Virus record (IMG/VR): IMGVR_UViG_3300025122_000008
Location: 34,426 to 98,425 of that record
From: a virus
Length of the DNA: 64,000 bases
Direction: 5' to 3' (one strand)
Part shown: positions 1-64,000 of the stretch, one piece after another
Position numbering within the stretch: position 1 is the first letter of the stretch
Layout: the number at the start of each line of letters is the position of its first letter
Notes under the pieces: model-generated
The model's input: the letters and a program-made list of their open reading frames with translations, nothing else
Told to the model about the DNA's origin: nothing
Database searches by the model: none
Program-made: the position numbers and the translations under genes

Positions 1-1
1 A

Positions 2-1705
2 CTCGGCCGTTCTAATCTCTGGAATGACGGCGACCCGGCTACCGAGCCAGCTGGAGGCCTACCGGGCGCTAGCTCCTCATGGCCGAAGATGGACCTCCCA
101 ACGGGATACACAGACGCGTTCCTTAGTATTCAGCCGGGAGCGGATCCTGATGCAGACGCTACGGGAGTTTATTTGGACAAGCCATCATTTTGGACTGGCC
201 GGAGCCCATTCCCCGGCCCGACTCCGCCGGCGACCGGCGTTTATAATGACGCCATCTCCGCTACTTTGGGTGAGACCACGAACCTTGCCGCGGCAACTCC
301 GGGCATCATTGCGTTCTCTCAATTCGCCCAATTTGACTCCATGAAAGACGACCTAAGGACCCTTATTGTAAATTTGCAACGTACCCCCGCGGAGTTGTTC
401 GAAGGTGTGGGTTGTTATTCTGAAACAGTTGCTTATAAAATAGAGAAGTATAGGGTCCACCCCTCCACAGGAAATCGTACGAACGTTCAGACATTTTATA
501 TCCCCTGTATGCCGAATCCTGCAGATGATAGTTGTAGCTTCAGGTATATTGATACACAAGTAATTTATGGGTTTGAATATGTATATGACATACACCCAAT
601 AAAGATTGTTGTTGGGACAGTGTATGGTTACGCTGACGTAAATGTTTCTACGACAGCCACTAAGGGTAATGGGCGCGCCCTAGGAAACGCATTGGGATTT
701 TATGAAGACCTCGCGGGCCCGGGCGGCATGCCCGGGCCACACAACGCGAACCGTTGGTCGACGTGGATGGATGATTATTTACGTGATAATGAAGACACCT
801 CCGACGCTTCCATGCACCGGGGCTCTTTTGTATTAGCACATCCATCCCTGGACGGCATACTCTGTGGTTTGGGTGAGAATGAAATCCCCTTCACCGAGTC
901 CTACAAGTCCGGAATCAGACTGAACGAGCAGGACGTACAGCCCTTTATCAAAGAACGAGTTTCGCTACAACTCCGGCCCGGCGACGGTGTCGACAAGAAC
1001 GAGGACGGCGGTGCGATTGCCGAGGCCCTAGGCGCCTGGAAGCCCGCGGTGCCGTACGTGATGACCGAGGCCGAGGAGACCTGGTGTATCTTCAACGACG
1101 CTATGGACGTGGATGAAGAGTGCTTCGTTGCCGGTACGAAGGTAGCCGCTATTATCGATGGACAAATTCAACTTGTTAATATTGAAGATCTTCAATCTGG
1201 AGATTTGGTGATGTCTTATAATCTTGTTAGCAGGAGCACAGAAGCAAAATCGATTGTACGAACCAGTTCCCCGATTCACAGTGATATTGTCGAGTTTGGA
1301 TTCTCAAACGGAACCACAACCCAACACACTTATGATCATCCATATTATGTAGAAAATAAGGGCTGGTCTTCATATACACCGGAAAAGACTATCGAAACAT
1401 ATAAAAATCCTGAACTTGAGAATACTTCAAGAATTGAGATTGGAGATCGGTGTAGACTGATTAGTGGAGAACTTGTAACGTTAGTGGCCATAACAGAAGT
1501 GTTTAGCGGCCCAACACAAACCTACAATATTGTGGTTGAGGACAATCACAATTACTTTGCCGATGAAATTTTAGTGCACAACAAGACGGTGGAAGGCACC
1601 CCAGGCCCAGGACCGGGCGATCCGGACGATCCTCCAATGGGCGGTGAACAGGGGCCCGAGGACGACGACACCGACCCCGATGACCAGCGGATGCTTGAGG
1701 ACTAA
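2..1705 (+). CDS. Virion structural protein with C-terminal Hint (intein-like) domain, 5' end outside window
   Basis: The frame is open from base 2, with no stop before the first in-frame ATG at 89, so the gene almost certainly starts upstream and is cut by the window. The part before the Hint domain has proline/glycine-rich stretches and a beta-rich segment and lies next to other virion genes, so a tail or baseplate role is inferred. From Cys at base 1121 the protein becomes a Hint domain (motif CFVAGTKV) ending in VHN at 1582, followed by a 40-residue acidic, proline-rich tail. GC-rich DNA flanks an AT-rich Hint-coding segment, which suggests separate ancestry. The residue after the terminal Asn is Lys, not Cys/Ser/Thr, so ordinary splicing is unlikely and self-cleavage more so. 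The virion function is unknown. Confidence 0.7.
   Translation, partial: LGRSNLWNDGDPATEPAGGLPGASSSWPKMDLPTGYTDAFLSIQPGADPDADATGVYLDKPSFWTGRSPFPGPTPPATGVYNDAISATLGETTNLAAATPGIIAFSQFAQFDSMKDDLRTLIVNLQRTPAELFEGVGCYSETVAYKIEKYRVHPSTGNRTNVQTFYIPCMPNPADDSCSFRYIDTQVIYGFEYVYDIHPIKIVVGTVYGYADVNVSTTATKGNGRALGNALGFYEDLAGPGGMPGPHNANRWSTWMDDYLRDNEDTSDASMHRGSFVLAHPSLDGILCGLGENEIPFTESYKSGIRLNEQDVQPFIKERVSLQLRPGDGVDKNEDGGAIAEALGAWKPAVPYVMTEAEETWCIFNDAMDVDEECFVAGTKVAAIIDGQIQLVNIEDLQSGDLVMSYNLVSRSTEAKSIVRTSSPIHSDIVEFGFSNGTTTQHTYDHPYYVENKGWSSYTPEKTIETYKNPELENTSRIEIGDRCRLISGELVTLVAITEVFSGPTQTYNIVVEDNHNYFADEILVHNKTVEGTPGPGPGDPDDPPMGGEQGPEDDDTDPDDQRMLED
1121..1582 (+). other. Hint / bacterial-intein-like domain coding segment
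   Basis: These 154 codons begin with Cys (CFVAGT, block A of Hint domains), contain TQHTYDHPYYV (block B-like, Thr-x-x-His) and end with NYFADEILVHN (blocks F and G). The length fits a mini-intein with no homing endonuclease. The +1 residue is Lys, as in bacterial-intein-like domains that cleave rather than splice. Base composition is visibly more AT-rich than the flanking coding DNA. Confidence 0.8.
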
Positions 1706-1725
1706 GAGGTATCGATAATGATTAT

Positions 1726-1733
1726 TATAAATA
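1726..1733 (+). promoter_or_regulatory. T4-late-type TATAAATA octamer
   Basis: An exact TATAAATA lies in the 41-base gap before the 1747 gene, immediately followed by the GGAG ribosome-binding site. As a T4-style late promoter it would start transcription almost on top of that site, so it may be fortuitous or serve differently. Confidence 0.25.
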
Positions 1734-1746
1734 GGAGAAATAAATA

Positions 1747-3069
1747 ATGGATCCACACCATGCCTACCGCGAGCCCGGAAATTTAGGGTGGTGGCTCGAC
1801 ATTACAGAGACGGGGCTAAATGGTGCAGTCGCGAATCGATTTTCTGTACCATTGCCGTTTGACAAGGGCCAAATCACCCTGTGGAACTTCGAGGACGAGA
1901 TGAATTATGTTCTGCAGAATTTTCTTCCTGATCTTGAAGTAACCGAGCGCTCGTATAGTTACTCCCTGGTGCCGAAAAGGCTCCATGCCGGCACATCCGC
2001 TCAAGACACGCGCATGTTAATTCTACATTATATCAGGTGCACCGCGGCCGACCCCGAGGACCCCGAGGACGACGACACATACAAGAAATTTAGTGTTAAA
2101 TTTATTAATGGTCCTCATGGTCTAAACGGGGTCAACGAGATGGAATGGGATCCTAGCTTGATCCCCGATGTTGGCGCGCCGCTAGTAGATATCCCAGACG
2201 AGTACTATGTTACCTCAAAAATGAAAATGTATGCTCGAACTAACGTTGGTGCGTTTTCACCATTTTACAGTACATCTGTCATGGTACAGGATAAACCACC
2301 GATGTCTCCTGACGCTGAATTTGTTCCCTATAGAAATATTAACAATAGGATGCTTATTATATTGAGCGGCCAAACCGGAGTCAAAGAAGAGGTGCCAGTT
2401 CTTATTTTGGATGCCGATAATCAAAAATTTAATAATGTGTATATATCACAAGGCAAAAGTGCAAATGATTTTACCCAGACAATGGAATTTTCAAGCGATG
2501 ACCCTGTCTATACGTATCAATTGTTTAGAACGACGGTGCCACCAACCACATACTCAGATTTTAGTGAAAACTTGTTGTCTGAATATACAGAATTTGCCGG
2601 CGACGAAACACCAGCTACATTGGCAACCTATGTGGATCATATTCTGCCGAATACAAAATATTATTATTGCTTTAGATCTGTGGATATACATGGTAATATA
2701 TCTAATCCAACTGCAATATATCAGGTGGAGATGATTGATAACAATGGGCAGATATATCCAGATATTCGTTTGTATGGTGGTTGCGCAGATATTAATCAAA
2801 AAGATTTAGCAAAACCTGGAAGACGATTTATTTATATTGCACCCTCGACGAGTCAAACTAACCTGGAAGGAGATACCGACATCAACCTGCCGTTGGGCAA
2901 CTCGCTGCCACTAAACCCATTGGTGGCACCTAGTAATAATATTCTTGGTACTCCCGGAGAAGACCCGGTATGGGATAAAATCTTCAAGATTAGATTGACT
3001 AGTAAAAAAACGGGTCGAAAGACGGATCTTAATTTGATCTTTAAAAATACAGGGGTAATAGATCCTTAG
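1747..3069 (+). CDS. Virion structural protein with fibronectin-like segment
   Basis: This is a 440-residue protein with no signal peptide or membrane segment. The N-terminus is Trp-rich (GGWWLDI-like, about residues 12-20). An acidic Asp/Pro/Glu stretch near residues 101-112 resembles the acidic linkers of the preceding protein. Around residues 299-320 the pattern LPNTKYYYCFRSVD..GN resembles the F-G strand region of fibronectin type III domains. GGAG lies about 10 bases before the ATG. It sits between the Hint-bearing gene and three further virion genes, so a tail, baseplate or fibre-attachment role is inferred. Proteins of this type occur beside baseplate genes in marine T4-like phages from memory; no enzymatic motif is visible. 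Confidence 0.6.
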   Translation: MDPHHAYREPGNLGWWLDITETGLNGAVANRFSVPLPFDKGQITLWNFEDEMNYVLQNFLPDLEVTERSYSYSLVPKRLHAGTSAQDTRMLILHYIRCTAADPEDPEDDDTYKKFSVKFINGPHGLNGVNEMEWDPSLIPDVGAPLVDIPDEYYVTSKMKMYARTNVGAFSPFYSTSVMVQDKPPMSPDAEFVPYRNINNRMLIILSGQTGVKEEVPVLILDADNQKFNNVYISQGKSANDFTQTMEFSSDDPVYTYQLFRTTVPPTTYSDFSENLLSEYTEFAGDETPATLATYVDHILPNTKYYYCFRSVDIHGNISNPTAIYQVEMIDNNGQIYPDIRLYGGCADINQKDLAKPGRRFIYIAPSTSQTNLEGDTDINLPLGNSLPLNPLVAPSNNILGTPGEDPVWDKIFKIRLTSKKTGRKTDLNLIFKNTGVIDP

Positions 3070-3089
3070 GGAAACTTATCGATTTTATT

Positions 3090-3100
3090 ACTATTTATAG
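3090..3100 (+). promoter_or_regulatory. ACTATTTATAG intergenic motif
   Basis: This is one of several near-identical motifs found on the + strand just before virion genes. The preceding bases (TTTTATTACTATT) match 10 of 13 positions of the extended T4 late promoter TATAAATACTATT. It starts 26 bases before the ATG of the 3116 gene. Assignment as a late promoter is inference. Confidence 0.3.
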
Positions 3101-3115
3101 AAAGAGGAAACTTTT

Positions 3116-4057
3116 ATGGGATTTTTAGACAATTCGGGAGATATTATTTTAGATGCCGTTTTAACGGACGAGGGCAGAAAACGATTAGCAAAGGGGGATT
3201 GTAGTTTCAATATTTCTAAGTTTGCTCTCGGAGATGATGAAATTAATTATACACTATACAATAAGAACCACCCTAGCGGTTCTCAATATTATGATTTGGA
3301 GATCCTTCAGACTCCAGTACTTGAGGCATTTACCAACAACACCTCTACTATGAATTCTAGACTTGTTTCAATACCCAGAAATAATGTTTATTATCTTCCC
3401 ATAATGAAATTGTATAATCGTTCCAATTTTTCGCAACATGCTAATGGAAGTTATAATGTTTTGGTTGATATGGCCACGGTTGATTATGCAAAAGAAAGCA
3501 ATAGCGTTAAATATGCTGGCCAATTGGGTTCTGGTCTTCTAAACGGATATCAGCCGGGCGCAACGGAGAATGCAGTTGCGATTGATCAAGGAATAGACAA
3601 TGCCCTTCACCCCCGAACGGTGGCCATACCAAATGATTTAAGAGAGACCGCTTTTATAGTTCAAATGGATAATCGGTTAATTTCGTTGGTTTCGGCAGCT
3701 AGCGCGAACCAACAGACCTATTCTTTTATCGATGATGACCAAATAGCAATGTATTATGTACAATCGCCTAGCGATCTTATAGGATTTTTAGGAACGGATG
3801 CAACCACTGATTCAACAATATTGGGCTCCCGGGGAGCAAGATTTTCATTTAGACTTAAGGCCAGCAACGAAGTAGCCAGCTCTTATAGTCTGTTCGAGAG
3901 AATCGGAAGACAAACCGCTTCTGGTGCCAATATCGCAAACGCCGATGGGACCGCCATAACTCAGTATTGGTCAATAGATACTAATGTGCGCATCACCGGG
4001 ATTACCACTGGGTATCGTATAGATATTCCCGTTAAACTAGTTAAGTATTATACTTAG
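3116..4057 (+). CDS. Conserved virion structural protein (LTDEGRKRLAKG family)
   Basis: This is a 313-residue protein. The N-terminal 50 residues carry the pattern NSGDIILDAVLTDEGRKRLA followed by FNISKFALGDDEINY, which I recognise as a conserved opening of virion proteins in marine T4-like phages. The rest is rich in beta-forming, Ser/Thr/Asn residues, as in tail or fibre-network proteins. A GAGG-type ribosome site precedes the ATG. It is followed at 13 bases by two more structural genes in the same direction, consistent with a late operon. The exact virion location is unknown. Confidence 0.65.
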   Translation: MGFLDNSGDIILDAVLTDEGRKRLAKGDCSFNISKFALGDDEINYTLYNKNHPSGSQYYDLEILQTPVLEAFTNNTSTMNSRLVSIPRNNVYYLPIMKLYNRSNFSQHANGSYNVLVDMATVDYAKESNSVKYAGQLGSGLLNGYQPGATENAVAIDQGIDNALHPRTVAIPNDLRETAFIVQMDNRLISLVSAASANQQTYSFIDDDQIAMYYVQSPSDLIGFLGTDATTDSTILGSRGARFSFRLKASNEVASSYSLFERIGRQTASGANIANADGTAITQYWSIDTNVRITGITTGYRIDIPVKLVKYYT

Positions 4058-4070
4058 GAAGGAATAGAAA

Positions 4071-5150
4071 ATGACTACGACTACATTTAAAGAATTGGGC
4101 CCGGGCGATATTGTTTCTAGCCGCACCCTACTACACGAGAGTGTTCCCCTCACCGGCACGATCATGTCAGGGACGTATACAGACTCAGCAGGTACCGAAT
4201 ACAATGTTAAGACATTTGCGCATGGAATGTTTCAATCTATGTACGATTATCCCTATCTAAGTTCATCTGCAAATCATGTTGTAGATTTAACGGTGGGATA
4301 CTCAAGTCAAGCTGGATCTTTAACCCTTTCTTCCTCTACAAATGTTCAAAATTCAAAGAAGTGCAACATATACAACCAGATGGCGCAAGTTTTAGTAGGG
4401 CACGATATAACAGGGGGAATTAGAAGATTTGATCAAGATGGCCTGTTAGAATCTGGTGTAAAGATTGATAATGCGTTCTTTGTCAATTTCACGCGACTTT
4501 TATCAAAAGATGAGATTAAAAAAGGCTCTTTCCAGATGACAGTTTATACTGGCAGCGTTGTGAATGCTCCAACTGGAGGTTTGACGCTTTATGATGCATC
4601 GGTCGACAGATACCTGGTTAATTCACCCGCAGGCGAATACACCTTACTACACACCTCTTCTGATGGAGGCGCCAATAGCGATGATGTTCCGGTCGGACTT
4701 CTCTATTATCAGGCTGGAATTGCGGTTTTAACCTCCAGCATATTTACTTTTGAAGAAAGTCAGGGTGAAAGCGCGAAATATTTTGGAGACGTCTTGTCTT
4801 CTTCGTGGAGCGTAAGCGGCTCCTTCACTGGTTCCTCCATTGATAACGCATGCGACGGATTTAGAAACAGATTAAAGAACATACAGTTTAACAACACCAC
4901 CGAATTGAACTCTACAATTTACTTCTGCAGGGTACACCACAACGAGTTTAACTATAGCTCTAATCCCACATATTTAAGTGCTAGCACCATTAGGGTTAAG
5001 AATGTGGCAGGAGATATTCCAATATCATATATTACTACGGTTGGGCTGTATTCTGCCGACAACGAGTTGATGGCAACAGCTAAGCTATCTGAGCCCTTAA
5101 GAAAAGATTCTAACAACGAATTTACTTTGCGTGTTAGATTGGATTATTAA
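4071..5150 (+). CDS. Virion structural protein, paralogue of the next gene
   Basis: This 359-residue protein is Ser/Thr/Gly-rich and lacks membrane or enzyme motifs. Its last 90 residues align by eye with the end of the 5159 product. Both carry an Asn-rich HNEFNYSSNPTY / KGELNHSNNPTN segment, then a 'TTVGLYSADNELMATAKLSEP' or 'SKMGIYDYNKNLIAIAKVATP' type strand, and both end in a basic-acidic strand finishing L(R/K)LD(Y/I). The two are therefore probably paralogues with a shared C-terminal module. Their place among virion genes suggests tail-fibre or baseplate periphery; no specific T4 counterpart is recognised. The start has GGAAT/GAA upstream and follows the previous gene by 13 bases. Confidence 0.6.
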   Translation: MTTTTFKELGPGDIVSSRTLLHESVPLTGTIMSGTYTDSAGTEYNVKTFAHGMFQSMYDYPYLSSSANHVVDLTVGYSSQAGSLTLSSSTNVQNSKKCNIYNQMAQVLVGHDITGGIRRFDQDGLLESGVKIDNAFFVNFTRLLSKDEIKKGSFQMTVYTGSVVNAPTGGLTLYDASVDRYLVNSPAGEYTLLHTSSDGGANSDDVPVGLLYYQAGIAVLTSSIFTFEESQGESAKYFGDVLSSSWSVSGSFTGSSIDNACDGFRNRLKNIQFNNTTELNSTIYFCRVHHNEFNYSSNPTYLSASTIRVKNVAGDIPISYITTVGLYSADNELMATAKLSEPLRKDSNNEFTLRVRLDY

Positions 5151-5158
5151 GGAATGAG

Positions 5159-6595
5159 ATGCCATTTTATAAGTTTGACCCAACAGATAAATTTATAAAC
5201 ACCGTTGTAACCTACCCCTCCGTAGAATTTGTAATATACGATCAGGCGGTACATTATAATAAAGAGATTGCCGTGTCGGGCGCCCGGGCACCATCTGTAC
5301 GACATGTACCAGCCGGCAATATAAGTCTTTACGAATACAATATCGATCGAGAGACGGGAAGTTATGGGGAGTTCCTGGCTTCGAATGGTGTGGTTAATAC
5401 CGGATTGGTGCAGCCATGGTCAGTAAAAGATGGCACTAGAATTTCTTTTAAAACAGTAAGCATAACGGGATACAATGGCCTACAGCCGGGAGACGTTGTA
5501 AGCGGCTCTTATCCAATGTCGGCTACGATAAGTAAAGAATATTACCCAACAAGCTTTGCTAGAAAAAATGCGGCTGTAATTTTTGACGCCCCAACCTGGG
5601 GGGCGTCAGTCATAGGCTTTGCCGATTCTGGTTCTCAAAACAATAACCCATCCTCGATAACTGGTGCGTATCATGTTGATAGTAACGATAATGGCATTAG
5701 ATCTGTTGCTAACGTATCACATCTTTTTGCTCTTCGCAATACAATGGAAAGATATCGACACGTAAGTCCTCATTATACTGTTTCTTCTTCTGTTGTCGGA
5801 GGTGGTAGGGACTTGACAGCTTCATCGGGCGATGTCGATCCCGACGGCAACGTCATCGCGCGCCCAAGTCCAGACCCAGCGCCCCCCATTAATGTGGGCT
5901 TAGTATCTGTTCCTTCCATTTTTTATGGATCAGGCATCAAAAAAGGATCAGTAAAACTACAGTTTTATATTACGGGCGCACTACATGGCACTCTAGAGGA
6001 TTCTGATAGAAACGGGGAACTAATACAGACCGGCCCAACTGGAAGCCCATATTCTGGTAGTGTTGCTGGCGTTGTACTTTACAACGAGGGCATTATGGTA
6101 CTAACGGGTGGTTGGGATTTATCTGACGGTGCACATAGTGAGAAGTACTGGACCACGACAGCCGGCGTCGACACCGCCGCGGCTCCTTCGTGGGCACTCT
6201 TCGGTCAATCTCTTTCTGGTACCATTACGGCGCCCTCATCCTCCTTCACCATGTATTTTTCTGGCACAACCAAAACCCAGACCTTGACGATGTTTGCAAA
6301 CGCCAATAAAGGAGAATTAAATCATTCTAACAACCCCACCAATATACGATATGGAAATATGCGATCTGGTTCGGTGGGATATTTTGGATATACACAATCA
6401 GACAAACAAATAATTAAAAATATTGTCAGTTCATCGTATAATGATCCTACTGGAAGTTTTAAAAAGACGACCTATATTTCTAAAATGGGCATATACGATT
6501 ATAATAAAAATCTTATTGCAATTGCCAAGGTTGCAACTCCGGTTAAAAAAACGGAAGAAAGAGACTTTACTTTTAAATTAAAGTTAGATATTTAA
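5159..6595 (+). CDS. Virion structural protein, paralogue of the preceding gene
   Basis: This 478-residue protein is beta-rich and low in charge. It shares its C-terminal module with the 4071 product (HSNNPTN, MGIYDYNKN and the closing KLKLDI strand). A central section around residues 220-245 is Pro/Asp-rich and looks like a linker between an N-terminal domain and the shared C-terminal domain. The stop codon overlaps the ATG of the following resolvase gene by one base (TAATG), so the structural operon runs directly into recombination genes. The ribosome site is AAGGAATGAG. The function in the particle is inferred from context only. Confidence 0.6.
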   Translation: MPFYKFDPTDKFINTVVTYPSVEFVIYDQAVHYNKEIAVSGARAPSVRHVPAGNISLYEYNIDRETGSYGEFLASNGVVNTGLVQPWSVKDGTRISFKTVSITGYNGLQPGDVVSGSYPMSATISKEYYPTSFARKNAAVIFDAPTWGASVIGFADSGSQNNNPSSITGAYHVDSNDNGIRSVANVSHLFALRNTMERYRHVSPHYTVSSSVVGGGRDLTASSGDVDPDGNVIARPSPDPAPPINVGLVSVPSIFYGSGIKKGSVKLQFYITGALHGTLEDSDRNGELIQTGPTGSPYSGSVAGVVLYNEGIMVLTGGWDLSDGAHSEKYWTTTAGVDTAAAPSWALFGQSLSGTITAPSSSFTMYFSGTTKTQTLTMFANANKGELNHSNNPTNIRYGNMRSGSVGYFGYTQSDKQIIKNIVSSSYNDPTGSFKKTTYISKMGIYDYNKNLIAIAKVATPVKKTEERDFTFKLKLDI

Positions 6596-7128
6596 TGATT
6601 ATTGGTTTTGATATTAGTACTAGTATTATAGGCATATCCTGTATTGACAAAGAGGGGCGAATAGTATTTTGCGATCATTGCGATTTGCGAAAACATCAAG
6701 GATTGTTTGCGAAAGCAGATGTTTTTAAAAAATTTTTAGACGACCATAGATATTTACAGGCAGTAGTACGAGAGGCGTGGATAGAACAGCCGTTTACTTT
6801 TTTTAGGAGCGGAGGCTCTAGTGCTAAAACAATGGCTATCTTACAAAAGTTTAATGGAATGGCATCTTTGCTTATTCGAGATACTTTTGGAATGGAACCA
6901 CAATACGTGGGTGCCTCTCGCGCAAGAAAATTAAATAATATAAAGATTCCAAGAGGAACAAAAGCAAAAGAAAAAGTATTAAATTATATCCTTGACACGG
7001 TAGATGGTTTTCATGTAGAATATACTAAGCATGGGAATCCGAAACCGGGCTATGGCGATAGAGCCGATAGTTTAGTGGTGGCCCGTGCTGGATTGAGTTT
7101 ATGGAATCAGAAAAATTTAGAATCTTAA
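6595..7128 (+). CDS. RuvC-like Holliday-junction resolvase / RNase H-fold nuclease
   Basis: This 177-residue protein is of typical RuvC length. It has the RNase H-fold acidic residues in order: D6 in GFDIST, E64 in WIEQP, and D155/D158 in YGDRADSL near the C-terminus. RuvC-type enzymes cut four-way junctions with two metal ions. In a T4-like phage, which uses gp49 (endonuclease VII) for this job, such a protein would resolve branched replicating DNA before packaging. It overlaps the preceding structural gene by one base and the following primase gene by 28 bases, so translation is probably coupled. It could instead be a related transposase-like RNase H nuclease, but size and motif spacing favour the resolvase. 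Confidence 0.8.
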   Translation: MIIGFDISTSIIGISCIDKEGRIVFCDHCDLRKHQGLFAKADVFKKFLDDHRYLQAVVREAWIEQPFTFFRSGGSSAKTMAILQKFNGMASLLIRDTFGMEPQYVGASRARKLNNIKIPRGTKAKEKVLNYILDTVDGFHVEYTKHGNPKPGYGDRADSLVVARAGLSLWNQKNLES

Positions 7129-8027
7129 AGAGTGTTTTAGGTTCAAATCGCAGATCAAATCAAGAATATCTTTTTTATTGTCCCTATTGTGAACACCACA
7201 AGCCTAAATTATCCGTTAATCTAGAAAAGAACGTTTATAAATGCTGGGTTTGTGACACGAAGGGTCGTAATTTATACCACATAATACGTAAATTTGGAGA
7301 GTATAAACATAAACAAGAGTGGTTACAGCTTGAATCAGAAATAGATTATGTCGATCTTGAAGATTTTTTTACAAAGGCCAAAAAGATAGAACAAGTAATT
7401 TCTTTACCAAATGAATATATTTCGTTGGCAAATAGTAATCTTGCCGCAACAGGATTTATGGCGAGGAAGTATTTAAAAGAGAGAGGTATAACAAAACGGG
7501 ATATTATTTGGTGGAAAATGGGATATTGCCCTTCCGGCGAATATGAAAATAGAATTATCATTCCCTCGTTTAATGAAAATGGAGAAGTTAATTATTTTGT
7601 ATCAAGGTCATATGATAACAGTTATCCGAAATATAAAAATCCTCCCGTCAATCGAGATGTTGTCTTTAATGATCTTTTTATTGACTGGACCACAGATGTA
7701 ATTTTGGTGGAGGGTATATTTGATGCAATTGTGGCAGGCCGCAATAGTGTTCCTTTGTTGGGTTCTACTCTGCGGGTGGATTCTAGTCTCTTCCGAAAAA
7801 TTGTCCAGAAAGACGCCTCCGTCTACATTGCCCTCGACCCAGACGCCGAAAAAAAAGCACTAGAAATTATTAAAAACTTCTTGACATATGATGTCGAGTT
7901 GTATAAGATAGACTTATATCCCTATAAAGATTTGGGAGAGATGCCAAGAGAAGAGTTTAGGACGCGCAAAGCCTCCGCAGTAAGAATGAATTTCGATAAT
8001 CTTCTTCAACAATCTATATTGGCCTAA
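7101..8027 (+). CDS. DNA primase (DnaG/gp61-type)
   Basis: This 308-residue primase makes RNA primers for lagging-strand synthesis, working with the DnaB-type helicase at 58085. An N-terminal zinc ribbon is clear: C27 and C30 in FYCPYC, and C48 and C51 in KCWVC. A Toprim catalytic domain follows, with E204 in LVEGIFDA and D246/D248 in ALDPDAEKK. It is shorter than bacterial DnaG and lacks its C-terminal helicase-interaction domain, as in phage primases. It starts inside the resolvase gene (28-base overlap). Some unrelated Toprim nucleases share one motif, but the zinc ribbon plus Toprim order is diagnostic. Confidence 0.92.
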   Translation: MESEKFRILKSVLGSNRRSNQEYLFYCPYCEHHKPKLSVNLEKNVYKCWVCDTKGRNLYHIIRKFGEYKHKQEWLQLESEIDYVDLEDFFTKAKKIEQVISLPNEYISLANSNLAATGFMARKYLKERGITKRDIIWWKMGYCPSGEYENRIIIPSFNENGEVNYFVSRSYDNSYPKYKNPPVNRDVVFNDLFIDWTTDVILVEGIFDAIVAGRNSVPLLGSTLRVDSSLFRKIVQKDASVYIALDPDAEKKALEIIKNFLTYDVELYKIDLYPYKDLGEMPREEFRTRKASAVRMNFDNLLQQSILA

Positions 8028-8039
8028 AGGAAAACCTAT

Positions 8040-11000
8040 ATGTATAAAATTGCACACTGTGCAGACGTTCATATTAAAAATTTAAAATATCATTTCGAAT
8101 ATAGAAAAATATTCGATCAAATGTATGAATCATTAAGAGAAGAAGAAGTAGACTTCATTTATGTTGGAGGCGACATTGCACACACAAAGACACAAATATC
8201 CCCAGAATTTGTTGAGATGTGTTCAAAATTTTTATCATCTTTGGCGGATATTGCGCCAACCTATGTGATACTGGGGAATCACGATGGTAATTTACGAAAT
8301 TCTTCTAGACAGGATGCGATTACTCCAATCGTCGATGCACTACAACATCCGAGACTACACCTTCTGAAAAATTCCGGTGAGGTTTTGTTGGCACCCGATC
8401 TTTCTATGAACGTTCTTTCTGTTTTCGATGAAGAAAATTGGGTAAAGCCATCCGATCCGAATAAAATTAATATAGCCGTATACCACGGTTCAATTGCCGG
8501 CGTACAGACAGACATTGGTTGGATAATGGATCATGGTGATCACGATGTTTCTATTTTTGAAGATCATGATTATGCCATGCTTGGTGACATACACAAAACA
8601 AATCAAATATTAGACACTGAGGGGAAGGTGCGCTATAGCGGTTCTATAGTACAACAGAACCATGGCGAGACTAATGATAAAGGTTTCTTGATTTGGGAAA
8701 TTGTTGATAAAGACGACTTTACTGTGAAGCACATAAAGTTGCTTAATCCAAAGCCCTTTGTTACTATTGAATTAACTCCCAAGGGCAGAATGCCGCGCGG
8801 ATTAACGATTCCCGCGGGGGCACGAATTAGGCTTGTTAGTAACAACAACCTTCCCTTGAATGTTATGAAAAAGGCGGTTTCGGTTGCAAAACATAGGTTC
8901 AATCCAGAAAGCATCACCTTTCTCAATAGGGCGGCCGGCCAACGTGGTAGCATCGATGTCAGTGGAAATGGATTTTTTAAAGAAAATCTTAGAGACATCT
9001 CGGTGCAAGAGAGACTGATGAAAGAATATCTTAGCGATTTCGAAGCCTCTACGGAGATGATGGAACGCGTTAATCATTTAAATAAAAAATACAACTCGTT
9101 GGTTGAAGCCGAGGAAGATGTTGCAAGAAATATCAACTGGAAACTAAACAGCTTTGAGTGGGATAATTTGTTTAACTATGGCGAAGACAATAAAATTAAT
9201 TTTGAAAAATTGAGCGGCATAGTTGGGATCTTTGGAAAAAATTATTCAGGTAAATCTAGTATTATTGATGGGCTACTTTATTCAATATTTAACACTACAT
9301 CTAAAAACGAAAGAAAAAATTTAAATGTAATAAACCAACATAAGGCCGCATGTAGTACCAAAGTGGAACTTCAAATAGGAGACAAAATTTATACTATCAA
9401 TAGGCGGTCCGAAAAATATGTCAAGAAACTAAAGGGTGAGGTTACTGACGAGGCACGCACTGATTTGGATTTTGATTATTATGATCCGGTTCTAGATGAA
9501 AGTCATAGTCTTAACGATACCAGCAGAATAAAAACTGATGCCGCTATCCGTAAACATTTTGGTACGATAGAAGATTTTCTTTTAACATCGATGGCATCAC
9601 AATTAGATTCCCTTTCTTTTATTAAGGAGGGCTCCACCCGTCGAAAAGAAATTTTAGCAAAATTTTTGGATTTAGAGGTTTTTGAAAAGAAATATAAATT
9701 TGCTAAAGAAGATAGTGCCGATCTTAAGGGTGTGTTGCGCAGGGTAGGTGACCGGAATTTCGAAGAAGAAATCGCTGAAGTCGCTAGAGATATAAAAAAG
9801 ACCAATAGTCAATTATCCGAACAGGAAGATAAGTGCGAAAATATACAAGAAGAAATTAAGGAAAAAGAGAGACAGCTAGAAGAAATAGAGAAATTATTGG
9901 ACCTGATTCCCGTGGATGCGGTTAATATTATTGAGGTTGAACAAAAAAGGCTAGATCTTAATTCAAAACTAGGAGCGCTCACGGAAGAAAATGAACAGCG
10001 CACCAAAGAAATACAGGAGCTGAGGACTCTGGTTCGGAATGTGAATGAGTTTATCAATGAATTTGATATTGATGAGTTGAATAAAAAATATGAGTTAATA
10101 GTTTTAAAGCAAGAAAAGTTAGATGCGATTGTCAACGAGGCCAAGTTTTTGCAAAAAGATTTTAATATTAAAAACCTTAAGCTTAGGTTATTGGACGAGG
10201 TACCATGCGGAGATGAATATTCACAATGTAAGTTTATTCGAGACGCCCACAAGGCAAAAAGAGAAGTGGCTCCCCTGCAGGCTAAAATAGTAGAAAATAT
10301 TGAATGTGCCAAAGAATTCAAGATCGATCTTGGCAATCTAAATCCGAAAGAGGTATCACAAAATAGGCTTAAGCATGGTACTCTAATTGATCAGCGTTCT
10401 GTTGCAGAAAATAAAATTAAGGATTTAGAATTATTGTATGCGCGCACCAAGAATAAAATTATATCTTTTATGAGTGATATAACATCTCTTCAAAGTAAAA
10501 TAGAAAAGTATGAAGACTATTCCGAGAGCATCGAAAATTTTGAGTGTCTAACTGCACAACGGCAAGATATTTTGGAGGCTGTTGGTTCATTGGCCACAGA
10601 GAATAAAAACTGTCAAGGCATGGTTTTAGAATATTATAAGCTCAAAGGCTCATATGAACAAAAGGTTAGCAATCTAATAGAACAACAAAAAGAATTTAAA
10701 GATATTCAACAAGAATATGCTGCTTATGATTTATATATGAGATGCATGCATTCAAATGGTATTGCTTATGATATTATAAAAAAACAGCTGCCATTTATTA
10801 ATGAAGAGGTTGCAAAGGTATTAGCAAATATAGTAAATTTTGAGATTTTTTTTGAAGATGATGGCAAGCGCCTCAACATATTTATTAAACACCCCAAACA
10901 CGAACCCCGCCCCCTAGAGATGGGTTCTGGAGCAGAAAAGACCATAGCAGCTATGGCCATTAGACTGGCCTTGTTGAGCGTTTCTAATTTGCCAAAGGGG

Positions 11001-11195
11001 GATATTTTTATCTTAGATGAACCCGGGACTGCCCTGGATGCTGACAATATGGAAGGTTTTGTACGTATACTTGAACTGATTAAGTCGTATTTTAAAACTG
11101 TTATATTAATTTCGCATCTTGATAGTTTAAAGGACTGTGTTGACACACAAATCATAATAGAGAAAATAGATACATATGCTCATGTAGAAGTATAA
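8040..11195 (+). CDS. Fused Mre11-Rad50 (SbcD-SbcC, gp47-gp46) recombination nuclease
   Basis: This single 1051-residue protein carries both subunits of the recombination exonuclease that T4 encodes as gp47 and gp46. Residues 1 to about 330 are a metallophosphoesterase: D9/H11 in CADVHI, D45 in GGDIAH, N80/H81 in LGNHDG, H149 in YHGS, and GDIHK. From about residue 370 an ABC ATPase begins, with Walker A at 399-407 (GKNYSGKSS). It then runs through a long coiled coil to a signature region (MGSGAEK), Walker B with Glu (FILDEPGTALD) and the ISHLD switch His. Midway in the coil C723 and C730 lie six residues apart, where a Rad50 zinc hook would have CxxC. It resects DNA ends for UvsX-driven recombination replication. 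The fusion is uninterrupted in frame. Confidence 0.92.
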   Translation: MYKIAHCADVHIKNLKYHFEYRKIFDQMYESLREEEVDFIYVGGDIAHTKTQISPEFVEMCSKFLSSLADIAPTYVILGNHDGNLRNSSRQDAITPIVDALQHPRLHLLKNSGEVLLAPDLSMNVLSVFDEENWVKPSDPNKINIAVYHGSIAGVQTDIGWIMDHGDHDVSIFEDHDYAMLGDIHKTNQILDTEGKVRYSGSIVQQNHGETNDKGFLIWEIVDKDDFTVKHIKLLNPKPFVTIELTPKGRMPRGLTIPAGARIRLVSNNNLPLNVMKKAVSVAKHRFNPESITFLNRAAGQRGSIDVSGNGFFKENLRDISVQERLMKEYLSDFEASTEMMERVNHLNKKYNSLVEAEEDVARNINWKLNSFEWDNLFNYGEDNKINFEKLSGIVGIFGKNYSGKSSIIDGLLYSIFNTTSKNERKNLNVINQHKAACSTKVELQIGDKIYTINRRSEKYVKKLKGEVTDEARTDLDFDYYDPVLDESHSLNDTSRIKTDAAIRKHFGTIEDFLLTSMASQLDSLSFIKEGSTRRKEILAKFLDLEVFEKKYKFAKEDSADLKGVLRRVGDRNFEEEIAEVARDIKKTNSQLSEQEDKCENIQEEIKEKERQLEEIEKLLDLIPVDAVNIIEVEQKRLDLNSKLGALTEENEQRTKEIQELRTLVRNVNEFINEFDIDELNKKYELIVLKQEKLDAIVNEAKFLQKDFNIKNLKLRLLDEVPCGDEYSQCKFIRDAHKAKREVAPLQAKIVENIECAKEFKIDLGNLNPKEVSQNRLKHGTLIDQRSVAENKIKDLELLYARTKNKIISFMSDITSLQSKIEKYEDYSESIENFECLTAQRQDILEAVGSLATENKNCQGMVLEYYKLKGSYEQKVSNLIEQQKEFKDIQQEYAAYDLYMRCMHSNGIAYDIIKKQLPFINEEVAKVLANIVNFEIFFEDDGKRLNIFIKHPKHEPRPLEMGSGAEKTIAAMAIRLALLSVSNLPKGDIFILDEPGTALDADNMEGFVRILELIKSYFKTVILISHLDSLKDCVDTQIIIEKIDTYAHVEV

Positions 11196-11213
11196 TTCGA
11201 GATACTTTGTGTT

Positions 11214-11246
11214 TCCGTTCTAATTAGAACGGAGGGTTTATAAACC
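11214..11246 (+). promoter_or_regulatory. Two adjacent perfect palindromes over the ribosome site of the lysis cassette
   Basis: Bases 11214-11233 form a perfect 20-base palindrome (TCCGTTCTAA/TTAGAACGGA) and 11235-11246 a perfect 12-base one (GGTTTA/TAAACC), ending at the ATG at 11247. The GGAGGG ribosome site (11231-11236) lies in the 3' arm of the first and the 5' edge of the second. Either hairpin would hide it, suggesting translational control or an operator. Confidence 0.5.
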
Positions 11247-11432
11247 ATGAGACATATAGTCGATAAAGGATTAGAAAAATTAGTATCGCGCAAGCTTCTA
11301 GCCTGGGCCACAGCAACGGGTCTGTTGCTATTCTCGGATCTTACTTCACCAGATTGGGTTATGATTACGTGTGTATACATTGGCGGCCAAACGGTTGTTG
11401 ATACAGTGGCGCGTCTTAAGGGGCTTAAATGA
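11247..11432 (+). CDS. Small membrane protein, candidate holin
   Basis: This 61-residue protein has a hydrophobic segment at about residues 17-29 and a second at about 36-54, with charged ends. It has neither a cleavable signal sequence nor an enzyme motif. Size and topology fit a small holin, which would form the inner-membrane lesion at lysis. It is followed with an ATGA overlap by a membrane-anchored coiled-coil protein and then by a secreted/anchored protein, an arrangement like holin-spanin cassettes. No endolysin is recognised in this window. The ribosome site lies within palindromic DNA, so expression is probably held back until late. The holin call is inferred from size, topology and neighbours. 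Confidence 0.5.
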   Translation: MRHIVDKGLEKLVSRKLLAWATATGLLLFSDLTSPDWVMITCVYIGGQTVVDTVARLKGLK

Positions 11433-11845
11433 GCCTGCTTTTGTTAAAAAATAAAATTAAAAAATGCTGGGTGTGGCTTAAACACCATTGGTATGTTCCT
11501 TTGGTTGTTATGGGGCTTATAATTGCGTTGTTAATCTGGGCTCTTACCAAAAATGGCGCTTTTGTGGCAAGCCTTATGGACGTATTGGAAAATTCTCGCA
11601 AGTCACATCAAAAAGAAGTAGAAAAATTAAATGAAATTCACAATCGAGAATCAGAAGAGAGAAAACGTATATTAGAGGAATATAATAAAAATATCGATAT
11701 TTTAAAAAAAGAGTATGCTGATAAGGATCGAGAACTAGATAGTGAAAAAAAGAAAGAAATTAAAAAACTGGTCGAAGAGGGCTATAATGACCCTGAAAAA
11801 TTATCTCGCGAATTGGCTAAGTTATATGGGCTTGAGTATGGTTAG
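11429..11845 (+). CDS. Membrane-anchored coiled-coil protein, candidate inner-membrane spanin
   Basis: This 138-residue protein has one strong transmembrane helix at about residues 20-42, preceded by basic residues (positive-inside). A long highly charged coiled coil (Glu/Lys-rich, about 52-125) follows, predicted to lie in the periplasm. This is the layout of i-spanins such as lambda Rz. It starts at ATGA overlapping the stop of the candidate holin and ends inside the start of the next gene, so the three are translationally coupled. Single-pass coiled-coil proteins can have other envelope roles, so the spanin call rests on topology and context rather than on sequence identity. Confidence 0.5.
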   Translation: MSLLLLKNKIKKCWVWLKHHWYVPLVVMGLIIALLIWALTKNGAFVASLMDVLENSRKSHQKEVEKLNEIHNRESEERKRILEEYNKNIDILKKEYADKDRELDSEKKKEIKKLVEEGYNDPEKLSRELAKLYGLEYG

Positions 11846-12299
11846 AAAAATATTATCTTTAATTTTAATTTCTCTTTTGGCTTTTCCTCCGATAGCAATT
11901 GCCGAGGGATCAGAAGAGGCAACATATGAAGTGACGTCATTAAAGGCCGGCGAACCGGCCCCATTTGATGGCGTGTTGCTATCATCGGCGGCCGCAGCTA
12001 AAATAGCAGTGGATAAAAAATTTGAAGACGCAGAGTGTGATCTTCGTATCGACTATGAGCTTCGCATACAAGAGCAGCGCTATAGCCTACAATTGGACTT
12101 TAAAGATGTTGAGATTCATTCGTGGAAAGATAAATATGAGTCTATGATGATTCTTAAGACTGCGGAGAATGATTATTTAATGGAGTTGGTTTTAAAGCAG
12201 AAGCCTGCCAAAGATCCATTCTTGGTTGCCTTAGGATTTGGAATTGGTACCCTGACTTCTTTGGGGATATTTGCTTTATCAACCGAAATAGCTAGGTGA
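11838..12299 (+). CDS. Secreted or membrane protein of putative lysis cassette
   Basis: I chose the ATG at 11838 because it gives a clean signal peptide: MVRK, a hydrophobic core at about residues 5-17, then a possible cleavage after AIA at 20-22. The frame is open further upstream, and 11826 is an alternative start. The mature part has APFDGVLLSS followed by an acidic/amphipathic helical region, and a second membrane helix near the C-terminus (about 128-149). I recall the 'AP-x-GVLLS' opening in small phage and bacterial proteins of unknown function next to lysis genes. There is no lipobox Cys, so it is not an obvious o-spanin lipoprotein. The start overlaps the preceding stop by 8 bases. 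Confidence 0.5.
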   Translation: MVRKILSLILISLLAFPPIAIAEGSEEATYEVTSLKAGEPAPFDGVLLSSAAAAKIAVDKKFEDAECDLRIDYELRIQEQRYSLQLDFKDVEIHSWKDKYESMMILKTAENDYLMELVLKQKPAKDPFLVALGFGIGTLTSLGIFALSTEIAR

Positions 12300-12306
12300 C
12301 CAACAG

Positions 12307-13878
12307 GTGCCTAAATTAATACCAGAAGCTACTAGTCGAGCGAAGCTCCTTTCTTTTATAAGAAACCACAGGCACGCGGCCGGAATCGTATCCGGTGCTG
12401 CGGGTTCTGGTGATGAAATTCAATTTAACGAGGGTGGCCAACTCGGAGGCTCCACACAGTTTGTTTTTGACAAAACCACTGGTAAGGTTGGTATAGGTCT
12501 AACAGATCCTGATTGCTTCCTAGAGATTATGGCTGAGACCGGAAATCAGTTAAAACTATCTGAGAATGGCACCGACAATGTTACTTTTGATCATAGGCTC
12601 GGTAAATTTACGATATCGGTTGACGGCGGCGGGGGCGACCCCATGGTGGTTCAAGCAGGACAAGTGGGCGTTGTAGACGGGGGCAACCAACTTACACCTA
12701 CGGCAATGTTTCATGCTTCGTCTTCTACTGATAGCGCTCTCTTGCGTCTAGAAGCTGCGGACTGTAGTAAGCCCATATTGTTTGCCACCGGTTCTATACG
12801 TGGTGTTGGCATTAACACAGCCTCTCCCAATCACGCCCTAACGGTGAGTGGTGCAATATCTGCTTCTATTGATATTTCGGCTTCCTCTTTCTATGGTGAC
12901 GGGTCCGGTATTACGGGCCTTACAGTTACATCAGTTTCGGGCACCACTGCACAATTAACAACGGGCATAATCAATTCCGGATACTTAAATGTTTCTGGAG
13001 TGGTTACTCTTGAAAACGATATCACCGGTGCCAAAGGCTATGTTAATTTTAAGAATGGCCATTTTTCTATTACAGGATCCCCCGAGATTGCAGGCGCCGT
13101 TTATATAAAGACAGGCAACTCACTATCATTTAACGGCTTAACGAATACTGCCAAAATTACTAACAATGGTACAAACCTTGATATTAATTCGCCGGGCCTT
13201 ATTAATCTCAATGCCGGTAGCCCGGCAGTTGTTTCAAGTTCCGATTCACTACAAATAGTTGGTAACTCTATCTTCGGGGGCGCCCTAGACGTAAGCGGCG
13301 TTGTGAAGGCGGCGTCTGGTGTCCGGTCCGCTGGACTGCTTTCCGGATCGAATTCGCTGCAAATAGTTGGCGATTCCATCTTCGGTGGGAAGCTTAACAT
13401 CTCGGGAGGCCTCGGTTTAGGAAAGGTCCCTAAGATTACATTAGATACTCATTTCACAGGGGCCCTGAACCCAATTAATCTTGAAAACGATACCGGTGGT
13501 GGCGACGTGATATATTTTGGTACCTCCTCCGCAGGCTTAACAGCGGGCGCCCTCTATTATCTTAATAGTGATGGCGGGTGGTCGTCTGCATCGGCCGGAG
13601 CGACGGGGAGCGGCCATAATCAACTTCTTGGGATTTCAATAGGCGCCAAGGCAATTGCCAATGGAATGCTGCTTCGTGGATTTTTTGATATGAGTACCTA
13701 TTATTCAGGGACCTTTGTAAAAGGGGGTCCGGTTTATATACTTTCCGGAAGCAAGGGGTACGTGAGTGACCAAGCCCCGTCAGCTAGCGATGCTTTTGTG
13801 AGGGCCGTGGGCTTTAGCACCGATACGGCGAATGTAATTTATTTTAATCCGGACCCTACATATGTTGAGATCGCATAA
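12307..13878 (+). CDS. Tail-fibre-like protein sharing a module with the large head-region fibre
   Basis: This 523-residue protein begins at a GTG, seven bases after the previous stop. The N-terminal region has a 'GSGDEIQFNEGGQLGGS' type segment and KVGIG near residue 60, both familiar from phage fibre shafts. Around residues 280-330 it carries NNGTNLDINSPGLINLNAG, then VSSSD, LQIV and SIFGG. That block recurs four times in the 26150 protein, so the two share a repeat module at both protein and DNA level. It is rich in Gly/Ser/Thr, consistent with a trimeric beta fibre for host contact. The last 120 residues are unrelated to the repeats and could be a tip domain. Next to it lies another probable fibre component. 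Confidence 0.65.
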   Translation: MPKLIPEATSRAKLLSFIRNHRHAAGIVSGAAGSGDEIQFNEGGQLGGSTQFVFDKTTGKVGIGLTDPDCFLEIMAETGNQLKLSENGTDNVTFDHRLGKFTISVDGGGGDPMVVQAGQVGVVDGGNQLTPTAMFHASSSTDSALLRLEAADCSKPILFATGSIRGVGINTASPNHALTVSGAISASIDISASSFYGDGSGITGLTVTSVSGTTAQLTTGIINSGYLNVSGVVTLENDITGAKGYVNFKNGHFSITGSPEIAGAVYIKTGNSLSFNGLTNTAKITNNGTNLDINSPGLINLNAGSPAVVSSSDSLQIVGNSIFGGALDVSGVVKAASGVRSAGLLSGSNSLQIVGDSIFGGKLNISGGLGLGKVPKITLDTHFTGALNPINLENDTGGGDVIYFGTSSAGLTAGALYYLNSDGGWSSASAGATGSGHNQLLGISIGAKAIANGMLLRGFFDMSTYYSGTFVKGGPVYILSGSKGYVSDQAPSASDAFVRAVGFSTDTANVIYFNPDPTYVEIA

Positions 13879-14699
13879 TGGCCCAGGCCATCGCAAGTAT
13901 ATCAGGAGTAAGTATGGCGAATATTAAAAGTATTGCTGGCGTTGACTATAGCGGCTGGGAAGAAACATATTCGATCGACTTTGCTGACTATGATAGTGAT
14001 GGAAATATGAGTGATGATGACACTATCAGTATTAATGGTGTTACGTGGACTGCCGACGTCGTCAACGGCACAATTGAGGTTAAACCGGATCACGGCCTTC
14101 TTATAGTTGCGGGCTCTAGTAGCGATATGTTCGGCGGCACCTTTGCTGTTCCTCGCTTCTCGGCCGATGTGAGTGATCTGGTGCCCAACTTAAGTGCACG
14201 TGATGTTGTGTGCATGCAATGGGTTCAGAGTTACCCCGAAGCCCTCCCCGCGGCTAATTATGAAGCAGCCGGCTCGCAATTTTGGAACGGTTCCACGGGG
14301 GGAGGCTGGAGAGGGATGGGCTTACGAATGCTGTACAACGGTGGTCAAAAATGGTGCCCGATGCGGGGAACCACCAATGAATTGAAAACTAGTGTAGCAG
14401 CTGACGATGAATATAATGCATTTGAGGTGGTATGGTATTTTACTGGCCAGGCTAGCGTAATGTCTTCTCCGGCTGTTGATGTAACGACACTATCGGATCC
14501 CTTGGTTATGAACTCACAACGCGCTTATTCCAACTATATGGGCTCGGTCACCCCCACGGCGACCGAGGCAAGTGTTGCGGGCGCAGAGATTACAATTGCT
14601 AATGCGAAAGTGATGTTCTATGCCATGAAGGTTAGCTCGGGGAATGATTTTTCAGGCCTTACTACAAAATTTAGAATGTTTAGGGCCCGCGTAGGGTAG
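13878..14699 (+). CDS. Probable fibre-tip or virion surface protein
   Basis: This 273-residue protein has its start overlapping the stop of the fibre gene by one base (TAATG), so the pair is probably made together. It is acidic and beta-rich, with several Trp in a mid-region (FWNGSTGGGWRGM, about residues 130-150) that resembles a ligand-binding jelly-roll or lectin-like surface. The C-terminus ends in a regular strand (KFRMFRARVG). There is no signal peptide, membrane segment or catalytic motif. By position it may be an adhesin or fibre chaperone for the 12307 product; I do not recognise the family. Confidence 0.5.
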   Translation: MAQAIASISGVSMANIKSIAGVDYSGWEETYSIDFADYDSDGNMSDDDTISINGVTWTADVVNGTIEVKPDHGLLIVAGSSSDMFGGTFAVPRFSADVSDLVPNLSARDVVCMQWVQSYPEALPAANYEAAGSQFWNGSTGGGWRGMGLRMLYNGGQKWCPMRGTTNELKTSVAADDEYNAFEVVWYFTGQASVMSSPAVDVTTLSDPLVMNSQRAYSNYMGSVTPTATEASVAGAEITIANAKVMFYAMKVSSGNDFSGLTTKFRMFRARVG

Positions 14700-14717
14700 T
14701 TAAATCTTGGAAATATA

Positions 14718-15107
14718 ATGAAAAAAAACAAACAAGAATATATTGCTAAATTAGAAAAAGCCATCTCGCAAAAATATGGGGATGACGCAATAAACAATCC
14801 GCGGCGTTTTTGGGACGAAGAGAAAGAAAAAAAATACATAGCGCAATCTCAAGAAGAGCAAAGGAAGTTTGCCAAATTATCTGAAACACAAGACAAAGTA
14901 GAAACAGGCGGATTTTTAGTAAACAAAAAACTACTTAGTAGAGATACAAACAGGCTTTGTCCCGTTTGCAGTAAATATTCATTTGACGTGCGCGACGATT
15001 TATATTTAAATAAGTTTGAATGTTGTTGGAGATGTCACATTCAATGGGTAGAGGGTAGAGAAGAAAGATGGGCAACAGGATGGCGCCCAAATAAAGAGGA
15101 TAAATAA
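14718..15107 (+). CDS. Small zinc-ribbon protein of unknown function
   Basis: This 129-residue protein has an N-terminal half that is a charged Lys/Glu/Gln-rich helix. The C-terminal half has two cysteine pairs, CPVC (about residue 77) and CWRC (about 107), spaced like a zinc ribbon, with Trp-rich flanks. Such small zinc proteins in phages often bind nucleic acid or a partner protein. It lies directly upstream of a 180-residue unknown and the large terminase gene, with its stop overlapping the next start by one base. It might therefore be a packaging accessory, for example a small-terminase replacement, but nothing in the sequence proves this. Confidence 0.5.
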   Translation: MKKNKQEYIAKLEKAISQKYGDDAINNPRRFWDEEKEKKYIAQSQEEQRKFAKLSETQDKVETGGFLVNKKLLSRDTNRLCPVCSKYSFDVRDDLYLNKFECCWRCHIQWVEGREERWATGWRPNKEDK

Positions 15108-15649
15108 TGGCGACAACACTAGAAATTATTAGAGGAATTGCGCAGGCCGCGGCCAATGCATATGATGGTTCTCACGAGGAATCACTAAGCGCAGATGGCA
15201 AGGCAAGAAAGGTTGGTCTACACCGAGAAGAGGGGCACCTCATTAATGATCGTCGTGTCATAGACGGGTTTAACGTAAGATTTAGTGGCCCGATCCTAAC
15301 AATTACATATCAATCGGAAATTAGACTTAAAGAAGTAGCTCAGCCGGGCTTTGAAAATGAAGTGGTGGGGATGATTAGGAAGGTTGCCTCCTTTTTAAAG
15401 AAGGAGTACAAAAGTATTACCGGCGACACCCTATCTCTGACTAAGGTCGGTGAGCCAGCCGTATTGGTACAAAAAATTTCCAATTTCCGATCGGACGTTC
15501 AAGCCTCATGTAATTATAAAATTGGTGGCATGGGCGATGTAGAGGAAAACAAAATGCCCTCAGAAGATCGTCTGGACAAAGCAGTCCGAGACTGGCTAGC
15601 CCTGGGCCCAGGCAAAAAGCGGCCTTCAAACGACACTCGCAAAGGGTAG
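15107..15649 (+). CDS. Conserved hypothetical protein next to the terminase gene
   Basis: This 180-residue protein is soluble, with mixed alpha/beta character, neither Cys-rich nor strongly charged except at its basic end (GPGKKRPSNDTRKG). It starts within the preceding stop codon. Position immediately before the large terminase subunit is where T4 has gp16 (small terminase), yet I see no helix-turn-helix or coiled-coil core to support that. No known domain is recognised. A virion-assembly or packaging role is inferred from the operon only. Confidence 0.45.
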   Translation: MATTLEIIRGIAQAAANAYDGSHEESLSADGKARKVGLHREEGHLINDRRVIDGFNVRFSGPILTITYQSEIRLKEVAQPGFENEVVGMIRKVASFLKKEYKSITGDTLSLTKVGEPAVLVQKISNFRSDVQASCNYKIGGMGDVEENKMPSEDRLDKAVRDWLALGPGKKRPSNDTRKG

Positions 15650-15661
15650 TAATAGCGTGTT

Positions 15662-17248
15662 ATGGGGTATAGTCCTACTAAACAGGAGATAGTCAAGGAG
15701 GTAGTTAAATCTGGCAAAAGTCCAGTTTATTTTATTACAAATTATTGTAAGATATCGCATCCCCAACAAGGTTTAATCCCATTTAAAACTTATGATTTCC
15801 AGGACAACCTTTTAAAAGATTTTAACGATCATCGATTTAATATAGTATTAAAGGCGCGCCAATTAGGTATATCCACAATTACTGCAGCCTATATCGTGTG
15901 GCTGATGTTGTTCCATCGTGACAAAAATATTCTAGTTGTTGCAACTAAATTACAAACCGCAACAAATCTGGTAAGAAAAGTTAAAAAAATAATGAAATCT
16001 CTTCCCCCATGGGTGAAGATATCTCAAATTAGCATAGACAATAGGACTTCTTTTGAGCTTACAAACGGATCTCAGATTAAGGCATCTTCGACCTCGTCAG
16101 ATGCTGGTCGTTCAGAGGCCTTATCGTTATTAGTAGTAGACGAAGCCGCACACGTTGAGAATCTTGAAGAAATATGGACCGCTTTGTATCCGACTTTATC
16201 TACCGGTGGTCGATGTATCGCTCTTTCTACCCCCAATGGGGTTGGCAATTGGTTTCACAAGGCATGTGTTGAGGCCGAAGCAGGTATAAATAATTTTTAT
16301 ATGACGACGCTTATGTGGGATATGCATCCCGATAGGGATCAAGCTTGGTATGAAAGAGAAACAAGAAATATGTCCCAGCGCCAGATTGCGCAGGAGCTAG
16401 AATGTAACTTCAACGTTTCTGGAGAAACAGTAATACATGCAGATGATCTATCTTATTATCTTAATAATGTGAATGAGCCAAAATATCGTACCGGCTTTGA
16501 TCGTAATTATTGGATATGGGAGGAGTATAAAGACGAGTCGTCTTATTTAATTGCTGCTGATATTGCACGTGGAGATGGTCAAGACAATTCAGCATTTCAC
16601 GTATTCAAGTTGGATACCCTGGAAATAGTTGCAGAATATATTGGTAAACCAAATCCAGACGATTTTTCTGATATATTATTTGATGCTGGAAAAGAATATG
16701 GCACCTGTATGATTGTCGCAGAAAATAATAACATAGGGTTTGCTGTACTTAATAAGTTAAAAGATAAGGAGTATAATAATATATATCATTCTACGAAAAC
16801 TTCTCATGATTACGTTGATCCAATCCAAGCACAGTGGATGTCTAATATTGTCCCGGGTTTTACAACCTCTTCTAAAACAAGGCCGCTGGTGATTGCCAAG
16901 ATGGAAGAGTTTATGCGGAACAAACTAGTTAAGATTAATTCTAATCGATTGCTTTCTGAAATGAAAACGTTTATATGGCACCACGGAAGGGCCCAGGCGA
17001 TGAGATCTTATAATGATGATTTGATTATGTCGTTTGCAATTGGGTGCTGGGTACGAGATACAGTGCTTATAGAAAATCAAAGATTAACCGAATATAATAG
17101 AAATGCTCTTTTGTCAATATCGACCTCTTCAAAGAAAATGAACACAACAATACCTGGAATGATCGGGTATAAAAAACATACCGAAGGCCCGCGCCAGCAG
17201 GAAGCGGCACAGTTTAATGAACAATATGCTGCGATTATTAAAGGATAG
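15662..17248 (+). CDS. Terminase large subunit (gp17-like)
   Basis: This 528-residue packaging motor ATPase and nuclease docks on the portal (next gene) and pumps DNA into the prohead. The ATPase domain shows the variant Walker A ARQLGIST at residues 65-72, Walker B LLVVDEAAH near residues 155-165, and motif III LSTPNG. The nuclease domain begins with AADIARGDGQD (catalytic Asp) at about 298-308, with a second acidic site CMIVAENNN and a closing YNDDLIMS motif. T4 gp17 is 610 residues, so this is a slightly compact version. The ATG at 15662 lies 12 bases after the previous stop with only a weak ribosome site. Confidence 0.95.
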   Translation: MGYSPTKQEIVKEVVKSGKSPVYFITNYCKISHPQQGLIPFKTYDFQDNLLKDFNDHRFNIVLKARQLGISTITAAYIVWLMLFHRDKNILVVATKLQTATNLVRKVKKIMKSLPPWVKISQISIDNRTSFELTNGSQIKASSTSSDAGRSEALSLLVVDEAAHVENLEEIWTALYPTLSTGGRCIALSTPNGVGNWFHKACVEAEAGINNFYMTTLMWDMHPDRDQAWYERETRNMSQRQIAQELECNFNVSGETVIHADDLSYYLNNVNEPKYRTGFDRNYWIWEEYKDESSYLIAADIARGDGQDNSAFHVFKLDTLEIVAEYIGKPNPDDFSDILFDAGKEYGTCMIVAENNNIGFAVLNKLKDKEYNNIYHSTKTSHDYVDPIQAQWMSNIVPGFTTSSKTRPLVIAKMEEFMRNKLVKINSNRLLSEMKTFIWHHGRAQAMRSYNDDLIMSFAIGCWVRDTVLIENQRLTEYNRNALLSISTSSKKMNTTIPGMIGYKKHTEGPRQQEAAQFNEQYAAIIKG

Positions 17249-17252
17249 ATAG

Positions 17253-19259
17253 ATGCCACCAGATAAAAAGATAGATCACAGAAACAATCCGAGAAACCCG
17301 GCATCACCTCTTTTTAAGAGACTAACGAGGCTTTTTACGGGCCCCCTCATTAATTATCGGGCCCAATTTACGAGAGAAGAACGACGATCTGCGTTAGATA
17401 AATATAAATATAGATTTAGAAGTTTAAGCGGCCAGCAGTTCAAACGTTCCGCAGACAATTTATCTCGTAATTATAATATGTTAACTTCCGCGGCAATGCG
17501 GAATCAAAACAGAAACGAAAGATATATTGATTTTGATCAGATGGAATATATGCCAGAGATTGCGTCTGCACTAGATATTTACGCAGACGAGATGACAACC
17601 TCTAACGGATACAATCCACTTCTTAAGATTGAATGTAGAAATGAAGAAATTAAAACAATTTTGCATGGTCTTTTTTATGATGCGCTAAATGTTGAGTTTA
17701 ATGCGTTCGGCTGGGCGAGAACCATGTCTAAATATGGCGACTTCTTTTTGTATTTAGATGTAGATGAAATATTAGGTGTAAAATCGGTTATTGGATTACC
17801 TTCTGGAGAAGTAGAGAGGCTGGAAGGGCAGGATCCTACAAACCCAAATTACGTACAGTATCAATGGAATTCTGCTGGGATGACTTTTGAAAATTGGCAA
17901 GTTGGCCACTTTAGAATTCTTGGTAATGATAAGCACGCCCCATATGGTACTTCTGTTTTAGACCCTGCTCGACGTATTTGGCGTCAATTGGTTTTAATTG
18001 AAGATGCTATGCTGGCTTATCGTGTTGTTCGTGCGCCAGAACGACGAATGTTTAAAATCGATGTGGGCAATATTCCGCCCCAAGAGGTGGAACAATATAT
18101 GGAAAAGGTTAAGACCTCTTTGAAAAGAAATTCTTTGGTTGATGCATCGACCGGTCGAGTAGATTTGCGATATAATCCGTTATCTGTTGAAGAAGATTAT
18201 TTTATTCCAATTCGTGGTGGTGTAGGATCCGATATTACAACTTTGGCGGGGGCATCTCAACTCAATGATATTGACGATGTAAAGTATATCCGAGATAAAT
18301 TATTCTCGGCCATCAAGATACCTCAAGAGTATTTGTCAATGACAGAGGGATCCGGCCAAGGAGAAACCACGTTAGCACAAAAAGATGTACGATTTGCGCG
18401 CACCATACAGAGACTTCAGAGGGCCTTTGTTTCAGAGCTTGAAAAAATTGCTGTTGTACACTTATTTACGTTGGGCTATCGTGGTCAGGATTTAATTTCT
18501 TTTAAGTTGGCCCTAAATAATCCCTCTAAACTAGCAGAATTGCAAGAGATTGAACATCTTCGTAGCAAATTTGATTTGGCCAACAATGTTGTTGAGGGCA
18601 TGTTTAGTAAGTATTGGATCTCAAAAAACATACTTCGCATGTCCGATGAAGAATTTTTACGAAATCAACGAGAGGCGTTCTATGATCGCAAATATCAAGT
18701 GGCCCTCGATGCGGTGACCGAAGAGGGCGCTGCGGAAGCTGCCGGTGGTGGACTTGGCGCTGCGGATCTGGGTGGAGGCGACCTAGGCCTTGAGGGCGGC
18801 GCCGACGCCGGTCTTGATTTGGGCGGAGAAGAAGGTGCTGGCGAACTAGGCGGAGAAGAAGGTGCCGGCGAACTAGGCGGAGAAGCTGCCGCTGGTGAAG
18901 AGTCAACCCTATTGGCGGCTCCTGCGCGCGTCGAGGATCGACCCACAATAGCCAGTCTTGAGCCGCAGGCTAAGGGTAAGAAATATTATAGAAGAAAGGA
19001 AGATACCAGAAAAACAAACAAGAAGGGCCCTACTAGCAGAAAAGTACGCCCGCGCGCGAAGACTTCCACTCGCGATGTTTTCCCAGGTAACAAGCTTTTG
19101 AACATCAACGCACTTTATGAGGATTATGAATCTATTTATATTAATAAGTCTGATGATCAAGAGGTGAAACTGTTTGAGAACACCAAAGATATTCGTAAAT
19201 TGATAACAGAGTTGGAAATAAAAGAAGCGGAGACAGATAACGGTGAAGACAAAGCATAA
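17253..19259 (+). CDS. Portal protein (gp20-like)
   Basis: This 668-residue protein forms the dodecameric ring at the head vertex through which DNA enters and leaves. It follows the terminase by four bases. The N-terminal half is typical of T4 gp20: YMPEIASALDIYADEMT, then WRQLVLIEDAMLAYRVVRAPERRMF, and the PQEYLSM...GETTLAQKD segment. T4 gp20 is 524 residues. The extra length is largely a C-terminal Gly/Glu/Ala low-complexity segment (about residues 488-550, including a 9-residue tandem repeat) and a basic tail. The last 17 bases overlap the following gene. Confidence 0.93.
   Translation: MPPDKKIDHRNNPRNPASPLFKRLTRLFTGPLINYRAQFTREERRSALDKYKYRFRSLSGQQFKRSADNLSRNYNMLTSAAMRNQNRNERYIDFDQMEYMPEIASALDIYADEMTTSNGYNPLLKIECRNEEIKTILHGLFYDALNVEFNAFGWARTMSKYGDFFLYLDVDEILGVKSVIGLPSGEVERLEGQDPTNPNYVQYQWNSAGMTFENWQVGHFRILGNDKHAPYGTSVLDPARRIWRQLVLIEDAMLAYRVVRAPERRMFKIDVGNIPPQEVEQYMEKVKTSLKRNSLVDASTGRVDLRYNPLSVEEDYFIPIRGGVGSDITTLAGASQLNDIDDVKYIRDKLFSAIKIPQEYLSMTEGSGQGETTLAQKDVRFARTIQRLQRAFVSELEKIAVVHLFTLGYRGQDLISFKLALNNPSKLAELQEIEHLRSKFDLANNVVEGMFSKYWISKNILRMSDEEFLRNQREAFYDRKYQVALDAVTEEGAAEAAGGGLGAADLGGGDLGLEGGADAGLDLGGEEGAGELGGEEGAGELGGEAAAGEESTLLAAPARVEDRPTIASLEPQAKGKKYYRRKEDTRKTNKKGPTSRKVRPRAKTSTRDVFPGNKLLNINALYEDYESIYINKSDDQEVKLFENTKDIRKLITELEIKEAETDNGEDKA
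18822..18902 (+). repeat. 27-base tandem repeat inside the portal gene
   Basis: Two copies of a 27-base unit (18822-18848 and 18849-18875, one mismatch) and a degenerate third encode GGEEGAGEL repeats in the portal's low-complexity tail. Such in-frame repeats can gain or lose units by slippage without breaking the gene. Confidence 0.75.
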
Positions 19260-20067
19260 TAAAAAAAGAAATACTGCAATTCTGTATGAACTGGTAACCA
19301 GGGAATTAACTGATTCTATTGTTAAAAAAGACAATGATAGATATAAATTTACTTTATCTGTTCTAAAAGAGTCTTTCGGAGAAAAAACCATACTTGGTCG
19401 TGAACTTCGATGCTATCGCGACGTTTTAGAAACAAGGGACGTTGAAAAATATACAGCAGAGAGAATAATACACGAAACGAGGGGTGTTCATGGGCGCCTA
19501 AATTCTAAGAAAATATTTGATTCTCAAACAAAAGTTATTAATAAAATTAACAAAGCCCTGTCAAAGGATATATGGAGCACCTTTATTCCTAATTTTAAAA
19601 CCCTTGCAACAATATCAGCGGTTTTTAATTCAAATACTTCTGCAAAGCAAAGAGTGCTGCACGAAGATATTTTAATAAAAATTATGAGTTCGGCTGAGAA
19701 ATTAGAAGAGGGAATATTACAGCCGATGGATGATATAATTTATCATTCGTTCGTAAAAAAGTTTAATGATAAATACTCGTTACTTCTTAAAGAACAGAAA
19801 AATTTACTCAACAGATATATAGCATCTTTTTCTGATAATGGGTTAGAGCTGAATCTGTATCTTAATGAAGAGATAGGTCGTTTAAAAAATATTATGACCG
19901 ACGCACTTCAAACACAAGAGGTCAAGTCGGACGAGACTATGATTGAAAAAACAAAAAAAGTTTTAAGCATATTAGAGAGCTTTAAAGAGATTTTCCCAAC
20001 TAAAGAGACGATTGAAAAAGTATTACAAATTCAACAGCTAGCCGGGGAAATATGCTCCGATGATTAA
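19243..20067 (+). CDS. Conserved hypothetical helical protein after the portal
   Basis: This 274-residue protein starts at a GTG that overlaps the portal gene by 17 bases. It opens with a basic stretch (KTKHNKKRN) and is almost entirely predicted alpha-helical, Lys/Glu/Leu-rich, with no Cys cluster, membrane segment or recognisable catalytic motif. The conserved position between portal and prohead genes suggests a head-assembly role such as portal initiation or core. T4 has gp67 and gp68 near this place, but those are much smaller, so no equivalence is claimed. Its last 8 bases overlap the following gene. Confidence 0.5.
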   Translation: MKTKHNKKRNTAILYELVTRELTDSIVKKDNDRYKFTLSVLKESFGEKTILGRELRCYRDVLETRDVEKYTAERIIHETRGVHGRLNSKKIFDSQTKVINKINKALSKDIWSTFIPNFKTLATISAVFNSNTSAKQRVLHEDILIKIMSSAEKLEEGILQPMDDIIYHSFVKKFNDKYSLLLKEQKNLLNRYIASFSDNGLELNLYLNEEIGRLKNIMTDALQTQEVKSDETMIEKTKKVLSILESFKEIFPTKETIEKVLQIQQLAGEICSDD

Positions 20068-20566
20068 TATTAATATTGGGGGCCCCCAGGCGACAAAAAG
20101 TTTCAGGGCCAGAAAAACTCTTGATGGTAATTTAATGATTATGGATCATGATATTATCGATATTGTACTGTTACCAGAGAGTAGTAAAATCTTAACATTT
20201 CCTAAAAGTCGATCAGTCGAAGATGCCTATAATACTCAGGCCAGGTTTTTTGATTTTTTATCCGACAAGGGAGTAGTCGATCGAGAGACAGTTCAGGGTG
20301 GAAACATCTTTCGTTCTTTGGAGGCTCTTTTACCCGAGGGCAAAGGGGCGAATTCGCTACAAGCGGCCGTTTATGTAATATCGGAGTTTCTACGGGAAGA
20401 ACTGGACGCCTTAAATAAGGCCGAAGAATACGAAAAAGAATTAGAAAATTATTTTGTGGATCCCACCGATAGGGACTCTACAGAGTTGGGCGAGGTACCA
20501 CAACATGCAGAGAAGGGTGCGATGATACCTGGGTATTACTATATCCCATTGCGATACAGATTATAG
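20060..20566 (+). CDS. Conserved hypothetical protein in head-gene cluster
   Basis: This 168-residue soluble protein overlaps the preceding gene by 8 bases and has its last base in the GTG start of the next. The N-terminal 80 residues look like a small alpha/beta domain (DGNLMIMDHDIIDIVLLPES). The C-terminal 60 contain a Glu/Tyr/Lys-rich helix followed by a short proline- and tyrosine-rich tail (GYYYIPLRYRL). No motif is recognised. Tight coupling with portal and prohead-protease genes suggests an assembly or minor head protein. Confidence 0.45.
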   Translation: MININIGGPQATKSFRARKTLDGNLMIMDHDIIDIVLLPESSKILTFPKSRSVEDAYNTQARFFDFLSDKGVVDRETVQGGNIFRSLEALLPEGKGANSLQAAVYVISEFLREELDALNKAEEYEKELENYFVDPTDRDSTELGEVPQHAEKGAMIPGYYYIPLRYRL

Positions 20567-20898
20567 TGGAGATGCAAGTGATAATGTGGCCAACATTAGA
20601 GAGTCTCGCAATCTTTATATTGTGTGCTTATGGCCTTACACAGCTTCTTTGTTTTTCAAAACTTTTAGATAAGATTAGGCCCAAACATTATTTCTTTTCT
20701 TGCCCCATGTGTATAGGATTTTGGGTTGGTGCGTTTCTATGGGGCGTTAATAGTTATACTGAACTATTTATGTTTGATGGCAATAATCTCTTAACTGGGT
20801 TTTTGCTTGGATGCCTGAGTTCGGGTACATCATATGCTTTAAATGTGATTATCTGTGATGACGGAATACAAATAGGAAGAGGAGAACATCATGACTAA
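20566..20898 (+). CDS. Small membrane protein with CPMC motif
   Basis: This 110-residue protein starts at a GTG (an ATG two codons on is an alternative). It has a hydrophobic segment at about residues 12-26, then SCPMCIGFWVGAFLWG at about 46-61, and a third hydrophobic segment near 76-96. The Cys-Pro-x-Cys pair set against a Trp/Gly-rich membrane helix resembles small phage and bacillus membrane proteins of the DUF1360 type, a tentative recollection. The topology is probably two or three passes. The role is unknown; it is unusual in a head operon and could target the host envelope or assist head assembly on the membrane, as T4 gp40 does. Confidence 0.45.
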   Translation: MEMQVIMWPTLESLAIFILCAYGLTQLLCFSKLLDKIRPKHYFFSCPMCIGFWVGAFLWGVNSYTELFMFDGNNLLTGFLLGCLSSGTSYALNVIICDDGIQIGRGEHHD

Positions 20899-20964
20899 AT
20901 GGATGCTACAGCCAGTAAGACGATGCTGCAAAGGCAGTTGACTACTTTACTAAAGGAATAAAAA

Positions 20965-21384
20965 ATGAGCAAATATTCAAGCTTTAAAGAATTTCAATTG
21001 ATAACCGAGAACTGGCGTAAGTATTTCTTGCACGAGACAGTATTGCGCGAGGCCGGCGGAGGCGCAGGCGCTATTCCACACTTTTCGCCTCTTAGTGCAA
21101 CGAAGCCAGGGGAGCGTATTCCGGTACCGGGATCTCAGCGACCCTATGAACAGCGGGATATCGATGGGAATGTTGCCGCTATAGCGGAGGCATTCGCAGA
21201 TGTTGATGAGCGCTTCGAGGCTCTCGTTGCCGTCGTCGCGAAACCCGACGCGGATGGCTACCGAGGCGCCCCACCGGAGTTGTGGGAGTTGCGCAATGCA
21301 ATAGAACTTGCAAGCGCCCGCTTCGCGAGCTTGCAAAATCGTATTGGAGAGGACCCTCGGGCCCCTCGCCTAGAAGAGGAATAA
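20965..21384 (+). CDS. Candidate internal head protein with T4-like targeting/cleavage motifs
   Basis: This 139-residue protein opens with a segment (FKEFQLITE) resembling the T4 capsid-targeting peptide (YQEFIAE). It then has ENWRKYFLHETVLREAG, giving three (L/I)xE sites of the kind cleaved by T4 gp21 (ITE, LHE, LRE|A). The stretch YFLHETVLRE recurs almost unchanged in the next protein, and the underlying DNA is nearly identical, so one was copied from the other at least in part. The remainder is Ala/Glu/Pro-rich and probably helical. Placement two genes before the prohead protease supports a packaged, protease-processed internal protein. A good AAGGAAT ribosome site precedes the ATG. Function after ejection is unknown. 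Confidence 0.5.
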   Translation: MSKYSSFKEFQLITENWRKYFLHETVLREAGGGAGAIPHFSPLSATKPGERIPVPGSQRPYEQRDIDGNVAAIAEAFADVDERFEALVAVVAKPDADGYRGAPPELWELRNAIELASARFASLQNRIGEDPRAPRLEEE

Positions 21385-21388
21385 AACC

Positions 21389-21856
21389 ATGGCACGTTAT
21401 AAAAAAAATGTAAAAAGAATAGACCCAAGATACTTCTTGAACGAGACAGTATTGCGGGAAGGGGATGAGGCTGCACTTGCCCAAGCCGGCGAGGAAGCAC
21501 TCGCAGATATGGGTGAAGAGGGAATCCTTGCCCAGCTGGGGCAACTGCCTCCAGAAACGCAGGCAGAAATCCAGGCAGCTGCAGCAGCTACGGCAGAAGA
21601 AGCCTCACAAATGAACGAATCCGGGGAACTTGATGATTCATATCTCGCCGGCCCTCGGGGAAGCGCAATGGCCACCGGCGGCGTTGCCGGCGCAGGACTT
21701 GGCGCCGCTGCCGGAGCAGTAACTTCATCTCTTATGAGTCTTGCCACCGCCAATGCGGTGGGAACTGTGCTTGGCGCCGCTGCCTTTGGCGCCTCCGGTG
21801 GAATTATCGCAGCTGCCGTCTATATTCTGGCTAAGAGGATGCTCCAAGGGAAATAA
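21389..21856 (+). CDS. Ala/Gly-rich hydrophobic head-region protein with cleavage motif
   Basis: This 155-residue protein has an N-terminus with YFLNETVLREG, a repeat of the motif in the preceding protein and a good T4-type (L-x-E|G) cleavage site. After an acidic helix (about residues 30-80) the last 60 residues are two long hydrophobic Ala/Gly stretches (about 90-125 and 128-150) with GxxxG patterns, ending in basic residues. They look like membrane-inserting helices. It sits four bases before the prohead protease gene. A protein packaged in the head and later inserted into the host membrane during DNA entry would fit, but this is inference; it could also be a structural scaffold piece. Confidence 0.5.
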   Translation: MARYKKNVKRIDPRYFLNETVLREGDEAALAQAGEEALADMGEEGILAQLGQLPPETQAEIQAAAAATAEEASQMNESGELDDSYLAGPRGSAMATGGVAGAGLGAAAGAVTSSLMSLATANAVGTVLGAAAFGASGGIIAAAVYILAKRMLQGK

Positions 21857-21859
21857 ACA

Positions 21860-22459
21860 ATGGCACAACTTCTCCGAGAATACTATGAACTATGCGAAGG
21901 CGGCGTCTGTCAGGATCTTCTGACGGAGGATGAAAAACGCTTTGTTCGTGATGGTGGTATGATGTTATCGGGGATGATGCAGATGGCAGAGACCCAAAAC
22001 GGCAATGGTCGCGTGTATCCTCAAGCAATATTGGAGAGAGAAGTTAAAAATTATAAAAAATTAGTAAAAGATAAGCGCGCCTTGGGCGAACTTGATCATC
22101 CGGAAGATTCCGTTATTAATCTTAGAAATGTTTCTCATCAAATTACTGATATCTGGATGGACGACAATAAAGTTATGGGCAAAATGAAGGTATTGGACAC
22201 GCCTTCCGGCGGCATCCTTCGTTCACTGGTTGATTCCGGTGTTTCTATAGGCATTTCTTCAAGGGGACTCGGTTCGGTTACCGAGAACGCCGGCAAGACC
22301 ATTGTCGAGGACGACTTTCAGTTGATTTGTTTTGATATGGTTTCTGAACCATCAACCCCGGGCGCATTTATGATGAGAGAGAACAAAAATAGAATTGAAG
22401 AAATTTTTACCAAGGCGGATCGAATTAATCGTGCTTTAAACGAAGTATTAGAGGAATAA
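21860..22459 (+). CDS. Prohead maturation protease (gp21-like, herpes-assemblin fold)
   Basis: This 199-residue serine protease cleaves scaffold, internal and capsid proteins inside the prohead. Key residues are visible: H80 in GELDHP and nucleophile S133 in GISSRG, in the order and spacing of T4 gp21, which has 212 residues. The start of the conserved domain is QNGNGRVYP (about 46-54). Its own N-terminus contains LLRE, ELCE|G and LLTE, so it may self-process as T4 gp21 does. It sits between proteins carrying candidate cleavage motifs and upstream of scaffold and major capsid genes. Confidence 0.93.
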   Translation: MAQLLREYYELCEGGVCQDLLTEDEKRFVRDGGMMLSGMMQMAETQNGNGRVYPQAILEREVKNYKKLVKDKRALGELDHPEDSVINLRNVSHQITDIWMDDNKVMGKMKVLDTPSGGILRSLVDSGVSIGISSRGLGSVTENAGKTIVEDDFQLICFDMVSEPSTPGAFMMRENKNRIEEIFTKADRINRALNEVLEE

Positions 22460-22462
22460 GAG

Positions 22463-24973
22463 ATGAGTTCAGCTATGATTTTAACCGAGTCACAAATTAA
22501 GGAAGCCATAAGAGAGGAGTTCGCCAAAAGCGGCGTAATTCTCACCGAGGAAGAGCTTAACGAACTGTTTGGAATGTTCGGTAAGAGTAAGTTAATTAAA
22601 CAAATTAAAAAGTTAGATCCCGACGGCAAAGCCATGGATAAGCTGGGATACGATGCGGAAGAGGTTTTTGCCGGCCGCGCTGGCTCGGGCACGATTAAAG
22701 CAATATTGGCCGATCTTAAAAGTGAGGTTGGAGAACCCGAGGAAGAGGATGATCGCGGCTTCGTTAAAAAAGGCCTCGCGCGTATGCGCGGCGCTCTTGA
22801 TATCTTAGATCCGCGAAGTGAAGCTGGAACTCTCCTTGGTGGCGATGAAGTTTTCGACATGAAGAAGCGTCGACAATTGATGGGCGATGCTAAAGCGGCC
22901 CTTAAAGATACACTGAGTAAACTGAGGAAGGTCGACCCTGAGGGCTCCAACCAATTAAAGAAATTGCGCATGGCGTTGGAAAAGAATGGTTTTCCAAATA
23001 TGCGCGGCAATGGCAATTTCAAGACAGCTGCGACTGATATTGATATTGCTTATGATCAAATTATAAAAGATTTCGAAGAAAAGAAAATTGATTGTACGAC
23101 AGCTAATGTTCGCATCGCGGTGTTGCGCTATATAGTTATTTATTACCAAGATTTCCGAATGGGGGATCAATATTATTACCGAAACGAGGCGTTGACGCCC
23201 GAAGATTTGATACTTTTGACGGAAGAAGAACAAGAACAGCTTGGTGTGAAACAGGGTGCGGCCGCCAAGGGTTATGAAACCGCATATGGTATGAAGTTTC
23301 CTAAAGTCCTCGCTGCTGTGGGCGTCGGCGCATTGGCCGCAGGCTTTTTAGCGGACTCAGACTTTTTCCAGAATCTTTTAGAAAGATTCAAAGATGTGGA
23401 CGAAATCACGGATACCAAGATAATCAAAGATACGGTCATCGAAGTCTCCGGCCTAGGCGAAATTGAGAGCGGCGAAGGTATCATCAAAGTTGTTCGTCGG
23501 CTTGGTGGCGAATCGATGAAAAACTTTGGCCGTTCAGGTGGACCCGGAATGGCTGAGCTGGGCGATCCCAAATATAGTTTAGTGGTCAAGTTACTTGGTG
23601 CTGCCATGATGTCCAAGCAGGGCCCGGGCGCCCTTCAGCAAGCAATTCAGCAAAACGCTGATCCTGTAAAATTATTTATTAGCGGGCCCGCCTCGGGGAC
23701 CGGCCGCGCCGGAGAAGAACTATTTGGACTCAACAAAGGCGTTTTTGAGGAGAATCTATCAAAGGTTATCGAGGACAAGACAGAAACTTTTCTAAAGGTC
23801 CCAGCAAAAACTCTTAAAAATAAATTTTTGAGCGGATTGGGTGAATTTGCCGGTCCGGTTCTTAAGGCCCTCGGCCTCAGCGCTCTAGCCGGCGCCGGAG
23901 CTTCCGCGGCGATGCGTTATAGTGGTAAAGGTGAGGGAAGATTCGCTTTGGGCTCGCGCATGTCCTTCCTTAAGAAAAAAGTTGATGAGATGGAAGACGT
24001 CCCCTGCAAGGAGACGGAAGAACCCAAGTGCCCTGATGGATCTGATCCTCCCTGTAAGGATGAGCCCCCGCCACCACCGGGCGAATGCAGCGACGAAGAA
24101 AAAGAACAAGGTAAAGTTTGGAACCCGGGTACCGGCAAGTGCGAATGTCCCGAAGATCAAGCCTTCAACGACGAGACCGGCAAGTGTGAAGAGAAGAAGC
24201 CCGACTGTGATCCTGACACTCAAATGGTCGACCCCGATACGGGCGAGTGCATTGATATACCCAAGTGTCCCGACGGCACCGTTTATAATCCCGCGACCGG
24301 CAAATGCCGTCGCCCCAGACAGTTGGTTCAGCCGCAACGTTTAGAGATTACGATATACAGTGAGATAGTCGGAAAACCTGGCCGACCTTCGGTAGAAAAG
24401 GTTGTTCGCGAATTCGGCGCCGCAAATGGATACAAGATCGATGATGAGAACTTAGAAGATACATTAGGAAAGATTGAGCAATGGGTTGAGTGGACGAATT
24501 TGCGGGCTTATGGTTTGCCTCGAAACGCGAAGGCCCAGCCCGTGAACCCGAAGGCGCTTCTAGGTCTAAAGGAAGACAATCCGCTAAACGAGTTGTCACC
24601 CGCTCCAGGCTCGGAAGGGGAAGAGACAGAAAAAGATCCGCAGAATAGTTTCATGCCTCGTTCAAAGAGTGATGTTCGTGATGGAAAAATCTTAATCTTT
24701 GTTAAGAAAAATGGAAAAGGAAAAATAAGAAGAAGTTTGCGCAATTTCCTTTTTACTAATATTTTTATGAGCCAAGGCCAAGATACTCCATTTGATAGAC
24801 CGCTAGATCGCAAGGATGCAAAAGCGCTGGCAATTGCTATAGGTGACTTTGTTTTTGATGAACTTCAGCAACAAGGTGGAGAAGTTGTGCAACAACAACA
24901 GCAACAAGAGGCGAAGCAATTGTCCGAATCGTTACAGCTTAATCGATGGAAGGTGTTAGCGGGTATAAAATGA
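22463..24973 (+). CDS. Large head-region protein with Cys-rich repeats and hydrophobic segments
   Basis: This 836-residue protein is of unknown family and starts four bases after the protease gene. The N-terminus (MSSAMILTESQ, then ILTEEEL) contains (L/I)xE sites. Residues 1-270 are charged and helical. Hydrophobic Ala/Gly segments lie at about 277-297 and 470-490 and could be membrane-active. Residues 515-617 are a Cys-rich, Asp/Pro/Gly/Thr-rich repeat zone, with CPDG...YNPATGKC, CPED...ETGKC and DPDTGEC units like extracellular EGF/trypsin-inhibitor-type repeats. The final part is a mixed domain with Gln tracts (about 810-820). Position between prohead protease and scaffold suggests a packaged or minor head protein. 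It overlaps the next gene by ATGA. Confidence 0.55.
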   Translation: MSSAMILTESQIKEAIREEFAKSGVILTEEELNELFGMFGKSKLIKQIKKLDPDGKAMDKLGYDAEEVFAGRAGSGTIKAILADLKSEVGEPEEEDDRGFVKKGLARMRGALDILDPRSEAGTLLGGDEVFDMKKRRQLMGDAKAALKDTLSKLRKVDPEGSNQLKKLRMALEKNGFPNMRGNGNFKTAATDIDIAYDQIIKDFEEKKIDCTTANVRIAVLRYIVIYYQDFRMGDQYYYRNEALTPEDLILLTEEEQEQLGVKQGAAAKGYETAYGMKFPKVLAAVGVGALAAGFLADSDFFQNLLERFKDVDEITDTKIIKDTVIEVSGLGEIESGEGIIKVVRRLGGESMKNFGRSGGPGMAELGDPKYSLVVKLLGAAMMSKQGPGALQQAIQQNADPVKLFISGPASGTGRAGEELFGLNKGVFEENLSKVIEDKTETFLKVPAKTLKNKFLSGLGEFAGPVLKALGLSALAGAGASAAMRYSGKGEGRFALGSRMSFLKKKVDEMEDVPCKETEEPKCPDGSDPPCKDEPPPPPGECSDEEKEQGKVWNPGTGKCECPEDQAFNDETGKCEEKKPDCDPDTQMVDPDTGECIDIPKCPDGTVYNPATGKCRRPRQLVQPQRLEITIYSEIVGKPGRPSVEKVVREFGAANGYKIDDENLEDTLGKIEQWVEWTNLRAYGLPRNAKAQPVNPKALLGLKEDNPLNELSPAPGSEGEETEKDPQNSFMPRSKSDVRDGKILIFVKKNGKGKIRRSLRNFLFTNIFMSQGQDTPFDRPLDRKDAKALAIAIGDFVFDELQQQGGEVVQQQQQQEAKQLSESLQLNRWKVLAGIK

Positions 24974-25428
24974 ACAAGACGGAATTAAAAAAACTTTTAA
25001 AACCACTCATAAAAGAATGCATAAAGGAGGTGATGTTTGAAGATGGCGTTCTTTCAAAGGTAGTTTCGGAGGTGGCTCAAGGTATATCAGCCCCTCGGCT
25101 TGTTGAATCACAAAGTTCTGTAACAAAGATACAAAAAGATGAACAGAGTCAGCAGACAAATCTAATGAAAAGATCTACAGAACAGACAAAAAATAAATTT
25201 AATAAACGTCGACAAAAATTAATGACGGCCATCGGAAAAGATGCCTATAACGGCATTGATCTTTTCGAGGGTACTGCGCCGCTATCCTCAGGAGGAAACA
25301 CCAGCAATGCAGTAACCCCGCAGGGGCCCTTGGCTAATATCTCTTCCGGCGATCCCGGGGTCGATATTAATAATTTGTTAGGAAACGTGGGGGCACACTG
25401 GAAAGCTCATATGGATTCTGGAAGTTAG
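24970..25428 (+). CDS. Hypothetical protein, possible minor head protein
   Basis: The ATG at 24970 is preferred because it overlaps the preceding stop as ATGA; an upstream in-frame ATG at 24946 would overlap by 28 bases. The 152-residue product opens with a basic amphipathic helix (TELKKLLKPLIKECIKE) containing an IKE site, and a Gln/Lys/Thr-rich middle. The C-terminal 50 residues are Gly/Ser/Asn-rich and probably unstructured. It lacks Cys clusters and membrane segments. The family is not recognised; context is the head operon, just upstream of bS21. Confidence 0.45.
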   Translation: MNKTELKKLLKPLIKECIKEVMFEDGVLSKVVSEVAQGISAPRLVESQSSVTKIQKDEQSQQTNLMKRSTEQTKNKFNKRRQKLMTAIGKDAYNGIDLFEGTAPLSSGGNTSNAVTPQGPLANISSGDPGVDINNLLGNVGAHWKAHMDSGS

Positions 25429-25437
25429 AGGTGAAAA

Positions 25438-25653
25438 GTGGCAATTAATGTATCAGTTCATCGTAAACACAATGAGAGTACGGAACGCTTAATTAGACGA
25501 TTTATTAAAAAAGTTAAGCGAGAGGGCGTTTTAACGAAATATAGAGAACGTTGTTCTTATTATATAAAACCGGCCGTCAAAAGAAAGATAAAATCAGAAA
25601 AAGCTCGTCGAGAGCGTGAGCGCGTAGAAAGAAAGCGCAATAAAAGGAAATAG
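25438..25653 (+). CDS. rpsU: Ribosomal protein bS21 homologue
   Basis: This is a 71-residue protein, exactly the length of E. coli bS21. It shares the family pattern: a short beta start (AINVSVHRKHNES), helix TERLIRRFIKKVKREGVL, then RERCSYYIKPAVKRK and a strongly basic Arg/Lys tail. bS21 sits on the 30S platform near the anti-Shine-Dalgarno and is one of the last proteins to join. Phage copies are known in marine phages and are thought to replace the host protein and bias initiation toward phage messages. It starts at a GTG behind AGAGGTG and lies, unexpectedly, inside the head operon, so it would be made late. Confidence 0.9.
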   Translation: MAINVSVHRKHNESTERLIRRFIKKVKREGVLTKYRERCSYYIKPAVKRKIKSEKARRERERVERKRNKRK

Positions 25654-25665
25654 TTATAATTTGAG

Positions 25666-25674
25666 ACTATTTAA
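25666..25674 (+). promoter_or_regulatory. ACTATTTAA intergenic motif
   Basis: This is a copy of the recurrent ACTATTTA motif in the 43-base gap before the 25697 structural gene, with a TATAAT six bases upstream (25655-25660). It is a possible late promoter region; no -35 element is visible. Confidence 0.3.
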
Positions 25675-25696
25675 AACAGTTTGGAGTTAGGTACAT

Positions 25697-26143
25697 ATGA
25701 CACAACAATATAAAGTAGGATTACACAACGTTGGATCTTATCAGGTTTCTGGTAAACCATTCGCCACAGGGTCTATAGATTGTCGCACCGGTGTTACAGG
25801 AGTTGGACAGATTGATTTCCCACAGGTGACCTCGTGGGTAATGATATCCAATCACGATAGCGGCAATCGTAATGTCAGGGTGGGATTTTCAAGCAAGGGG
25901 GTGTTGGGTTCGAATACAGAACAGGGGAACAGATTTATAGAAGTTCCCTCCACTAGCGGATCGGGCCCCGTTCGACTTGATTTAAAATTAACTCAGCTTT
26001 TTGTTAGTGGTTCCGATAACGTTTCTGTTGTTGCTGGCCTTACATTTATCAGTACGGGATCTATTAATAACATAGCTATCTCCCCGGCAGCCGATGAAGG
26101 GTCTCACGTTGGTAAGAACTGGTCCGGATCTACGGGAATATAA
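25697..26143 (+). CDS. Virion structural protein, probable fibre base or decoration protein
   Basis: This 148-residue, beta-rich, Gly/Ser/Val-rich protein has no membrane or catalytic motif. Repeating short strands with polar turns (VMISNHDSGNRNVRVGFS, VSGSDNVSVVAGLTF) suggest a small beta-sandwich. It is followed at six bases by the 931-residue repeat fibre, so it may attach that fibre to the head or form a surface spike. The gene is preceded by a late-type motif. No family name is recognised, and the structural call comes from composition and location. Confidence 0.5.
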   Translation: MTQQYKVGLHNVGSYQVSGKPFATGSIDCRTGVTGVGQIDFPQVTSWVMISNHDSGNRNVRVGFSSKGVLGSNTEQGNRFIEVPSTSGSGPVRLDLKLTQLFVSGSDNVSVVAGLTFISTGSINNIAISPAADEGSHVGKNWSGSTGI

Positions 26144-26149
26144 TCGATC

Positions 26150-28945
26150 ATGGCCGGTTGGGCATTCGTCAATGTCGATCTTGCTTCGGGTAGCGGGCCT
26201 ACTGGTTCTGTACAGTATCACGTTGAGGGAAGAGGAGTTTCCGGTAGTGAACAATTTATGTTTCACACCGCTTCGGTGCATGGTTATGCAGCAAATACCT
26301 TAGTTTTAACCGGAGCCCTTGTTGTATCTGGTGCGATTAGCGCCAGTAGTTATACAATAAAAGACATCACACATATTGATGTATCTGGTTCAACCAGATT
26401 TGGTGATGATGCCGGCGACTCTCACATATTCACCGGTAGCCTATATGTGTCAAACACATCATCTCTTTCTTCGATAGCCGTATCGAGTTCTATTTCCGGC
26501 TCAAGCACCCTGCAGGCCGTCGGAGCCACCACTTTGGGAGGCACATTAGGTGTTAGCGGTAATGTTGGCATCGGAACTGCCACCCCGGGCGGCCCACTTC
26601 ATGTATATAAAGCGGCTGCCAACCAAGACCACACACCCATGGAATTACTGAGACTGGAGCAGCAAGATGAAGGCGTTGACATGGCCGCTGGACACGGACC
26701 TGCCATTACTTTTTACGTTGGAGAAACTGCCGGCTCGGATCACGGCGGCAGTGTGGCGGTTGTTAGAGAAGAGCAAGGCGATGCGGATTCTGCTGCTGCC
26801 ATGTCCTTTTATACTGCGGCCGATGATAGTGCCCCAACAGAAAAAATGCGAGTTACCAGTACTGGCAAAGTCGGCATCGGAACGACAAGTCCGACCGACA
26901 CACTTACTGTCGTTGGTACGGTTTCTGGCTCCTCAACTTTACAGGCAGTCGGAGCCACCACTTTGGGAGGTGCCCTGAATGTTTCTGGAGCCAGCACACT
27001 CAAGGGGGCCATTTCTGGCGCATCCACATTGCAAGCTGTTGGTGCTACTGTTTTGGGAGGCGCCCTGAATGTTTCTGGCGCTGTTACGATGGCTGGTGGG
27101 CAATCTCTCATCTATGGCAACGCAAACGCCAAAATTACCAACAATGGTACTAACCTTGATATTAATTCCCCCGGCCTTATTAACCTTAACGCTGGTAACC
27201 CGGCCATTGTTTCAAGCTCTGATGGGCTGCAAATAGTTAGTGACTCCATCTTTGGTGGAAGACTGAAGGTTTCTGGAGCCAGCACACTCAAGGGGGCCAT
27301 TTCTGGCGCATCCACATTGCAAGCTGTTGGTGCTACTGTTTTGGGAGGCGCCCTGAATGTTTCTGGCGCTGTTACGATGGCTGGCGGGAATGCACTCATT
27401 TATGGCAATGCAAACGCCAAAATTACCAACAATGGCACCAATCTAGATATTAATTCACCAGGCCTCATTAACCTTAACGCTGGTAACCCGGCCATTGTTT
27501 CAAGCTCTGATGGGCTACAAATAGTTAGCGATTCCATCTTCGGCGGAAAACTGCAGGTAAGCGGCGCCCAGTCCTGGGCTGCAAAGGTTTCAAGTTCAGC
27601 CGGCGCAGAAATTGTGGGTAACTCGATATTCGTCGGTAATCTCGCCACTTCGGGTACCTTCACATCGAAGGGCGATACACAATTGGCTGCAGCAGGCGTT
27701 GGCACGACTGTCAACGGCGACCTCACGGTCGCTCAACCGGCTACTTTCCAAGATAGTATTAGCGGCTCTTCAACCTTACAAATGGTTGGTGCTTCCATCT
27801 TTGGTAACAACCTTAGTGTTTCGGGTACCTTCACATCGAAGGGCGATACACAATTGGCTGCAGCCGGCGTTGGCACTACTGTCAACGGTGACCTCACGGT
27901 CGATCAAGGGGCTACTTTCAGTTCCACTTTGACACTCGCCGGCAAACTTTCGAGTTCTGCTGCGATGGAAGTTGTTGGTGCTACTGTTTTGGGAGGTGCC
28001 CTGAATGTTTCTGGCACTGTTACGATGGCTGGTGGGCAATCTCTCATCTATGGCAACGCAAACGCCAAAATTACCAACAATGGTACTAACCTTGATATTA
28101 ATTCCCCCGGCCTTATTAACCTTAACGCTGGTAACCCGGCCATTGTTTCAAGCTCTGATGGGCTACAAATAGTTAGCGATTCTATCTTCGGCGGAAAGCT
28201 CAACGTAAGTGGCGCAATGGTCGTGGCAGGCATTTCCGGCTCAAGCACCCTGCAGGCCGTCGGAGCCACCACTTTGGGAGGTGCCCTAAATGTTTCTGGA
28301 GCCAGCACATTCAAGGGGGCCATTTCTGGCGCATCCACATTGCAAGCTGTTGGTGCTACTGTTTTGGGAGGTGCCCTAAATGTTTCTGGCACTGTTACGA
28401 TGGCTGGTGGGCAATCTCTCATCTATGGCAACGCAAACGCCAAAATTACCAACAATGGCACCAATCTAGATATTAATTCACCAGGCCTCATTAACCTTAA
28501 CGCTGGTAACCCGGCCATTGTTTCAAGCTCTGATGGGCTACAAATAGTTAGCGATTCTATCTTCGGCGGAAATCTGGACGTCAGTGGCGGGATGTCCATT
28601 GGTGCTTCGTCTGCCAATCAAGTGAATGTCAAGGCTGCGATCGCTTTCGCTGGCCCCGAGGCACATAAGTTAGGTACGATTACAGCAGCTGCCGAACTCA
28701 CCGCATCGACATCGAGGTCTTATCAGATTGTTAGTGGCGGGGCGAGCGCTGTTACAGTTATTTTGCCCTCCGCTAGTAACTACAACTACACGTATATGAT
28801 TAAGCGCCACTCGCTTATGAGTGGGAATGTTGTGATTGAAGGCGGTGGATCCGAGAAGGTTGATGGAAGTGCAAATAAAACTTTGTCTTCTGCTGGGGAC
28901 GCTGTGTTCTTGATCTCTGATGGTACTCGGTGGAATACCTTCTAG
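26150..28945 (+). CDS. Large repeat-built fibre protein in the head region
   Basis: This 931-residue protein is made largely of repeated Gly/Ser/Thr/Val strands. Units of the type SGSSTLQAVGATTLGGALNVSG recur. Four copies of NNGTNLDINSPGLINLNAG plus VSSSD, LQIVSDSIFGG are present, one block of which is also in the 12307 fibre. KVGIG motifs near residues 140 and 245 flank a non-repeat domain with EQGDADSAAAMSFYTA. The C-terminal 60 residues (NYTYMIKRHS...LISDGTRWNTF) resemble a common fibre end domain. It probably forms a long trimeric beta-helical fibre on the head or tail. Its site between bS21 and the scaffold gene favours a head fibre. DNA repeats make copy-number change likely. Confidence 0.65.
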   Translation: MAGWAFVNVDLASGSGPTGSVQYHVEGRGVSGSEQFMFHTASVHGYAANTLVLTGALVVSGAISASSYTIKDITHIDVSGSTRFGDDAGDSHIFTGSLYVSNTSSLSSIAVSSSISGSSTLQAVGATTLGGTLGVSGNVGIGTATPGGPLHVYKAAANQDHTPMELLRLEQQDEGVDMAAGHGPAITFYVGETAGSDHGGSVAVVREEQGDADSAAAMSFYTAADDSAPTEKMRVTSTGKVGIGTTSPTDTLTVVGTVSGSSTLQAVGATTLGGALNVSGASTLKGAISGASTLQAVGATVLGGALNVSGAVTMAGGQSLIYGNANAKITNNGTNLDINSPGLINLNAGNPAIVSSSDGLQIVSDSIFGGRLKVSGASTLKGAISGASTLQAVGATVLGGALNVSGAVTMAGGNALIYGNANAKITNNGTNLDINSPGLINLNAGNPAIVSSSDGLQIVSDSIFGGKLQVSGAQSWAAKVSSSAGAEIVGNSIFVGNLATSGTFTSKGDTQLAAAGVGTTVNGDLTVAQPATFQDSISGSSTLQMVGASIFGNNLSVSGTFTSKGDTQLAAAGVGTTVNGDLTVDQGATFSSTLTLAGKLSSSAAMEVVGATVLGGALNVSGTVTMAGGQSLIYGNANAKITNNGTNLDINSPGLINLNAGNPAIVSSSDGLQIVSDSIFGGKLNVSGAMVVAGISGSSTLQAVGATTLGGALNVSGASTFKGAISGASTLQAVGATVLGGALNVSGTVTMAGGQSLIYGNANAKITNNGTNLDINSPGLINLNAGNPAIVSSSDGLQIVSDSIFGGNLDVSGGMSIGASSANQVNVKAAIAFAGPEAHKLGTITAAAELTASTSRSYQIVSGGASAVTVILPSASNYNYTYMIKRHSLMSGNVVIEGGGSEKVDGSANKTLSSAGDAVFLISDGTRWNTF
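26981..28579 (+). repeat. Long in-frame DNA repeats within the fibre gene
   Basis: A 288-base unit (96 codons) occurs in tandem at 26981-27268 and 27269-27556, again at 28292-28579, and as a partial copy at about 27976-28200. The copies are nearly identical over long stretches, differing mainly at third positions. The shared core starting AACGCCAAAATTACC is at 27124, 27412, 28058 and 28436. Recent duplication or ongoing homogenisation is implied. Confidence 0.85.
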
Positions 28946-29016
28946 GAGGCCGGCCAGTATTGCATTGCGGTTTCACAAGAGAGTTATGCAAAAATTGTCT
29001 TTTCTTAATGTACATA

Positions 29017-29041
29017 ACTAATTAACATGACTAATTACATG
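29017..29041 (+). repeat. Short tandem repeat upstream of the scaffold gene
   Basis: ACTAATTAACATG is followed directly by ACTAATTACATG (12 of 13 bases retained) in the 113-base gap before the scaffold gene. It could be a regulator binding site. The rest of the gap shows no gene and no convincing promoter. Confidence 0.4.
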
Positions 29042-29058
29042 TGGATAGGAGTATATAT

Positions 29059-30093
29059 ATGTCTTCGTTGTTAAAGCAAGCTATTATAGACGCATCAGCC
29101 TTGAAGGAGGCCGCGCTTAAAAATGCGGAGAGTACAGTTCTAGAAAAGTATTCTTTAGAAGTAAAAGAGGCGCTTTCAACACTTTTGGAACAAGAGGAAG
29201 ATCTTGGCCTAGGTGCTCCCGCCGATACTTCTCCCACAGCCGACGCTTCTTTTATGGACGACGTTCCTCTTGGCCACGAAGACCCAGAGATAGACGGGCC
29301 CGCCGAAGATGAAGTTATTGAAATCGATTTTGATGATTTAAAGGCGCGCCTTCACACGGATGAAGAAGCCGGCGCCGAACCAGAAGCCTCTGAACTATTG
29401 GGATCCGAAGAAACTGCCGAAGAAATTTTTGGGGGTATGGAAGAACCAGAGTTAGCCGCGCCCGCGGGAGCCGAAGAGCCCCTAGCAGAGGAAGTAGAAA
29501 TTAGTGATCAGCTCATCGATGCTATAGCCGAAGAGCTTACAGTCGATGTTGCCGCGAGACTGCAAGGCTGGTCGTCAGCTAACAGCGCCCAGACTCTGGA
29601 ACAAGAAGAAGAGGCGGCCCTAGAAGAAGAGGCTGCATCACAAGAATCGGAAGAAGTTGCCGAAGAGAAAGAAAAAAACTTAAAACTTTATGAGATTCAA
29701 GTATCGGAATTACAGTCCGAATTGGATGATTTACGTTCTTTGCTTGGAGAAGCAAAGAATCAATTAAATATTTTGATTTTGGAGAATGCCAAACTCCTTT
29801 ATCAGAATAAGGCTTTGAATAGCACCTCCTTGAATGAGCGACAAAAAACAAAGATTGTCGAGGCTGTTCGTAACGCCAACACGGTAGAAGAAATGAAAAT
29901 GTTGTTTGAAACACTTCAAAGCGCAGTGGGGGCTCATCGCGAGCGCCGACCTGAATCACTTCGCGAAGCGGTTAGCAACAAACCAACAACTTCGATGCTT
30001 CTAAGTGGGCACCATGCTTCAAATAGAAGTGATCGTACCTCTACCGTTGATCCAAATATGGATCGAATGTTACGTTTGGCAGGTTTAAAATAA
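29059..30093 (+). CDS. Prohead core/scaffold protein (gp22-like)
   Basis: The ATG at 29059 is chosen over an in-frame GTG at 29041 because the AGGAG ribosome site lies between them. The 344-residue product is strongly acidic and helical. The N-terminus has ALKE|A (a T4-type cleavage site), the middle is Glu/Ala/Pro-rich, a coiled coil follows at about residues 200-250, and the C-terminus is a basic/neutral helix ending RMLRLAGLK. Composition, length and the position directly before the major capsid gene match T4 gp22 (269 residues), the core scaffold digested by the prohead protease. Sequence identity to gp22 cannot be judged by eye. Confidence 0.75.
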   Translation: MSSLLKQAIIDASALKEAALKNAESTVLEKYSLEVKEALSTLLEQEEDLGLGAPADTSPTADASFMDDVPLGHEDPEIDGPAEDEVIEIDFDDLKARLHTDEEAGAEPEASELLGSEETAEEIFGGMEEPELAAPAGAEEPLAEEVEISDQLIDAIAEELTVDVAARLQGWSSANSAQTLEQEEEAALEEEAASQESEEVAEEKEKNLKLYEIQVSELQSELDDLRSLLGEAKNQLNILILENAKLLYQNKALNSTSLNERQKTKIVEAVRNANTVEEMKMLFETLQSAVGAHRERRPESLREAVSNKPTTSMLLSGHHASNRSDRTSTVDPNMDRMLRLAGLK

Positions 30094-30139
30094 CTATTTT
30101 ATGATTTTATTTATTTACTATTAGGAGGTTAAATATAAA

Positions 30140-31978
30140 ATGTCTATTGTTGAAAAACTAACTGAAGGCATCGTTAATCGCGATCTCTCCCGAGAGGGCT
30201 CTGCACTTATTTCCAAGTGGGAAAAGACAGGGCTTCTTGAGGGGATCCACGGAGACCATCTTCGCAACGGAATGGCTTGCTTGCTTGAAAATCAAGCGAA
30301 AGAGCTTCTTCGTGAGTCATCCAGCATGCAAGCTGGTGACGTTGAGGGTTTCGCAGCGGTTGCCTTTCCCCTAGTTCGCCGTGTATTCGGCAACTTAATT
30401 GCTAATGATCTAGTGAGCGTTCAGCCCATGAGTTTACCCTCAGGACTGATCTTCTTCCTGGATTTTCTCTATTCCCCCGACAGCGCCGGCGCTAGCGGTA
30501 ATGAAACCCATCGTTTGGGTAACGTTGCTAATAAGTCGATTTTCGGTGGCGGTAGGGTCGGTGGCGAGATCACCGGAGGTGTGGACCTTTCTACTGGGAA
30601 CAACCCAGAAGCAGGCCCGTATGCCCTAAACAACGGCTACGCATCACCGACGGCGTCTCTATCTTCCCTTGTCGGCTCCGATTTTTCGATTATTGCTTCC
30701 GGTACTTGGGGCGATCTGAATACGACTGGAAACCTGAACATCTCTGTTGCCGATAGTACTCATCTTTTGGGTAGTCTAGCTGGCTGGGATGCAGATTTTG
30801 TTTCTGGATCCACTACAGTTGTTGTTGCACAGGTTTCAGCCAGTGAATTCACTGCTGAGGGCGCCGCTCTCAACGTTGATGATTTGGTTGCGATCGCAGT
30901 TTCTGGCGGTGGTGTAGGTGGTGTAGGTGTCCTCGGATGCTCCGGCAACGACGCCGGTACCAACGGTGCTCGTTTGATTCGTCGCTTGACGCAGTATAGT
31001 TCTGCTTCATTGAAGGGTCCCGTGGGTGATCGTAGCTCAACTAGTCTTTTGATGACGTTCGCCTCGCGAGACGGCGCCGTGTCGGTCACACAGCTTAAGC
31101 TTCAGGTTACTGGAAACTCTGATTCCACCTGGACACAGCCCGAGACTGACGACTTCGATGCCGGTACTGGACTTGGTTCCCTTAAGGGTGGAACCGAGTG
31201 GGGCTTGGAGGCTGAGGCTGCCATTCCCGAGATCGACATCAAGGTCGATTCGATTGCCGTTACCGCGGTTACCAAGAAGCTCAAGGCTAAGTGGACTCCG
31301 GAATTGGGACAAGATCTCAATGCCTACCACAACCTTGATGCCGAGGTCGAGTTGACTCAGATTTTGTCTGAGCAAATTGCTCTTGAAATCGATCGCGAGA
31401 TTCTAGAAGACCTCGTACGTGGTTCTACAGCGGGTACCCGCTATTGGTCACGTGCTGCCGGTCGATTCTTGAATCGAGAGACTGGTGTCGAGATTGGTGC
31501 TAGCACCGTTACTCCCGACTTCACCGGTAACGTTAGTGAGTGGTATGAGACTCTCATTGAGACCCTCAATGATGTTTCTGCACAGATCCATCGTAAGACT
31601 CTTCGCGGTGGTGCCAACTTCGTCGTCTGCGGACCCGAAGTTGCCAACATTCTTGAGTTTACGGCTGGCTTCCGTGCCAATGTGACCGCTGATAGCGATC
31701 GCGGTACGATTGGTGCAGTTAAGACTGGTAGTCTCTCCAAGAAGTGGGACGTCTATGTTGACCCCTATTTCCCGCGTAGCCTCGTGCTGGTGGGTCGTAG
31801 AGGCGGCAGCTTCCTAGAGAGCGGATATGTATACGCTCCCTATGTGCCACTGCAGACCACCCCGACTATCTTCGGCGTTGAAGATTTCGTGCCCCGTAAG
31901 GGAGTCATGACCCGATATGCCAAGAAGATGGTTCGTCCAGATATGTATGGACTAGTTGTCGTTCGCGATCTAGTTTAA
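30140..31978 (+). CDS. Major capsid protein (gp23-like)
   Basis: This 612-residue protein is preceded by a strong AGGAGG ribosome site. The family signature near residues 90-120 is clear: FGNLIANDLVSVQPMSLPSG then LIFFLDFLYS. The C-terminal half is also typical: KAKWTPELGQDL, LSEQIALEIDREIL, FVVCGPEV and the closing RKGVMTRYAKKM. Residues 1-59 form a probable propeptide ending LLRE|S, close to the T4 gp23 cleavage point at 65. T4 gp23 has 521 residues; about 150 extra residues here (about 135-300) are Gly/Ser/Thr/Val-rich and look like an inserted surface domain. The gene ends at a strong terminator. Confidence 0.95.
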   Translation: MSIVEKLTEGIVNRDLSREGSALISKWEKTGLLEGIHGDHLRNGMACLLENQAKELLRESSSMQAGDVEGFAAVAFPLVRRVFGNLIANDLVSVQPMSLPSGLIFFLDFLYSPDSAGASGNETHRLGNVANKSIFGGGRVGGEITGGVDLSTGNNPEAGPYALNNGYASPTASLSSLVGSDFSIIASGTWGDLNTTGNLNISVADSTHLLGSLAGWDADFVSGSTTVVVAQVSASEFTAEGAALNVDDLVAIAVSGGGVGGVGVLGCSGNDAGTNGARLIRRLTQYSSASLKGPVGDRSSTSLLMTFASRDGAVSVTQLKLQVTGNSDSTWTQPETDDFDAGTGLGSLKGGTEWGLEAEAAIPEIDIKVDSIAVTAVTKKLKAKWTPELGQDLNAYHNLDAEVELTQILSEQIALEIDREILEDLVRGSTAGTRYWSRAAGRFLNRETGVEIGASTVTPDFTGNVSEWYETLIETLNDVSAQIHRKTLRGGANFVVCGPEVANILEFTAGFRANVTADSDRGTIGAVKTGSLSKKWDVYVDPYFPRSLVLVGRRGGSFLESGYVYAPYVPLQTTPTIFGVEDFVPRKGVMTRYAKKMVRPDMYGLVVVRDLV

Positions 31979-32002
31979 TTTCTGACGAAGGTCAAAAATA
32001 AA

Positions 32003-32033
32003 GAAAGCCCCGCCTCTTTGAGGTGGGGCTTTC
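32003..32033 (+). terminator. Intrinsic terminator after the major capsid gene
   Basis: A 14-bp stem (GAAAGCCCCGCCTC / GAGGTGGGGCTTTC, one G-U pair) closes a three-base loop and is followed by TATTTAT. It is the strongest hairpin I found and sits 24 bases after the capsid stop codon. Confidence 0.9.
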
Positions 32034-32042
32034 TATTTATAG
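32033..32042 (+). promoter_or_regulatory. CTATTTATAG motif before the neck genes
   Basis: The recurrent late-type motif (CTATTTATAG) begins at the last base of the capsid terminator and lies 25 bases before the ATG of the 32067 gene. It could restart transcription for the neck/tail genes. Confidence 0.3.
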
Positions 32043-32066
32043 TAGAAATCTTTTTGAGGTATATAC

Positions 32067-33329
32067 ATGGCCCTTCCTACACTTAGTCCTTCATCTACGA
32101 GTAATTCTAATATATTAACGTCCACCGGTAGTGCATCATTGGTGGCCGCGTCCCTTCCCTTTGGTATTTATGAGAGCGCTGCATTTCAAGCAGGCGCCTC
32201 CGATCAGGTTGCTTATACTTATAAAAAATTAGGAGGGGATGTATTAGATATTGAGTTAACGCCGGGCAATGTATATGCGGCATATGAAGAGGCTTGTTTA
32301 GAATATTCTTATATTCTTAACGTTCATCAAGCAAAGAACTCACTTTCAAGCTTTTTAGGACACACGACAGCTTCTTTCGATCAGGATGGACAAATTGAGG
32401 ATGGTCATACGTTATCGGGCTCAAAAATAGAATTAAGATATCCAAAATATGATTATGGACACGCCAGAAGAGTAAGTCAGCGGGTCGCGACTGAATCTAA
32501 TATTGGAGGCACCGAATATATTTATTCTGGATCTTTAGCGACAGTGAACAATAAGTCTGATTATGACTTACAAACAATTATTTCAGAGTCGGCTGGCTCT
32601 GACACGGATGCATTTTATTATGGGAAAGTGGGTAACAAAAAAATTACAATTCGGAGAGTATATTATAAAACACCAAATGCAATGTGGCGTTTTTATGGTT
32701 ATTACGGGGGTTTTAGTGCAGTTGGAAACCTCAGGACATACGGGCAATATGCCGACGATTCAACTTTTGATATAGTTCCAACTTGGCAGAATAAGTTGCA
32801 ATCTATGGCCTACGAAGACGCTTTAAACGTAAGGGTATCTCACTGGACGTATGAGCTTAAAAATAATATGCTGAGGCTTCACCCCACGCCCACCGACAAT
32901 AGTCCAGATAAATTTTGGTTTCAGTTTACAGTAGATGTTGATCCATGGGAAGACTCCGACGGGGATCGACTTGTGGGGGTAAAGGGTATTAATAATATGA
33001 ACACCCTTCCCTTTCAAAACATATCGTATGACAGCATTAACTCCATAGGAAAGCAATGGATACGTCGATTTGCTTTATCGTTGAGTAAAGAGATGTTGGG
33101 ACAAATTAGGGGCAAATTTAGTACTATTCCGATCCCGGGCGAATCTGTTACCCTGAACCACAGTGAATTACTAGCCCAGGCCAAAGCAGAACAAGACGCC
33201 CTCAGAGAGGAACTTAAGACAACTCTCGATGAGATGACTTATGCCAAATTGGCAGAAACCGATGCTGCATTGGGAGATAGTAGCGAAAAAGTATTGGGCG
33301 ATATACCTACTGGCATCTATGTAGGATAG
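32067..33329 (+). CDS. Neck protein, probable gp13-like head-completion protein
   Basis: This 420-residue protein lies immediately after the capsid gene and before gp14-like, gp15-like, sheath and tube genes, the order in which T4 has gp13-gp14-gp15-gp18-gp19. Features include YAAYEEACLEYSYILNVHQAK near residues 70-90, an internal IRRVYYKTPNAMWRFYGYYGG segment and a C-terminal coiled coil (about 365-400) rich in Ala/Glu/Leu. T4 gp13 is 309 residues; the extra length is spread through the protein. It would seal the filled head and join it to the tail. The call relies mainly on gene order. Confidence 0.65.
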   Translation: MALPTLSPSSTSNSNILTSTGSASLVAASLPFGIYESAAFQAGASDQVAYTYKKLGGDVLDIELTPGNVYAAYEEACLEYSYILNVHQAKNSLSSFLGHTTASFDQDGQIEDGHTLSGSKIELRYPKYDYGHARRVSQRVATESNIGGTEYIYSGSLATVNNKSDYDLQTIISESAGSDTDAFYYGKVGNKKITIRRVYYKTPNAMWRFYGYYGGFSAVGNLRTYGQYADDSTFDIVPTWQNKLQSMAYEDALNVRVSHWTYELKNNMLRLHPTPTDNSPDKFWFQFTVDVDPWEDSDGDRLVGVKGINNMNTLPFQNISYDSINSIGKQWIRRFALSLSKEMLGQIRGKFSTIPIPGESVTLNHSELLAQAKAEQDALREELKTTLDEMTYAKLAETDAALGDSSEKVLGDIPTGIYVG

Positions 33330-33333
33330 AAAA

Positions 33334-33840
33334 ATGAGCAACCCGGACAATAAATGGAATCAGCCTGCGCAGCCGCCTCCTCCCATGTTTTTTGGGAAGA
33401 AAGAGCGCGATTTGGTGAAACAGGTAAATGACGAATTGGTTGAGAGGGTTGTTGGCCAAACAGTCTTGTACTATCCTATTGATTTGGGTGCTACCAATTT
33501 TCATTCTCTTTATGGAGAGGCGATTAATAAAACATTTTTATCCCCTGTGCGTGTTTATGCATACGTTGTTGTTGAAAACAATCAAACAAATGATAAATAT
33601 AGTTATGATTATCTTAACAGTTTAAATATTCATTTTCATCGCCGGCGCCTGGTAGAAGACCAGGATCTCTACGTGCGCACGGGTGATTTTGTACAATACG
33701 GCGACAAATTATACGAGATAACAAAAACATATAATGATACTCGCTATTATTTTGGCCAGGTGGATTATAAGTTTCAAATATCGGCTGATTGTGTTCGTGC
33801 TCGCCGCGGCACTTTTCGAGGTTTAAACGATGGTAACTAG
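33334..33840 (+). CDS. Neck protein, probable gp14-like
   Basis: This 168-residue protein starts four bases after the gp13-like gene. It opens with a Pro-rich stretch (QPPPPMFFGKK). The core contains VLYYPID, a polar beta region and RTGDFVQYGDKLYEI, a strand pattern I associate with gp14/head-closure proteins of T4-like phages, then YFGQVDYKFQISADCVRARRGTF. T4 gp14 is longer (256 residues). It would complete the neck ring between portal and tail. Its last 11 bases overlap the gp15-like gene. Confidence 0.6.
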   Translation: MSNPDNKWNQPAQPPPPMFFGKKERDLVKQVNDELVERVVGQTVLYYPIDLGATNFHSLYGEAINKTFLSPVRVYAYVVVENNQTNDKYSYDYLNSLNIHFHRRRLVEDQDLYVRTGDFVQYGDKLYEITKTYNDTRYYFGQVDYKFQISADCVRARRGTFRGLNDGN

Positions 33841-34771
33841 AAAAACGCAAAGACAATTACAAAACAAGCATGCTGATCGCTTTGACTATATGAACAGTGC
33901 TGAGACTGAAGCAAAAGTTCATGAAATAATAATGCAGCCATCAACTTTGGAGACAATTGATTATGCTTTTTATGATTTTGTTAATGAAGTTTTAAATCTG
34001 TCAACGACCACCAACGAAGGATTTAAGAAAGTGCCTATTATTTGGGCGTCCACAGAACGAGCTTTTCAGCTTAAGAACGATAAAGAGTTAAGAGATTCTG
34101 ATGATGGCCTTATTTTGCCTCTTATGGTTATAGAGCGAAAAAGCGTTGTTAAAGATGCTGCGAAGAGGGGCCTTCCGTGGGCGAATATTATGCCCGTTAA
34201 CGACGAAAAGGGGGGCACGATTACGATTGCCAGACAACTCAACCAGAAAAAAACCTCCCAGTTCCAAAATAACTTGGCCGGCAGAAAATTTAGTAATGGT
34301 CGCGTTAACTCTTCGATGCATGCAACGAATAAACGAAACATGAAGGCAGGTAAAAATGTTTTTGAGACTATCACCATACCTTTGCCTACGTGGGTGACGG
34401 TATCGTACGAGGTTAGTCTGAGGACGGAGTATCAACAGCAAATGAACGATCTTGTTCAGCCATGGGTTACTATTTCGGGCAATAGTACAATGCCGCCTCG
34501 CATTGAAAAAGATAATCACAAATTTGAGGTATTTATTGATGCCTCGTACGCCAACAATAGCAACACGGGTAATATGGAGATGGCACAACGGAATTATGAA
34601 ACCACTATAACCGCAAATGTGTTGGGATATTTAATTGGCGAAGGGCCCAACCAGGAACGTCCAAAGATAGTAAAGCGTCAAAATGCTGTTGAATTTCGTT
34701 TTGCCAGAGAGCACGTTATAATGGGGGACCCCCACGAAGATATTGATAGCAGAGGATTTTATAGAGAATAA
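33830..34771 (+). CDS. Tail completion / sheath stabiliser protein (gp15-like)
   Basis: This 313-residue protein has two segments that can be matched from memory to T4 gp15 (272 residues). FKKVPIIWASTERAF corresponds to FIRVPITYASKEHF, and VSYEVSLRTEYQQQM to the MIYELSIFTRYEDDM segment, in the same order. gp15 forms the hexameric ring capping the tail tube and sheath before head attachment. The middle section is basic (RKFSNGRVNSSM). It directly precedes the sheath gene after an 83-base gap with palindromes. No membrane or catalytic motif is present. Confidence 0.75.
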   Translation: MVTRKTQRQLQNKHADRFDYMNSAETEAKVHEIIMQPSTLETIDYAFYDFVNEVLNLSTTTNEGFKKVPIIWASTERAFQLKNDKELRDSDDGLILPLMVIERKSVVKDAAKRGLPWANIMPVNDEKGGTITIARQLNQKKTSQFQNNLAGRKFSNGRVNSSMHATNKRNMKAGKNVFETITIPLPTWVTVSYEVSLRTEYQQQMNDLVQPWVTISGNSTMPPRIEKDNHKFEVFIDASYANNSNTGNMEMAQRNYETTITANVLGYLIGEGPNQERPKIVKRQNAVEFRFAREHVIMGDPHEDIDSRGFYRE

Positions 34772-34791
34772 GACCTTTGGCTTCATCTTGT

Positions 34792-34838
34792 ACTATTTAG
34801 TAATGATAAAATAACTCAAGTTATTGATAACATGTTAT
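34792..34838 (+). promoter_or_regulatory. Regulatory gap before the tail sheath gene
   Basis: The gap holds ACTATTTAG (34792-34800). It then has an inverted repeat AATAACT-CA-AGTTATT (34810-34825) and a perfect 12-base palindrome ATAACATGTTAT (34827-34838), just before an AAGGAG ribosome site. These could be an operator or RNA structure controlling sheath expression. Confidence 0.35.
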
Positions 34839-34854
34839 AAGGAGAGCAACCAGC

Positions 34855-37800
34855 ATGGCGGTTAAGAAGTTTAGATTTGTTTCCCCAGGAGTTTTTATCA
34901 ATGAAATTGATAATTCTCAACTACCTGCCTCCCCTGCAGGAATTGGACCCGTAGTAATTGGTCGGTCGCCAAGCGGTCCCGGACTACGGCCAGTAACAGT
35001 TAGTTCCTTTTCGGAGTTTGTTAATATTTTCGGTTCCCCCGTCCCCGGTGGTTCCGGTGCAGACGTTTGGAGAGATGGAAATACCGTAGGACCGACTTAC
35101 GGCATGTACGCATCCCAGGCCTATTTAAGAAACAGCGCTCCTCTGACCTTTGTGCGTCTTATGGGTGCTCAATCTGCCACCAAGACCTCTACCGGTGGTC
35201 CTGGCAACCTAGGCGGCACTGCTGGTTGGCGTGTTAGCTCCGCAAATAGTACCTCGGGCGAGGGCGCCTATGGCCTCTTCGTTTTCGATTCGGCTTCTAC
35301 CGGCAATATGGTCACGCCGTCCGGTCATAGTACACGACTCTACACCACCGGTGCTTTAGCGGCTATATTTTATGCTGATTCTTCTCCCGCGGACTCGAAC
35401 TCATCTAGTTTTGCCCTTTCGGGCGCTTTGGCCGCGACGTCTTCTCAGCAGGGTGTCTGTGCACCGTGTATTATGGTTGAGTCGTCCGCGACCGATTATG
35501 AATTCAAGTTGGCGATCGCCAATGCCAAGGGCACTCAAACTATCACTTCCTCATTTAACTTTAATACTGATTCTCCAAGATATATTAGAAAGGTGTTTAA
35601 CACCAATCCGCAGCTATCGAATGCGCAGACTACGGAAACACCCTATAAATATTGGCTAGGTGAAACATTTGACCGACACCTCAAGAATACTATTACGAAT
35701 GCCACCGTCCTTTATGGCGCCATTCTACCGCTTGTTAATGCTAAGTATACAGGAACTCAAGCCGGTGATTTTCGAATGCCCCTACAAAATGCGCAAACCC
35801 CATGGGTTATTGCTCAAGATATTAGCACCGATTATGGCAGTTTCAATCCCAACAACATGCAAAAGCTGTTTAAATTTCACGCACTTGATGAGCCCGGAGC
35901 TTGGACAAGTAGAAATCTTAAGATTTCGATCGAGGACGTTAAGGCATCTACAAACGACTTTGATGGATTTGGGTCTTTCACGGTTATTGTGAGAAAATTA
36001 GAAGACTCGGATAATGTAGTGCAAGTTGTAGAGCAATTTGAAAATTGCAATTTAAATCCCGATTCACTAAATTACGTCGGCCGAGTTGTAGGAGATCGTT
36101 ATTCCACCTGGGACGATTCCGAACGCCGATACCAAGTATATGGACAATATGATAATAGGTCTCGTTATATTCGCATACAAGTGAATACAGATGTGGATAA
36201 TGGCAATTTAGCTTATAAGGAATATATGCCCTTTGGGTTCCAAGGAATGGTTAAATATGCCGACGCTGTCCTGTCGGGCGCCGCTCCAGACGTTCAGCCC
36301 GGCGGTGTGGTCCAGGACCCGCTCAATACAATGTTGGGGGTAAGCTCATCTGCTTATGTTCCACCCGGTTCTTCTATGCACGGAGGAGTAGGGGGAACTG
36401 GTACCGCAACTGCAGTAGACTGCATTGATACAACTGGTCTCCTGGCCGATCGATACAACGATGCTTCGTTTACAATATCGATCTCAACGGCGGCAGGCGG
36501 CCTAGGTGGCACTGCTATTACAATTTTACTTGATGCTAGTGAGTCCACCGGCGGCTCCGGCGGGGCAAATCAAATCATGATTGGCACCGATGATGGCATT
36601 ACCGATGCAGCCAGAGCGGCTCTCATTATCAGCGCCATTAATGCAGTTACCGATTCCAAAGTCAATTATGCAACATCGGGAAATGGTCAAGCTGGCTATG
36701 ATATTGGTGTAACTGCAGCCGAAGGCTCAAGCAATACCCAAATTACGCTGACGATGGATACCGCCGGCGCAGCGGGCAATATTACTAGCGCGCTAGCTAG
36801 TGTATCAGGCGTCGACATCATTGATGTGACGGCTTTTACCGGAGGGAGTGGACCTGAGCAGCTCATGCTGAGCGGCACGTGGTGTGCTAGCAGCTCTTAC
36901 ATTGGCGCCGGATTCCCCGAACTTTCTGCTTCAATTAAATTCCCAACATCGGTATACAGAGTAAGTGCCTCGGATGGAGGTCTCGGCAATTACGCTGATG
37001 CTTATTTTGGATTCCAAGTTGGACGAACAGCCGGTAGCACCAGATTTGATGAGTCATATTTAGACCTTTTGGGGCCTATAGGTGGCATTACGACAGATCA
37101 GCATAATGCTAGTGCAACTGGTTGCGAGCTTGGGGATGCCTTCTCGCTAGACGACCTACAGTTCGTTGGTAGTGGAGACCTGAAAAATGCTGCATGGGTT
37201 TCTGGATCGCGTAAGTCTAATTTATCTCTGACTGCACTCAGTTCCTCCTGGAAGCAAGTACTTACTGACGGTTTCGATCGATTTACGGTACCGTTGAATG
37301 CCGGCTTCGATGGATTTAATATTCGAGAGCCAGAGCCCTTCAACAATACGGATCTAGAGGATAGTACTACAGAGTTTAATTATTATGCAAACTATTCTGT
37401 GAAGAGGGCAATTGATGCAGTTGCTGACCCCGAACGGGTTGATATGAATCTCGCTTCTGTTCCTGGCGTATGGCACGAGGGCACCACAAACCATTTAATT
37501 ACCACATGTGAGGATCGTGCTGATGCCCTAGCCGTTATTGATCTTAAGGGTGATTATAAAGCACATACAGAGAATACTGAAAGCTTTGCAGATAGAGTGG
37601 GTTCTGTTACCACTACGGTTGATAATTTAACCAGCAGGGGCCTTAACTCTAGCTATGCATGCGCATATTATCCCTGGATTCAGATTAGAGACAGCATTAA
37701 TGGAAACCTAGTTTGGGTGCCGCCGTCTGTTGCTGCACTAGGAACATTTTCAAGCTCCCAGAGGAAGAGTCAGGTATGGTTTGCACCAGCCGGCTTTAAT

Positions 37801-38295
37801 CGAGGTGGCTTGACCGAAGGCGCAGCTGGATTGCCTGTGGTTAACGTAGTCGAGCAGCTTAATCGGAAGGAAAGAGATAACCTATATGAGGCAAATATTA
37901 ATCCGATCGCTAAGTTCCCCGCAGAGGGCATAGTTATTTTTGGACAGAAGACTTTACAAGTAACTCCGTCTGCACTCGGTCGAATTAATGTTCGTAGATT
38001 GTTAATTTTTGTTAAAAAGAGAATCTCTCAAATGGCTAACCAGCTATTATTTGAGCCCAACGTACAGCAAACGTGGGATAGATTTGTTGGCATGGTTAAC
38101 CCCTTCCTGGATGAGGTAAAGACCAACTTTGGGCTTTCTGATTATTTGATGGTCCTTGATGAGTCTACGACTACTCCAGATTTGATTGATAGAAACATTT
38201 TGTACGCAAAGATTTTCTTGAAGCCCACGCGTGCAATAGAGTTTATTGCTCTTGATTTCAATATTACTAGAACAGGAGCATCGTTTGTTGATTAA
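34855..38295 (+). CDS. Tail sheath protein (gp18-like), enlarged
   Basis: This 1146-residue protein forms the contractile outer tube. The start is diagnostic: FVSPGVFINEIDNSQL, IGPVVIGRSPSGP, and FSEFVNIFGSP. The C-terminal 170 residues are also typical: NPIAKFPAEGIVIFGQKTL, NVRRLLIFVKKRI, NQLLFEPN and FLKPTRAIEFIALDF. These ends form the conserved contractile core. T4 gp18 is 659 residues; roughly 450 extra residues in the middle are Gly/Ser/Ala/Thr-rich beta segments, including a section at about 505-670 with repeated GG-T-I strands, probably surface-exposed inserted domains. A TTCG-loop terminator follows. Confidence 0.95.
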   Translation: MAVKKFRFVSPGVFINEIDNSQLPASPAGIGPVVIGRSPSGPGLRPVTVSSFSEFVNIFGSPVPGGSGADVWRDGNTVGPTYGMYASQAYLRNSAPLTFVRLMGAQSATKTSTGGPGNLGGTAGWRVSSANSTSGEGAYGLFVFDSASTGNMVTPSGHSTRLYTTGALAAIFYADSSPADSNSSSFALSGALAATSSQQGVCAPCIMVESSATDYEFKLAIANAKGTQTITSSFNFNTDSPRYIRKVFNTNPQLSNAQTTETPYKYWLGETFDRHLKNTITNATVLYGAILPLVNAKYTGTQAGDFRMPLQNAQTPWVIAQDISTDYGSFNPNNMQKLFKFHALDEPGAWTSRNLKISIEDVKASTNDFDGFGSFTVIVRKLEDSDNVVQVVEQFENCNLNPDSLNYVGRVVGDRYSTWDDSERRYQVYGQYDNRSRYIRIQVNTDVDNGNLAYKEYMPFGFQGMVKYADAVLSGAAPDVQPGGVVQDPLNTMLGVSSSAYVPPGSSMHGGVGGTGTATAVDCIDTTGLLADRYNDASFTISISTAAGGLGGTAITILLDASESTGGSGGANQIMIGTDDGITDAARAALIISAINAVTDSKVNYATSGNGQAGYDIGVTAAEGSSNTQITLTMDTAGAAGNITSALASVSGVDIIDVTAFTGGSGPEQLMLSGTWCASSSYIGAGFPELSASIKFPTSVYRVSASDGGLGNYADAYFGFQVGRTAGSTRFDESYLDLLGPIGGITTDQHNASATGCELGDAFSLDDLQFVGSGDLKNAAWVSGSRKSNLSLTALSSSWKQVLTDGFDRFTVPLNAGFDGFNIREPEPFNNTDLEDSTTEFNYYANYSVKRAIDAVADPERVDMNLASVPGVWHEGTTNHLITTCEDRADALAVIDLKGDYKAHTENTESFADRVGSVTTTVDNLTSRGLNSSYACAYYPWIQIRDSINGNLVWVPPSVAALGTFSSSQRKSQVWFAPAGFNRGGLTEGAAGLPVVNVVEQLNRKERDNLYEANINPIAKFPAEGIVIFGQKTLQVTPSALGRINVRRLLIFVKKRISQMANQLLFEPNVQQTWDRFVGMVNPFLDEVKTNFGLSDYLMVLDESTTTPDLIDRNILYAKIFLKPTRAIEFIALDFNITRTGASFVD

Positions 38296-38300
38296 TAAAA

Positions 38301-38320
38301 GGGGTGATTTCGATCACCCC
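38301..38320 (+). terminator. Hairpin with TTCG loop after the sheath gene
   Basis: GGGGTGAT-TTCG-ATCACCCC is an 8-bp stem with a stable UUCG tetraloop, six bases after the sheath stop codon. It is followed by ACTATTTAATTTT, which is only moderately T-rich, so termination may be partial, setting the sheath-to-tube ratio, or the hairpin may protect the sheath mRNA end. Confidence 0.75.
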
Positions 38321-38329
38321 ACTATTTAA
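38321..38329 (+). promoter_or_regulatory. ACTATTTAA motif before the tail tube gene
   Basis: The recurrent motif starts immediately after the hairpin and 29 bases before the tube ATG, in the same terminator-motif-ribosome-site order as after the capsid gene. Confidence 0.3.
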
Positions 38330-38349
38330 TTTTGAGGAGATAAAGAAGA

Positions 38350-38907
38350 ATGGCATTTTGGAACCTAGCATCGTCAGAGCCGAAGAGACAACATAGATTT
38401 TTGGTTAATTTTTCTGCCCTGATCACTGGGGACGGTAAAACATATCAGCAGTATTTGGCAAAAACTTGTACAATTCCGGGTTATGCGGTTACCTCAACAG
38501 AGCACAAATTTTTAGGAAATACATATTACTACCCAGGCACTGTTAGCTGGGATGAAGTGACGGTTCAGATAGTTAATGCTATTGATCCTGATGGTCAAGA
38601 TCTACTGATGAACGCTTTGGCGGCTTCTGGCTATCTCGCTCCCAATGAGCAATATGATGCTTATCAGGGGGCCAACCAGGCGGTCGGTACTGTTAACAAG
38701 GTAAACGCCCATGATGCGATTGGAGATGTTATTATCCGTCAATTAGACGGAGAAGGACAAACGGTTGGTACATGGGTTTTAAATAATTCCTTTATAACTG
38801 CTGCAAAGTTTGGTAATCTAGACTATAGTGGAGATGATATTCTAAATGTTGATATTACCATTCGTTATGACTGGGCATCATATGATTCTTCTCCTCCGTT
38901 AATTTAA
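38350..38907 (+). CDS. Tail tube protein (gp19-like)
   Basis: This 185-residue protein forms the inner tail tube (T4 gp19 has 163 residues). It begins MAFWNLASSEPKRQHRFLVNF and contains TCTIPGYAVTSTEHKFLG, then YYPGTVSWDEVTVQIVNAIDPD and an ending DYSGDDILNVDITIRYDWASY. This is the hallmark order of the myophage tube fold. It follows the sheath gene, as in T4. TGAGGAG precedes the start. No anomalies are seen. Confidence 0.95.
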   Translation: MAFWNLASSEPKRQHRFLVNFSALITGDGKTYQQYLAKTCTIPGYAVTSTEHKFLGNTYYYPGTVSWDEVTVQIVNAIDPDGQDLLMNALAASGYLAPNEQYDAYQGANQAVGTVNKVNAHDAIGDVIIRQLDGEGQTVGTWVLNNSFITAAKFGNLDYSGDDILNVDITIRYDWASYDSSPPLI

Positions 38908-38926
38908 TATAGAAATGAGGTGTTAA

Positions 38927-39781
38927 GTGAGTTCAAGAAGAAATCAAGATCGGGTGGGCGCCCCGAATCCCGATACTTCTCCCCATCCTGCTTTAGCAAC
39001 AACTGAAAAAGATAGTATATTTTCTTTTGTTGTGCCCACGGAGTTTGTTGAGCTTCCGAGCGGTGGAGAGTTTTATCCCGAAAGTCATCCTTTATGTGGA
39101 AAGACTACATTAGAAATAAGACATATGACGGCAAAAGAGGAAGATATACTAACTTCCGAAAGTTTGCTCCGAAGGGGCGTGGCTATTGATAGGCTACTAC
39201 AGTCTCTTATACTTGACCGGTCGGTTATTGTACATGATCTTTTAATAGGTGATAAAAATGCATTAATTATTGCAGCACGCATTACCGGCTTCGGAGAGAA
39301 GTTTACAACCAAGGTTAGGTGTACATCTTGCAAGGAGACCCAGGATACCGATTTTGATCTTGGGAAATTAACGATTCGTAATCCGGAAATTCCCGATAAT
39401 GTTGAGCAATCTGAAGAGAACACGTTTTTTGTGAAACTTCCGCTTTCAGGTATTACTGTGGAGCTTCGGCTAATGACTGGCCGGCACGAACAGCAATATA
39501 TTAATAGTAGTCAAAAACGTAAGAAGAAGAAAATGCAGGAGACCACTTCGACTGATTTGTTAAAATTGCTCGTTATTTCCGCAGACGGACATGACGACGT
39601 CGTTTCGATTAATAAGTTTATCAGTATATTACCACTCCGTGATTCATTATATATCAAGGACACTTATGAGAAGATAAGTCCAGATGTGGATTTAACCCAG
39701 GATTTCGAATGCGAAACGTGTGGGCACGAGGGGGGTGTCGGCGTTCCATTAAACGCCGACTTTTTTTGGCCTCAGCGATAA
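38927..39781 (+). CDS. Baseplate hub assembly protein (gp26-like)
   Basis: This 284-residue protein starts at a GTG behind GAGGTG. The conserved N-terminal motif is FVELPSGGEFYPESHPL followed by IRHMTAKEEDILTSESLLRRG, familiar from gp26-like hub proteins of T4-like phages. Two CxxC pairs, CTSC near residue 136 and CETC near 266, could bind zinc. In T4, gp26 helps build the central hub of the baseplate. The gene is followed by a 57-codon ORF and the tape measure gene. A run of seven T lies eight codons before its stop (39761-39767) and may matter for frameshifting. Confidence 0.8.
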   Translation: MSSRRNQDRVGAPNPDTSPHPALATTEKDSIFSFVVPTEFVELPSGGEFYPESHPLCGKTTLEIRHMTAKEEDILTSESLLRRGVAIDRLLQSLILDRSVIVHDLLIGDKNALIIAARITGFGEKFTTKVRCTSCKETQDTDFDLGKLTIRNPEIPDNVEQSEENTFFVKLPLSGITVELRLMTGRHEQQYINSSQKRKKKKMQETTSTDLLKLLVISADGHDDVVSINKFISILPLRDSLYIKDTYEKISPDVDLTQDFECETCGHEGGVGVPLNADFFWPQR

Positions 39782-39791
39782 CTATTTAGAA

Positions 39792-39965
39792 ATGGTTTAT
39801 GAGGAGCTGTTTGCTTTAAAGCACTACGGCGGCTGGAGTTTTTTTGAAGCTTATAATCTTCCAATTCAATTAAGAAATTGGTTCGTTAAAAGAATCATTA
39901 AAGAATTTGAAAAACAAAAAGAAGCCCAAGAGGGCGCAGAAAAGAAGCATAAACTCGGTTCTTGA
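39792..39965 (+). CDS. Small protein between hub and tape measure, candidate tail assembly chaperone
   Basis: This 57-residue protein has a Trp/Tyr/Phe-rich core (KHYGGWSFFEAYNLPIQLRNWF) and a charged Lys/Glu C-terminal helix. I recall short proteins with this 'WS..EAYNLPI..R.W' pattern following gp26-like genes in marine T4-like phages, without an assigned name. The ribosome site is poor (no GGAG). Its frame is open upstream through the T-run near the end of the preceding gene, so it might be made as a frameshift extension of that protein, as tail assembly chaperones upstream of tape measures often are. Confidence 0.55.
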   Translation: MVYEELFALKHYGGWSFFEAYNLPIQLRNWFVKRIIKEFEKQKEAQEGAEKKHKLGS

Positions 39966-40015
39966 TGTGTTTTGTTATAAATTTACTAATTATAATAGTC
40001 ACCTGAGGAATTAAT

Positions 40016-40387
40016 ATGTTAACAGAATCGCAGTCTAGAATAATACGTTTAAATGTGGGCAAAAAGCAAATATTAAACGAGAGTTTTCTTTCCACGTTCG
40101 CCGGTCTTACAAAAATGTTGTTAAGTTATATTATGGGCGACACTGCAATCCCCGTAAAGGTTAAAGAAAATCAAAGGTCCGGTACAGATCCTCAAGTAAA
40201 AATTTCCGGAACCCCTGCTCAGGTTGACGCCTTTACTTCAGCACTTAGAGGTGAGAAGGATTATATGATCACCTACATGGAGCACGGGGTTAGTGACGAG
40301 AAAACTTTAAACTCTCGGCATAAATTAAATAGAGCGGTTGAAACGTTTGAAGTTGAAACGGGACTTAGGTGGCCGTTTAAAAACTAG
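40016..40387 (+). CDS. Hypothetical protein with N-terminal LTES/LNES motifs
   Basis: This 123-residue protein opens with MLTESQSRIIRLNV and QILNESFLS, the same kind of (L/I)xE|S motif seen at the start of head-region proteins. The 22463 product also opens with LTESQ. The rest is a small alpha/beta domain with a KISGTPAQVDAFTSALRGEKDY segment that resembles a short RNA- or DNA-binding-like fold but is not diagnostic. It lies between tail genes. It might be a packaged protein or a tail assembly factor; no family is recognised. Confidence 0.45.
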   Translation: MLTESQSRIIRLNVGKKQILNESFLSTFAGLTKMLLSYIMGDTAIPVKVKENQRSGTDPQVKISGTPAQVDAFTSALRGEKDYMITYMEHGVSDEKTLNSRHKLNRAVETFEVETGLRWPFKN

Positions 40388-40396
40388 GTTTAAACC

Positions 40397-42694
40397 ATGG
40401 CAGGCCCCCGAGACGAACAAGCTGTTTTGGCCGCCCAGGCGGCGGAACAAAGGTATCAAGATACACTTGACGCCACTGAGTCCAAATTATCCAAACTGCA
40501 TGGCGCCGTTGGCGACCTGAAAGATCAACGAGAGGCCATGTATAAAGTCGTCGACGCCGAAGTAGAAATGCAGCAAGCCTATATTAAGCTACTCAATGAT
40601 GAAATTCAACTGGAAGAGCAGAGATTAGAAGTTACAAGAAAACAACTAGCGGCCGGTACAGCGACTCAGGCTGACTACGACGCCCAGGCAGCATCCCTTG
40701 AGGACATGCGCCAGGGCCACCATAATCTCATAGAGGCCACAGAAAAGACAATAAAAGACAATAAAAAACTCTCCGCGAGTCTGCAAGAGATGAATGCTGC
40801 CGGCAAGGGCTTTGCCGAAACGATGTTTGGCATGAACAATGGTTTGATGAACTTTGCTGAAAAACTCGACGAAGCCGCTAAGGCAGCCGGCGGGGGTCCC
40901 AAGGGTATGTTGACCGCTCTCAAAGCCCTTACTCAGGGCGCCCTTAAGTCCATATTTTCATTTAAGAACTTGGGTGCTCAGGTCTTGAAAGTTGGAGAGC
41001 TTCTCATGGCCGGCGCCGTCGGTTTTGTTAGGGCGATGGTAAAATTAGCCCTTGCACAAGACGAAGCAGTTTCCGGATTCATGAAGGCGACCGGCGCTGG
41101 CATGGAATTTAGCCGAGCCATAACAGATGCCCAAAGGGATGTTGCCCTATACGGGGTCGACGCAGCCGAGGCAGGCAAAGCTGCAACTGCCTTATACCAA
41201 GGATTCTCAGATTTTACCCAAATAAACAAAGCTGAGGCTAAAAATCTCATTAAGACGGTTTCGTTGCTAGCAGAACTTGGAGTTTCAGCAGAAACATCGG
41301 CTAAAATATTAGACGTTGCAACCAGATCTTTGGGCCTCAACGTAGCTCAATCAGAAGAGCTTCTACGGGATATTAAAGCCACATCTGATGCAATCGGGCT
41401 ACCTGCTGGACAGTTGGCTGCCGATTTTGCCGCGTCAGCGCCGCAACTTACCAAGTATGGTGGCCAAATGATGGACGTTTTTACTGGCCTTGCAGAGCAA
41501 GCTAAGAAAACAGGCATTGAAATTAATAAATTGCTGGGCTTTACTGCGCAGTTTGATACATTTGAAGGCGCCGGTAAAGCGGTAGGTCGCTTAAACGCTA
41601 TTTTGGGTGGCCCGTACTTGAATTCAATTGACATGTTAAACGCAACCGACGAAGAACGCATTGAAATCTTGCAACGATTAACTGATCAGGCCGGCTTACA
41701 ATTTGATCAGCTAGGCAGATATGAACAAATGGCAATTGCATCAGCTATGGGCACCGACGTTGATACCGCAAGAAGAATGTTTGGTCAATCACAGGCTGTT
41801 TTTGAGAAGCAAGCCCTTGCACAAGAGCGACTAGCCGAACAGGCTGCAAAGGCACAAACAATAATTGATCAACTAAAAGCAGCATTTAATGCAGCGCTTA
41901 TCAATATGCGCCCGTTTATTGAAGACATAATTCTTCCAATAATCTACGGATTAAGAGATATGGCAGGAGGTGGTGAAAAGTTTACAGAAGTATTGGGAAG
42001 ACTATATAATCAAGTACAAAAGTTTTTGACCGTCGTCGGGGCGCTAGCCATTATTGCCGGCGTAATGCTTCTATTTACTGGCGCTGGGGCTGTCTTCGGC
42101 GTTCCTATGATAATGACCGGCCTCAAAATGTTGGGTGTTGGTATGGCAATGAAATATGCTGCCGGCGGCGCAGAGAAATTGGGCACGATGGCAAAAGAAA
42201 AAGTAGAAAGTGCCCAGACGGCCGGCGCCGGCCGGGCCTCCGCGGCACGAATGGACATTGTAGGCGCCGCGGCCGAAAACAACGTACCTGGCTTCGCTCA
42301 GGGTGGTGTTATGACCAGGACTGACCAACTCTTTATGAAGTATGAAACGTTACCCGGAGTCCATAAAGTGCTTTTGGGTGGTGGACTTGCTCTCGCGCAT
42401 GCAATGTGGAAGCAAAAGCGAGGAGGCTCTCTGGGGGTTGTAGGAGAACATGGACCTGAACTCATAGAGGCCCCTACAGGCTCTCGTGTAACGCCAGCAG
42501 GCACCACAGAACGGCTTGTACGGGCCATAGAGGGCCTGAACAGCAAACTGGATGCCATGCAGCGCACACCCGCGACGGGAGGCAGCAGTGGGCCTATTAT
42601 TCTACAAGTCGAAGGCCGCGAATTCGCCAGAGTAGTTGGCGAATCCTTGGACAGTCCAGAACTTAGAAGAAAGCTTTTGATGGGCTATACTTAA
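40397..42694 (+). CDS. Tail tape measure-like protein
   Basis: This 765-residue protein has an N-terminal 140 residues of charged coiled coil. The long helical middle is rich in Ala/Lys/Glu, with hydrophobic segments at about 195-222 and a double one at about 545-590. The C-terminus carries GVVGEHGPELIEAPTGSRV at about 680, a signature at the end of many phage tape measure proteins. Tape measures set tail length and may form a channel for DNA entry. Position after tube and gp26-like genes fits. At 765 residues it implies a moderate tail, slightly above T4 gp29 (590). Confidence 0.8.
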   Translation: MAGPRDEQAVLAAQAAEQRYQDTLDATESKLSKLHGAVGDLKDQREAMYKVVDAEVEMQQAYIKLLNDEIQLEEQRLEVTRKQLAAGTATQADYDAQAASLEDMRQGHHNLIEATEKTIKDNKKLSASLQEMNAAGKGFAETMFGMNNGLMNFAEKLDEAAKAAGGGPKGMLTALKALTQGALKSIFSFKNLGAQVLKVGELLMAGAVGFVRAMVKLALAQDEAVSGFMKATGAGMEFSRAITDAQRDVALYGVDAAEAGKAATALYQGFSDFTQINKAEAKNLIKTVSLLAELGVSAETSAKILDVATRSLGLNVAQSEELLRDIKATSDAIGLPAGQLAADFAASAPQLTKYGGQMMDVFTGLAEQAKKTGIEINKLLGFTAQFDTFEGAGKAVGRLNAILGGPYLNSIDMLNATDEERIEILQRLTDQAGLQFDQLGRYEQMAIASAMGTDVDTARRMFGQSQAVFEKQALAQERLAEQAAKAQTIIDQLKAAFNAALINMRPFIEDIILPIIYGLRDMAGGGEKFTEVLGRLYNQVQKFLTVVGALAIIAGVMLLFTGAGAVFGVPMIMTGLKMLGVGMAMKYAAGGAEKLGTMAKEKVESAQTAGAGRASAARMDIVGAAAENNVPGFAQGGVMTRTDQLFMKYETLPGVHKVLLGGGLALAHAMWKQKRGGSLGVVGEHGPELIEAPTGSRVTPAGTTERLVRAIEGLNSKLDAMQRTPATGGSSGPIILQVEGREFARVVGESLDSPELRRKLLMGYT

Positions 42695-42730
42695 TTTTAA
42701 AATTTAACTATATATTCTAAGGGTAACATT

Positions 42731-43873
42731 ATGGCAGGACCACAAATAGACCAAAGAGAAACTGGAAATCCGGGCCTTATAGCCGATCCAGGAAATCCGC
42801 TCTGGAAGGTTAAATTTAAACATATTGCAACGGGGCAAAGTGTTGCATTTAATGCGTGGGTAACTGATTTTTCCGACGCTTTCCAGTCTTCATGGAACGA
42901 GGAAACTGCATATGGGCGAATGGACCCCTTGGTAACTTTTCAAAACACACGAAGAACTATTACGCTTGCCCTCGATGTAGTTGCGGCAAACAAACCAGAG
43001 GCAGTAAACAATACTGCTAAAATGGACAAGTTGATACGTTTTTTATACCCAGTATATACAGAATCTGGTGAAACTTTTGCGAATACCCTTAAGTCGTCTC
43101 CATTGATGGAAATACAGTGGACAAACCTTATTGCTTCTGGATATTATCAAGACCGCGGAGTTGTTGGATATATTAGTGGTATGACGTACACCCCTACTTT
43201 CGAAGCTGGTCTTTTTATTAATAGTCCTGAGGGTCAATTGCATCTCTATCCCCAACAACTTAAACTTAATGTCACTTTTAATGTTATACACACCCACTTG
43301 ATGGGCTGGAGTGCTGGGAATGGTGGCTATATTTTTGGCGGCGATGAAGGCGGCGACACTTATTTTCCCCACGGCGCCGGCGAGGAAATATCTGCCCCTG
43401 TCGATGGAACCCAGCTTCCCTGCGCCGATGGTCCGTGGATTCCGGACTCGGCAATTAATAATTCAGAAGCCGGCCGAACAGAACGATTAATGAGAGAAGA
43501 GCAGGCAGCGAATCAAAACATTTTGCAGCAGGCCGGAAGACCAGGCTCACCCCAACGCCGGGCCACTCGGCAGTCACTCCAGAGAAATCAAGGTTGGAAC
43601 TATAATGCTGGATGTCCCGAAAATAATACGCGAACCCCCTCTCCGGCCGAACAACGCGCTGCTGCTGCCAATACGCGCCAAGCCTTAGCCGCTCAAAGGG
43701 GCGCCGATCGACGCGCCAATCAAGAAAACCGCCGGAACCTTCGAGAACAGCGCAGAGCCGGCGAGATTCCCCGCGAGGCTTTTCGTGAAAATATGGGAGA
43801 ATTGCGCTCTCGGCGCCGTGAACAAAGAGCTAGCCGTCAAGACCTTCGACGTGAATTACTGGGGCTTGACTAA
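42731..43873 (+). CDS. Tail/baseplate protein with Arg-rich coiled tail
   Basis: This 380-residue protein has an N-terminal domain (about 1-200) with WNEETAYGRMDPLVTFQNTRRTITLALDV. I have seen this pattern in baseplate or tube-initiator proteins of large myophages. It then has HLYPQQLKLNVTFNVIH. A short linker leads to an unusual C-terminal 140 residues, extremely rich in Arg, Gln, Glu, Ala and Asn (REQRRAGEIPREAF, RSRRREQRASRQ), probably a basic coiled coil able to bind DNA or an acidic partner. It precedes the gp53-like wedge gene by two bases. The T4 equivalent is unclear (gp48 or gp54 by role). Confidence 0.6.
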   Translation: MAGPQIDQRETGNPGLIADPGNPLWKVKFKHIATGQSVAFNAWVTDFSDAFQSSWNEETAYGRMDPLVTFQNTRRTITLALDVVAANKPEAVNNTAKMDKLIRFLYPVYTESGETFANTLKSSPLMEIQWTNLIASGYYQDRGVVGYISGMTYTPTFEAGLFINSPEGQLHLYPQQLKLNVTFNVIHTHLMGWSAGNGGYIFGGDEGGDTYFPHGAGEEISAPVDGTQLPCADGPWIPDSAINNSEAGRTERLMREEQAANQNILQQAGRPGSPQRRATRQSLQRNQGWNYNAGCPENNTRTPSPAEQRAAAANTRQALAAQRGADRRANQENRRNLREQRRAGEIPREAFRENMGELRSRRREQRASRQDLRRELLGLD

Positions 43874-43875
43874 AT

Positions 43876-44214
43876 ATGACTTCGCGTTACGACGACAGAA
43901 TTATCTTTAAAAATCAAAATCCTCACTATAAAAACTTTTTTAAAGAGAGGGGAGTTAATTTAATAAGGCACTACGGGACGTCTATAATTAACTATCCGGA
44001 AGTTAGTGAGATAGCAACTTTGAACACGATTCAACATATTTGGACCGTTGGAGATCGATTTTATAAAATTGCCGGTGACTATTATAAAAATCCAAAGTAT
44101 TGGTGGGTAATAGCGTGGTATAATCAAACCCCCACAGAGGCACATTTGAAGCTTGGTGACTTGGTATATATTCCAATGCCCCTTGAGCGCGCCCTAAACA
44201 TTTTCGGGGTTTAG
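43876..44214 (+). CDS. Baseplate wedge protein, gp53/LysM-like
   Basis: This 112-residue protein has residues 57-105 (TVGDRFYKIAGDYYKNPKYW then VIAWYN and GDLVYIPMPLER) with the LysM-like fold pattern used by T4 gp53 to clamp baseplate wedges around the hub. T4 gp53 is 196 residues, so this is a short version. It is flanked by a baseplate-type gene and the very large hub-like gene. Peptidoglycan-binding LysM is an alternative, but the phage context favours the wedge role. Confidence 0.7.
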   Translation: MTSRYDDRIIFKNQNPHYKNFFKERGVNLIRHYGTSIINYPEVSEIATLNTIQHIWTVGDRFYKIAGDYYKNPKYWWVIAWYNQTPTEAHLKLGDLVYIPMPLERALNIFGV

Positions 44215-44231
44215 CCGGTGAGATATTTAAT

Positions 44232-47200
44232 ATGGGAATAGAAAAATATTCTGGCTGGAATACGCTCAAGATGAACGACCTCAGAAAATGGGGTTGGCGG
44301 TTTTTTGGTAAGGGCAACCATTTTGACACTAAAGACATCGACAAGCGCTTCCCTAATGCACGGAAATTTCCTCCAACAATATATGGCGGCAAGGATGCGT
44401 TAAAGGCTTTTGGTCGGAGCGGTGACGAAGCGATGATGTCGCAATTTAGTCATTGGACGCAGTGGCCACGGCCCAAATGGCCGGCTGAGTGGTTTGAAGC
44501 TTGGCGCTTCTGGCGCGCCGTCAAATACGCGATCGGAGAAGCCATGAGCACCGATGGCCTTCAATTTGGATCAGAATATAATCATAATTGGTATGGCTTC
44601 GGCAGTGTCGCGGATGTTAAGGCGAGCCAAAAAAATATAATTCCAACTGCCGCCTATAATGTCAGCACTATTACCGATTATGGCAACGCCGTCGTCGATC
44701 TCGCGAAGACGGGGATATGGGAGGATTTAAAGTATTGGGGATTCGGTACGCCACAACTCTACGCCGGCCGGTGTAGGGGAAAGGACCACCCGCTGATATA
44801 TGTTCCAAACCCCAATAACTACAGCAAAACTTGGTGGGGGCACCTGAAGTTTCCGCGGTACGAGTTCGTTCTCAGCGACGAGCCCACCTGGGCCGACCGG
44901 GCCAACGACGCGCACCTGGAAACTCAGGCCGGCCGGTGGACCGCCGGGAAACAGCTGGGTCACGACGATAGGCCCCTTATACGGGTCTTTCTCGGTAATG
45001 ACAATGGGCCCCCGGGAGTCGGCGGCGGGTGTCCCGGGCCATCACAATTACTAGATACGGGCACAATAGACCGCGAACTCGCAGCACTTTTTTTAGTTTT
45101 TGGCTGGTGGGCCAAATACGGGAGTACCCAGACCCGCGCGATTAAGATTCGTTACGCGGGCTCCGGAGAAGTGCTTTTTGATAATTGGGACGGCGTCCTC
45201 GGCGGTACATATCGCGGTACCGAGGGGACTATCCACGTTAGTGGGACGCAGATGTCGATAAATGTTATCGAGCGCGCCGTCGAGGCGAAGATGCATGCCA
45301 CGGAAAACGGCAGGATTACTGCTGAAGATGTAGCCGCGGTCCGCGATTTTGTGAAAATTCAACTTTTAGGAGACAAGGCCACTGCAGAATGGCTCGATTC
45401 TTTTCCGTTTTTAGGAGAAGATCGCGACTGGACGCCACCAGTAGAAAAACCAAAAGCTGTTCCCAAAGTAAAACTCAAAAAGGGGGCGTCGGCCTGGGAC
45501 CAGCAGTGTTTCTTGGTCGAGAACATGAAAAGAATCTCAGCTGCTGCCGGCCGGCGATCTTATAGTGATTTTGGAATATTAGATGGCGCCCCAGGTAATA
45601 TTGTTTCTGCACTACACAAGGGGCCCTTCGAAGATGACAGCGCAATGCACATGCTGAATCTGTCTCCTTCGGTTTATGCACATATGGTACCCTATATGAA
45701 ACTTTATCGCGTGGTATATGATAAAGACGACCCCTCGGGTGCTCCGATTGGCGAAGATCCAATGCCATTTGAAAGTTTCACAAAACGAGAAGATATCGAT
45801 AATATCTTCGAAGGCCGCGAATCCCGACAGGCGGGAGCCGGAGTTAAAAGTTTTGAATGGAAGTTGGATGGTGTACAGCCAGAGGAGGTTGATAATAATA
45901 TTTCGGCAACCCTAGAGGTACATTTTCAGAGTATGTACGATCTTTTTAGACACAATATAGATCCATCACAAACTACGTCCGACGATGTATCATCCCAAGC
46001 TGGTCTGGAAAAACCGGGATTTTTAGATTTGATTATCGCTCCGGAGACAAAGACGGGTCTTTTGTCAGAGTCGCCTCCCGAAAACCCACCCCCTGCCACC
46101 GGAGGTTGCGATGCGGCCAGTAAAATATATGAAGGGGCTTTATATCGAATTAAAATAGTAGTAGGATGGAGTGTGCCCGATGGTTTGGAGAACATTCCTA
46201 ATGTTAAAAATCCCGAAGCCCTTGCAGAAGCCATAGAACAACAAAGAAAAACATTATTTTTACAACTGGCGCGCCATAGTATAGACTTTCAACAGGATGG
46301 TACAGTAAAATTAAGAGTGGAATATCAAGCCGCGCTGGATGGAATATTGAGATCATCTTTCTCGGATATTTTTTCCGGGGAGGAGGAACTTAAGGATATT
46401 TTTGAGGATCCCGATGGTGAAGCAGCGCAACTGAGAGCGGACTATAGAGATCGTTCAATTACCGCTGAGGACAAAAAGATCTTTGAGGAATACCTAGATC
46501 AACAGATATCCTTAGAAAGAGAAGATCGATTAATTAAATATCGGCGGGTTTTAAAACAATTGTATGAAAGCGGCAACATAAACAGAATAAGGGTGCCAAT
46601 GAAGTCGCTCCTTAGAAAGCCATGGCGAGATTTGACTCCTGTCGAGCGTGCCAAAAGGGCCCGCAATCAACAATCTGATGATCCTCGTAAGGCCGGCTTC
46701 CAGATTACTGTTGCCGGCGCAACTGAAGACGCATCTCCCCTTTATACCATTTTAGAAGACGCAGAAAATGGCGATGCAGCCTTAGGAAAGGATGGGATTG
46801 CTCGGATCGGCAGTAGTTTAAATACGATTAAGAATGCTACGCCGGCTGATAATGTTGATATACACTATTTTTATCTTGGCGATCTCATTACCTCGGTACT
46901 GGAATTACCTCAGATAGTTAAACAAAATGGTAAAACGTTTCAACTTGTAATGGGGAGTATTGAATTTATTGATCCGCTTGTTGCTTATCAGGTGCTTAAC
47001 ATAAAAGATATTGCAGAATGCGGGGGGTTAAGAACCTCATATGCTGCCGAGATGTTTAAGTATATCAATCCCCTGGGCAGCGATAGCACCACAATTATAG
47101 AACATATAGATATGGCCAGCATTCCCATATCAGTTGATGCATTCAATCAGTGGTTTTTCAACAAGGTTGTTAAAAAGTCTCTTACAAAATATTACCTAGA

Positions 47201-48401
47201 TCAATTTATAAAAGACGTATTATCCAGTCTCGTAGGGCGCGCCCTTAGCAGCCGATGTTTTCGAGACATCCCCCAGGTGCCTCTTAGATTTGCTACAAAT
47301 GATTTTTTCCTCAAGGGCCAAGTCCTCGGTGAAAGAAACTCTCTATCTTGGTTTAGAGAAAGGATAAAGAAAAACCCACGGCTAGCCTCGCAACTCCCAA
47401 CGTTGGAAGGGGGCCAGTCGATCTCGGCTCGCCTGCGCCGACACCACAATCGCATGACACCAAAATCAACATTGTTTATTTATTCTACCGACTCTCTTCC
47501 ACAGATGAACAAAAGCGGGAACTGGCACACAGATTACGACGAGGGTATATATCATTTTTATTTAGGCTCCGCAGCAGGTTTGGTCAAAAATATTAGTTTT
47601 AATCGCGAGGATATGCCCGGCTTTAGGGAGGCAAAGATACAAAAAGAGGGTACCTTAGGCGCAAACCAATTACGAGAACTTTATAGCGTTAATCTGAAAT
47701 TGATAGGTAATACATTATTAAAAAATGGACAATTTATCTATATAAACCCCTCTGCAATTGGTGCCGGTAGTCCTTCTGCCCAGGGATCCGTTCCAAATTT
47801 GGCGAGGCTTCTTGGACTAGGAGGCTATTTTTTGGTTACTAGCGTAAATCATAGAATTAGCGAGGCTGGTTTTGAAGTTGATGTTAAGGCGCTACACCAG
47901 GCGGTCAGGGTTGGACAGACGCAGACGGTGCCCCTTGTCACATATCAGGCACCCGGAGATCCTCAACCCGATCACCCAGATGATTTGCCATTTGTTCAGT
48001 TTGCTGAAACATATCACGGCGCCGCCATGTCGGCACTTGATCTTCCGCCGGGCGATGACCTTCCTTCACCAATCGAGGCGCGCCGACGAGGAGAAGAATT
48101 GGGATTCACCGAAGCGCAACATGAACTGGTTGTAGAGGCGCGCATGGCCGCGAGAACAGTTCGAAGCCGCGCCGAAGACCGTATTGATGGCCGTGACTCC
48201 CGCAGGCTGGAGAGGGATACTGTACAGGAATATTTCGATTCAATGCATGTATATACCGAGGATGAGAATGGTGAGCCGATCGAGGTGGAGACGGGCCCCA
48301 TGGGCCACTTCCAGTCCGGCTACGTCTATGATGAGCCAACCGGCATGCTTTACGACCCCAGTGGTAATCCCGTGGGTCCAAATGAGCCCCCGGTAGAGTA
48401 A
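44232..48401 (+). CDS. Very large baseplate hub-like protein with Trp-rich N-terminal domain
   Basis: This 1389-residue protein is among the longest products in the window. Residues 1-400 form a Trp/Gly/Arg-rich domain (HWTQWPRPKWPAEWF near 75-90) encoded by more GC-rich DNA than the rest. A Pro/Lys/Val linker (about 400-425) separates it from the remainder. The middle (about 425-1000) is mixed. Near 1130-1220 the pattern ELYSVNLKLIGNTLLKNGQFIYINP followed by LGLGGYFLVTSVNHRISEAGF fits the hub domain of gp27/VgrG-like proteins, and the tail is acidic and proline-rich. It therefore probably forms or extends the central hub. The N-terminal domain's function is unknown; an enzyme or cell-wall-binding domain is possible. 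Confidence 0.6.
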   Translation: MGIEKYSGWNTLKMNDLRKWGWRFFGKGNHFDTKDIDKRFPNARKFPPTIYGGKDALKAFGRSGDEAMMSQFSHWTQWPRPKWPAEWFEAWRFWRAVKYAIGEAMSTDGLQFGSEYNHNWYGFGSVADVKASQKNIIPTAAYNVSTITDYGNAVVDLAKTGIWEDLKYWGFGTPQLYAGRCRGKDHPLIYVPNPNNYSKTWWGHLKFPRYEFVLSDEPTWADRANDAHLETQAGRWTAGKQLGHDDRPLIRVFLGNDNGPPGVGGGCPGPSQLLDTGTIDRELAALFLVFGWWAKYGSTQTRAIKIRYAGSGEVLFDNWDGVLGGTYRGTEGTIHVSGTQMSINVIERAVEAKMHATENGRITAEDVAAVRDFVKIQLLGDKATAEWLDSFPFLGEDRDWTPPVEKPKAVPKVKLKKGASAWDQQCFLVENMKRISAAAGRRSYSDFGILDGAPGNIVSALHKGPFEDDSAMHMLNLSPSVYAHMVPYMKLYRVVYDKDDPSGAPIGEDPMPFESFTKREDIDNIFEGRESRQAGAGVKSFEWKLDGVQPEEVDNNISATLEVHFQSMYDLFRHNIDPSQTTSDDVSSQAGLEKPGFLDLIIAPETKTGLLSESPPENPPPATGGCDAASKIYEGALYRIKIVVGWSVPDGLENIPNVKNPEALAEAIEQQRKTLFLQLARHSIDFQQDGTVKLRVEYQAALDGILRSSFSDIFSGEEELKDIFEDPDGEAAQLRADYRDRSITAEDKKIFEEYLDQQISLEREDRLIKYRRVLKQLYESGNINRIRVPMKSLLRKPWRDLTPVERAKRARNQQSDDPRKAGFQITVAGATEDASPLYTILEDAENGDAALGKDGIARIGSSLNTIKNATPADNVDIHYFYLGDLITSVLELPQIVKQNGKTFQLVMGSIEFIDPLVAYQVLNIKDIAECGGLRTSYAAEMFKYINPLGSDSTTIIEHIDMASIPISVDAFNQWFFNKVVKKSLTKYYLDQFIKDVLSSLVGRALSSRCFRDIPQVPLRFATNDFFLKGQVLGERNSLSWFRERIKKNPRLASQLPTLEGGQSISARLRRHHNRMTPKSTLFIYSTDSLPQMNKSGNWHTDYDEGIYHFYLGSAAGLVKNISFNREDMPGFREAKIQKEGTLGANQLRELYSVNLKLIGNTLLKNGQFIYINPSAIGAGSPSAQGSVPNLARLLGLGGYFLVTSVNHRISEAGFEVDVKALHQAVRVGQTQTVPLVTYQAPGDPQPDHPDDLPFVQFAETYHGAAMSALDLPPGDDLPSPIEARRRGEELGFTEAQHELVVEARMAARTVRSRAEDRIDGRDSRRLERDTVQEYFDSMHVYTEDENGEPIEVETGPMGHFQSGYVYDEPTGMLYDPSGNPVGPNEPPVE

Positions 48402-48406
48402 AAAAG

Positions 48407-49774
48407 ATGGCTAGAACATTCCACTACACAAGAGAAGATATTAGAAATCCGGAAGGTGCTAATAATTTATCTGCTTTGGCCATGTACTATCAGAGATCAC
48501 TTTATCGAGAGGTAATATACCCAGGTGTTGTAAGCCCTGTCCCAATTGATACGTGGTATGACAAAGGATTGTATGGGAAAGTAGATCGTTTTCAAAACAC
48601 CATTCTCCTTAAAAATGAAAAAATAGAGCCAGTTATGACCGTAAAAAAAGATAGGATATACGCGGCTGATAATGTTGTTGCCTCCTTTGAAGCTTTTTCT
48701 GGTCACATGGCACGTGCCAACTTCAACGGAAGACTGAATAACACAACGGATGGCAATCTTGCTGCGATTAGTGCTGCTGCCGGCTGGACATGCCCGAAGA
48801 AAGCGTATGCGGCGTATGTTGAAAATCTATTTCAGGGGTTTATGAGATACTATGTTGAGAAACGACATGATCAAATAGAAGGTTTTAAAACTTTTATACC
48901 AATAATAACTTCGTTTCTTAAAATGTCTGCTAACATTTTACCGGTAACCATGACAAATGTTATTCTTACAGATTTGGTGAGCCCAATGGTTTCTGGTCTT
49001 TCTATTAAGATAGCAGACTTCGACGCCGGCGATGATAAAATTAAATATGAAAAATTTATATCTAATCCGAACTTTGATTTTTATGTAAGTTCCGCAAAAA
49101 AATTTGGACTTATAGTCAATAAGTATATGCCATGGATTTTAACTGCTGATTTGTTCACCGAGGCGTCTTTGATGGCAATAGAAATTGGCTCTGAGGATAA
49201 GATTATGAAACTTTATGAGGAGAGGTTCCCTAATGACACCGTGCTGAACGAAGCGCGCTACGCCGGCCTCGTTCCTACCGAGGCTACGTTTTTCAGTGAC
49301 TATTACGATTTGGCCTGCCTAGAAGATATCCCCAATCTTAAGAAAATTTTTGTTAATTTTTATAACCGCTACATAGAGATTCAACCGCTCTTGGAGAAAA
49401 AAGTATTCAAGGGTCCAGCTTGTGGATATAAAACAAACGTCACGCTGCATGAGCGAGTTCCAACCAGTATGAGTGAATTAGATGCCCTCATGACGGATTT
49501 TGATTGGATTGATTTGTATATAAATTTACGAGAGATAGAATCTGAGGGGACTCCTCTCAAAACTAACTTTTTGCGCCGAATTGCTCGCGAGAAATATAAG
49601 ATTATTCCGCGAAAAAACCACACTCCCCTAGAAAATGCAGCATTATATGTCAATTCGGTTTACAGAAAGTATCTTTACAGCCAAAGTTATCTGACAAATT
49701 TATATTATTCCTTGACTAATGCCGGCCCCGGTGCTACTATGAGCATAGGAAATAACTATTCTGCCAATCAATAG
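48407..49774 (+). CDS. Hypothetical protein at the end of the tail operon
   Basis: This 455-residue protein is soluble and mostly helical, with evenly spread aromatic residues. Segments include GANNLSALAMYYQRSLYREVIYPG at the start, a middle 'NPNFDFYVSSAKKFGLIVNKYMPW', and a C-terminal NAALYVNSVYRKYLYSQSYL helix. No cofactor, metal or nucleotide motif is visible. It follows the hub-like gene by five bases and is probably a virion component; the short Gly/Asn/Ser-rich C-terminal tail fits that. Its TAG stop is in frame with the following polymerase gene ten bases later. Confidence 0.5.
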   Translation: MARTFHYTREDIRNPEGANNLSALAMYYQRSLYREVIYPGVVSPVPIDTWYDKGLYGKVDRFQNTILLKNEKIEPVMTVKKDRIYAADNVVASFEAFSGHMARANFNGRLNNTTDGNLAAISAAAGWTCPKKAYAAYVENLFQGFMRYYVEKRHDQIEGFKTFIPIITSFLKMSANILPVTMTNVILTDLVSPMVSGLSIKIADFDAGDDKIKYEKFISNPNFDFYVSSAKKFGLIVNKYMPWILTADLFTEASLMAIEIGSEDKIMKLYEERFPNDTVLNEARYAGLVPTEATFFSDYYDLACLEDIPNLKKIFVNFYNRYIEIQPLLEKKVFKGPACGYKTNVTLHERVPTSMSELDALMTDFDWIDLYINLREIESEGTPLKTNFLRRIAREKYKIIPRKNHTPLENAALYVNSVYRKYLYSQSYLTNLYYSLTNAGPGATMSIGNNYSANQ

Positions 49775-49783
49775 GGGGCCTTT

Positions 49784-50971
49784 TTGTATTTTCAAACGTT
49801 GGACAGCAAGGGCAAGTGTGTTGGATACTATGCTGATAATAAATTAATCTTTGACGAGGTACCACATAATGCGGCAAAAACATGGTGCTATTCTCCGTCC
49901 CTACAAAACCGTGATATAGAGTATGCTCGTATCTACGCTAGTGGTGCCACGCTTACGGAAGCATGCCCAGAGAGTTTTAGGCCAGAATGGGATGAAGTGG
50001 TGAAAAAGGCTGGAGCGTACTCCAAATCTTTTAATATAGCCAAACTAAATTTGAACGACGTGTGTATCTATGACCTGGTGCCAGAGTATTTTCTTTATAA
50101 ATTTTGTAAAGCAAAGGACCAGATAACTAAACACGTTATTGAGAACAACATAAAACCAAAAAATTATAATTTTATGGCCAGTCTTATACAAATGCTGTTC
50201 GACATTGGTTCACATCAAATGAATATTGATATAGAGCCGATTATGACAAAACTTGTATCAGTAAAGGGTAGAAATTTTATAAAAAAATTACAAGAAATTA
50301 ATTGGATTTGTCATTATAATCCTTTTGGCACCGTAACCGGGCGACTGACAACGATGCCCAATACATTTCCCATATTGACCCTCCCCAAAGAGTTTAGAAA
50401 TTGTCTTCATCCAACCAATGACTGGTTTTTAGAATTGGACTACAATGCGGCCGAGGTTCGTACTCTCTTGGGGCTCTCCGGGGTGGAACAACCAAGCGGC
50501 GACATTCACGAGTGGAATATTGAACATATTTATAATAATAAAATTTCACGACCGGCGGCCAAACAAAAGATTTTTGAGTGGCTATACTCCGCGCGCCCAA
50601 ATAAGCGCGCTGAGCAGTACTATAATAAAAAGCTGGTTAAAGAAAAATACTGGGACGGTTATAATGTAACTACCGAATTTGATCGGTGTATAAAAAATGT
50701 TGACGATCATCATGCTTTGAACTATATTGTTCAAAGTACAACCAGCGACTTAGTGCTTTCTAGAGCAATTAAAATTCATAATTTTTTGAAGAATAGAGGC
50801 AGTCGAATTGCTTTTATGCTGCATGATTCTATTATAGTAGATTTAAAACATGATGAAAGACACATGATACCAGAATTGATGAGTATGTTCGGTGACACTG
50901 ACTTTGGGGAGTATAAAGTTAACGTAGCATTGGGCAAAAGTTTTGGAAATATAAAAAAATTGAATTTATGA
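49784..50971 (+). CDS. Family A DNA polymerase domain, short form
   Basis: This 395-residue protein is read from a TTG behind AGGGGG; no in-frame ATG exists until far inside conserved sequence. The palm and fingers are present: FGTVTGRLTT, motif A with D219 in LELDYNAAEVR, and motif B with exact R256-x3-K260-x3-F264-x3-Y268 spacing. Motif C is H347-D348-S349, where Pol I has His-Asp-Glu. No 3'-5' exonuclease lies in this ORF, and the 5'-nuclease is a separate gene at 57086. It probably copies phage DNA, replacing the family B gp43 of T4, unless another polymerase lies outside the window. The N-terminal 140 residues are not recognised. Confidence 0.85.
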   Translation: MYFQTLDSKGKCVGYYADNKLIFDEVPHNAAKTWCYSPSLQNRDIEYARIYASGATLTEACPESFRPEWDEVVKKAGAYSKSFNIAKLNLNDVCIYDLVPEYFLYKFCKAKDQITKHVIENNIKPKNYNFMASLIQMLFDIGSHQMNIDIEPIMTKLVSVKGRNFIKKLQEINWICHYNPFGTVTGRLTTMPNTFPILTLPKEFRNCLHPTNDWFLELDYNAAEVRTLLGLSGVEQPSGDIHEWNIEHIYNNKISRPAAKQKIFEWLYSARPNKRAEQYYNKKLVKEKYWDGYNVTTEFDRCIKNVDDHHALNYIVQSTTSDLVLSRAIKIHNFLKNRGSRIAFMLHDSIIVDLKHDERHMIPELMSMFGDTDFGEYKVNVALGKSFGNIKKLNL

Positions 50972-50990
50972 TGTATCGGAAAGAAGAATA

Positions 50991-51848
50991 ATGAATATAA
51001 TGGGCCTGGGTCGTGCAGGGTGTGCGGTCGTAGATTGTTTTTCTAAATTCTCTCAATATGAGGTGTATAAATTTGATAATGACCTAGAGGGCGATCGATG
51101 TTTTAACATCCCCAAACAAAATTCTCATGAAGATTATGAAAAAAATTTTCCAAACTTTAAGAAAGACTTACAAGAAATAGAGGGAGACGTCATATTCGTA
51201 TTATGCGGCGCCGGCATGATTACTGGCTGTGTACTTTCACTTCTACAACAATTGATGCCCCGCCCAATAACCATACTTTATATTGAACCGGATTTGGAGC
51301 TTTTGAGCGAAACGGAAACCATGCAAGAGCAAATTGTAAAAAACGTTTTGCAGGAGTACGCACGTTCTGGTATGTTTGAAATGATGTATCTCGTTTCTAA
51401 TTCGAAAATTGAAAAAAGCGTAGGAGAGATTCCAATAATTAGCTATTATGATACTATAAATCAAGCGATAGTAAACACCATGCACATGATAAATGTGTTT
51501 AAAAATTCGGAACCCATTCTGGGCACTTTTACCGAGCCCCATGAAATTGCAAGGATATCTACTTTCGGTGTTTTAGATATAGAAGAAAATGAAGAAAAAT
51601 GGTTTTATGACTTGCAAGTTCCGAGAGATGTGGTATACTATTATGGAATCAATGATGAAGACTTGAAGACCGATGGGGCTTTGTTCGGAAAAATAAAGTC
51701 CTACGTAAAGGAAAAGGTCGAGGAAAAAGTTAACATATCATATGGGGTATACAGAACAAACTACGAAAAAAAATATTGTTATTGCATTAAATATAGTTCT
51801 GTGGTACAATCATATATAAGTGAAATAGACGATCAGGATATTGGCTGA
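50991..51848 (+). CDS. Tubulin/FtsZ-like protein
   Basis: This 285-residue protein opens with MNIMGLGRAGCAVVD, like the FtsZ start IGVGGAGxNAV. Residues 66-79 (DVIFVLCGAGMITG) correspond to the tubulin signature strand and loop (FxxxGxGGGTGTG), though with fewer glycines. The stretch DTINQAIVNTMHMINVF then TFTEPHEIARISTFG matches helix H7 and the T7 loop region of FtsZ. Phage tubulins (PhuZ) form filaments that centre replicating DNA. I recall relatives in marine myoviruses annotated as hypothetical. The degenerate GTP loop means nucleotide binding is uncertain. It lies between polymerase and SSB genes, suggesting a replication-linked role. Confidence 0.55.
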   Translation: MNIMGLGRAGCAVVDCFSKFSQYEVYKFDNDLEGDRCFNIPKQNSHEDYEKNFPNFKKDLQEIEGDVIFVLCGAGMITGCVLSLLQQLMPRPITILYIEPDLELLSETETMQEQIVKNVLQEYARSGMFEMMYLVSNSKIEKSVGEIPIISYYDTINQAIVNTMHMINVFKNSEPILGTFTEPHEIARISTFGVLDIEENEEKWFYDLQVPRDVVYYYGINDEDLKTDGALFGKIKSYVKEKVEEKVNISYGVYRTNYEKKYCYCIKYSSVVQSYISEIDDQDIG

Positions 51849-51882
51849 TCGTACTCTAGCCTAACAACAAGGAGAAAATATT

Positions 51883-52677
51883 ATGGCTATTAATTTAGAT
51901 AAAATGCGAGAGAAGCTCGCAACTGTTCGTGGTGAAAACCGCGATAAAGACAACTTTTGGCGCCCAGATGATGGCGATCAGGACATTCGGATTGTTCCGA
52001 CTGCTGACGGCGATCCCTTTAAGGAGAAGTGGTTCCATTATAACCTGGGAAATACCCCCGGATTTTTATGTCCTAAGCGTAATTATGGGGAAGAATGCCC
52101 CGTGTGCGAATTCGCCTCTCAACTGTGGCGCGACGGCGTAGAAAACAATGACGATGGCAGTAAGAAGGTGGCAAAGAGCCTTTTTGTACGTCCTCGTTTC
52201 TTCTCGCCGGTTATGGTTCGCGGAGAAGAGGACAGGGGAGTAAGGATCTGGGGCTATGGTAAGATGGCATATGAAAACCTTCTTAGCCTCGTTTTGAATC
52301 CGGAATATGGTGACATTACTGACGCCGAAACAGGAACGGACTTAACCCTTACTTATGGCAAACCTCCCGGCGCCTCGTTCCCGCAGACGAAGCTTGTTCC
52401 TCGTCGTCGAAGCTCGGAACTTTGTGAAGATATGACGCCAGAACGTTGTGTGGAATTGCTAGAAAGTATTCCGGATTTTGATGGTTTGTTTGAGCGAAAG
52501 ACGACCGAAGAAGTCGCAACGTTGCTTGATACCTTCATGAATTCGGACCTAATTGATGTGGAGGCTGTTTCCTCTGAGACTGAAAAGTTTGGTACTAAGA
52601 CTACCACAACTGACACCACAGAGGCCACTGCTCCAAATGCTGTCGACGCGGCATTTGCGGAATTGGGCGCGCTGTAG
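51883..52677 (+). CDS. Single-stranded DNA-binding protein (gp32-like)
   Basis: This 264-residue protein coats single-stranded DNA during replication and recombination, with UvsX, helicase and polymerase as partners. The T4 gp32 zinc site is intact: H52 in KWFHYN, C63 in FLCPKR, C72 and C75 in ECPVC. The N-terminus MAINLDKMREKLATV is the cooperativity segment. A core with many aromatic and basic residues follows, and the C-terminal 40 residues are acidic, Ser/Thr-rich (TTTTDTTEATAPN) and end hydrophobic, as in SSB tails that dock partners. T4 gp32 is 301 residues. A strong AAGGAG site precedes the ATG. Confidence 0.93.
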   Translation: MAINLDKMREKLATVRGENRDKDNFWRPDDGDQDIRIVPTADGDPFKEKWFHYNLGNTPGFLCPKRNYGEECPVCEFASQLWRDGVENNDDGSKKVAKSLFVRPRFFSPVMVRGEEDRGVRIWGYGKMAYENLLSLVLNPEYGDITDAETGTDLTLTYGKPPGASFPQTKLVPRRRSSELCEDMTPERCVELLESIPDFDGLFERKTTEEVATLLDTFMNSDLIDVEAVSSETEKFGTKTTTTDTTEATAPNAVDAAFAELGAL

Positions 52678-52744
52678 CGTAGTTTTCCAATCCCCACAGG
52701 GAGGCACAGGGTTATCAGGTGTCTCAAAAAATAAAAAATATAGG

Positions 52745-52773
52745 TTGACATACGCGCCCTTAACGGGTATGAT
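52745..52773 (+). promoter_or_regulatory. Near-consensus sigma70 promoter
   Basis: TTGACA (52745-52750), a 17-base spacer and TATGAT (52768-52773) precede the GHKL ATPase gene at 52803, giving a leader of about 25 bases. It should be read by unmodified host RNA polymerase, implying early expression of the downstream genes. Confidence 0.8.
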
Positions 52774-52802
52774 TAAGATATAACCGATTGGAACCCCCCA
52801 CA

Positions 52803-54404
52803 ATGAGTGATAAATCTATGGACACCACCCCCGATGTAGAAAAATTGTTTGATATGATTTTTCCCTCCCTCGGATACACCTCTGAGTATGCTATAGGAGA
52901 TGTTTTTGACAACTCAGCGGATGCTGGCGCTGCCGAGATAGTATTGACTATCGTAGAGGCCGCTGAGACCGCCCAGATCGATAGCCTGGTGTTTGCAGAC
53001 AACGGGAAGGGCATGGGCCAGGAGATCCTCCAACAAGCATGCCGTTTCGCTGGTACGGCCGAGCACTCGCCTGAGGATTTAGGCAAGTATGGAATGGGCG
53101 GAACAGCAGCTTCATTTTTTCTAGCCAAAACGAAGTGCATTCTTACTAAGACAACAGATGGAGAGCTGCTCGGAGCGCAGGTAGATATCAATAACCGCAG
53201 CGCTCTCACTTTTCAGAATATTGCAGAGTTTATTAATATTAGCGAAGACTGTGAAAAGATATTTTATAAGTTTTTGCCGGGCGGGGAAGACCAAGAATCC
53301 GGTACGGTGATTTATCTGACGAATATCCGTAACGAGCGGCTAGAGGTTGAGACCGCCGTCCTTATGAAGAATCGTCTTGTAAAATTTTTGAGCGAAAGCT
53401 TTCGGCCCCTTATCGATGCGGGTATGAAGATTATCATTGAAGTACTTAAGAAAGGGGGGAAAGGCCTTAAGACGTCAGATGTCGTTGGAGGGTACGATCC
53501 CCTTTATCGTGATCATCCAGACTGCGTAGTCGAAAGCGGGTCGGAAGAAGTTGAATTCAAAGACTCTTCCATCGCTTTTAATTATTCTCTTTTGAAGCCT
53601 CGGGAATGTTCCCGGGTTGATAGAGAACGCGGCCGCCGTAATAAAGGGGGCGATGAGAGCAAGGCCATGGTGCTGGGGACTGGAGGTTATTTAATTCGCG
53701 GGCGCCGTCAAATTGTTGGCGCCTCCACTCTTTCGGGATTGTGGGGTCGAGATCCTCAGCTGTGCAACGCACGATTTGAGGTGATTTTTACTAGCGAACT
53801 AGATGATCATTTTGGTGCGACTGCACAAAAAAATAAAACCAACCTAAGTGCCGAGTTGAAAGCGGTCCTGAGACCAGTTGTCCAGAAGCTTAAGCGTCGT
53901 ACGCGATTGCGCTGGAGCACTCCTTCCAAGAAGAACACTCAGAAGGTTGCAGCTGTTGAAGCTCGCGAAATCAAAAAGATTGTAGATCCTAAAAACGCTG
54001 GGAGCATAGGAATTCCGAAGAGAAAACCTACTCCAAATCCTGCTGGAGGCCGCGGGCCCGATAAGGGCAAACGCTCGGCTAAGAAAAACTCCGGCACTGG
54101 CACCAACAAGCCCTATAAGAAAATACTTACGCGCCATGTTAGTGCTCCGATGCCGGGTTCTCACCCCTGGTGGTATGACTTCGATAATAATGGAGAAATA
54201 GTTATTTGTATTAATGACGCACATCCGTATATTAAAGAATTTTATACACGAGCCAGTGATGAAACTCAAACGGCGCTGCTAAGAAACTGGTTCGCTGGTT
54301 CGCTGGCAGAGCATAAATTTTATGAAACTGAGACAGCTGATCATCTTAGCTCGTATAAGAATGAATATGCTAACAGTTTGATGGCCATTTGCGTGGCCAA
54401 GTAA
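52803..54404 (+). CDS. GHKL-family ATPase, MORC/Hsp90-like
   Basis: This 533-residue protein starts at the ATG at 52803; an upstream in-frame TTG is less likely. The Bergerat ATP site is complete: D36-N37 in VFDNSADAGA, D66-N-G-K-G-M-G, and G94-x-x-G-x-GG in LGKYGMGG. Order and spacing resemble MORC and Hsp90/MutL ATPases, which clamp shut on ATP binding. A central part (about 150-350) looks like a transducer, a Lys/Pro/Gly-rich linker lies at about 405-440, and a C-terminal domain has GSHPWWYDFDNNGEI. T4-type topoisomerase gp39 is another GHKL protein, but I see no topoisomerase signature. It has its own sigma70 promoter. Substrate and partner are unknown. Confidence 0.75.
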   Translation: MSDKSMDTTPDVEKLFDMIFPSLGYTSEYAIGDVFDNSADAGAAEIVLTIVEAAETAQIDSLVFADNGKGMGQEILQQACRFAGTAEHSPEDLGKYGMGGTAASFFLAKTKCILTKTTDGELLGAQVDINNRSALTFQNIAEFINISEDCEKIFYKFLPGGEDQESGTVIYLTNIRNERLEVETAVLMKNRLVKFLSESFRPLIDAGMKIIIEVLKKGGKGLKTSDVVGGYDPLYRDHPDCVVESGSEEVEFKDSSIAFNYSLLKPRECSRVDRERGRRNKGGDESKAMVLGTGGYLIRGRRQIVGASTLSGLWGRDPQLCNARFEVIFTSELDDHFGATAQKNKTNLSAELKAVLRPVVQKLKRRTRLRWSTPSKKNTQKVAAVEAREIKKIVDPKNAGSIGIPKRKPTPNPAGGRGPDKGKRSAKKNSGTGTNKPYKKILTRHVSAPMPGSHPWWYDFDNNGEIVICINDAHPYIKEFYTRASDETQTALLRNWFAGSLAEHKFYETETADHLSSYKNEYANSLMAICVAK

Positions 54405-54414
54405 GGAGAAGAAC

Positions 54415-54540
54415 GTGGAATTATTACCCGCATTTGCATTTTTTCTGGGGGCCGGCTATCTTGTTTATCGCTTGGCGCGCCTGGACGCTCAGATTGAACA
54501 CTTGAAGAAAAGAATAGAGGATCTTAATGGCTCGGAGTAA
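54415..54540 (+). CDS. Tiny membrane protein upstream of uvsX
   Basis: This 41-residue ORF starts at a GTG behind AAGGAGAAGAAC, a good ribosome site. A single hydrophobic helix (about residues 3-19, LLPAFAFFLGAGYLVY) is followed by a short charged coiled coil (RLDAQIEHLKKRIEDL). It overlaps the start of the UvsX gene by 14 bases, so the strong ribosome site and overlap suggest translational coupling to UvsX. It may be a host-membrane effector or mainly a leader peptide. The family is not recognised. Confidence 0.55.
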   Translation: MELLPAFAFFLGAGYLVYRLARLDAQIEHLKKRIEDLNGSE

Positions 54541-55642
54541 ATCAACCGCCGGAAAGGTTTCCATAGGAGACCTTCGAACTCTTATTAACAAAACCTCTGG
54601 CATGGAGGTGGCCTATAATCTTAATGATGAAAACCCCACCGAAGTAAAGGAGTGGATTCCTACCGGGTCACGATGGCTTAATAGCATTATTCGTCGAGGA
54701 CAATTGGCCGGAATTCCAATTGGAAAAATCTCAGAAATTGCTGGCCTAGAGGCAACAGGCAAATCATTTATGGCAGCACAAATAGCCGGGAATGCGCAGA
54801 AGATGGGCATGGCCGTGGTGTATATGGATGCAGAGTCGGCTATCGACCCCTCGTTCTTAGAACGCGCAGGCTGTGATCTAGATGAACTTATCTATGTTCA
54901 GGTCCAATCTGTTGAGCAAGTACTTGAAACTATTGAGAGTATTCTTAATAGCGGAGCGGAGAGAACCTTGTTTATCTGGGATTCACTCGCCCTTACACCG
55001 TCCATTTCTGATGTAGAGGGCGATTTCAACCCTCAATCATCCATGGCAGTGAAGGCTCGCATTCTTGCGAAAGGAATGTCAAAGCTTACTATCCCCATAG
55101 CGAACAGTCAATCTAGCTTTCTTGTATTAAACCAGCTTAAAACAAATATTACTCGGTTTCCAGCCGAGGCTATGACAACTCCGTATGTCACTCCGGGCGG
55201 GAAGGCAATGATTTATGCCTATTCACTCAGAATCTGGCTCACGGGTCGCAAGGCTAAGGCAAGTTTTGTACTTGACGACAACGGTTTCCGTATCGGATCC
55301 GAGGTTAAGGTGAAGCTGGAGAAGTCTCGATTCGGAACGCAGGGACGTAATTGTGCCTTTAAGATTCTATGGGGTGAAGAGGTTGGAATTCAGGATGAAG
55401 AGTCTTGGTTCGAAGCCATCAAGGGCTCCGAAAGGATTAAGAGGGCAGGCGCTTGGTATTCTCTCGTATATGAAGATGGCACTGAAGAAAAGTTCATGGG
55501 CTCTCATTGGGTAGGTAAACTTCAAGATGAAAAGTTCCGAAATCGCGTATTAGAGATCATGGATGAAGAAATTATCATGAAGTTTGATAAGCGCATCGGA
55601 GAAGCGGAAGAATTTTATACGCTGGATGGAGAAGAAGAATAA
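54527..55642 (+). CDS. uvsX: UvsX/RecA-type recombinase
   Basis: This 371-residue protein forms filaments on single-stranded DNA and drives strand exchange for recombination-dependent replication, together with gp32-like SSB and the Mre11-Rad50 fusion. Walker A is G73-L-E-A-T-G-K-S80, the Walker B-type strand is TLFIWDSLAL, and FLVLNQLKTN holds the L2-proximal Gln. It has T4 UvsX-like length (391) rather than the bacterial RecA C-terminal domain. The start lies inside the preceding tiny ORF. After its stop a late-type motif begins a separate unit, so uvsX closes this early block. Confidence 0.93.
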   Translation: MARSKSTAGKVSIGDLRTLINKTSGMEVAYNLNDENPTEVKEWIPTGSRWLNSIIRRGQLAGIPIGKISEIAGLEATGKSFMAAQIAGNAQKMGMAVVYMDAESAIDPSFLERAGCDLDELIYVQVQSVEQVLETIESILNSGAERTLFIWDSLALTPSISDVEGDFNPQSSMAVKARILAKGMSKLTIPIANSQSSFLVLNQLKTNITRFPAEAMTTPYVTPGGKAMIYAYSLRIWLTGRKAKASFVLDDNGFRIGSEVKVKLEKSRFGTQGRNCAFKILWGEEVGIQDEESWFEAIKGSERIKRAGAWYSLVYEDGTEEKFMGSHWVGKLQDEKFRNRVLEIMDEEIIMKFDKRIGEAEEFYTLDGEEE

Positions 55643-55647
55643 CCGAG

Positions 55648-55658
55648 ACTATTTATAG
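55648..55658 (+). promoter_or_regulatory. ACTATTTATAG motif upstream of the ParB-like gene
   Basis: This is the same 11-base sequence as at 3090 before a virion gene, here placed in the DNA-metabolism region 23 bases before the 55671 ATG. It suggests the downstream gene is expressed with virion genes. Confidence 0.35.
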
Positions 55659-55670
55659 TGGAGTACCCCT

Positions 55671-56630
55671 ATGAAACTTGTAATGGAAAACTGGCGTAGA
55701 TACTTGAATGAACAAGACGAACCTATGTCAATGAAAAATCTTCTGGGTGCCAAGTACACACAGTTTGTTCAATGGCTCGGGAACAATATCCAAGACCCAA
55801 AAACGCAGGCTCTTATTGGCGCTGGCTTAGAGGATGGCGATCCGAGCGATGATAAATTTGGATTTGAAAATGTTGCGATTCCTGTTGCAAAACTCAAACC
55901 CACTCAAAATGAGATTGATATTAATAAATCTTTGGCCTATCCACTCGTTAAGGACCCGGCCCAATTTATAGAAAAAGTTGCAAGCAATGGTCCATTTACA
56001 GTAGTCGAACGAATTGTGACTTTTAACGGGCAATATGTTATCGACGGCCACCATCGATGGTCAACAGTATATGCTTGCAATAAAAATGCATCAATTGAGG
56101 CAGTAAACATAACAATTGCGGACGTCGACCCCCTTGATGCCCTAAAGGCCGTCCAAATGGCCATCGGACTTCAGGCAAAGAAAATTCCCATCCAAAGTGT
56201 GGAGGGGTCAAATTTGTTGGACATAGATGAAACGCAACTTAAACAGTGGATCATGAAAAATGTTCCTATAAAAACATCACAAACAATATGGAAGGCCGGT
56301 AAAGGATTTATTGAAAAACTCAAACAAGAAGGTGGCACCGCTCAAAGTCACCCATCGGGCAAAGAATCACCACACGGCGCGCAGGATTCTGAAATAACCG
56401 AACGGCTGTTATCTGAAATTTCACAAAATAGATTTCACAAAATGGTGGTTACACAAATCTTGCCGGCATATATCTGGTCAAATGTAGCCTCAATGCGACA
56501 AACTTCACAACCCGTCCCCGGCGCCGGCTCGCGCGACTTTATGCCCCAGACTGGTGGCATTGCATGGAAAGAGCCACTTGCGCAGGGGCAAGTTGACGTT
56601 AAACCGCCGTTCGCCAAGGTAGCTGAATAA
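55671..56630 (+). CDS. ParB-like domain protein with head-targeting-like N-terminus
   Basis: This 319-residue protein opens with MENWRRYLNEQ (residues 5-15), closely resembling ENWRKYFLHET in the head-region protein at 20965, with an LNE site of the type cut by the prohead protease. Residues about 70-150 form a ParB/sulfiredoxin-type fold, with VERIVTFNGQYVIDGHHRW at about 110-130 including the family motif D125-G-H-H-R129. Such domains include CTPases, nucleases and phosphotransferases. The C-terminal 100 residues are not recognised. Unlike its neighbours it has a late-type motif upstream and a terminator downstream. A protein packaged in the capsid and ejected with DNA is the most attractive reading, but remains inference. 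Confidence 0.6.
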   Translation: MKLVMENWRRYLNEQDEPMSMKNLLGAKYTQFVQWLGNNIQDPKTQALIGAGLEDGDPSDDKFGFENVAIPVAKLKPTQNEIDINKSLAYPLVKDPAQFIEKVASNGPFTVVERIVTFNGQYVIDGHHRWSTVYACNKNASIEAVNITIADVDPLDALKAVQMAIGLQAKKIPIQSVEGSNLLDIDETQLKQWIMKNVPIKTSQTIWKAGKGFIEKLKQEGGTAQSHPSGKESPHGAQDSEITERLLSEISQNRFHKMVVTQILPAYIWSNVASMRQTSQPVPGAGSRDFMPQTGGIAWKEPLAQGQVDVKPPFAKVAE

Positions 56631-56645
56631 ACTCTAACTAAACCC

Positions 56646-56674
56646 TTGACACCGAAGCTCCTATAGGTTATACT
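56646..56674 (+). promoter_or_regulatory. Near-consensus sigma70 promoter
   Basis: TTGACA (56646-56651), a 17-base spacer and TATACT (56669-56674) lie upstream of the deaminase gene. The -10 element sits in the loop and 3' edge of the terminator hairpin 56657-56683. It should drive the deaminase-exonuclease-helicase-RNR-IscA-IscU block early. Confidence 0.8.
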
Positions 56675-56683
56675 TATAGGAGC
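56657..56683 (+). terminator. Hairpin terminator overlapping a promoter
   Basis: A perfect 9-bp stem (GCTCCTATA / TATAGGAGC) with a 9-base loop is followed by TTTTACTATT, 27 bases after the ParB-like gene. It probably ends that unit's transcript while its DNA also carries the -10 element for the next operon. Confidence 0.7.
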
Positions 56684-56702
56684 TTTTACTATTGGAGTTC
56701 AG

Positions 56703-57089
56703 TTGAAGAAAACAAAACGCTATATATCTCTCGCACAAAAAGTTGCAGAACAATCAGACTATGGAAAATTTAGACATGGCGCTGTTCTTGTTAGGGGAAG
56801 CTCAGTAAGAAACATGGCGTGTAATAAACACCGTCATTGTCACTTTGGAAAAAGATTTCGTGAAGTTAACACAGGAAATGCTACATTGCATGCAGAGCTT
56901 GGTGTCATTCTTGGAATGGATCGCTCAGTTACGCAAGGGGCTACTGTCTACGCCGCACGAGTAAACAAGGAGGGTCATCCTCGTATGAGCAGACCGTGCC
57001 CTATGTGCGAAAATGCGATGCGACACGTGGGAATAAAGAGAGTTGTGTATACTGATCGCAATGGAAGAATAGAAAGTATGAGACTATGA
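56703..57089 (+). CDS. Deoxycytidylate/cytidine deaminase-like zinc enzyme
   Basis: This 128-residue protein is read from a TTG behind TTGGAG. The zinc-dependent deaminase motifs are both present: H63-A-E65 in TLHAELGV and P98-C-x-x-C102 in RPCPMCENAM. In T4 a dCMP deaminase makes dUMP for thymidylate synthesis; here it would work with the class II RNR downstream. It is shorter than T4 Cd (193 residues), so substrate (dCMP, cytidine or another base) is uncertain. An extra Cys/His stretch (CNKHRHCHFGK, 40-50) precedes the active site. It ends with a 4-base overlap with the next gene. Confidence 0.75.
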   Translation: MKKTKRYISLAQKVAEQSDYGKFRHGAVLVRGSSVRNMACNKHRHCHFGKRFREVNTGNATLHAELGVILGMDRSVTQGATVYAARVNKEGHPRMSRPCPMCENAMRHVGIKRVVYTDRNGRIESMRL

Positions 57090-58066
57090 AAAGAGTAATG
57101 ATAGTGGATGCCCTGAACATGTATTTTAGGGCTTACATCGTGGACCCGAGCCTGTCTACAAATGGACAGCCCATAGGAGGCGTTAAGGGCTTCTTAAAGA
57201 TACTACAGAAGCTTTCACGCGACCTTAAACCCGACATGATAGCCGTCTGTTGGGATGGCCCCGGAGGATCCCTTAAACGACGACAGATAGTTAAAGAATA
57301 TAAGCAGGGCCGCAAGCCGATTCGCCTCAATCGAGAGACAGATCTAACTGAGAATGAAGAGTTGGAAAATAAAATTTGGCAACAGACGCGGCTATTAGAA
57401 TATCTCAATCAACTACCCGTCGTGCAGTACATGTTTCCAGAAGTTGAGGCCGATGATGTAATAGCATACGTAGCCCAATCTGCGCAGTTTGCCGGGTGGC
57501 AAAAGATTATTGTTTCTAGTGATAAAGATTTTTTACAGCTCTGCGACGGTGAAACAATTCTCTTTCGACCTATTCAAAAAAAGGTTCATAATCGTAATAA
57601 TGTAGTAGAAGAATACGGCATTCATCCTAAAAACTTTGCGGCCGCCCGGGCAATCGCCGGCGACAAATCAGATAATCTTAAAGGGGTCGGCGGTGCGGGT
57701 CTTCCGACCATTAAAAAGAGACTTCCGTTCCTTGGAGAAAATAAAAATTTTTCTTTAAAGGAGATTGTTGAGTATTGTCGAGAGTTTAAGCCAGATGACA
57801 AGAGGCGCCCAAAATTTTACGAAGCCATAACAGACAATGAGGAGATAATTAGATTAAACTATCGCCTCATGCAACTGTATAATCCTAGCATATCTAAACT
57901 AACCCAAAAGAAAATTGATTATGGGTTCAAAAATTTTGCTTATGATTATAATAGAACTGAATTTATTAAAATGATGAATGAGGACGGATTTGGTGTGTTT
58001 AGCTGGGTCGATCTTTATGCAATCATGAATCGCATTTCGGCCGATAAGCCACTTAAAAATGCATAG
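57086..58066 (+). CDS. 5'-3' exonuclease / flap endonuclease (RNase H type)
   Basis: This 326-residue protein removes RNA primers and flaps from lagging strands. Conserved acidic residues are in place: D8 in MIVDALN, EADDVIAY, and SSDKDFLQL, followed by the helix-hairpin segment GDKSDNLKGVGGAG. The family includes T4 Rnh and the N-terminal domain of Pol I. Because the polymerase at 49784 lacks this domain, the two genes together supply what bacterial Pol I has in one chain. It starts at ATG overlapping the deaminase stop. Confidence 0.9.
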   Translation: MKRVMIVDALNMYFRAYIVDPSLSTNGQPIGGVKGFLKILQKLSRDLKPDMIAVCWDGPGGSLKRRQIVKEYKQGRKPIRLNRETDLTENEELENKIWQQTRLLEYLNQLPVVQYMFPEVEADDVIAYVAQSAQFAGWQKIIVSSDKDFLQLCDGETILFRPIQKKVHNRNNVVEEYGIHPKNFAAARAIAGDKSDNLKGVGGAGLPTIKKRLPFLGENKNFSLKEIVEYCREFKPDDKRRPKFYEAITDNEEIIRLNYRLMQLYNPSISKLTQKKIDYGFKNFAYDYNRTEFIKMMNEDGFGVFSWVDLYAIMNRISADKPLKNA

Positions 58067-58084
58067 AATATTTTAGAGGCAGGA

Positions 58085-59440
58085 ATGGAATTACAAGAAA
58101 AAATTACTTTTTCAAAATATGGGAAATCGTTTCAAGAACAACTATGTGCGGTTATACTAGACGACAGACCCTTCGCAGATCAAATCGAAGAAGTATTAGA
58201 CATTAGCTTTTTAGAGTTACGATATCTGAAGCTCTTTGTAAAAAAGATCTTTCAATATAGAAAGAAATATGGCGTACACCCCTCGCGACAGATATTGGGC
58301 ACCATTCTAAGATCAAATATAGACGACGAAAACGAACTTACTCAACAACAAGTAAGAGAATATTACGCTCGTACAATGGTGACCCAGTCAGAAAATAGTG
58401 AATTCATCAAGGAGACGTCGCTGGATTTTTGTAAAAAACAAAATCTAAAATCCGCCATGATTAAGTCTATAGGTCTTCTTCAAAATTCTTCATTTGAAGA
58501 AATTTCAATGGTTATTAATGAATCGCTAAAGCTCGGTGTTGATAATAATTCTGGATATGATTGGAAGGCAGATTTTGAGGAGAGGTTTAAGCCGCGATTC
58601 CGAGAGCCAGTGGCCACTGGGTGGGTTTTAATTGATGATATTTGTAAAGGTGGTCTCGGGAAGAAGGAGCTTGGAGTGGTACTTGCCCCAACTGGTGCTG
58701 GAAAGTCAATGGCCTTGGTACATTTAGGAACTCAGGCTATTAAAGAGGGGCTAAACGTGATACACTACACCCTAGAATTGATGGATACAGTAGTGGCATC
58801 TAGGTACGACAGTTGTTTAACCAAAATTCCGATTAATGATCTGATTTCTTTCAAAGAAAAAATTTATGAAGACGTTCAAGATATTGATGGAAAACTAATT
58901 ATTAAGGAATATCCAACAAAGGCTGCTTCCACACGTACTTTAAAAACCCACCTCGAAAGGTTAAAAATGCGAGACATCGATATTGATATGATAATAGTGG
59001 ACTATGCAGACCTACTCAGACCAGTTTCTTCACAAAGAGAGAAAAGAAATGAGTTGGAATCGATTTATGAGGAGCTGCGCGGCCTAGCCCAGGAATACTC
59101 ATGTCCTATCTGGACAGCGTCTCAAACAAATAGGTCGGGATTAAATGCGGATGTGATTACCATGGAATCAATATCCGAGGCGTTTAATAAATGCTTCGTT
59201 TCAGATTTTATTTTTAGTATATCAAGAACCGTGGATGACAAACTGACAAATACGGGACGTCTTTTTATTGCAAAAAACAGAAATGGGCCCGACGGTATGG
59301 TTTTCCCGATGTTTATGGATACTAGCAACGTCACTTTAAAAGTGCTGGAGCCGGACGAATCACAAACCGAGGAAATCACACCGAAGGCACAAAAACAAAA
59401 ATTGGCAGAGAAATATAAAAAATTTAAAAGCGGGGGGTAG
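58085..59440 (+). CDS. Replicative DNA helicase (DnaB/gp41-type)
   Basis: This 451-residue hexameric helicase unwinds the fork and recruits the primase at 7101. The N-terminal helical domain occupies about 1-170. The RecA-like core begins at VATGWVLIDDICKGGL, with Walker A A201-P-T-G-A-G-K-S208, the Walker B strand MIIVDYADLLRP and ASQTNRSG (sensor Gln region). T4 gp41 is 475 residues. The C-terminal tail is basic (KAQKQKLAEKYKKF). A GGAGG-like site (TAGAGGCAGG) precedes the ATG. Confidence 0.93.
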   Translation: MELQEKITFSKYGKSFQEQLCAVILDDRPFADQIEEVLDISFLELRYLKLFVKKIFQYRKKYGVHPSRQILGTILRSNIDDENELTQQQVREYYARTMVTQSENSEFIKETSLDFCKKQNLKSAMIKSIGLLQNSSFEEISMVINESLKLGVDNNSGYDWKADFEERFKPRFREPVATGWVLIDDICKGGLGKKELGVVLAPTGAGKSMALVHLGTQAIKEGLNVIHYTLELMDTVVASRYDSCLTKIPINDLISFKEKIYEDVQDIDGKLIIKEYPTKAASTRTLKTHLERLKMRDIDIDMIIVDYADLLRPVSSQREKRNELESIYEELRGLAQEYSCPIWTASQTNRSGLNADVITMESISEAFNKCFVSDFIFSISRTVDDKLTNTGRLFIAKNRNGPDGMVFPMFMDTSNVTLKVLEPDESQTEEITPKAQKQKLAEKYKKFKSGG

Positions 59441-59445
59441 ATAAA

Positions 59446-61857
59446 ATGTACACTGAAGGACAGGCAAAAGAGGCCAGTTTAAAATATTTTAACGATGATG
59501 AACTAGCAACAAACGTTTTTTTGACAAAATATTGTCTCAAAGATGGAAAAGGCAATTTTGTAGAAAAAACCCCCGATGATATGCACGGCCGCCTGGCTAA
59601 AGAATTTGCTCGTATTGAAAAAAAGTTTAAAGGAAGCCTTCTATCTGAGAAAGAAATATATGATTATTTAAAAGATTTTAAATATATTGTACCTCAAGGC
59701 TCTCCCATGATGGGGATAGGAAATGACTATGTTAATGTATCTCTATCTAACTGCGTGGTTATCGATAATCCAGAAGACAACATTTCGTCTATTATAGATA
59801 CCGGCAAAGACCTCGCTAATCTTTTTAAGCGGCGTTGCGGTGTTGGCCTTGATATCAGTGGCCTACGTCCGACTGGCGGCATTGTTAATAATTCGGCTCG
59901 CACTACTACTGGGGCTTGGAGTTTCGCTGATCTCTACTCTTACATCTGCCGGATGATTGGACAGAATGGCCGCCGCGGAGCGTTGATGATTTCGATGGAC
60001 GTGCGTCATCCCGACATTGAGCAGTTTGTGACGATGAAACACGACCTAACTAAAGTAACGGGGGCGAACGTATCCGTAAAGATAAGCGATAGCTTCATGG
60101 AGGCTGTTGAGAGCAACGATACGTTTACTTTACAGTTCCCCGTCGATGCTGAACACCCTGAATACACATCCGAGATTGATGCTAGTGCTCTCTGGAATAC
60201 CATTATCGAGTCGGCCACCAAAACCGCAGAGCCCGGGCTCCTAATGTGGGACAACATCACTAAGAATTTACCGGCTCATTCATATGCAGCCTTCGAGACC
60301 AAGACCACCAATCCTTGCGGGGAGATCCCCCTCTCAGCGTATGACTCGTGCAGGCTCATCTCTTTGAATTTGAAAAGTCTCGTGAAAAATTCTTTTGAAA
60401 AAAATGCAGATTTTGACTTTAATAAGCTGAAAGAAGTTTCAGCGGTAGGAATGCGCTTATCTGATGACTTGGTAGAACTGGAGTTAGAAAAGCTACAAAA
60501 TATACGCAAGTGTGCGGACACCGATGATGAAAAAAGTCTTTGGACTAAACTTTATGGCGCTGCATTCAACGGCCGCCGAACTGGTCTAGGTACTCACGGC
60601 TTGGCCGATGCGATTGCTTGCCTTAATCTGGCATATGATAGTCCCGAAGCCATTGTAATCATTGAAAAAATCTATCGCACTTTACGGGACGCAGCCTACG
60701 AAGAGAGCGTCTACCTAGCCCAAGAGCGTGGCCACTTTCCGGCCTTTGACTGGAGTGTTGAGGAAAACAACGAGTTTATTCAACGGTTACCGACATTCCT
60801 CAAGGAGTTGATTGCCAAGCATGGGCGCCGCAATATATCAATTCTTACAAATGCACCAACTGGCTCTGTTTCTATTATGTCACAGACTTCATCCGGCCTT
60901 GAGCCGGTGTTTAGAAATTCTTATGTTAGACGTCGCAAACTTTCCCATGATGAGCAGGATCTTGACGAAGACCATATAGATGATATGGGAGACAGGTGGG
61001 TAGAATATGAAGTGCTTCACCACAATGTTCAAGCGTGGTTTGAGCAGCACCCTCTCAAAACTCTAGGACCTCTACCTGATTTTTTTGTAGAGTCCGACAG
61101 CATTGATTGGACGCGCCGAGTCGCCGTTCAGGCGGCTATTCAACAATATATAGACCACAGCATTAGTTCAACAATTAATCTTCCAAAGGGTACCTCTTCT
61201 CAGTTGGTGGGGAATCTGTATATGGAAGGCTGGCGCCGTGGGCTCAAGGGGATCACAGTTTATGTAGATGGATCACGTTCGGGTGTGCTTCTTGTCGGAA
61301 AAGACCTTGGATTTCCGCAACACAAAGCACCCAAGCGCCCCACAGAGTTACCCTGTAACATTCATCACACCACGATTCAGGGAGAGAGGTGGATTATTTT
61401 AGTTGGCCTTATGGATGAAAAGCCCTATGAAATTATGGGGGGTCTTTCAAATTTGATTGAGATTCCAACCAAAGATACCGAAGGCATATTGGTTAAGCAC
61501 TCTCGAAAGTCAATGAATTCTATATATGATTTAAAAATTGGGAGGAACGGCGACAGCATCGTTGTAAAAAATTTAGTTAAAGTTTTTGATAATCCCAACC
61601 ATTCTGCTTTCACTAGAATGATTTCGCTCGGGCTGCGCCATGGAGCGAATATTCAGTATGTTGTGGAACAGTTACAGAAGGATCGAGATAGCGATATGTT
61701 TAGTTTTGCTCGTTGTATTGCTCGTATTTTAAAGAACTATATTCCAGATGGTCAAACGGCAACAGAAAAGACTTGCGGCGAGTGTGGTACCGAAGGATTG
61801 GTTTACGTTGAGGGCTGTATCACTTGTAATAATTGTGGCTTTGCTAGATGCGGATAG
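59446..61857 (+). CDS. nrdJ: Class II (adenosylcobalamin-dependent) ribonucleotide reductase
   Basis: This 803-residue enzyme reduces ribonucleotides to deoxyribonucleotides. The active site is clear: C103 in LSNCVVID (first redox Cys), N289-P-C291-G-E293 (radical Cys and general base), then NAPTGSVSIMSQTSSGLEP and the substrate segment NLPKGTSS. No small subunit lies nearby, consistent with the B12-dependent class. About residues 630-750 resemble the TSCPD/NrdJ C-terminal domain, and the end holds CGECGTEG...CITCNNCG, zinc-ribbon-like Cys pairs that may deliver electrons. It starts five bases after the helicase. T4 uses class I NrdAB, so this is a different solution requiring host cobalamin. 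Confidence 0.9.
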   Translation: MYTEGQAKEASLKYFNDDELATNVFLTKYCLKDGKGNFVEKTPDDMHGRLAKEFARIEKKFKGSLLSEKEIYDYLKDFKYIVPQGSPMMGIGNDYVNVSLSNCVVIDNPEDNISSIIDTGKDLANLFKRRCGVGLDISGLRPTGGIVNNSARTTTGAWSFADLYSYICRMIGQNGRRGALMISMDVRHPDIEQFVTMKHDLTKVTGANVSVKISDSFMEAVESNDTFTLQFPVDAEHPEYTSEIDASALWNTIIESATKTAEPGLLMWDNITKNLPAHSYAAFETKTTNPCGEIPLSAYDSCRLISLNLKSLVKNSFEKNADFDFNKLKEVSAVGMRLSDDLVELELEKLQNIRKCADTDDEKSLWTKLYGAAFNGRRTGLGTHGLADAIACLNLAYDSPEAIVIIEKIYRTLRDAAYEESVYLAQERGHFPAFDWSVEENNEFIQRLPTFLKELIAKHGRRNISILTNAPTGSVSIMSQTSSGLEPVFRNSYVRRRKLSHDEQDLDEDHIDDMGDRWVEYEVLHHNVQAWFEQHPLKTLGPLPDFFVESDSIDWTRRVAVQAAIQQYIDHSISSTINLPKGTSSQLVGNLYMEGWRRGLKGITVYVDGSRSGVLLVGKDLGFPQHKAPKRPTELPCNIHHTTIQGERWIILVGLMDEKPYEIMGGLSNLIEIPTKDTEGILVKHSRKSMNSIYDLKIGRNGDSIVVKNLVKVFDNPNHSAFTRMISLGLRHGANIQYVVEQLQKDRDSDMFSFARCIARILKNYIPDGQTATEKTCGECGTEGLVYVEGCITCNNCGFARCG

Positions 61858-61868
61858 CTAATTAGAAT

Positions 61869-62177
61869 ATGATAAATTTTACAGAAAAAGCAGTAGCTCA
61901 TCTTAAGTCGGTCTTAGAGGCGGGAGAGATGGTGCGTATAGGAGTAGTGGGCGGAGGCTGTTCGGGGATGTCCTATGCCCTAAACATTGAAACCGAAACT
62001 GATGAAGAAGACATTCGCTTGAACTATGAAGAGGTGGATATTTATTTAGATCCTTATAGTTCTGAAATTTTAAAAGATACTATTGTAGACTATATTACAA
62101 CACTACAGCAACAAGGATTTAAATTTATGAATCCGAATGCCAACACCACATGTGGGTGTGGTTCATCATTTAGTTAG
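61869..62177 (+). CDS. iscA: A-type iron-sulfur carrier (IscA/HesB family)
   Basis: This 102-residue protein is of standard family length. The three cluster-binding cysteines are present: C31 in GGGCSGMSY and C95/C97 in TTCGCGSSF at the C-terminus. A-type carriers take clusters from the scaffold IscU and deliver them to target proteins. It lies 11 bases after the RNR gene and 12 bases before iscU, so it is part of the same transcript. ErpA and SufA share these motifs, so the exact subtype is not fixed. Confidence 0.9.
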   Translation: MINFTEKAVAHLKSVLEAGEMVRIGVVGGGCSGMSYALNIETETDEEDIRLNYEEVDIYLDPYSSEILKDTIVDYITTLQQQGFKFMNPNANTTCGCGSSFS

Positions 62178-62189
62178 GGGAAACAAATT

Positions 62190-62564
62190 ATGGCTTATTC
62201 TAAAAAAGTATTAGACCACTTTGAAAGACCACAGAATGTGGGATCTCTGGACAAAAAGGACCCCCGAGTCGGTACTGGGGTAGTCGGCGCCCCGGAGTGT
62301 GGGGATGTGATGAAATTACAAATTAAGATAGACGAAAATAATTGTATTTGTGATGCAAAGTTTAAAACATTTGGTTGTGGCTCCGCCATTGCCGCCTCCT
62401 CTCTAGCAACCGAGTGGATTAAGGGAAAAACTTTAACGGAAGCCGCACAGATTAAAAATACAGATATCGTGGAAGAACTGGCGCTCCCTCCCGTTAAAAT
62501 ACATTGCTCGGTCCTGGCGGAAGAGGCAATCAAAGCCGCGATACAAGATTTGGAAAATAAATGA
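62190..62564 (+). CDS. iscU: Iron-sulfur cluster scaffold IscU
   Basis: This 124-residue protein matches E. coli IscU in length and numbering. C37 and D39 lie in GAPECGD, C63 in FGCGSAIAASS, and H105/C106 in KIHCSV. The LPPVK motif at 99-103 is the docking site for the chaperone HscA. All cluster-assembly residues are therefore intact, and the product should be able to build [2Fe-2S] clusters with a host cysteine desulfurase (IscS); none is encoded in this window. It ends with an ATGA overlap with the GroES-like gene. Confidence 0.93.
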   Translation: MAYSKKVLDHFERPQNVGSLDKKDPRVGTGVVGAPECGDVMKLQIKIDENNCICDAKFKTFGCGSAIAASSLATEWIKGKTLTEAAQIKNTDIVEELALPPVKIHCSVLAEEAIKAAIQDLENK

Positions 62565-62836
62565 TATTTACACCGGTTAATAATTATGTATATGTTGAAA
62601 TAGTTGAGGAAAAGAAAAACGAAGTAGCGATATTATTACCCCACGACTACCAGCCCTCCGAGGAACCATTTGTCGTTGTACGCGTTGTAAAACAAAGTGA
62701 GACGTCAACCGGCATCTGGATGGAGGGCGCGTGTTTGGTGGTAGAAGCTCGAATGCTTCAACGTATACAATATTCTGGAAGTTCTTTTACGGTTATTAAG
62801 GAAAATTATATTATAGGTCTGCTCGATCTAGAATGA
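62561..62836 (+). CDS. GroES-like co-chaperonin (gp31-type)
   Basis: This 91-residue protein is about GroES size (97 residues; T4 gp31 has 111). The GroES pattern is visible: an opening TPVNNYVYVEIVEE, a mobile-loop-like KKNEVAILLPHD with hydrophobic tripeptide ILL, and the closing FTVIKENYIIGLLD. T4 gp31 replaces GroES so that GroEL can fold the large capsid protein gp23. The capsid protein here is even larger (612 residues). Translational coupling to iscU (ATGA) and to the next gene (ATGA) is direct. Confidence is moderate because GroES sequences diverge widely. Confidence 0.65.
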   Translation: MIFTPVNNYVYVEIVEEKKNEVAILLPHDYQPSEEPFVVVRVVKQSETSTGIWMEGACLVVEARMLQRIQYSGSSFTVIKENYIIGLLDLE

Positions 62837-63558
62837 CGGCTCTATTAAAATTAAAAAAGGTTGTTGTCGGTTATACCTTACAGGCTCTTCGTTACGCCAA
62901 TATAAATAACGCAACTCTTCTAGTAAACGACGTACAAACACCAAATGAAATAACAAACAAGGAGGATTCACTAGAGTGGTATAGATTAAGCTTTGAATTG
63001 GGTATGCGAGGTTTGTTGTTGGCACCATCCCGCGTAGAAAACATTAGGATCGATGAGAATCTTGTCAAGATAACTACGGAGAACTATAATTTAATCAAGT
63101 GTTCCTTTGATGAACTCTATATTTTTAATTTAGAACGGGTGGAGGGTATACCCGCAGAGGAAAGTGTAGAACAGTACGTTGTATATGACTGGTTCGATAT
63201 AAAGCGAGGCGCCAAACAACCATCATGTAGAGTTTTAACCTCAAAAGATTTTGTTAGGGAACTGGTTTTTTATCCTTCGATTAGAAAAGACGGCAACAAT
63301 GGAATCTTTAAGGACTGCTATACAAAATCGTTTATAAAGCCGCGGCACCTGAAAGAGTTTGAGTATTCTGAGACGTCGGCCAGACTTAAAGCATTAAATC
63401 TGATGATGCGAAATGGCTTCTCGGGACCAGCCCGTCAAGTTGCCGAAAAGAATTATCATCTCAGTATAGTTTTAGAACACAGCAGGAGAGAACTTTATAA
63501 ATTTAAAAAGTCCTATTCCATAAATGATGACTTACCCGAGAACATATTTTTATTGTGA
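62833..63558 (+). CDS. Conserved hypothetical protein
   Basis: This 241-residue soluble protein starts with an ATGA overlap. It has an N-terminal alpha/beta region with a NNATLLVNDVQTPNEITNKEDSLEW segment, a middle 'YVVYDWFDIKRGAKQPSCRVLTSKDF' and a charged helical C-terminus ending in ENIFLL. I recall similar open reading frames beside nucleotide-metabolism genes in marine T4-like phages without an assigned function. No catalytic or metal motif is seen. The coupling with the GroES-like gene suggests co-expression, not a shared function. Confidence 0.5.
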   Translation: MTALLKLKKVVVGYTLQALRYANINNATLLVNDVQTPNEITNKEDSLEWYRLSFELGMRGLLLAPSRVENIRIDENLVKITTENYNLIKCSFDELYIFNLERVEGIPAEESVEQYVVYDWFDIKRGAKQPSCRVLTSKDFVRELVFYPSIRKDGNNGIFKDCYTKSFIKPRHLKEFEYSETSARLKALNLMMRNGFSGPARQVAEKNYHLSIVLEHSRRELYKFKKSYSINDDLPENIFLL

Positions 63559-63567
63559 GATGCACCG

Positions 63568-64000
63568 GTGGAACTCGGAAAACTAGATAAAAACTCTTTT
63601 CACTTGGCTGGAATAATCCCAGTTGCAGGATCTACTACAGAGTTTAATATTCCGGGCCATGGTGTTTTGATGCCGGTATCTCCCGATCTGAACCTAATAG
63701 AACGTTCGGTTTTAGAGTGTGCTTATGCTGGCTGTGAATCAATTTGGATAGTTTGCAATGACGATATAGCACCAGTTGTTAAATATTATGTGGGGGATTG
63801 GGTAGAGGACCCGTCTTCAATCGAAGCAGGCCTTTATATTAAATATACCGAGAAGTCACGTTTATCTATTCCGATTTATTATGTCCCAATACATCCCAAA
63901 CATAGAGATAAGATAGATTGTTATGCGTGGTCTATACTTCATGGCGCCAACGTTGCATATTGGATATGTCGTCGGCTTGGTAGGTGGTTAATTCCCGACA
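63568..64000 (+). CDS. Nucleotidyltransferase/glycosyltransferase-like protein, 3' end outside window
   Basis: The frame is open from a GTG at 63568 to the window end (144 codons seen). An ATG at 63560 is in another frame. The start LAGIIPVAG and GHGVLMPVSPDLNLIERSVLECAYAGCESIWIVCNDD resemble the N-terminal Rossmann-type domain of sugar-nucleotide transferases: an 'IIPvAG' loop, then a 'MPV' site and a 'Cxxag.e.IwIv' strand. The later IPIHPKHRDKIDCYAWSILHGAN supports an enzyme that shuttles substrates. I recall similar proteins in marine phages. The substrate cannot be told from this fragment. Confidence 0.5.
   Translation, partial: MELGKLDKNSFHLAGIIPVAGSTTEFNIPGHGVLMPVSPDLNLIERSVLECAYAGCESIWIVCNDDIAPVVKYYVGDWVEDPSSIEAGLYIKYTEKSRLSIPIYYVPIHPKHRDKIDCYAWSILHGANVAYWICRRLGRWLIPD

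Follow-up and report, generated by a model that had tools for sequence, protein, structure and literature searches.

What is a stand-alone relative of the MORC ATPases doing in a phage genome, lodged between two genes of the recombination machinery? The 64,000-nucleotide stretch of DNA analysed here (hereinafter the window) comes from positions 34426-98425 of a virus record 98,425 bases long. This record encodes a myovirus-type terminase, portal, major head protein and tail sheath. It also codes for T4-type replication proteins, namely a gp32-like single-strand DNA-binding protein (SSB), UvsX, a DnaB-type helicase and an exonuclease, while its DNA polymerase is of the A-family. The polymerase gene (window 49784-50971) specifies just 395 aa comprising the polymerase domain without an exonuclease domain, a form conserved in relatives. 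The window UvsX shows at most about 32% identity to the best record of the cultured-phage collection and the ribonucleotide reductase (window 59446-61857) at most about 43%, and these identities place the virus, as judged by sequence, in a deep phage lineage without an isolate. Likewise, the carriers of the GHKL gene under study are uncultivated phages, mostly of marine origin. A first-pass annotation of the window described a MORC-like GHKL ATPase adjoined by SSB and UvsX, and profile matches identify both of these as its flanking genes (Table 1).

Table 1. Features of the gp32-uvsX region, in window coordinates
Feature	Position	Strand	Description
gp32-like single-strand DNA-binding protein	51883..52677	+	left border of the gp32-uvsX slot; profile matches
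Stem-loop CCCCAC-AGG-GAGGCAC-AGGGTTATCAG-GTGTCTC-A	52692..52726	+	marks the gp32-uvsX cassette slot
sigma70-type promoter TTGACA-17-TATGAT	52745..52773	+	11/12 consensus match; conservation
GHKL-S5 ATPase gene, MORC/MzaB-like, 533 aa	52803..54404	+	ATG 52803, TAA 54404; profiles, fold
Bergerat ATP site	52899..53102	+	acid D33; D36-N37 (motif N); D66-x-G-x-G (G1); G94-x-x-G97-x-G99 (G2)
S5/transducer domain	53427..53918	+	MORC-like motif G294-G-Y-L-I-R-G-R-R-Q-I304, lysine finger K343; AlphaFold, VIA-align
Basic, mostly disordered linker	53916..54119	+	residues 372-439, net +14, pI 10.8
C-terminal alpha/beta domain	54120..54401	+	residues 440-533; kind seen in SNF2/DCM/Vsr-operon GHKLs
41-aa predicted small membrane protein	54415..54540	+	GTG start, between GHKL and uvsX
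UvsX/RecA-like recombinase	54527..55642	+	right border of the slot; profile matches

The 533-residue reading frame is present as first annotated, and all three of the ATP-site motifs proposed for it were recovered, namely DNSADAG (residues 36-42), DNGKGMG (66-72) and LGKYGMGG (93-100). Pfam detects a single domain, HATPase_c_3 (E 7.2e-16, residues 25-136), which together with Bergerat motifs N, G1 and G2 places the protein in the GHKL superfamily. Across 21 gp32-linked phage homologues (20 in the gp32-uvsX interval and one just upstream of gp32), D36, N37, D66, G68, G70, M71, G94, G99 and T168 are invariant, as are G294, R299, R302 and the lysine K343 of the S5 domain; position 33 is Asp or Glu in all of them, and G97 is present in 16. 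Because the ATP site, the S5 arginines and the S5 lysine are invariant, G97 excepted, these homologues look like active enzymes. Same-place copies in two related contigs (L002/L003) are 82% identical to the window protein, and the gene is under purifying selection by its codon substitutions, with dN/dS of 0.11 between the window and L002 and 0.22-0.32 within L017-L019; uvsX and gp32, at 0.02-0.09, are under tighter constraint.

Profile searches against the MORC, HSP90, MutL and GyrB families together with structure prediction, the computational checks proposed at the outset, bear out the MORC-like assignment. A family profile compared with solved structures places MORC4, MORC2 and MORC3 on top (E 4e-14 to 4e-12), then SMCHD1 (E 2e-11) and then MutL (2e-8). 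The fold of the first 380 residues is matched best by SMCHD1 (Z 26.3 over 342 residues at 4.1 A), MORC3 (25.9), MORC4 (25.2) and MORC2 (24.3), with the MORC/SMCHD1 matches spanning about 300-342 residues; HSP90 (Z ~22-23) and topoisomerase VI-B (~21) match more weakly. From the profile and fold rankings, MORC/SMCHD1 are therefore the nearest characterised relatives. As in the MORCs, S5 directly follows GHKL and bears the lysine finger. The S5 signature of the MORC family, GhXhhpXXRhl (Iyer et al. 2008, PMC2292703), is fitted at 9 of 11 positions by the window protein and at 10 of 11 by L002, with near-exact versions in the phage relatives L013 (GGYIYRNGRLI) and L329 (GVYIYRNGRLI); expressed as G-Y-x-x-R-x-x-R-x-I, it is nearly kept in the window protein. 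While the GHKL + S5 module is thus common to the window protein and eukaryotic MORC2/3/4 and SMCHD1, the former has neither the CW zinc finger nor the coiled coils of the latter, its C-terminal domain (CTD) is of the kind found in bacterial restriction-modification (RM) operons, and the identity in structural alignments is only about 14-17%.

Other GHKL families were considered and rejected. A type II topoisomerase of the GyrB/gp39 kind with transducer and Toprim partner had been named as the finding that would overturn the assignment; Pfam detects no topoisomerase domain in the protein, in line with the absence of such a motif in the initial annotation, and DNA_gyraseB (PF00204) is absent across the whole 98,425-base record. 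NCBIfam MutL models align to just the ATP site, over ~46-62 residues and with 10-18 bits against cut-offs of at least 180, and no MutL endonuclease motif was spotted by eye in the CTD, again as first described. T4 RIIA is likewise a phage-borne GHKL protein, but it belongs to another family by every profile test: neither the window protein nor its relatives match a RIIA PHROG profile, phrog_612 was not found in the record, and hhalign to T4 RIIA gives a probability of 19% confined to the ATPase domain. In PHROGs as a whole the protein's only match is weak and is to a family without an assigned function.

Downstream of S5, the linker and separate C-terminal domain noted at first pass are well delineated by an AlphaFold model built with 50 homologues (mean pLDDT 80), in which residues 398-436 fall below 50, whereas the CTD (440-533) modelled alone reaches 91.8. 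The linker is basic in five of six proteins compared, including all five phage ones. The CTD groups with those of GHKLs from SNF2-type operons; hhalign gives the L014 member a probability of 99.7%, the CTD profile used already containing this member and its class. A fold comparison with the HtpG CTD gives a weak match (Z 4.0 over 71 residues at 4.3 A), and an N-x-x-H-P motif resembles ELNPDH of HtpG, while hhalign to the HSP90 CTD has a probability of 1.5%; an HSP90-type dimerisation domain is at most hinted at.

The first-pass remark that MORC-type proteins appear in defence contexts holds for the bacterial relatives. A one-genome-per-species scan returned 245 GHKL relatives, and most of the best 80 of these lie in MZA-type operons (GHKL, Z1, PD-(D/E)xK, AIPR, DCM and often Vsr), others being in operons of the form SNF2 helicase-GHKL-~300 aa-DCM/Vsr and a few standing alone. 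Among these best 80 of 245, stand-alone copies rank nearest to the window protein, ahead of the operon subunits; the closest cellular relative is the stand-alone L031 from a Pseudaquidulcibacter (Caulobacteraceae) genome (29%, E 3e-31), and the identity of the bacterial subunits to the window protein is just ~20-29%. MzaB is detected by NCBIfam (NF041932; E 2.4e-10, residues 22-368) at 39.4 bits versus a cut-off of 850, a strict threshold given that the GHKL of a full MZA-type operon (L007) scores only 272 bits, and by PADLOC (E 2.4e-7). The full-length GHKL-S5-CTD layout is common to MzaB of the MZA anti-phage system and the window protein, but the window CTD is of another subtype, and a search of the 98-kb record, covering the MZA partners and DCM/Vsr, found no homologues of Z1, PD-(D/E)xK, AIPR, DCM or Vsr. 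The GHKLs of SNF2-helicase/DCM/Vsr operons (prokaryotic MORC/paraMORC; Iyer et al. 2008) have the same CTD type and the same length as the window protein. While they adjoin SNF2 helicase, DCM and Vsr, the window GHKL stands alone: where other prokaryotic MORCs have RM-system helicases, nucleases and methylases as neighbours, it has gp32 and uvsX.

In the GHKL tree, the window, L002, L116, L263 and L205 cluster together with a support of 95, and this cluster falls among stand-alone viral and bacterial copies, outside the MZA and SNF2 groups. A single clade for all the GHKLs of the gp32-uvsX locus is not rejected (p-AU 0.57), the branches being long. The lone GHKLs L031 and viral L020, L015, L022 and L021 share this broad clade and the stand-alone state, but unlike the window copy they lie outside any gp32-uvsX locus. 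We found no phage-encoded stand-alone MORC in the literature searched or the cultured-phage collection, although the components are already known, with MORC/paraMORC in bacteria and GHKL in RIIA. The sole matches in that collection, the INPHARED entries MT836521, MT835895 and MT836482 (L005-L007), were rejected as phage MORCs: filed as 'Bacteriophage sp.' from human faeces, these gut contigs hold entire MZA/DCM operons of the bacterial type and are perhaps not of phage origin. The distant phage queries L316 and L311 retrieved only these same three entries from the cultured-phage collection.

A GHKL of this type occupies the gp32-uvsX interval in about 20 viral contigs (L002/L003, L013, L017-L019, L116, L205/L317, L263, L307, L310-L316, L318 and L324), and the UvsX proteins of these phages are 54-93% identical to that of the window. 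Two copies are placed differently. That of L329 is a short way upstream of gp32, and that of L016 (7944-10526, contig 3300030107_007542) is away from the slot, flanked by a DnaE/PHP-like gene (by eye) and by an N6/N4 DNA methyltransferase; in this 193-kb contig the slot itself (locus L135) contains other genes. The gp32-uvsX gap ranges from none to 2.6 kb among 80 UvsX relatives, or to 2.8 kb if L013 and L017 are counted. The phages with the most similar UvsX (L111-L113, 93-94%) have no GHKL, while L002 (93%) and L116 (87%) do, and a UvsX tree calls for four or more gains or losses; its sample combines two different, retrieval-biased searches, so that its frequencies are not estimates. The alleles are just 21-37% identical between many phages; thus, L116 and the window share 87% of UvsX and 85% of gp32, but only 30-32% of GHKL. 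At fourfold-degenerate sites the divergence of GHKL between the window and L002 is 0.46 versus 0.59-0.75 for the neighbours, and between L017 and L018/L019 it is 0.04 versus 0.22-0.27. Since this silent-site divergence is below that of the flanking genes, GHKL has moved from phage to phage since the flanks diverged; this, the absence from the closest relatives and the allelic divergence identify it as an exchanged accessory gene.

The slot also receives other cargo, including D12-class N6-adenine DNA methyltransferases of one family (L165 673-1485 and L188 3535-4377, the latter confirmed), an FKBP-like protein (L185, by eye) and many small ORFs. Proteins of 370-430 aa are encoded in L117 (1774-3069), L140 (4790-6019), L145 (857-2086), L151 (5878-6984) and L164 (1883-3022), some with DGQHR/GmrSD_N-like or ParB-like stretches and one faintly AIPR-like. 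The GmrSD_N match in L140 is weak and under the Pfam cut-off, and an AIPR-like identity for the 432-aa protein of L117 is unsupported (7 bits, probability 23%). The 41-aa predicted membrane ORF that overlaps the uvsX start was likewise rejected as a GHKL partner, since it is kept in the GHKL-less relatives L111-L113.

The slot is marked by a stem-loop, with a 7-bp stem (52701-52725 in the window) lying between gp32 and the promoter. Its pattern, AGG-GAGGCNN-loop-NNG[CT]CTC, recurs in L112, L126, L131, L138-L142, L263 and many others. In a first set of loci, 82 of the 84 copies are within the gp32-uvsX gap and two just past the uvsX start, which has probably been called too early in those cases. 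A collection-wide scan adds at least 92 copies in at least 74 further loci (some overlapping contigs of the first set); among the matches listed, nearly all are after gp32 and/or before uvsX, and none is placed elsewhere. Typically one copy precedes each cargo gene, and in L263 copies flank GHKL. Two stem pairs have changed on both sides, and in 16 chosen copies 112 of 112 cells pair, as compared to 91.5% in shuffles and at most 57% when slid. The element comes in two subtypes, with the base of the 5′ flank (A or G) equal to the first loop base in 22 of 22 distinct sites compared. Rfam gives no match, and single-sequence folding of the window copy is not significant (z -1.1 to -1.3); support for the stem-loop comes from covariation and distribution. 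Promoter-stem-loop cassettes (PeSLs) are reported, in work cited in PMC4503421, to mediate shuffling in T4-type phages. As far as that description goes, the slot resembles such cassettes in that a stem-loop and a promoter precede the window GHKL and the slot contents are shuffled, but the stem is followed by no terminator-like U-tract and most copies have no nearby near-consensus promoter.

The host-type sigma70 promoter proposed for the window gene is one of only two intergenic sites among those matching 11/12 of the consensus in the record (eight on the coding strand and one on the other). The second intergenic site (window 56646-56674) precedes a deaminase-like gene (at 56703) by 29 bp. Since both hexamers are identical in L002 despite an altered spacer, the GHKL promoter is more than a chance match. 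Such a near-consensus promoter is conserved in two relatives; the matching place holds TTGACA-17-TATATT in L017/L018 and none in L013 and L116. We infer early expression of GHKL from this promoter.

GHKL-S5 heads dimerise on ATP. Precedence for the action of such proteins comes from MORC2, a CTD-dimerised DNA clamp whose ATPase drives DNA compaction and whose N39A mutation, equivalent to N37 here, abolishes compaction (PMC12216690), and from the GHKL-nuclease defence protein VcSduA, in which disrupted ATP hydrolysis abolishes anti-phage activity (PMC12137116). By homology, we posit that the phage protein is an active, stand-alone MORC-type GHKL-S5 ATPase that would dimerise through its CTD as in MORC2 and close its N-terminal heads on ATP. 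Duplex DNA would then be trapped by the S5 heads together with the basic linker, and so be clamped, bridged or compacted. That it is an ATP-gated DNA clamp we regard as probable. For this accessory cargo of an exchangeable slot, apparently with its own host-type promoter, the likeliest job is conflict: it would act on DNA early in infection, either against host defences or to shut out rival phages or mobile elements; the fuller proposal, of a dimeric ATP-gated clamp with such a conflict role, seems to us evenly poised. Protection of phage DNA, silencing of host DNA and repair were the roles first raised; the exchangeable slot, the presence or absence of the gene in close relatives and its hypervariability lean, at the level of sequence, towards conflict over core repair. 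The defence-operon setting of most bacterial homologues, the methyltransferase cargo of the slot and the methyltransferase beside the L016 copy also count for the clamp-and-conflict proposal.

Weighing against this proposal are the failure to find Z1, PD-(D/E)xK, AIPR, DCM or Vsr in the record, the weakness of the CTD's similarity to the HSP90 dimerisation domain, and the recurrence of the gp32-GHKL-uvsX order in about 20 contigs, including phages whose UvsX is only 54-69% identical. Because of this recurrence in distant phages, a role in recombination or replication keeps some weight: the ATP-gated clamp might act on phage DNA together with gp32 and UvsX, to bridge ends, hold recombination intermediates or organise DNA under replication, in a role like that of the MutL/topoisomerase ATPases. 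Consistent with this, GHKL is inherited vertically in the single clade of L312, L313, L314 and L316 (56-65% identity), and GHKL and UvsX distances are weakly correlated (rho 0.33, Mantel p 0.018). However, close relatives that share the replication genes lack GHKL, the L016 copy is located elsewhere, the gene changes faster than its neighbours and in part independently of them, and unrelated cargo fills the same slot; we see such a recombination accessory as a minority possibility.

A patchy, hypervariable gene is also what an arms race would predict if the protein were a counter-defence decoy, imitating the GHKL component of restriction systems of the MZA or SNF2/MORC type and poisoning those systems through mixed dimers or by occupying their partners. 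Full-length homology to those subunits, CTD included, and the partner genes not being found in the phage record are in keeping with this, but a pure decoy would not need the catalytic apparatus and lysine finger kept in 21 homologues, and the level of identity to the bacterial subunits is low for mixed dimers, making a decoy unlikely. Least probable, and very unlikely, is membrane-level protection against exclusion as by T4 RIIA; although RIIA, too, is a GHKL protein of phages, its C-terminus being variable (PMC7824862), and RIIA models turn up in the viral fold search, the RIIA profile comparisons above speak against it and MORC/SMCHD1 fit better.

Returning to the clamp with a conflict role, we tentatively suggest, as a scenario that we consider somewhat doubtful, that phages acquired a MORC-type clamp from the multi-gene defence operons of bacteria and turned it into a one-gene conflict device, held in a dedicated stem-loop-marked exchange slot flanked by the SSB and recombinase genes, that clamps or compacts incoming or host DNA. 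The mode of action of the eukaryotic MORC ATPases is an open question, and prokaryotic MORCs are known mainly within multi-gene restriction systems. A stand-alone phage MORC of 533 residues offers a minimal system in which to ask if a GHKL-S5 clamp is by itself sufficient to condense or protect DNA, and the phage copy lets one ask whether a defence component was turned to phage use. The gp32-uvsX slot, recognisable by its specific stem-loop, also provides a simple marker for accessory genes in an uncultivated phage group. The window protein is kin to both bacterial anti-phage proteins and human gene-silencing proteins, and may be a phage weapon or shield.

Follow-up and report, generated by a model that had tools for sequence, protein, structure and literature searches.

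A tagged ParB/Srx-fold protein encoded behind uvsX is a probable internal-protein-type head cargo of an uncultured marine T4-like phage

The window analysed here, a stretch of 64,000 nucleotides that corresponds to bases 34426-98425 of a linear virus record with a length of 98,425 bases, belongs to an uncultured marine T4-like phage. Behind uvsX and ahead of the next early operon it carries an open reading frame (55671-56630, plus strand) for a protein of 319 amino acids, in which a short capsid-targeting-like tag precedes a domain that profile and structure-model comparisons place close to ParB and sulfiredoxin (Srx). We consider it probable (roughly 0.78) that this protein is a head cargo of the internal-protein type, i.e., that it is made late, targeted by its tag, cleaved by the gp21-type protease, injected and NTP-dependent in its action, and that it comes from an exchange slot. 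Judged by its major capsid protein, which is less than 60% identical to that of any isolate and nearest to those of Microcystis phage Mel-JY01, Flavobacterium phage immuto and Rhodothermus phage RM378, the source phage is a divergent relative of T4.

The product of the 55671-56630 reading frame starts with MKLVMENWRRYLNEQ... (MKLVMENWRRYLNEQDEPMSMK in the longer account) and contains the segment YVIDGHHRWS. The initial annotation had let the protein begin at MENWRRYLNEQ; this motif is present, but the true start is MKLV, four residues ahead of MENW. A Shine-Dalgarno sequence, GGAG, is found at 55660-55663 (plus strand). The reading frame and its flanks are also present on a second, 16.7-kb contig from another metagenome record, where the encoded protein is 100% identical. 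The left border of the slot is formed by UvsX/RecA (54527-55642, plus strand, PF00154) and the right border by a deaminase (56703-57089, plus strand, PF00383). Since the gap between uvsX and the start codon at 55671 measures only 28 bases, early read-through from uvsX is possible. Pfam assignments of the neighbours (gp32-like protein, GHKL ATPase, RecA/UvsX, deaminase, 5'-3' exonuclease and DnaB-type helicase) agree with the earlier description of the surroundings as early replication genes. Elsewhere in the window, two small reading frames at 61869-62564 look by eye like iron-sulphur assembly proteins of the IscA/ErpA and IscU/NifU types. The ORF at 50991-51848, for which Pfam gave no match, has a glycine-rich N-terminal motif of the GxGGGG(N/G)K or GLGRAG type in common with L072:11298-12338 and L086:9060-10202; these proteins, encoded near a ParB-like gene or the head cluster, are possibly tubulin/FtsZ-like.

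The tag comprises residues 1-14, MKLVMENWRRYLNE (55671-55712, plus strand). Its LNE occupies residues 12-14 and is followed by Q, and cleavage at this (L/I)xE site is predicted after E14. The assignment relies on modularity, on LxE enrichment and on pLDDT, since the confidence of the AF2 model sets the N-terminus (residues 1-20, low) apart from the folded part (mostly high). When viral contigs (IMG/VR) were scanned with the pattern ENWRx(F/Y)LNE, 92 matches were obtained, of which 84 lie no more than 20 residues from an ATG. After removal of the tag, 83 usable tagged proteins fell into 49 unrelated cargo clusters, which include zeta-toxin/AAA, cytidylyltransferase, nucleotidase, kinase and transglutaminase-like proteins, several ParB-like families and many orphan families. 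Because E, N, W, R, L, N and E of the tag are prescribed by the search pattern, only K2, L3 and L4, which lie outside the pattern and are likewise kept, provide independent evidence of conservation. The DNA that codes for the tag shows synonymous codon variation, with variable third positions and random flanks, which argues for selection on the peptide; on the same grounds, a DNA-level repeat or homology element was disfavoured.

Among 58 nonredundant homologues of the ParB-like protein, 51 have an (L/I/V)xE tripeptide ending at residue 5-25, compared with 259 of 647 other ORFs of the same loci (p=5e-13). A stricter form of this site is present in 42/58 and 124/647, respectively (p=1.5e-16). 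Since 40% of background ORFs have (L/I/V)xE, LxE is weak evidence by itself. An S77 (gp21-type) prohead protease is encoded in 9/9 tag-bearing contigs longer than 140 kb. The N-termini of the homologues vary between phages, but those in G001 and G039 match the N-termini of further proteins encoded by the same phage; in G039 a protein-kinase-like protein and a HAD-like one have the ENWR leader too. No other ORF with the N-terminus MGILKQLLKEI was found in Mel-JY01. The likeness to N-termini of head-cluster proteins that had been proposed for the window is real for one ORF (20965-21384, plus strand), which on N-terminal comparison has a long form of the tag (MSKYSSFKEFQLITENWRKYFLHE), and is much stronger in relatives.

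A second modular leader, MKITKxQLKQIIKEEI...(L)NE, was observed on many small unrelated proteins (L086-L097 from G039 and G038; L100-L101 from G001), and some uvsX-slot genes begin with a leader of this type. The tagged proteins include a protein-kinase-like protein of a marine T4-like phage (L090:12666-13682), with weak PADLOC matches to the mad6 and PD-T4-6 kinases, and two proteins with HxT-type motifs (L168:4720-5163 and L182:1713-2171) that by eye resemble 2H phosphoesterases, the fold of anti-CBASS Acb1. Isolate searches with the tagged kinase and with the L158 cargo returned nothing.

A motif search located an exact copy of the late-promoter-like motif ACTATTTATAG at 55648-55658 (plus strand), ending 12 bases ahead of the start codon. 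The window has one further exact copy, at 3090-3100 (plus strand), which lies before the gene at 3116, and the motif is likewise present upstream of this gene's orthologue in G039. With one mismatch allowed, 8 copies were found in the window versus 1.43 expected, a number reached in 0/100 shuffles; one of these copies lies before the gene at 32067, which comes right after gp23. Related phages show an enrichment of ACTATTTAT on the coding strand immediately ahead of genes. Across loci, ACTATTTAT or CTATTTATA is located at most 70 bases upstream of 17 of 219 tagged genes versus 57 of 2694 other genes (p=2e-5), and the latter include the genes of the gp22-position protein, the tail sheath and further virion proteins. 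The exact and near copies in the window, together with those before the virion and tagged genes of relatives, confirm the earlier claim that this motif is found before virion genes. Upstream of genes CTATTTATA was found nine times in the coding direction and its reverse complement TATAAATAG once, and a minus-strand TATAAATA late promoter was therefore rejected; the coding-strand motif differs from the TATAAATA of T4. If TATTTATA is a -10 element of the T4 style, transcription would begin at the Shine-Dalgarno sequence or beyond it. The G038/G039 homologues keep the tag and have no motif within 70 bp. The late-type motif and its linkage to the tag suggest that the target may be expressed late from its own motif.

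This linkage is also seen in the slot itself. Among 80 uvsX loci, the motif is present in the slot in 23; a tag start was found in 18 of these 23 and in 0 of the 57 loci without the motif (p=9e-14). The 23 motif-bearing slots hold 12 cargo clusters, the largest of which is ParB-like. On contigs whose UvsX is 76-97% identical to that of the window, the uvsX stop codon is followed by ACTATTTAT, a Shine-Dalgarno sequence and a tagged ORF, and the cargo is quite different. It is only 33% identical where UvsX is 93% identical, and at 97% UvsX identity a 17-residue tag is common to proteins whose ParB domains are ~30% identical. In L241, L243 and L244 (UvsX 93%) the slot is empty, and uvsX leads straight into a TTGACA...TATACT promoter-hairpin and the deaminase operon. 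Such comparisons point to an exchange site behind uvsX, at which motif and tag stay constant while the cargo is swapped or the cassette is absent. PADLOC gave no match for four ParB-like slot proteins.

In the window, the promoter-hairpin consists of a σ70-like early promoter of the downstream operon (TTGACA-N17-TATACT, 56646-56674, plus strand) and an overlapping 15-bp hairpin with a folding energy of -20.4 kcal/mol (56654-56686, plus strand); both are kept at empty sites. The 56646-56686 region, with the spacer and the -10 element inside the hairpin, is conserved after the slot, in L241-L244 too. The hairpin had initially been taken for a terminator of the gene. Its overlap with the promoter and its retention at empty sites contradict this, and we rejected it as specific evidence. 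Since phages without the target gene keep the hairpin right after uvsX, it belongs to the downstream operon and lies outside the cassette, a movable unit that consists of the late motif and the tagged gene. The promoter looks strong, and with its hairpin it may serve as an operator or as terminator and promoter in one. Of the original proposal of a capsid-packaged cargo in its own late cassette, the proposal itself is strongly supported by comparison, whereas the terminator argument had to be dropped or weakened.

The ParB-type domain was borne out by structure modelling despite a Pfam ParBc_2 score (13.5 bits) below the cut-off of 23.6. The AF2 model, built from a 43-sequence alignment, has a pLDDT of 90 and a pTM of 0.86 and is weak only at residues 1-20 and in a loop near 221-250. 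A Foldseek search of the PDB with this model returned seven matches with E<1 (E 0.008-0.17), all from three structures: ParB-N of pNOB8 (5k5d), Atu1540 (2hwj) and a bacterial ParB-CDP complex (6sdk). The best viral structural match (BFVD) is a protein annotated as ParB/Sulfiredoxin (TM 0.68/0.74). By its predicted fold, the target would be a member of the ParB/Srx (ParB-CTPase fold) superfamily.

The family comprises one cultured-phage homologue (Mel-JY01, 27%) and 80 IMG/VR loci. Its alignments reveal three motifs, all on the plus strand: a Box I-like LKPTQ (residues 75-79, 55893-55907) with invariant P77 and Q79; Box II, IDGHHRW (residues 124-130, 56040-56060), which includes the GxxR phosphate-binding motif of the ParB-CTPase fold (PMC12704722); and a family-specific C-terminal RDFMPQ (56532-56549) with invariant R288 and M291-P292-Q293. 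S87, Y122, I124-D-G-H-H128, W130 and L158 are invariant as well, and in the G126-H-H-R129 of Box II the G is invariant and the R is present in >90% of 44 sequences. In a survey of 2025, R-to-A mutants of Box II were used as a control that does not bind (PMC12704722). With a ParB-type fold predicted, NTP binding by the target is likely, and nuclease activity is only possible. No other domain was found in the 319-residue protein, neither an MPTase nor a multidomain polyvalent architecture. A canonical partition ParB was rejected, as neither ParA nor a canonical partition context was seen beside the target and a full-length canonical architecture is absent. Homologue searches of genome contigs and of plasmids gave no match. 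Aeromonas phage 65 encodes a short relative of the ParB domain without an obvious tag, and a huge phage (record G005, 373,759 bases) has two family paralogues (L008 and L033) that lie far apart. In L081:6599-8212 and L082:8714-10327, a ParB-like (DGHH) domain is part of a 537-residue ORF whose N-terminal part resembles a head-maturation protease by eye.

Genes of the head module are relevant in this connection. The window encodes a gp21-type prohead protease (Peptidase_S77 by Pfam; 21860-22459, plus strand), which is the presumed tag remover, and a gp23-type major capsid protein (30140-31978, plus strand, PF07068). Between them lies a scaffold (29041-30093, plus strand) that has no Pfam match, was assigned to the gp22 position by its location, and ends in DRMLRLAGLK. 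Both gp21 and the ParB-like homologue are present in 23 nonredundant records, in five of which (G001, G012, G016, G027 and G042) the homologue is located directly 3' of gp21, versus ~0.4 expected (P ~8e-5, relatedness ignored). A C-tail of the form [RK]xx[KR]LAG[IL] is present in 11/58 homologues and in gp22-position scaffolds, that of the window included; the target itself lacks it. In 1886 proteins, this pattern was found at the C-terminus in 20 cases, at the N-terminus in 5 and internally in one, and it is possibly a second, C-terminal head-targeting signal. Scaffold proteins in the gp22 position with the tail [RK]xx[KR]LAG[IL]K were seen in L004, L005, L038, L095, L103 and L118 as well as at 29041-30093 of the window. 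Three homologues (L047, L059 and L061) have an identical FESTF tag at both protein ends, which we liken to the two-end cleavage of T4 Alt, a protein that is cut at both ends (PMC9026906).

The comparative basis of the cargo claim thus includes the tag on 49 clusters, the LxE sites, the gp21 neighbours, the scaffold-like C-tails, the slot with motif and tag, and the empty sites, and packaging in the head is well supported by these comparisons. We infer the following course of events. The 55671-56630 ORF would be expressed late from its own motif, and its residues 1-14, as a capsid-targeting sequence, would attach the protein to the scaffold of the prohead. The gp21-type protease would then cut after LNE and leave the ParB/Srx-fold protein inside the head, from which the mature protein would enter the host along with the DNA. 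There it would most likely bind NTP via its GHHR and PTQ motifs and act in the first minutes of infection, the likeliest targets being DNA, nucleotides or the nucleotide pool, or a host defence protein.

One can also imagine that the injected protein acts not as an enzyme on DNA but as a decoy for, or inhibitor of, a host defence enzyme, such as the type IV restriction enzymes in which GmrS has a ParB_N/DUF262 NTPase domain. T4 injects Ip1, Ip2 and Ip3, which inhibit variants of GmrSD (PMC12373910), and the fast divergence of cargo at a fixed slot is what one would expect of an arms race. A retained NTP-binding or catalytic site is, however, suggested by the invariant residues of PTQ, IDGHH and MPQ. 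Furthermore, the T4 internal proteins have not been reported to be ParB folds, and we regard a decoy as rather unlikely. Delivery itself is questioned by another explanation, in which the tag is a helix for docking to the scaffold or the replisome and the protein is a late prohead-core or DNA-associated assembly factor, e.g., in packaging, whose work is done within the producing cell. The homologues that adjoin gp21 or have the C-tail of gp22-position scaffolds would fit such a role, as would the ability of ParB folds to bind DNA and NTPs and the location of the G038/G039 homologue beside SbcC-like recombination genes. Yet the same tag is found on a kinase-like protein, a zeta-toxin-like ATPase, nucleotidases, cytidylyltransferases and many orphan families, and closely related phages have exchanged the cargo of the uvsX slot, a poor fit to a conserved assembly role that makes this explanation improbable.

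The location of the gene among early genes, 28 bases behind uvsX, would also suit an ordinary early ParB-like accessory protein that is co-transcribed with uvsX and has acquired tag and motif by coincidence. Both the motif-tag linkage within the same slot (18/23 vs 0/57) and the occurrence of the tag on 49 unrelated clusters strongly disfavour coincidence, and we give this explanation very little credence.

Returning to the reading as injected head cargo, few open-ocean T4-like phages have been cultured, and so their injected proteins are largely unknown. With the 14-residue tag, linked to a late motif and an S77 protease, as a rule, candidates for injected proteins can be picked out of metagenomic sequence; those that undergo rapid exchange are revealed by the uvsX slot, and ParB/Srx-fold proteins are added to the candidate classes of capsid cargo. 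More tentatively, and with slightly less than even confidence, we propose that ENWRxFLNE and sister tags (MKITKxQLKQIIKEEI..LNE) mark a large unrecognised repertoire of virion-delivered effectors of uncultured marine T4-like phages (kinases, nucleotidases, nucleotidyltransferases and several ParB/Srx families), for which the uvsX slot may be a dedicated exchange site, with ParB-fold effectors as a new class of injected NTP-dependent protein that is repeatedly swapped in.

Microcystis phage Mel-JY01 is the closest cultured relative to have a homologue. This full-length protein (WWT39393.1, 27-30% identity) shares IDGHHRWS and MPQT with the target. It differs in its N-terminus, MGILKQLLKEIEDE instead of the ENWR tag, and its gene is not beside gp21; a literature search on Mel-JY01 found no paper. 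ParB-CTPase-fold orphans (PMC12704722), Srx and SerK have the Box I-like PTQ, the Box II GxxR (GHHR) and the predicted fold in common with the target, which in addition has extra conserved N-terminal helices and the C-terminal RxxMPQ. DdrB-like ParB domains have been predicted to be nucleases that are packaged (PMC5512222), and DdrB is present in the head of phage P1 (PMC9024508). Like these polyvalent proteins, the target has a domain of the ParB/Srx superfamily for which head packaging and delivery are predicted (PMC5512222, PMC9024508); unlike them, it is a single-domain protein of 319 residues with targeting of the tag type, and it has neither an MPTase nor any other domain of the polyvalent kind. 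The internal proteins of T4 are directed to the head by an N-terminal leader of 10 residues, and gp21 cleaves after L/I-x-E (PMC9026906). Ip1-3, which inhibit GmrSD type IV restriction enzymes, have only the leader in common and are located in a hotspot (PMC12373910). The cargo system proposed here differs from T4 IPI, IPII and IPIII in its ENWRxFLNE leader, its uvsX slot, its ParB/Srx-fold cargo and ACTATTTATAG in place of TATAAATA. What the two have in common is a short N-terminal leader that ends in an LxE site on otherwise unrelated proteins, a gp21-type protease, gp22/gp23-type head genes and an exchangeable locus (the ip loci in T4). The system described here may thus work like the T4 internal-protein hotspot, with another leader, another slot and another cargo fold.

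Follow-up and report, generated by a model that had tools for sequence, protein, structure and literature searches.

Why should a phage carry a scaffold and a carrier for iron-sulfur (Fe-S) cluster assembly between a ribonucleotide reductase gene and a gene resembling a co-chaperonin? For years such genes have been recorded in phages, with no clear client to go with them. The pair considered here lies in the right-hand 64 kb of the linear 98,425-bp virus record IMGVR_UViG_3300025122_000008, a stretch of 64,000 nucleotides that we call the window. An earlier note on this DNA, made from the letters of the window, had described an IscA-IscU pair coupled to a GroES-like co-chaperonin and had proposed that the phage uses it to boost or redirect cluster assembly.

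Genes of the locus

The record ends inside a gene, the one following the 62833..63558 open reading frame (ORF), which means that the phage genome is incomplete; judged by relatives of 148-194 kb, some 70 kb of it is probably missing. Across the locus, for at least 11,436 nt, the sequence is shared at 100% identity with a second record, IMGVR_UViG_3300002519_001430. A run of phage genes on the + strand encodes, in this order, an exonuclease, a DnaB-like helicase, a class II (adenosylcobalamin-dependent) ribonucleotide reductase (RNR) of the NrdJ type (59446..61857; 480 bits against TIGR02504 NrdJ_Z, cut-off 400), an A-type Fe-S carrier (61869..62177), the scaffold IscU (62190..62564), a GroES/gp31-like protein (62561..62836) and two conserved proteins to which no function is assigned. 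The three ORFs that follow the RNR lie where the earlier note had placed them, and their tight packing is confirmed: 11 nt separate the RNR and carrier genes, 12 nt the carrier and IscU genes, and ATGA overlaps join IscU to the GroES-like gene and the latter to the following ORF. This next ORF (62833..63558, +) keeps its position in relatives and has no match in Pfam, NCBIfam, PHROG or the defence-system library PADLOC. The last ORF (63568..63999, +) has lost its 3' part at the record end, and its full-length homologue in locus L026 of the relative G003 comprises 305 aa.

Further genes deserve mention in passing. The window encodes at 49784-50971 a 395-aa protein with only a partial match to DNA polymerase family A (PF00476), possibly a remnant or a repurposed fragment, and at 52788-54404 a 538-aa protein with a GHKL (HSP90/gyrase-like) ATPase domain. 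In G003, the region downstream of the locus (L026:12299-19773) carries genes for a DNA polymerase III alpha-type protein, an adenylosuccinate synthetase-like protein (the PurA model scores far above PurZ, both below cut-off), dUTPase and an IMP dehydrogenase/GMP reductase-like protein, which together amount to an unusual purine metabolism for a T4-like phage. About 12 small paralogous proteins that start like MKIGDLV are encoded in one stretch of the same relative (L094, G003:1-20000).

By its curated profile the scaffold is a true IscU, scoring 208.3 bits against TIGR01999 iscU where the equivalog cut-off is 192.4. Every catalytic residue claimed for it previously (C37, D39, C63, H105, C106 and the L99-PPVK-103 motif) is present in the ORF; the ligand and LPPVK positions are kept in 59 of 59 viral IscU rows, and the protein is predicted to be an intact scaffold. 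Purifying selection acts on IscU and on the A-type carrier alike, the median dN/dS, taken from unsaturated pairs only, being 0.059 for the former and 0.073 for the latter.

The name IscA fits the carrier less well. Its membership of the A-type family (IscA/ErpA/SufA; PF01521, 2e-21) and its C31, C95 and C97 residues are as described before, these positions being kept in 29-30 of 30 viral IscA rows. The protein passes the general A-type-carrier model TIGR00049 (106.8 bits, cut-off 58.8) but falls below the equivalog cut-offs for ErpA (PRK13623, 88.6 against 117), SufA (82.6 against 136) and IscA proper (TIGR02011, 76.0 against 150.6), ErpA being the nearest. In the tree it lies outside the proteobacterial IscA clade, and bacterial A-type proteins are at most ~43% identical to it. 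Since only the general model is passed, it is better named an A-type carrier; IscA is used below merely as its label.

By sequence, the product of the third gene resembles GroES only below threshold (E 0.02-0.04; 14.3 bits against PF00166, curated cut-off 21.1). Its homologues in relatives reach up to 19.0 bits with the whole domain covered, and a profile built from ten GroES-like sequences and run against the PDB retrieved Chaperonin 11 (E 2e-4). In an AlphaFold (AF2) model of moderate confidence (pLDDT 71), residues 18-33 are disordered, like the mobile loop of GroES, and Foldseek matches 1-35 are all chaperonin or co-chaperonin entries, T4 gp31 among them. A tblastn search of phage records with the GroES-like protein, too divergent for this purpose, gave no match. 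The predicted fold is thus that of GroES, well supported despite the sub-threshold sequence score, and in this sense the earlier designation stands, although the protein misses the curated PF00166 cut-off.

GroEL is encoded in the relatives G003, G007, G009 and G012 (596 bits against TIGR02348 in G003, cut-off 582); the corresponding region lies past the end of the window record. Relatives that reach far enough have GroEL, mostly together with Hsp20, some 13-18 kb beyond the GroES-like gene. As relatives encode GroEL, the GroES-like protein appears to belong to a phage chaperonin system, outside the Fe-S system, and most likely serves the phage GroEL as its partner.

Phage ancestry and the variable slot

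A scan of IMG/VR with the window IscU gave 153 relatives, 80 of which were kept. About 30 of these 80 have the gene context exonuclease-DnaB-RNR-[IscA]-IscU-GroES-like. Trees against bacterial homologues, a check suggested by the earlier note, place both proteins in phage-only clades. In that of IscU, which includes 74 bacterial rows, a phage-family clade of 27 rows contains no bacterium (SH-aLRT 91) and is nested in a larger viral group with weak support (76); the carrier falls in a 13-row phage-only clade with a support of 99 and a long stem. Matches to isc genes of 'Acinetobacter phage MD-2021a' (L004, CAKLQF020000009) were dropped because a complete isc operon amid housekeeping genes looks like a bacterial chromosome mislabelled as phage. 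The nearest IscU of the bacterial collection (78%) resides on a 3.9-kb contig binned as Candidatus Niyogibacteria (L142, JACOVJ010000072.1), which is devoid of an isc operon and possibly misbinned.

The content of the interval bordered by the RNR on the left and the GroES-like gene on the right was sampled independently of the presence of IscU, by scanning with the RNR and GroES-like proteins. The comparison comprises 72 related RNR loci, one of them identical to that of the window, and the RNR is the left neighbour in all 72. Four states are encountered: both IscA and IscU (13 loci), IscU only (11), IscA only (9) and neither (39). On the RNR tree, the presence of IscU changes at least 13 times and that of IscA at least 15 times, by gain or loss. 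Loci L314 (both genes) and L363 (neither) have RNR genes that are 93% identical; in L363 a ribosome-binding site and the start codon of the GroES-like gene come immediately after the RNR stop codon, a clean Isc-free junction. Because the RNR and GroES-like genes are neighbours with or without Isc genes, they are the constant element of the locus, and the Isc genes are cargo. Sister phages that differ at one site in having both Isc genes, one of them or none provide a ready-made comparison for gene function.

The slot also accepts other cargo. Some slots are occupied by other small ORFs, and extra genes, one encoding a Cys-rich, HNH-like protein and one unrelated, lie between IscU and the GroES-like gene at L013:10372-11184 and L017:10353-11588. 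A hidden divergent IscA was considered in the 316-317-bp RNR-GroES gaps of L374 and L376; the sequence is that of a different small ORF. At L073:9693-10336 and in L070 (relatives G007 and G018), the IscA/IscU ends look shortened or fused, either by decay or by assembly error.

In 44 of the 80 viral loci with IscU, a gene of the IscA family lies no more than 3 kb from it. With this count, and phage iscU/erpA genes already published, the special character ascribed earlier to a complete pair, as opposed to a lone HesB, was overstated. A scan of viral contigs for IscA alone, made with weak peptide patterns, gave just 2 loci.

Candidate clients and the role of the pair

The absence of IscS, remarked on for the window, extends to the full 98,425-bp record, and this cysteine desulfurase was not found in 20 related virus records either. 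With the Shewanella genes as reference, homologues of IscR, IscS, HscB, HscA, Fdx and IscX were not found in the 80 viral loci and 13 records. As no IscS occurs in the sequences searched, the sulfur would have to be supplied by host IscS. Ferredoxins of other types occur in G001 and G040.

The window had been said to show no Fe-S client, and none was found in it or in the rest of the 98,425-bp record, where radical SAM proteins were not found and the ten Cys-rich proteins scanned gave no Fe-S family. The relatives are more informative. Contigs G001/G002 and G004, which join the left end of the window record by synteny, represent two related phages in which an operon has the order radical SAM/SPASM, IscA, IscU, RfbH. 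Their IscA-IscU pair is 67-68% and 82-83% identical to that of the window and falls in the same clades (support 99 and 91). In G001/G002 the operon genes are followed by those for a 4Fe-4S ferredoxin and a B12-binding radical SAM protein, and another B12-binding radical SAM gene lies upstream in G004. The RfbH family holds a [2Fe-2S] cluster; RfbH of these operons scores 456-462 bits (curated cut-off 423) and keeps several conserved Cys. RfbH is also found in G036 (194 kb, IscA only; 472 bits), while G040 (148 kb, IscA and IscU) has an FdxA-type ferredoxin slightly under the cut-off (123 bits against 135).

A Cas4-like PD-(D/E)XK nuclease is present in all large relatives examined, Isc-bearing or Isc-free, and the 3 copies inspected all have four Cys arranged in the manner of Cas4. 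It is the sole candidate client in G003 (171 kb), which keeps IscU, and it is also present in G037, G038 and G039, from which the Isc genes are absent. Of the large genomes, 4 of the 5 with Isc genes and none of the 3 without them encode an Fe-S enzyme other than the Cas4-like nuclease (Fisher p = 0.07; some contigs are partial), an association of Isc genes with further Fe-S clients that is suggestive only.

Two candidate clients were rejected. Radical SAM proteins were not found in G003, G040, G036-G039 or the window record and do not qualify as the universal client. The RNR is linked to the pair by adjacency only: its C-terminal Cys resemble the usual class II tail, it is kept in Isc-free loci, and an adenosylcobalamin-dependent RNR is not itself known to carry an Fe-S cluster.

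We favour the interpretation that a T4-like marine phage family carries the pair as an accessory cassette for Fe-S assembly, which probably feeds phage Fe-S proteins by way of host IscS. The phage IscU would act as an extra scaffold on host IscS, in concert with host HscBA and ferredoxin. The A-type carrier would then hand finished clusters to phage Fe-S proteins that are made in bulk during infection, at a rate that may outrun the host cluster supply. Depending on the phage, the likely clients would be the Cas4-like nuclease, ferredoxins, RfbH-type dehydrases and radical SAM sugar-modifying enzymes. The cassette itself lies in the variable slot between the class II RNR and GroES-like genes or, in some relatives, inside a client operon. 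What the sequences show is the identity of the genes, their catalytic residues, phage ancestry and purifying selection, the slot pattern, the lack of IscS and HscBA in the sequences searched and the client operons of relatives; that clusters are built on host IscS, which way they are passed on and what client the window phage has are inferences. The earlier proposal of a boost to cluster assembly for a phage Fe-S enzyme encoded outside the window is plausible to the extent that relatives carry such enzymes, some adjoining the same pair, though none was found in the 98-kb record. The radical SAM/IscA/IscU/RfbH operon of close relatives makes the idea of a supply to phage enzymes directly testable. 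It is also conceivable, if on balance doubtful, that the cassette moves within one phage family between the RNR/GroES slot and an operon encoding the phage Fe-S enzymes that it serves, its presence tracking the number of Fe-S clients in each phage. If true, IscA-IscU would represent a dedicated, exchangeable cofactor supply line.

Alternatively, the pair could prop up host Fe-S proteins (in respiration, cofactor synthesis and possibly the provision of corrinoid for the class II RNR) when the host can no longer make enough of its own or iron becomes limiting, with no dedicated phage client. That phages of this clade have their Isc genes next to the class II RNR would agree with such a general supply, as would the IscU of G003, which has no client beyond the Cas4-like nuclease, and the wide distribution of Fe-S cluster genes in marine viruses, as seen in the IMG/VR scan and in PMC5332604. 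However, the same pair sits within a phage Fe-S enzyme operon in relatives. Moreover, the neighbouring RNR is of a type not known to carry a cluster, and 39 of the 72 RNR loci are without an Isc gene. We consider this explanation unlikely.

Quite improbable is the notion that phage IscU binds host IscS so as to compete with other sulfur acceptors such as TusA and ThiI, and that tRNA thiolation in the host, or other sulfur traffic, is thereby reduced to the advantage of the phage. The fully conserved LPPVK motif and the 11 of 72 loci with IscU but no carrier would fit this diversion. Yet the cluster ligands, D39 included, are fully conserved as well, which simple competition would not require, and 13 loci have an A-type carrier along with IscU, 9 a carrier alone. 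The many changes of state on the RNR tree (at least 13 and 15) and the truncated appearance of the copies in G007 and G018 might indicate a recently captured passenger that brings no lasting benefit and is being lost. The dN/dS of 0.06-0.07, the full ligand conservation and the long phage-only stems argue against this, and we give it little credence.

The proposed coupling of IscA-IscU to the GroES-like protein, by which the maturation of Fe-S enzymes would include a chaperonin step of its own, fares worse still. It could invoke the tight ATGA overlap between the IscU and GroES-like genes and a gene order that is conserved wherever IscU is present, but it is largely refuted by the slot comparison: in 39 of 72 loci no Isc gene stands between the RNR and GroES-like genes, and where close relatives are compared, such as L363 with L314, the Isc-free junction is precise. 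In addition, the relatives have their own GroEL, located elsewhere, and the pair of G001 and G004 has no GroES neighbour; the coupling is thus very improbable. An assembly chimera or bacterial contamination is effectively ruled out by the phage-only clades of both Isc proteins, the phage genes that flank the pair within one operon, the same locus in about 30 related contigs and the identical second record.

Relation to known systems

Phage loci of this kind are already known. Nishimura et al. 2017 (PMC5332604; 16 genomes) reported T4-like marine viral genomes with IscU and/or an A-type carrier and without the rest of ISC, some of which also have radical SAM and Cas4 genes, and a supply of clusters to viral Fe-S proteins was already proposed there; the RNR/GroES slot, its four states and the RfbH operon are not described in the available excerpt of that paper. 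HMO-2011-type marine phages (2022, PMC9038755), a different viral group, carry the same genes for an IscU scaffold (iscU) and an ErpA-type carrier (erpA). PHROGs holds a family 'NifU-like Fe-S cluster assembly protein', and phage C48C1 (Kyanoviridae, OQ984149) has an IscU of 66% identity encoded close to a DnaB-like helicase, as in the window phage; unlike the latter, it has no annotated A-type carrier or GroES adjoining IscU. Fe-S terms were not found in the text of Hurwitz 2013. Among open papers, we found no earlier description of an RNR/GroES slot with four interchangeable states or of an IscA-IscU operon with RfbH and radical SAM.

The bacterial isc operon (iscRSUA-hscBA-fdx) likewise has adjacent genes for IscU and an A-type protein, with the same catalytic residues. 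In contrast, the phage order is IscA followed by IscU rather than the reverse, the phage locus is without IscR, IscS, HscBA and Fdx, and its carrier is an ErpA-like outlier rather than the IscA of the isc operon. As to the chaperonin component, the GroES fold is common to T4 gp31 and the GroES-like protein of the window. In Flavobacterium phage immuto, the immuto phages being among the nearest sequenced phages by terminase (~46%), GroES and GroEL adjoin, whereas the GroES-like gene described here adjoins the RNR, and GroEL lies ~13-15 kb away in relatives.
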